Below are positions 1-10,275 of a stretch of 10,275 nucleotides of DNA, piece by piece. Source of the stretch: an uncultured Elusimicrobia bacterium. GTDB taxonomy: Bacteria; Elusimicrobiota; Elusimicrobia; Elusimicrobiales; Elusimicrobiaceae. Within the stretch, counting starts at the first letter, position 1, and each line of letters begins with the position of its first letter. The translations under genes and the position numbers were made by a program. Where the stretch lies: assembly GCA_945483375.1 (NCBI GenBank), contig CALYRQ010000018.1, positions 1-10,275 on the forward strand. Reading direction: 5' to 3'. Under the pieces are notes generated by a model, which did not search any database, was not told where the DNA came from, and saw only the letters and a list, made by a program, of their open reading frames with translations.

Positions 1-14
1 ACTAGACACAAAAT

Positions 15-59
15 TAAGAAGCGTATATCCACATCTTTGCGGAGAAAGATAGCTTCTTA
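15..59. repeat. Imperfect inverted repeat (8-bp outer arms, 6-bp inner arms)
   Basis: The outer arms TAAGAAGC (15-22) and GCTTCTTA (52-59) are perfect reverse complements. Inside them ATCTTT (33-38) and AAAGAT (45-50) form a second perfect pair around a 6-base loop. Read on the minus strand, this lies downstream of the lysozyme gene and is followed by ATTTTGTG, a poor T-run. It could be a weak late-operon terminator or a structured RNA. It could also be a DNA site near the end of the lysis cassette. The pairing is seen directly; the role is not known. Confidence 0.45.
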
Positions 60-63
60 GCCC

Positions 64-84
64 GCCCAGTTTACAAACCTGGGC
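64..84. repeat. GC-rich hairpin just downstream of the lysozyme gene
   Basis: GCCCA (64-68) pairs with TGGGC (80-84), and GTTT (69-72) pairs with AAAC (75-78) across a 2-base loop, with one bulged C at 79. This gives a nearly perfect 9-bp stem. It begins 10 bases beyond the lysozyme stop codon on the minus strand. Neither side carries a real T-tract, so it is not a textbook intrinsic terminator. It may protect the 3' end of the lysis mRNA or act together with the repeat at 15-59. Confidence 0.4.
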
Positions 85-93
85 CTATCTCTA

Positions 94-528
94 TTATTGC
101 CATTTGCCACTTTGCATCATGGCGGCATTTTCGCGCGCACGCGCTCCTACTTGCAAGGCCCAGCGGCTTAACAACATTTCCAAGGCAGCGGTTTCATAAT
201 CTCCCGCAGCGCAGGCGGCCAGCATTTTTTTGAACCTTTTTAGGCTGGAAATCCCCAAATTAAAACACATATCCACCAACACAAACCGGCGCACGTCATT
301 CAGTTTATTCCACCAGACAAACGCCCCCTTAACAGCCGAAACGGCGGCTTCAACATCTTGGCGCAGAATAAACTCCGCCGCTTCCGCGCTGATACCGCAT
401 TCCAAATTATGCCCGTAACCAACGGTTAAATGACCCGCCGGGCATTTATAAGGCAGGCGGGAAAACCCCTCTCTTCGTCGAAGGATAGTTAATATTTCTT
501 TTTCAGGAAACTCCGTTAAATGACACAT
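94..528 (-). CDS. Phage lysozyme (endolysin), GH24 T4-type muramidase
   Basis: This 144-residue protein should cut the beta-1,4 bond between MurNAc and GlcNAc in peptidoglycan at the end of the lytic cycle. The GH24 signature is clear: EGF at residues 20-22, then TVGYGH at 35-40. The catalytic triad has the family spacing of Glu20, eight residues, Cys29, five residues, Thr35. Cys replaces the Asp20 of T4 lysozyme, a substitution known in this family. The C-terminal half keeps the T4-like DMCFNLG and SRW stretches and ends in SGKW. There is no signal peptide or SAR helix, so export should depend on a holin. AGAGG lies 5 bases before the start. It reads in the same direction as the spanins but is separated from them by the opposing pilin gene. 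Confidence 0.93.
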   Translation of the reverse strand: MCHLTEFPEKEILTILRRREGFSRLPYKCPAGHLTVGYGHNLECGISAEAAEFILRQDVEAAVSAVKGAFVWWNKLNDVRRFVLVDMCFNLGISSLKRFKKMLAACAAGDYETAALEMLLSRWALQVGARARENAAMMQSGKWQ

Positions 529-567
529 TCACACCTCTTTACCGTCGGCTTTTTAGCCCGGAACATA

Positions 568-595
568 TTGTTTTTACGGCGTTTTTTGCTATACT
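568..595 (+). promoter_or_regulatory. Candidate sigma70-type promoter for the pilin gene
   Basis: TATACT at 590-595 matches the -10 consensus TATAAT in five of six positions and is preceded by TG at 587-588, an extended -10. TTGTTT at 568-573 gives a partial -35 with a 16-base spacer. The predicted transcript would begin near 602 and leave about 40 bases of leader before the pilin start. It points away from the lysozyme gene, so the pilin would be transcribed independently of the late phage operon. The match is good, but no transcript start is proven. Confidence 0.6.
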
Positions 596-625
596 ATTGG
601 GTAGACGCGCAAGCGTATTTAAAAC

Positions 626-632
626 AAGGGAG
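626..632 (+). promoter_or_regulatory. Ribosome binding site that fixes the pilin start
   Basis: AAGGGAG ends 9 bases before the ATG at 642. It decides between that ATG and an upstream in-frame ATG at 597. The upstream ATG overlaps the promoter region, has no Shine-Dalgarno sequence, and would put 15 extra residues before the class III prepilin leader, which is normally very short. Confidence 0.75.
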
Positions 633-641
633 ATTAACACT

Positions 642-1148
642 ATGAATAAAGGTTTTACGCTTATTGAATTATTGGTTGTGGTGCTGATTGTCGGTATTTT
701 ATCCGCCGTGGCGCTGCCCCAATACACGACGGCCGTTGAAAAAGCTCGCTCCGCCGAAGCGTTAACGCTGATGAGCGCGGTGGCCGGATCGGCCGAACGC
801 TATCTGCTGCAAAAAGACGTATGGCCCACCGATTTTGCCAAACTGGACGTGGAAGTACCGCTCGTAAAAGGCAAAACCGGCGTATACGGCGGTAAAAACT
901 TCTCCATCACCATGGGCACCTCCGGCAGCAATTTTTACATCACCGCCGTACGCGATCTGTCTGCCACCGGCGGGCAGTATTCCCTGCAAACCGTGCTGAC
1001 CGAAAACTCCAACGGCACCATTTCTTCGCTGCGCAGATGCTGTTCCGGCGCGGCCACGGCGGGTTCCTGCACCACCACTTTTACGGCGGACAGCAAACAG
1101 GAAAAATTCTGCAACGCGGTTTCCAACGGTAAACCGACCGACTTCTAA
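642..1148 (+). CDS. Type IV prepilin (PilE/PilA-like) encoded inside the prophage late region
   Basis: This 168-residue protein has a textbook class III signal. The leader MNKG is followed by a cleavage point between Gly4 and Phe5, with Glu at +5 of the mature form (residue 9). A hydrophobic helix runs over about residues 5-25, ending in ALPQY. The mature protein would be N-methylated on Phe and assembled into a type IV pilus or pseudopilus by host PilD, PilB and PilC homologues; none of these is encoded here. The C-terminal domain carries four cysteines (133, 134, 143 and 157), consistent with the disulfide-closed D-region of type IVa pilins. Length is normal for a major-type pilin. It lies opposite to and between the spanin and lysozyme genes, with its own promoter and terminator, which suggests a lysogenic-conversion gene acquired from a host. 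It could instead be a minor pilin; the N-terminus alone does not decide that. Confidence 0.93.
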   Translation: MNKGFTLIELLVVVLIVGILSAVALPQYTTAVEKARSAEALTLMSAVAGSAERYLLQKDVWPTDFAKLDVEVPLVKGKTGVYGGKNFSITMGTSGSNFYITAVRDLSATGGQYSLQTVLTENSNGTISSLRRCCSGAATAGSCTTTFTADSKQEKFCNAVSNGKPTDF

Positions 1149-1167
1149 ATAGCAAACGCTTTACACG

Positions 1168-1194
1168 CCCCCGGCTTTAGACCGGGGGTTTTTT
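1168..1194 (+). terminator. Rho-independent terminator of the pilin gene
   Basis: A perfect 7-bp GC stem, CCCCCGG (1168-1174) with CCGGGGG (1182-1188), encloses a 7-base loop and is followed by six T residues. It starts 20 bases after the pilin stop codon. On the minus strand no T-tract follows the stem, so it should stop the pilin transcript but not the opposing late operon. The T-tract ends 2 bases from the stop codon of the Rz1-like gene. Confidence 0.9.
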
Positions 1195-1196
1195 AT

Positions 1197-1409
1197 TTAT
1201 GGCAGTTTGGTCCGCCCGCAGGCCGCCTCAAAAGCCGCCACGGCCCGCAGGTTTGCCAAGGATAAATCCGCCAGGGCGGGATCCGTCACGTCAAAACGGA
1301 CGGTACACAAAGCGGCGTTATTTTTTATGTGCACCGGCGCGCAGGACGCTAAGCAACCCGTCAGCAGACAAACCGTCCACCCGGCGGCGCACCGATTCCA
1401 TTTGTTCAT
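1197..1409 (-). CDS. Rz1-like outer-membrane lipoprotein (o-spanin) candidate
   Basis: This 70-residue protein has a basic N-terminus, a hydrophobic stretch (residues 8-18) and a lipobox ending at Cys19 (LLTGC). A second possible lipobox ends at Cys23 (LASC). After lipidation it would sit on the inner face of the outer membrane and bind the i-spanin to fuse the two membranes at lysis. It begins inside the preceding i-spanin-like gene in another frame, with 92 bases shared, which is the classic Rz/Rz1 arrangement. The C-terminal half (DLSLANLRAV to the Cys near the end) loosely recalls LysC-type Rz1 proteins. It lacks the proline-rich segment of lambda Rz1. Gene order and lipobox are seen directly; spanin function is inferred. 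Confidence 0.62.
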   Translation of the reverse strand: MNKWNRCAAGWTVCLLTGCLASCAPVHIKNNAALCTVRFDVTDPALADLSLANLRAVAAFEAACGRTKLP

Positions 1410-1527
1410 ACGAATGCACCTCCTCCCGCAATTTTTTCAGCCGTTCGGCGCGGCGACCCGCTTCATACGCGCGCCACAGGCATAAGCACGCCCCCGCCGC
1501 GCAGACCGCCCAAACATATGCCGTCAT
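1318..1527 (-). CDS. Rz-like inner-membrane i-spanin candidate
   Basis: This 69-residue protein has one N-terminal membrane segment (about residues 3-19) followed by a charged, helix-prone region (RAERLKKLREEV onward) that would project into the periplasm. This type II topology with a coiled-coil-like ectodomain fits an i-spanin, which pairs with the Rz1-like lipoprotein to disrupt the outer membrane. It is very short: lambda Rz is 153 residues, and the ectodomain here is only about 50. Its ATG overlaps the stop of the preceding holin-like gene as ATGA, so it is probably translationally coupled; the local Shine-Dalgarno (GGAAAAG) is weak. Assignment rests mainly on topology and on the nested lipoprotein gene. 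Confidence 0.58.
   Translation of the reverse strand: MTAYVWAVCAAGACLCLWRAYEAGRRAERLKKLREEVHSYEQMESVRRRVDGLSADGLLSVLRAGAHKK
1419..1426 (-). promoter_or_regulatory. Strong ribosome binding site for the Rz1-like gene, inside the Rz-like gene
   Basis: On the minus strand the sequence reads GGAGGAGG, with the AGGAGG core 9 bases before the ATG at 1409. A consensus Shine-Dalgarno at the right distance inside another coding frame is the best evidence that the nested lipoprotein gene is really translated. Confidence 0.75.
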
Positions 1528-1724
1528 TTGGCTTTTCCGACGAAAGACCCGTCCGGATTCACCAAAGACAGCGCCGCCAGAACGGAAATAATTTTCGCCA
1601 GAATAGCGTCATCCTTGGGGGTCGGCGTCAGTTTAACGACGGCCGTCGCCGCCGTCACCACTCCTCCCAATACGGCAAGCACGCCTTGCCAGTTTTCACT
1701 GCACCATTGAATAACCTGCGTCAT
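1524..1724 (-). CDS. Small phage membrane protein, holin candidate
   Basis: This 66-residue protein has one clear membrane helix at about residues 13-31 (VLAVLGGVV then TAATAVVKL), the stretch TPTPKDDAIL, and an amphipathic C-terminal helix. The pattern of one helix, then TPTPKDD, then a helix is one I associate with small phage holin-like proteins. Holins form the inner-membrane lesion that releases the lysozyme and sets the time of lysis. It sits where T7 has its holin, just after the tail fibre region and before Rz, which supports the call. AAGGAGG lies 4 bases before the start. The neighbouring 74-residue membrane protein could instead be the holin. Confidence 0.55.
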   Translation of the reverse strand: MTQVIQWCSENWQGVLAVLGGVVTAATAVVKLTPTPKDDAILAKIISVLAALSLVNPDGSFVGKAK

Positions 1725-1733
1725 ACATCCTCC

Positions 1734-1958
1734 TTATTTTTGAGACGCGCCCAAAAGCATTACTTTAATGCTTTTTACGTCGTCGGCAATCATGTCCAGC
1801 TTGACGTCCGAACGGCCCAAGCGGCCTTCGTGTTCGGACACTTTTTTCTCCAGGCTGTCCACCCGCGGCGGCAGGCCGTTAAGCGTAAAAAACCAAAACA
1901 GCCCCGCCGCCGCCACGCCAAACGCGTATAACCAATCGCGCAAATGTTTTTCGCTCAT
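1734..1958 (-). CDS. Small membrane protein with coiled coil, holin or antiholin candidate
   Basis: This 74-residue protein has a membrane helix at about residues 10-28 (WLYAFGVAAAGLFWFFTL). A heptad-rich segment follows (VDSLEKKVSEHEGRLGR and onward to about residue 68) that looks like a coiled coil. The layout resembles XhlA-type haemolysin/holin partners in general form, although in XhlA the coiled coil precedes the membrane helix. It follows the WCN-motif protein with an ATGA overlap, and its stop codon lies within the upstream edge of the next gene's ribosome binding site. Coupled translation of the two membrane proteins is likely. No specific family is recognised. Confidence 0.5.
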   Translation of the reverse strand: MSEKHLRDWLYAFGVAAAGLFWFFTLNGLPPRVDSLEKKVSEHEGRLGRSDVKLDMIADDVKSIKVMLLGASQK

Positions 1959-2257
1959 ACGCGCGCCCTGAGCGGGACGGCCAATGCTTCGATTTCGTCC
2001 ACGCGCGCCATCAGCGTTTCGTCCAACTCCGCGCCGCCAGCACGCAGCGCAATTAATCCCGTACGAACGGCGCGCGGAAGCCCGTAGGCATTTTCCAGCG
2101 CGGCCACTTTTTCTTCGTCCGTCGGTTCCGGCCTGGGTGTGTTTTTTACAATCACATACGCCCCGTGTTGTTTTTCAATATGCGCGCCATTAGCGTTGCA
2201 CCACACTGCGGCCGCCGTGTAATTTTCTTTCGTTACGGTTTGCCCGATATTAAACAT
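1955..2257 (-). CDS. Small conserved phage protein downstream of the tail fibre, possible fibre assembly factor
   Basis: This 100-residue soluble protein contains YTAAAVWCNANGAHIEK at residues 13-29, then YVIV, a proline/acid linker (PRPEPTDEEK), and a C-terminal helical half with GLPRAVRTGLIAL and VDEIEALAVPLR. I recognise this two-part pattern as typical of small proteins coded just after tail fibre genes in many tailed phages. Their role is not established to my knowledge; tail fibre chaperone is a reasonable guess from position. It overlaps the end of the tail fibre gene by 8 bases and has a strong AAGGAGG Shine-Dalgarno. No membrane segment is visible. Confidence 0.55.
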   Translation of the reverse strand: MFNIGQTVTKENYTAAAVWCNANGAHIEKQHGAYVIVKNTPRPEPTDEEKVAALENAYGLPRAVRTGLIALRAGGAELDETLMARVDEIEALAVPLRARV

Positions 2258-3836
2258 TTTCCCCTCCTTGTCCTTTGGCTTCCCAATACGCAGAAACGGT
2301 ATCTTGATTTCCGCCGTATAAATAAAACCCGGTGGCCGTTACCTCATTGGCCCGCGCCGGCCACCCGTCCCCCGTTTTATTGGCGGAGCCGGTTATCACG
2401 TTTGGCAGAGAGGAATAGGGTTTTAAAAACGTAATGTTTCCTTTTCCGTAACCGCCCTGTTCCACCCACCCGCTTTTGTATTTGCGGTACCAGTTGCCGT
2501 CTTCACCGTGATAACTTTCCACTACAAAATCAACATCGGCCTGCGTCTTGCCGGAAGGCAAATCCAATTTGCCGGATAGCGCATTTTGAAACTCCGCCGC
2601 AGCAGCCGTACTGGCGGGGACCGCCGCGTTATACGCGCACACCCACGGATACAGCGTGGTATGCGCAGGGGTTACGGTGTCGGAATTGCCGTACACGGCA
2701 CTTGAACGGGAGGCGTCAAAATATGAGGTAATATTACTCGTAGTGCTCCCAGAAATTCCTACAGTACCCTTAATACTTTCAGTTGTATTTGAAAACGCCC
2801 CAACTCCTCCAGTTGTATTTACGCCTGTTTGACCTGTGATATTGGGCAGTCCTGCCTCGCCCTGCGTAATTCCGTCAGCAGTATTTGCGGCCTTAATATA
2901 GTTCTTTAGTAACGGCAAGCGTAAATTTCCGTCCGCCAGCACATACTTGGGACATTCCCCATACGTGCTAAGGGCGGCCTCGTACTCGGCGGCGGTACAC
3001 GTAAGGCCGGAGTGATTTTGAAGCCACGCGTAAAAATCCGGGTACAGCGTATCCGCCGAAGCGATTGTTTCCCCCGTAAAAAGCGGCAAGGCGCCAGGGT
3101 TGTCCGTTTCGGCGGAGCTTTGGGAATAATACACTTCCCCCACGGTTTTACCGATACTCCGCTCTGCATAATAGCGCGCCGTTTCGGCTTCGTTCTGCGC
3201 GGCGGACAGATATGTTTGGAGCGTGTTTTCCACCGCCGCCCCGCTGGCCGCGATGTCGCTCTGCGCGGAGTCTTTGGAAGAAGCAATCGCCGCCAACGCA
3301 CTCTGCGCCGTCTGCTGGGCGGTCGACGCGCTGGCCTGCGCCTGTTGGGCGGAAGACACCGCCGCCGAAGACGCATTTAACGCATCCTGTTTGATAGCCA
3401 GAATGTTGCGTAAAAAACTGTCCGTTTCCAAATTATCCACGATGGTGGAAACGGGATACTTGATACTGCGGGAAACTTTTTCGTTCAGCTCCTGCATCAT
3501 AAGCGTCAGTTTATCGTAACCGCTTTCCAGTACCTCCGCGTCCAATTCGCCCTGGCGCAACAAGTCAATCTCCTGCGTCAGCGGCGTATGGCGTTCCAAG
3601 GTCAAACTCCACCCCTCCGCCAGCGGCGGTTTACCGCTGGAAAGCGTGGGATATTCCAATTCCGTCCCGGCGGCATTGAGTTCAAAATCTTCCGCCAGTT
3701 CCGTTTCCGCCCCTGCCGGAGAAGTAATGTACACCCGTACGTCTTGAGGGGAAGCAAGCGGGAAGTCCACCTCCCACCGGCGCGTAACGCCGTTTCCCGC
3801 GTAAATGCGTTTGCTGACTTGCATTGAAACCGTCAT
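2250..3836 (-). CDS. Tail fibre protein with T7 gp17-type N-terminal domain
   Basis: This 528-residue protein is close to T7 gp17 (553). Residues 1 to about 127 match the T7 tail-fibre attachment domain: a start like IYAGNGVTRRWEVDFPL, then DVRVYI, and the LTLERHTPLTQEIDL stretch. An alanine-, glutamine- and serine-rich segment at about 150-225 is a probable trimeric coiled-coil rod. The middle (about 255-400) resembles collar-type fibre repeats, with LRLPLL and, after a Gly/Thr/Ser-rich stretch, YPWVCAYNAAVP. The end carries the common VVESYHGEDGNWYRKY and GWVEQGG motifs of fibre tips. The N-terminus would bind the tail tubular proteins and the tip would bind the host receptor. AGGAGA precedes the start and overlaps the stop of the upstream gene. 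A segment near residues 340-372 has clearly lower GC than its surroundings. Confidence 0.88.
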   Translation of the reverse strand: MTVSMQVSKRIYAGNGVTRRWEVDFPLASPQDVRVYITSPAGAETELAEDFELNAAGTELEYPTLSSGKPPLAEGWSLTLERHTPLTQEIDLLRQGELDAEVLESGYDKLTLMMQELNEKVSRSIKYPVSTIVDNLETDSFLRNILAIKQDALNASSAAVSSAQQAQASASTAQQTAQSALAAIASSKDSAQSDIAASGAAVENTLQTYLSAAQNEAETARYYAERSIGKTVGEVYYSQSSAETDNPGALPLFTGETIASADTLYPDFYAWLQNHSGLTCTAAEYEAALSTYGECPKYVLADGNLRLPLLKNYIKAANTADGITQGEAGLPNITGQTGVNTTGGVGAFSNTTESIKGTVGISGSTTSNITSYFDASRSSAVYGNSDTVTPAHTTLYPWVCAYNAAVPASTAAAAEFQNALSGKLDLPSGKTQADVDFVVESYHGEDGNWYRKYKSGWVEQGGYGKGNITFLKPYSSLPNVITGSANKTGDGWPARANEVTATGFYLYGGNQDTVSAYWEAKGQGGENV

Positions 3837-3845
3837 ATTATTCTC

Positions 3846-5261
3846 CTACACGTCCAATAAATTTTTAATTTGTTTCCATACGTCCCCGAGGGAACCGATG
3901 GGCGCGTCCGCCGTTAACACCGCATACTGCGCCGCGTACGAATCCTGCGCCGAAAAACCCTTCTTTTGCATCCACACGTCTATCCCGCGGCAGAGTAGTT
4001 CCTGCGCGCGGCGGCTGTCGCCGCTTTGGCGGGCGTGGCGGGAGGCTTCCAGCCGGACATAATCCCGCGCGGAAATTTTCTCCCGTTTAAGTAAACGCGC
4101 ATGTTCTTTTTGCGTGCCTCCAAAATAACAGGCTACAAACTGCGCCGCGTCCGAACGGGTGTTGTCGCCGTCGAAAAATAGCGCCGCCCGGCGTGCTTGG
4201 GCAAGTTCCTCCGCTTCCAGACCGGGCACGCCGTCCAGCACGCTGAGCGCGTCGGCCGAAGGCAGACGGGCCGCCGAAGCCAACGTTTGCGCGGCCAGGG
4301 AGTGTTCCCGCGCGCTTTCCCGGCGGGAAAGCGCTTCCACCGTTTGACGCATCGCCGCGCTTAGTTCCGCATCCGGCTCCTCTATGTGTTCCAACGCATA
4401 ACGGCGGATTTGCCCGGCAGGTCCCCCCGTTTCCAGCCGTCCCTCTTCCCACAGTTTTTCCGCCTGAGTGCGCGCGAACAAAGCGCGCGTTTTGTCCGCA
4501 CAGGTTTGACGGGCCGCACCGGGCAGTTTATCGCCGTGTTTGGAAAGCGTCGCTTCCGCCGCGCGCCAATCGCCGCAGGAAAGGGAACGGCATACGTTTT
4601 CCTCCACCGTTTGCGCCCGCACGGCCCGGGCGTTGGCTTTAACGGAGGCTTCGCTTTCCCCGTTTCCGCGCAACCGTTCTTCATACGCAGTCACCTGGCC
4701 GGAGAGATAGTCCTCCAACGCTTCCGGCGAACGAACCAGCGCGCCAACCTGCCGAAGCAGCGTTTTTTCCGTATCGGCGGACTCGCGCGCCCGGGCGGAA
4801 ACGGAAGCGGCCTGCGCCTCCCGCGCCGCCCGGTGCAGTACGGCATAATCCCGCGCCGCGGGGCCGGAAGCCGTTTCGGACGTAAAGTTTTTTACGGCGG
4901 CGGTTTCCAATGCCTGCACGCCTTTCTCCCCCGCGTCCTGCCGGACGGCGTCCGCCAGGGCCGCGCGCACATTTAAATCCTTATCGGCCAGCGCGCGTTC
5001 TTCCGCTTTCACATTTACGGTTGTCCCGTCAGGAGAATGCAAATTTTCGCCCGACGCCGGATGCGCGGAAACGCTCACGCCTGCGGAAGTGACTCCGGCG
5101 TTTATCTTGGAAGCCGCGCCGATGACTGCAGGGATTAACGTCCCGAAGCGGCTTAAATTGTTTTCGTACGCGGCGGCCAGACGCGCAGGCGCGGGAACGG
5201 AAGAATCCACCCCCGGCGTTTTGATAAATTCCCGTTTGGTTATTGTTGGAATAATCGGCAT
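3846..5261 (-). CDS. Internal virion (core/ejection) protein, gp15-position
   Basis: I place the start at the ATG at 5261 (471 residues, MPIIPTITKREF). A G-rich Shine-Dalgarno (AGGGGGAA) lies just before it and the upstream gene ends 8 bases away; an in-frame ATG at 5312 would overlap that gene with no clear ribosome site. The protein is mostly charged, alanine-rich helix with no membrane segment. One recognisable stretch, about 195-240, reads like GDWRAAEATLSKHGDKLP, a helical motif I associate with podovirus internal core proteins. It sits where T7 gp15 lies, between the gp14-like gene and the fibre. It is much shorter than gp15 (747), and no gp16 equivalent follows. No lysozyme or transglycosylase motif is visible. 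Function is inferred from position and composition. Confidence 0.6.
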   Translation of the reverse strand: MPIIPTITKREFIKTPGVDSSVPAPARLAAAYENNLSRFGTLIPAVIGAASKINAGVTSAGVSVSAHPASGENLHSPDGTTVNVKAEERALADKDLNVRAALADAVRQDAGEKGVQALETAAVKNFTSETASGPAARDYAVLHRAAREAQAASVSARARESADTEKTLLRQVGALVRSPEALEDYLSGQVTAYEERLRGNGESEASVKANARAVRAQTVEENVCRSLSCGDWRAAEATLSKHGDKLPGAARQTCADKTRALFARTQAEKLWEEGRLETGGPAGQIRRYALEHIEEPDAELSAAMRQTVEALSRRESAREHSLAAQTLASAARLPSADALSVLDGVPGLEAEELAQARRAALFFDGDNTRSDAAQFVACYFGGTQKEHARLLKREKISARDYVRLEASRHARQSGDSRRAQELLCRGIDVWMQKKGFSAQDSYAAQYAVLTADAPIGSLGDVWKQIKNLLDV

Positions 5262-5269
5262 CGTTCCCC

Positions 5270-5758
5270 CTAACTGTTCAGCCAGGACAGCCACGTCCCG
5301 CCCACGGTCCACGGTGAAAAAGAATTCTTGGCCATGCGCCGGTATTGGCCCGCCGTAATGTTCAACGCGCGAATGCGCTCAGCGGCGGAGTTATCGTTTT
5401 CGTACAGAGCGTCATTTAAGTTGGCGCGCAGCGTTTCCTGGTCCAAGAGCGCGCCTAAACGCGTATTTTTCAAAATGTTTTGCACCGTAGACGAATTGTT
5501 CGTCAGCCCCGAAGCCGCCATCGCCGTTTTCTGCGCGGACACCGTTTGACGGTACCCGGCATACAAATCACGGCTTCGTTCGGCGGCGGATTTAAACAAA
5601 TACGTCCCCTGCCGCTGAGCCGCGTCTGCGGCGGCTTGCGCCTGATAGTCCGCGTCCGACGCCAGCGCGCGGTAATAAACGCGCCCGGATTTTTGGCTTC
5701 CGAACGCGGACAGCGCGGAAGAGATTTTTCCGCCCGCACTGCTTACTATTCCTCCCAT
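5270..5758 (-). CDS. Internal virion protein B, gp14-like
   Basis: This 162-residue protein (T7 gp14 is 196) starts with a Gly/Ser/Ala-rich stretch. A long helix follows, rich in Ala, Gln and Asp (DADYQAQAAADAAQRQG), and then the motif GYRQTVSAQKTAMAASGLTNNSSTV. The pattern of a long helix followed by a RQ...A..GV-type segment is characteristic of gp14-like ejection proteins, which enter the host envelope during genome delivery. The sequence ends with a Trp-rich GGTWLSWLN. Strong AGGAGG lies 5 bases before the start, and the start overlaps the gp13-like gene by 13 bases. The position between gp13- and gp15-like genes supports the call. Confidence 0.72.
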   Translation of the reverse strand: MGGIVSSAGGKISSALSAFGSQKSGRVYYRALASDADYQAQAAADAAQRQGTYLFKSAAERSRDLYAGYRQTVSAQKTAMAASGLTNNSSTVQNILKNTRLGALLDQETLRANLNDALYENDNSAAERIRALNITAGQYRRMAKNSFSPWTVGGTWLSWLNS

Positions 5759-6240
5759 GAGTTCCTCCTAAAAGTAAAATACAGAAACCGTACGTTGCCG
5801 CAGGTTTTGGACGAGCCGTCAAACCGTCCGCCCAACCGTTTGATAAACCGCAAAGCGGCCGGGTAACGTTCGTCCGTAAAATTGTAAAGTTCGGGGTACA
5901 ACGTTAAAAAACGCTTTACCGACGCCCGCCCGATACGCACCAGCGAAATGGGCATTTTGGCGGCCTCGTTCCCCGTCAAAAACCACACGCACGCCCGAAG
6001 AGAAAACCATCCCGGCGCGCTTACGCCGAACAACGCGGCGGGGCGGCCGTAACGCAAAATAAAAAAGCTCTCGCGCGAGCGGCGGATAAAAGACTCCAAT
6101 AAATCCGCCGGATTTTCGCCCGGGTGCGAAGCCGCCAACTCCGCCCGGTCTTCCGCGCGCAACAAAGGGGCCAGTTTTTTACCGTCGCCCGGGCGCGCAA
6201 AGCGGAGAATAATTTGATGTTTGCAATACAAAAACGTCAT
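5746..6240 (-). CDS. gp13-like internal virion protein A, GNAT-type fold
   Basis: This 164-residue protein (T7 gp13 is 138) begins IILRFARPGD, followed by LLRAEDRAELA at about residues 27-37. It continues with ALFGV (68-72), WFLTGNEAAKM (86-96), and a C-terminal YPELYNFTDERY with FIKRLGG. This is the layout of the GNAT-like proteins coded at the gp13 position of T7-type phages. These proteins are needed for proper assembly of the internal core; acetyltransferase activity is not established. Unlike most of its neighbours it has no Shine-Dalgarno sequence: the bases before the ATG read TATTCTATATTTTT on the minus strand. That segment is also the leader of the opposing membrane-protein gene. Confidence 0.72.
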   Translation of the reverse strand: MTFLYCKHQIILRFARPGDGKKLAPLLRAEDRAELAASHPGENPADLLESFIRRSRESFFILRYGRPAALFGVSAPGWFSLRACVWFLTGNEAAKMPISLVRIGRASVKRFLTLYPELYNFTDERYPAALRFIKRLGGRFDGSSKTCGNVRFLYFTFRRNSWEE

Positions 6241-6251
6241 AAAAATATAGA
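6221..6251 (+). promoter_or_regulatory. Possible promoter for the plus-strand membrane protein gene
   Basis: TTGCAA at 6221-6226 (four of six to TTGACA) is followed by TATAGA at 6246-6251 with a long 19-base spacer. TAGAAT at 6248-6253 is an alternative -10. The whole interval 6241-6272 is very A/T-rich in an otherwise GC-rich region and lies upstream of AAGGAG (6272-6277), which is 5 bases before the ATG. The -35 part lies inside the start of the gp13-like gene. A promoter here is likely from the layout, but its exact boxes are uncertain. Confidence 0.35.
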
Positions 6252-6282
6252 ATAAAAGATAGATTTTAATTAAGGAGCGTTT

Positions 6283-7014
6283 ATGACAGGACTCATTCTC
6301 TTGCTGTTAATCGCCGCGGCGGTGGTATACGCGGTGTTCTTCTTAATCTTCAAAGTAATTTGGATGATTATTAAAAAGCAAAGCAACAAATGGCCGCTTA
6401 TCCTGGCGGGCGTGTGCACCGTGCTTTTCTGCGGAGCCGCTATCGGCGGCGCGGTATGGGGCGTTTACAAAGTAATGAAGCCCTTTTCCGGCATTATGGA
6501 ACGCGTGCAGGCCAACCCGCAGCCCGTGTACGGCCAAACCGTGTATACGGACCCGGAATACGGCTTTCAGGTGACGGTATTTAACGGAATGGACTTTTCC
6601 GATTGGATGCACTTTAACGGCGCGGACGTAAAACTGGGTATCGACACCAACGTCTTTAAAAAAGATAACGCCGGTAAAAACATCGAAGGACCCGTCACCC
6701 TGGCCGCCCTCGTACGTTTGGAAAACGAGCCCGACCAAACCTCTGTAAAAGCGTTGGAACAGGGACTCAAAGCCAATAAAGACCGCCGTTTGGAAGTGAA
6801 CGAAATCCGCCGTACTTCTGTTGACGGTCACCCCGCACTGTATGTTTCCGGCACCGTTTACAGCAACCAAGGCGAAAGCATCCCGGTATGGCTGATGGCG
6901 GCCGAAGACGGCAAATACGTATACTACTTCGGCATCCTGGAAGTTGCCAAGGACGGAAATTCGACGGTGCCCGAACAAACGGTACAAAGCCTGCGTTTTA
7001 CCGCCCAAGATTAA
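6283..7014 (+). CDS. Two-helix membrane protein with exported C-terminal domain, unknown function (moron)
   Basis: The 243-residue product has two strong membrane helices at about residues 3-30 and 38-64, joined by a short basic loop (KKQSNK). By the positive-inside rule the loop is cytoplasmic and the large C-terminal domain (about 70-243) faces the periplasm. This domain has a regular strand/helix mix: YGFQVTVFNGMDFSDW, then VDGHPALYVSG, and YVYYFGILEV near the end. It weakly recalls PsbP/DcrB-like folds, but I cannot assign it. It lies opposite to all its phage neighbours, between tail tubular B and the gp13-like gene, with a Shine-Dalgarno (AAGGAG) and its own terminator. A superinfection-exclusion or surface-modifying role is a hypothesis from topology and context only. 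Confidence 0.85.
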   Translation: MTGLILLLLIAAAVVYAVFFLIFKVIWMIIKKQSNKWPLILAGVCTVLFCGAAIGGAVWGVYKVMKPFSGIMERVQANPQPVYGQTVYTDPEYGFQVTVFNGMDFSDWMHFNGADVKLGIDTNVFKKDNAGKNIEGPVTLAALVRLENEPDQTSVKALEQGLKANKDRRLEVNEIRRTSVDGHPALYVSGTVYSNQGESIPVWLMAAEDGKYVYYFGILEVAKDGNSTVPEQTVQSLRFTAQD

Positions 7015-7034
7015 ATCCTTACGCAGTTTTTACA

Positions 7035-7064
7035 GGGCTTCCGTTCATGCGGAAGCCCTTTTTT
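7035..7064 (+). terminator. Rho-independent terminator of the membrane protein gene
   Basis: A perfect 9-bp stem, GGGCTTCCG (7035-7043) with CGGAAGCCC (7050-7058), encloses a 6-base loop and is followed by six T residues. It begins 20 bases after the stop codon of the plus-strand gene. Its T-tract ends 4 bases from the stop codon of the convergent tail tubular B gene. On the minus strand the bases after the stem contain no T-tract, so late phage transcription should pass. Confidence 0.92.
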
Positions 7065-7068
7065 ATAC

Positions 7069-9678
7069 CTAGACAATCCGCGAAATAATAGCCAGAAGCG
7101 TAACCGGCAGCGGTTCCGCCTGGCGGAAAATAACCGACGGCATCAGTCCGTGCGTACCGGCCACCGTCAACGTATAATCCCCCGTTTGAAGCGCGATGGG
7201 AGAGTTAAACGGCTCGCTGGAACGCTGGATTAGTTCGTCCAGTTGCGTTTCGTCCGTTCCGGCTCGGCCGCCGCGGCTGTCCGACATTTTAAGCGTTACC
7301 GACACCAACCTGCGCTTGCGGTCCTGCAACGTACCGCTGTTGTCCGCAAGAGCGGCGGGTAATGTTTGAAGTTCCGCCTCGTACGTAAGCCCCGCGTGCA
7401 CGCACGTCATCGGACGAGGCAACGTTATTTTCCCGTTTGTTACAACCAGTCCCGAAACCGGGCTCCCGTCCGCCAGCACGCCCACTTCGCGCCCTTCCAA
7501 ATGTTCCAAACCGCCCAGTTCCGTAAACGCCGTATCCGCCTTGCGCGATACCGACGCGTCCAAAAATACCTGGTCCTGCGGTTCTTTACTGGATAAACGC
7601 TGTAATAATTTTTCGATAAAATACTTCCCGTCGCGCTCGACGGCAAACCAAACTTCGTCATACCCCCGGTTGGGAATCGTGCACACACTGCGGAAAAACC
7701 CCTGCGTAGTATGATGCGTCCACGCGCACAGGTTTTCCTCGGCCAAATACGTAAGCGTGGCGATTTCCCCGCCCGACAGTACGCACCACACCAAGTTGTC
7801 CGGCTCCTGCTGGTAGCAGACTTCCCGAATCTCCTGGTTAAAAAACAGGTGTTTGGCGCAGAGGGTCAAATCGCTCCCGGTATAGGAGGCGGAGTTGTAA
7901 TCGTAATAAAAATCCCTTAGCGCCCCGCCGCGCGCCTGTACAAACAGCGCCTTATTGCCCACCATCACCGGGAGCGCACGGCTGGCGCCGCGTTCGCTCT
8001 GCTGTTCGATTTGCACGTTATACGGGGTCAGCGCGCCGGAGCTGGAAACCGTCCATTCGCTTCCGGCCGTAAATACCAGCAGTTTCCCCGCAACGGCTAC
8101 GGAGTGGATGGCGTTCAGCTTTTTGCCGGACAAATTCACGCAAAAGCTGTCCGAATCTTCCAGCGCGCCGCGCATATGCCCGAAATGGCCGTGTTCACCG
8201 GTTTTGGAGAACCAAATCGTCTGCGCTTCGGCCCGGGTTCCGGCAAGACCCAAACGGTCCTGATAAAAGAACACGCACGAAGGATAACCCGATTTGGGGC
8301 TGAACGAACCTTCCGCCCAGTCCGAGGTCCAATCCTCCCCGCCCAGGTAACGCTCAATTTGCACCACCGCCTGACGCGGGCCGGCCACATCCGTAATGCG
8401 TACGACGCCTTCCTGCAAAAAACTTTCGGCCTGCAGTTCATATCCCACTTCGCCCGTTACGTTCACCGCGCGCACGCGCAGCCAAATAAGCGCGCCGGTA
8501 TCTTCCAAATTCCCTACGGAAGAGGGCGCCGCTTCCCCGGACGCGCGGGAGAAAAACGTAACCTTTTCCCAGCTCGTCCCATTGTCTTCCGACTTTTCCA
8601 ACACCAGCTGTCCCGTCCAATTACCCGAGGTCCGCAGCCGCCAGTCCGACCCGGTTTTAATAGAGGAAGAAACGCCGTCATACCCCAGCGTGCCCGTCAC
8701 GCACTGGCTTTCCACCCGGTGGGTAAGGCTGAACGCGCCGCCGACATAGTCGGAGGTGAACAAATCAAAATCGCTTTCCAAAAGATAGGTGTCTCCCCCC
8801 TGCACGATTTGTTCCCCCGTGTTGGTGCCCCCGGTAAGCGTATAGACAACCGTCGACAGCGGCGGACGCGTAAACGCAATACGGTACTCCAGCGTTAACG
8901 GCTGTCCGCTCCAATTACCCCCAGTATCCTTGGGGGAAGTAATAGTAATCACGCCGCCCAGACAGACCGCCTGGAAACCCGAAGAGCCAAACACGCGGTT
9001 AAATTCGGACGTAAAAAACCCCGCGTCAAACCCGTAGTCGTGCCCCACAAAAAACCGGACCCCGTTAAAATACCCCACCACAAAACAGCCCGCTTCCGAC
9101 ACCGGTAAAAACGAAACGCGCGCACTGGCGCCCTCCGTCATTACCGTTTCCTGATGGAGCGTAACGCGCAACCGTTTGTCGGCCTGCGTGTTGGCCATTT
9201 TAAAAGGGCCGTATTTTACCGGTAAATCGCTAAATTCAAAGCGTCCGCTTTCCAGACGCACCAAGCGTTTGGGCGGATAAGAAGGGTGCGTCAGAAAAAG
9301 GGTTTGGTCGTACTGGGTGGAATTTAAGGAAGAAAGCTCATGCGCGCCGTAAGGAGTGGCGATTTCATAGACCGAACCGTCCGCATTCAGTAAACGCCCG
9401 GCCGAGGTGTACACGCGCATGTATTTTTCCCCCAGTTCCAACACGTAGGACTCCTCTTTCCCCAATACAAAAGGCAGAATGCGGCAGGCTTTCCCGTCGT
9501 ACTTGGCGGCCCCCATAAAAGCCGTACCGGGCCGGTTGGAGGCCCCGCCCTGCGGGTGCACGTAAAAGTTCCGGGCGGTTTTAAGCCAAGAACCGTAAGC
9601 CGCGCTGTCCACGCGGGCGTAGAGAGAGGGGCTGATTTCGCCCCCCGCAAAAGAAGGCTGTAAATGATGTAGAAGCAT
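7069..9678 (-). CDS. Tail tubular protein B (gp12-like nozzle/stabilisation protein)
   Basis: The 869-residue product (T7 gp12 is 794) opens with the family hallmark: PSFAGGEISPSLYARVD (residues 8-24), then LKTARNFYVHPQGGASNRPG (32-51). Mid-protein it has CVFFYQDRLGLAGTR and QTIWFSKTGEHGHFG (468-500), and later NLVWCVLSGGEIATLTY (628-644) followed by WTHH. These are the conserved blocks of the T7-type tail nozzle, which forms the distal tube of the short tail below the gp11-like ring. Residues about 330-425 look like a beta-rich, Ig-like insert (DWRLRTSGNWTGQL to WLRVRAVN). The start ATG shares its A with the stop codon of the preceding gene (TAATG), so translation is probably coupled. Confidence 0.9.
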   Translation of the reverse strand: MLLHHLQPSFAGGEISPSLYARVDSAAYGSWLKTARNFYVHPQGGASNRPGTAFMGAAKYDGKACRILPFVLGKEESYVLELGEKYMRVYTSAGRLLNADGSVYEIATPYGAHELSSLNSTQYDQTLFLTHPSYPPKRLVRLESGRFEFSDLPVKYGPFKMANTQADKRLRVTLHQETVMTEGASARVSFLPVSEAGCFVVGYFNGVRFFVGHDYGFDAGFFTSEFNRVFGSSGFQAVCLGGVITITSPKDTGGNWSGQPLTLEYRIAFTRPPLSTVVYTLTGGTNTGEQIVQGGDTYLLESDFDLFTSDYVGGAFSLTHRVESQCVTGTLGYDGVSSSIKTGSDWRLRTSGNWTGQLVLEKSEDNGTSWEKVTFFSRASGEAAPSSVGNLEDTGALIWLRVRAVNVTGEVGYELQAESFLQEGVVRITDVAGPRQAVVQIERYLGGEDWTSDWAEGSFSPKSGYPSCVFFYQDRLGLAGTRAEAQTIWFSKTGEHGHFGHMRGALEDSDSFCVNLSGKKLNAIHSVAVAGKLLVFTAGSEWTVSSSGALTPYNVQIEQQSERGASRALPVMVGNKALFVQARGGALRDFYYDYNSASYTGSDLTLCAKHLFFNQEIREVCYQQEPDNLVWCVLSGGEIATLTYLAEENLCAWTHHTTQGFFRSVCTIPNRGYDEVWFAVERDGKYFIEKLLQRLSSKEPQDQVFLDASVSRKADTAFTELGGLEHLEGREVGVLADGSPVSGLVVTNGKITLPRPMTCVHAGLTYEAELQTLPAALADNSGTLQDRKRRLVSVTLKMSDSRGGRAGTDETQLDELIQRSSEPFNSPIALQTGDYTLTVAGTHGLMPSVIFRQAEPLPVTLLAIISRIV

Positions 9679-10265
9679 TAACGCACCCCGCTAAACGCAT
9701 CCTCGGACGGCGCGCGCAGGAAATTTTCCGTCATATTGCTGCGGCGCGCTTCTTCCAAACTAAGCGTATATTTTTGCAAAATTTGGGCGGCCAGCTGGGC
9801 GTCGCCCGTCAGCGCGACGGCCAAATCGCACGCCAACGCCAGGGAGAAAGACTTAACAAACGCCGGATCGAACAAATTTTCATCCGTAATACGGCGCGTA
9901 TATTCCGCATGGGCCGTCCGGCCGGCCACGCTTAACGTGCGGCAGTGCAAATCACTGCGGAAACGTTCTTTAAAGGGTAATGACCGCTGCGGAGCCTGCG
10001 GCAGAAAGATACGCCGGATAAATAATGCCTCGGCCGGATATTTATAGATAAAGGAGCCTTCCGCGTCCGATTCTTTTGCCAGCAACGCCAGCGGCTCGCA
10101 CACACCCGCAAATGCCCAATTATGGGTACGCAGGACTTCATCACGCACCGGCTCGTAAAACAAATTAAGCCGCCGGGCTTTTTCATCTTCTTGGTCCAAA
10201 GAAGAAATCGGAGCCTGCCCCAGCTGGGCTAAAGCCAAATTACAAACCGTAATTTTTGATATCAT
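9678..10265 (-). CDS. Tail tubular protein A (gp11-like adaptor)
   Basis: This 195-residue protein is almost the same length as T7 gp11 (196). The N-terminus has the family pattern VCNLALAQLGQAPISSLDQ (residues 7-25), then EKARRLNLFYEPVRDEVLR (28-46) and HNWAFA. The C-terminal half keeps the LALACDLAVALTGD stretch and a final helical segment before DAFSGVR. The gp11-type ring connects the portal to the tail nozzle and provides the docking site for the tail fibres. An in-frame TAA stop lies just upstream (10269-10271), so the ATG at 10265 is the only good start; no Shine-Dalgarno is seen in the 10 bases left in the window. It is the first gene of the tail block in transcription order. Confidence 0.9.
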   Translation of the reverse strand: MISKITVCNLALAQLGQAPISSLDQEDEKARRLNLFYEPVRDEVLRTHNWAFAGVCEPLALLAKESDAEGSFIYKYPAEALFIRRIFLPQAPQRSLPFKERFRSDLHCRTLSVAGRTAHAEYTRRITDENLFDPAFVKSFSLALACDLAVALTGDAQLAAQILQKYTLSLEEARRSNMTENFLRAPSEDAFSGVR

Positions 10266-10275
10266 TTTTTAAACT

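Follow-up and report, generated by a model that had tools for sequence, protein, structure and literature searches.

We report that a type IV pilin gene of an uncultured Elusimicrobiaceae bacterium adjoins a genus-wide cluster of phage-type particle and lysis genes. On balance we favour the reading that this is a domesticated epsilon15-type particle cluster, resembling a gene transfer agent (GTA), which is accompanied on the opposite strand by three separately selected genes, one for the pilin and two for the membrane proteins o243 and s60. A first-pass annotation of the same DNA had interpreted the pilin gene as a moron, i.e. an independently transcribed gene through which a prophage supplies its own pilin; its description as an independent transcription unit opposite phage genes stands, and most relatives have the pilin at the same site, whereas our data speak against a mobile-prophage origin.

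Results

The window and its genome

The stretch of DNA analysed (the window) is the entire contig C18 (10,275 bases), which belongs to a genome of 1.10 Mb in 201 contigs with a completeness of 76%. Its minus-strand genes, which are of tail, internal-virion-like, fibre and lysis type, make up one half of the particle module of an epsilon15-type short-tailed phage. The capsid gene of the same genome is located on a separate contig, C91, because C18 stops at a very AT-rich gap. This gap lies past position 10275, between the TTA-type tail gene and the phrog_427 gene, and 200 bases of it are 83-96% AT in all 29 regions measured. An AT-rich intergenic gap is also present in the relative G073, and the contigs of several genomes, including that of the window, stop there. 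A second, divergent lysis block is found on another contig of the window's genome, C131 (locus L326), together with tRNA-Thr and an O-antigen-ligase-like gene; either a strain mixture or a duplication may account for this.

A search for host pilins, as suggested in the first-pass annotation, gave 57 prepilin-like matches in this genome at E 1e-3, the pilin of the window counted in; a pilin near any given gene is therefore unremarkable by itself. A large number of pilins is also a feature of Elusimicrobium minutum.

Particle and lysis genes

The lysis end of the minus-strand cluster includes a gene for a GH24-type phage lysozyme (endolysin; 94..528), an earlier assignment borne out by a Phage_lysozyme match above cut-off (PF00959, 57.8 bits, cut-off 22.3; phrog_7). 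An Rz/Rz1-like pair had also been recognised here: the frame of the Rz1-like lipoprotein (1197..1409, near the cluster in relatives as well) has a lipobox and is nested with, and overlaps, that of the Rz-like spanin (1318..1527), which has an N-terminal membrane segment, and the assignment rests on these features, neither gene matching any family library searched (PHROG, Pfam). They are followed by a small holin-like membrane protein, o66 (1524..1724; phrog_9685, of unknown function), present in 21/21 relatives compared, and by a small membrane protein, o74 (1734..1958), and a conserved small ORF, o100 (1955..2257), both with homologues in some relatives. The tail fibre or tail protein (2250..3836) matches phrog_1640 and others with its N-terminus, and the fibre region is one of the cluster's more variable parts. 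A protein of approximately 470-490 residues (3846..5312, start codon uncertain) has no family match and keeps its place in most relatives. Two internal virion protein-like genes, at 5270..5758 (phrog_418, weak, E 2.5e-4) and 5746..6240 (phrog_308, E 2.9e-22), precede the genes for a TTB-type tail protein (7069..9678; phrog_376, E 3e-192) and a TTA-type tail protein (9678..10265; phrog_394, E 3e-42).

In relatives the cluster continues with the genes for the phrog_427 protein, an epsilon15-type capsid (NF045672, 273.6 bits, cut-off 75; PF20911; phrog_212), scaffold/protease (phrog_458), portal (phrog_332), the large terminase subunit TerL (phrog_2) and a small-subunit TerS-like protein. The TerS-like gene lies by TerL in 25/26 TerL regions, TerL itself is up to ~11 kb from the portal gene, and a CI/LexA-like repressor gene is found near TerL in 11 genomes. 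In G031 the particle and lysis genes together span ~16 kb.

Distribution and inheritance of the cluster

The capsid gene was found in 62 of the 66 species of the genus examined; 58 of these 62 gave one match each. It was missed in G006, G012, G067 and G073. The end of a contig carries the tail gene in G012 and the lysis and fibre end of the cluster in G067; part of the tail gene is present in G006. The TTB-type tail gene is present in 37/37 same-genus genomes and in 0/24 genomes of other genera. In a sample of the phylum (n = 247) capsid matches were obtained in 48 genomes, 44 of them of the genus and four of one distant family (30-33% identity), and in none of the 17 sister-genus genomes among those listed.

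The lysis side of the cluster faces a tRNA-Thr(CGT) gene in 31/34 relatives (exceptions G030, G036 and G067); in the window's genome this gene is on C131, and it is also present in G073. On the same side are an O-antigen-ligase-like gene in 29/34 and uvrA in 11/34 relatives, many stretches being too short to include the latter. Vertical inheritance was judged by distance correlation. Compared with rpoB, Mantel r was 0.89 for the tail gene (20 genomes), 0.93 for portal (14), 0.89 for TTA (15), 0.82 for capsid (14), 0.84 for TerL (11) and 0.81 for gp427 (14), with p = 1e-4 for all six cluster genes. The corresponding values were 0.65 for the pilin and 0.90 for the O-antigen-ligase-like host gene, and the capsid diverges at about the rate of RpoB (slope 1.02). 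In a larger set the values for TTB against portal (0.42) and TerL (0.39) were distorted by shortened extracted frames (the G078 portal and the G085 TerL), the genes being unbroken. The particle genes are under purifying selection (dN/dS 0-0.055 for capsid, 0.04-0.15 for portal and 0.06-0.15 for tail). Taken together, the cluster looks vertically inherited, usually single-copy and gene-transfer-agent-like.

The pilin gene and its expression signals

The ORF at 642..1148 on the plus strand encodes a type IV prepilin of 168 residues with all the sequence characteristics of a class III leader protein: a short leader and the N-terminus MNKG^FTLIE, with cleavage between Gly4 and Phe5, Glu at mature position +5 and a hydrophobic N-terminus. 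It scores above cut-off for Pfam N_methyl and TIGR02532 and has four C-terminal Cys residues, two of which (133 and 157) are invariant across 50 aligned homologues. The first-pass annotation had thus described the prepilin correctly, and its promoter, Shine-Dalgarno and terminator assignments were likewise confirmed. The extended -10 element TGCTATACT (587..595, with TATACT at 590-595) was not reported by a simple sigma-70 scan because a -35 element is absent. The 9-mer is found directly upstream of the pilin in 26/28 genomes with the pilin at this site and has just eight other occurrences in the 813,684 bases that the 28 regions comprise, a placement beyond chance; the site pilins of G034 and G036 have close variants. 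Only one of 39 other pilins of the window's genome with enough upstream sequence is preceded by a similar motif. Many of those others (e.g. L022, L025, L029 and L045) show TTGACC, a long T tract and then a GATAACAT-like element upstream. The Shine-Dalgarno sequence AAGGGAGA (626..633) is matched by GGAG-type sites that precede the pilin gene in relatives, and the predicted intrinsic terminator (stem 1167..1189, followed by a T run) has its counterpart, a GC-rich stem and T run, in 27/27 genomes inspected, G025 being left out of the promoter and terminator inspection.

G017, G061 and G064 also have TGCTATACT in the interval separating the CI-like gene from TerS, on the minus strand. In the other CI-bearing genomes the same promoter reads TTACTATACT; a promoter shared by the pilin and the CI-TerS region is at this stage a lead only. 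The minus strand of the CI-TerS intergenic regions contains, in addition, a conserved inverted motif, GGTTAGCAAAGTTAAC, and a TTGACA...TATACT promoter, which are candidates for an operator and a late promoter, respectively.

The pilin has dN/dS values of 0.10-0.36 (18 pairs where computable). Its AlphaFold2 model has a mean pLDDT of 86.9; among solved chains VIA-align ranked type IV pilins first as the closest, and Foldseek gave no match to the PDB at E 0.001. ComP is a DNA-binding minor pilin of Neisseria, and the pilin scored 24.5 bits against Pfam ComP_DUS, below the cut-off of 27.3; matches to this family at E 1e-3 were obtained for 44/50 pilin homologues and for 20/45 other pilins and are thus not specific.

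Position of the pilin gene

The same-site pilin that the first-pass annotation proposed to look for in relatives does exist: among the 35 genomes with the flank covered (that of the window included; G002 and G087, where the site is not covered, are left out) the pilin lies within 4 kb of the lysis genes and in the same orientation in 29. It is 7-14 kb away in G078, G084 and G066, and on a contig other than that of the cluster in G003, G027 and G089. In G084 and G066, at 13-14 kb, it still adjoins the O-antigen-ligase-like gene. The exact 9-mer TGCTATACT is absent from the pilins of these two genomes and from those relocated in G027 and G003. The latter two (L342 and L343) are both situated ~200 bases from tRNA-Asn(GTT). 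The placement between the Rz/Rz1-like pair and the lysozyme, noted earlier, is real in the window, but as a gene order it is peculiar to the window's species and, in part, G085; the pilin is inside the cluster in G028 and G085, and its usual place in other relatives is the outer edge of the lysis block, beside the tRNA.

Two further explanations of the arrangement were considered and rejected. A one-off assembly join at the pilin does not agree with the same order in relatives. That the lysozyme is a host gene marking a border fails as a general rule, its relatives being located inside the lysis block in G003, G017, G027, G061, G064 and G078 and adjoining the pilin in G085.

When each species was represented by one genome, a scan placed 15 of the 16 top-ranking Elusimicrobial pilin loci at the cluster, the exception (L138) being taken as the relocated pilin of G089, compared with 0/53 weaker loci. 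In trees the site-type pilins group as a single clade (30 of 113 rows in one tree; 31 of 43, support 97/81, in another), and the gene is a host-type type IV pilin that has diverged into an orthologous lineage of its own. Neighbours were retained in 27/27 site-pilin pairs at ≥60% identity and in 65/66 pairs at 45-60%, compared with 13/15 and 14/27 pairs, respectively, of other orthologous pilins used as control. The bond between pilin and cluster hence exceeds background only in the 45-60% band. Since other orthologous pilins keep their neighbours too, the linkage may be inherited gene order and proves no function. In seven 20 kb stretches of the sister genus g12 no pilin match was found beside the O-antigen-ligase-like genes (33-35% identical).

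Other opposite-strand genes and the deletion in G073

The pilin was originally placed opposite all phage genes. Its plus strand is confirmed, but it is not the sole plus-strand gene of the window, as o243 (6283..7014, +) shares this orientation. The latter ORF encodes a membrane-anchored protein of 243 residues that has a soluble domain in addition to two membrane segments at its N-terminus (Phage_holin_3_6 was matched below cut-off only), lies between the genes for the tail protein and the internal virion proteins, and is present in 30 and missing in 5 of the 35 regions holding the tail gene. Past the window, beside the portal gene, 32/34 capsid regions have s60 on the plus strand, encoding a two-segment membrane protein of 60 residues. 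By eye s60 resembles the start of o243.

No capsid and no portal gene was found in G073 (93% complete). On a 90 kb contig of this genome (L357:7329-9309) the pilin, o243, an AT-rich spacer of 511 bases (81% AT) and s60 are contiguous and co-oriented, and another pilin follows. The genes retained in this stretch are exactly the three on the strand opposite the particle genes, and the pilin has kept its promoter and terminator. Searches of the L357 stretch with the other cluster queries, CI and TerS gave no match, and with the host queries uvrA and n275 weak partial hits only. The stretch is flanked by tRNA-Thr on one side and on the other by a transporter gene (92% identical to that of G017), which is just beyond TerS in G017 and occurs also in G061, G085, G018 and G089. 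As the G073 pilin nests with those of the cluster-bearing G017, G061 and G064 (support 100/99), loss of the particle genes is the simpler direction of change.

Discussion

According to the available text of PMC9662315, GTAs are derived from tailed phages, endogenised and mostly vertically inherited, package mostly random host DNA and not their own genome as a whole, and deliver this DNA. The cluster has tailed-phage-derived proteins (TerL, portal, capsid and tail families), it is endogenised (tRNA-Thr site in 31/34 relatives; 62/66 species), and it co-diversifies with its hosts in a mostly vertical manner (Mantel r 0.81-0.93, 11-20 genomes). With its ~16 kb (G031) it could, contrary to the packaging rule for GTAs, fit whole in an intact epsilon15-type head. 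In the scenario we favour, the cluster would have become fixed beside tRNA-Thr(CGT) before the genus radiated and been inherited with the chromosome since. As both terminase subunits, portal, scaffold/protease, capsid, tail and lysis genes are kept, a DNA-filled particle released by lysis is the likeliest product, which as a gene-transfer-agent-like element might package and transfer host DNA. The pilin, o243 and s60 would be transcribed and selected separately from the particle genes. The pilin would be made by non-lysing cells and assembled by the host type IV pilus machinery, serving on the receiving side either as an attachment surface or as a DNA-uptake pilin feeding ComEC and DprA (present in 41/41 and 39/41 genomes), and for o243 and s60 a role in shielding the cell envelope of kin is possible. 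Counting against this scenario are the pilins away from the lysis genes (6/35), the four pilins lacking the exact 9-mer (G027, G003, G084 and G066), the control pilins that likewise keep their neighbours, the unspecific ComP_DUS match below cut-off, the absence of o243 in 5/35 regions and the CI repressor in 11 genomes.

The independent promoter and terminator, opposite strand and conserved place of the pilin would also suit a temperate phage that brought it, altered the pili of its lysogen and blocked superinfection, and a CI-like repressor, seen in 11 genomes, is what a recent prophage would have. We nevertheless hold such an origin to be very unlikely and have rejected it as the main reading: the cluster is genus-wide, vertically inherited and at a fixed tRNA-Thr site, the ORFs listed and scanned included no gene for an integrase or for replication, and instead of the patchy, mobile occurrence expected of an active prophage we find 62/66 species and distances that follow rpoB. 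Nor was there any att-like repeat of the tRNA of at least 14 nt, except one of 18 nt in G085. A megablast against phages gave no match, a scan of IMG/VR with the tail protein none that was confirmed, and of the 84 IMG/VR loci retrieved with the pilin or the lysozyme L093 alone matches the tail protein (25%). The search of phage proteomes proposed in the first-pass annotation turned up no phage contig with more than the conserved N-terminus of the pilin, and the nearest phages reach 41% (capsid) and 37% (tail protein) identity at best. Moreover, the pilin is kept where capsid and portal are gone (G073) and lies away from the cluster in six species, which argues against a prophage-borne pilin.

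A stronger competitor, to which we assign a little less than even credence, is that the cluster is domesticated and the pilin an ordinary host pilin beside tRNA-Thr that has no functional tie to the particle. Such a passenger agrees with the 57 prepilin-like matches in the window's genome and with non-site orthologous pilins that keep their flanks too; in addition, the G084 and G066 pilins have kept the O-antigen-ligase-like gene as neighbour at a distance of 13-14 kb from the lysis genes, and G003 and G027 have the cluster and the pilin on different contigs. It accounts less well for neighbours being kept in 65/66 against 14/27 pairs in the 45-60% band, for a promoter type found in 1/39 other pilins, and for retention of the pilin together with o243 and s60 in G073. 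An immune non-producer would keep precisely these genes after losing the particle, as expected if the cluster were a domesticated PBSX-like killer particle directed at non-kin, with the opposite-strand genes conferring immunity and the pilin acting as a changed self receptor. Selection maintaining the particle, fibre and lysis genes and a more variable fibre region agree with this; the retained terminase and portal, by contrast, fit any DNA-filled particle, and we consider a killer particle improbable.

Going further than the domesticated, GTA-like cluster itself, one may picture a new GTA lineage of the Elusimicrobiota, descended from an epsilon15-type podophage, with a donor kit (particle and lysis genes) and a receiver or self-protection kit (pilin, o243 and s60) on opposite strands; this is a speculative extension that we put forward as rather doubtful. 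If true, the donor kit, suicidal for its bearer, would have been discarded in G073, leaving a natural lineage of receivers only. Comparing the genus-wide cluster with G073, which has lost the particle genes but retains these three, allows one to ask in concrete terms who bears the cost of such particles and who gains from them, and more generally a pilin adjoining phage genes is not necessarily a moron of a prophage. In the literature as far as available, few GTAs are known outside the alphaproteobacteria, and the sole podovirus-like one found dates from 2026.

Comparison with known systems

Among phages, the epsilon15-like podophages (phiV10, BcepC6B and SPN1S) resemble the cluster, with capsids 39-41% and tail proteins 35-37% identical and the same kinds of head and tail genes; their complete phage records are ~38-45 kb, whereas the cluster amounts to ~16 kb of particle and lysis genes. 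The dispersed type IV pilins of the Elusimicrobiaceae, dozens per genome, are of the same prepilin type as the site pilin, which differs from them in having its own clade, promoter and site beside particle genes. We know of no pilin beside the head-tail cluster of RcGTA or other alphaproteobacterial GTAs. These agents have a different phage ancestor from the cluster; like it, they are tailed-phage-derived, chromosomal, vertically inherited and slow-evolving, and in the available parts of the sources their recipients need competence proteins and genes outside the particle, including tadB, co-evolve (PMC9662315, PMC10883770). Our literature search, which covered few subscription journals, found neither a GTA of the Elusimicrobiota nor a pilin in a GTA locus.

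Also among the closest counterparts is FpGTA of Faecalibacterium prausnitzii, a podovirus-like GTA described in 2026 with particle, proteomic and packaged-DNA evidence; in the accessible portion of that report its genes, which may be split over loci, occur in all Faecalibacterium genomes examined there, and a pilin is nowhere mentioned (PMC12946183). Both systems belong to gut anaerobes and have podovirus-like TerS-like, TerL, portal, scaffold, capsid and lysis genes, as far as the available text tells; they differ in phylum and in the capsid, which in the cluster is epsilon15-type by annotation (PMC12946183). Compared with FpGTA, the Elusimicrobiaceae cluster would represent a candidate from a different phylum and a different type of podophage, and it would add genes on the opposite strand and a naturally occurring loss.
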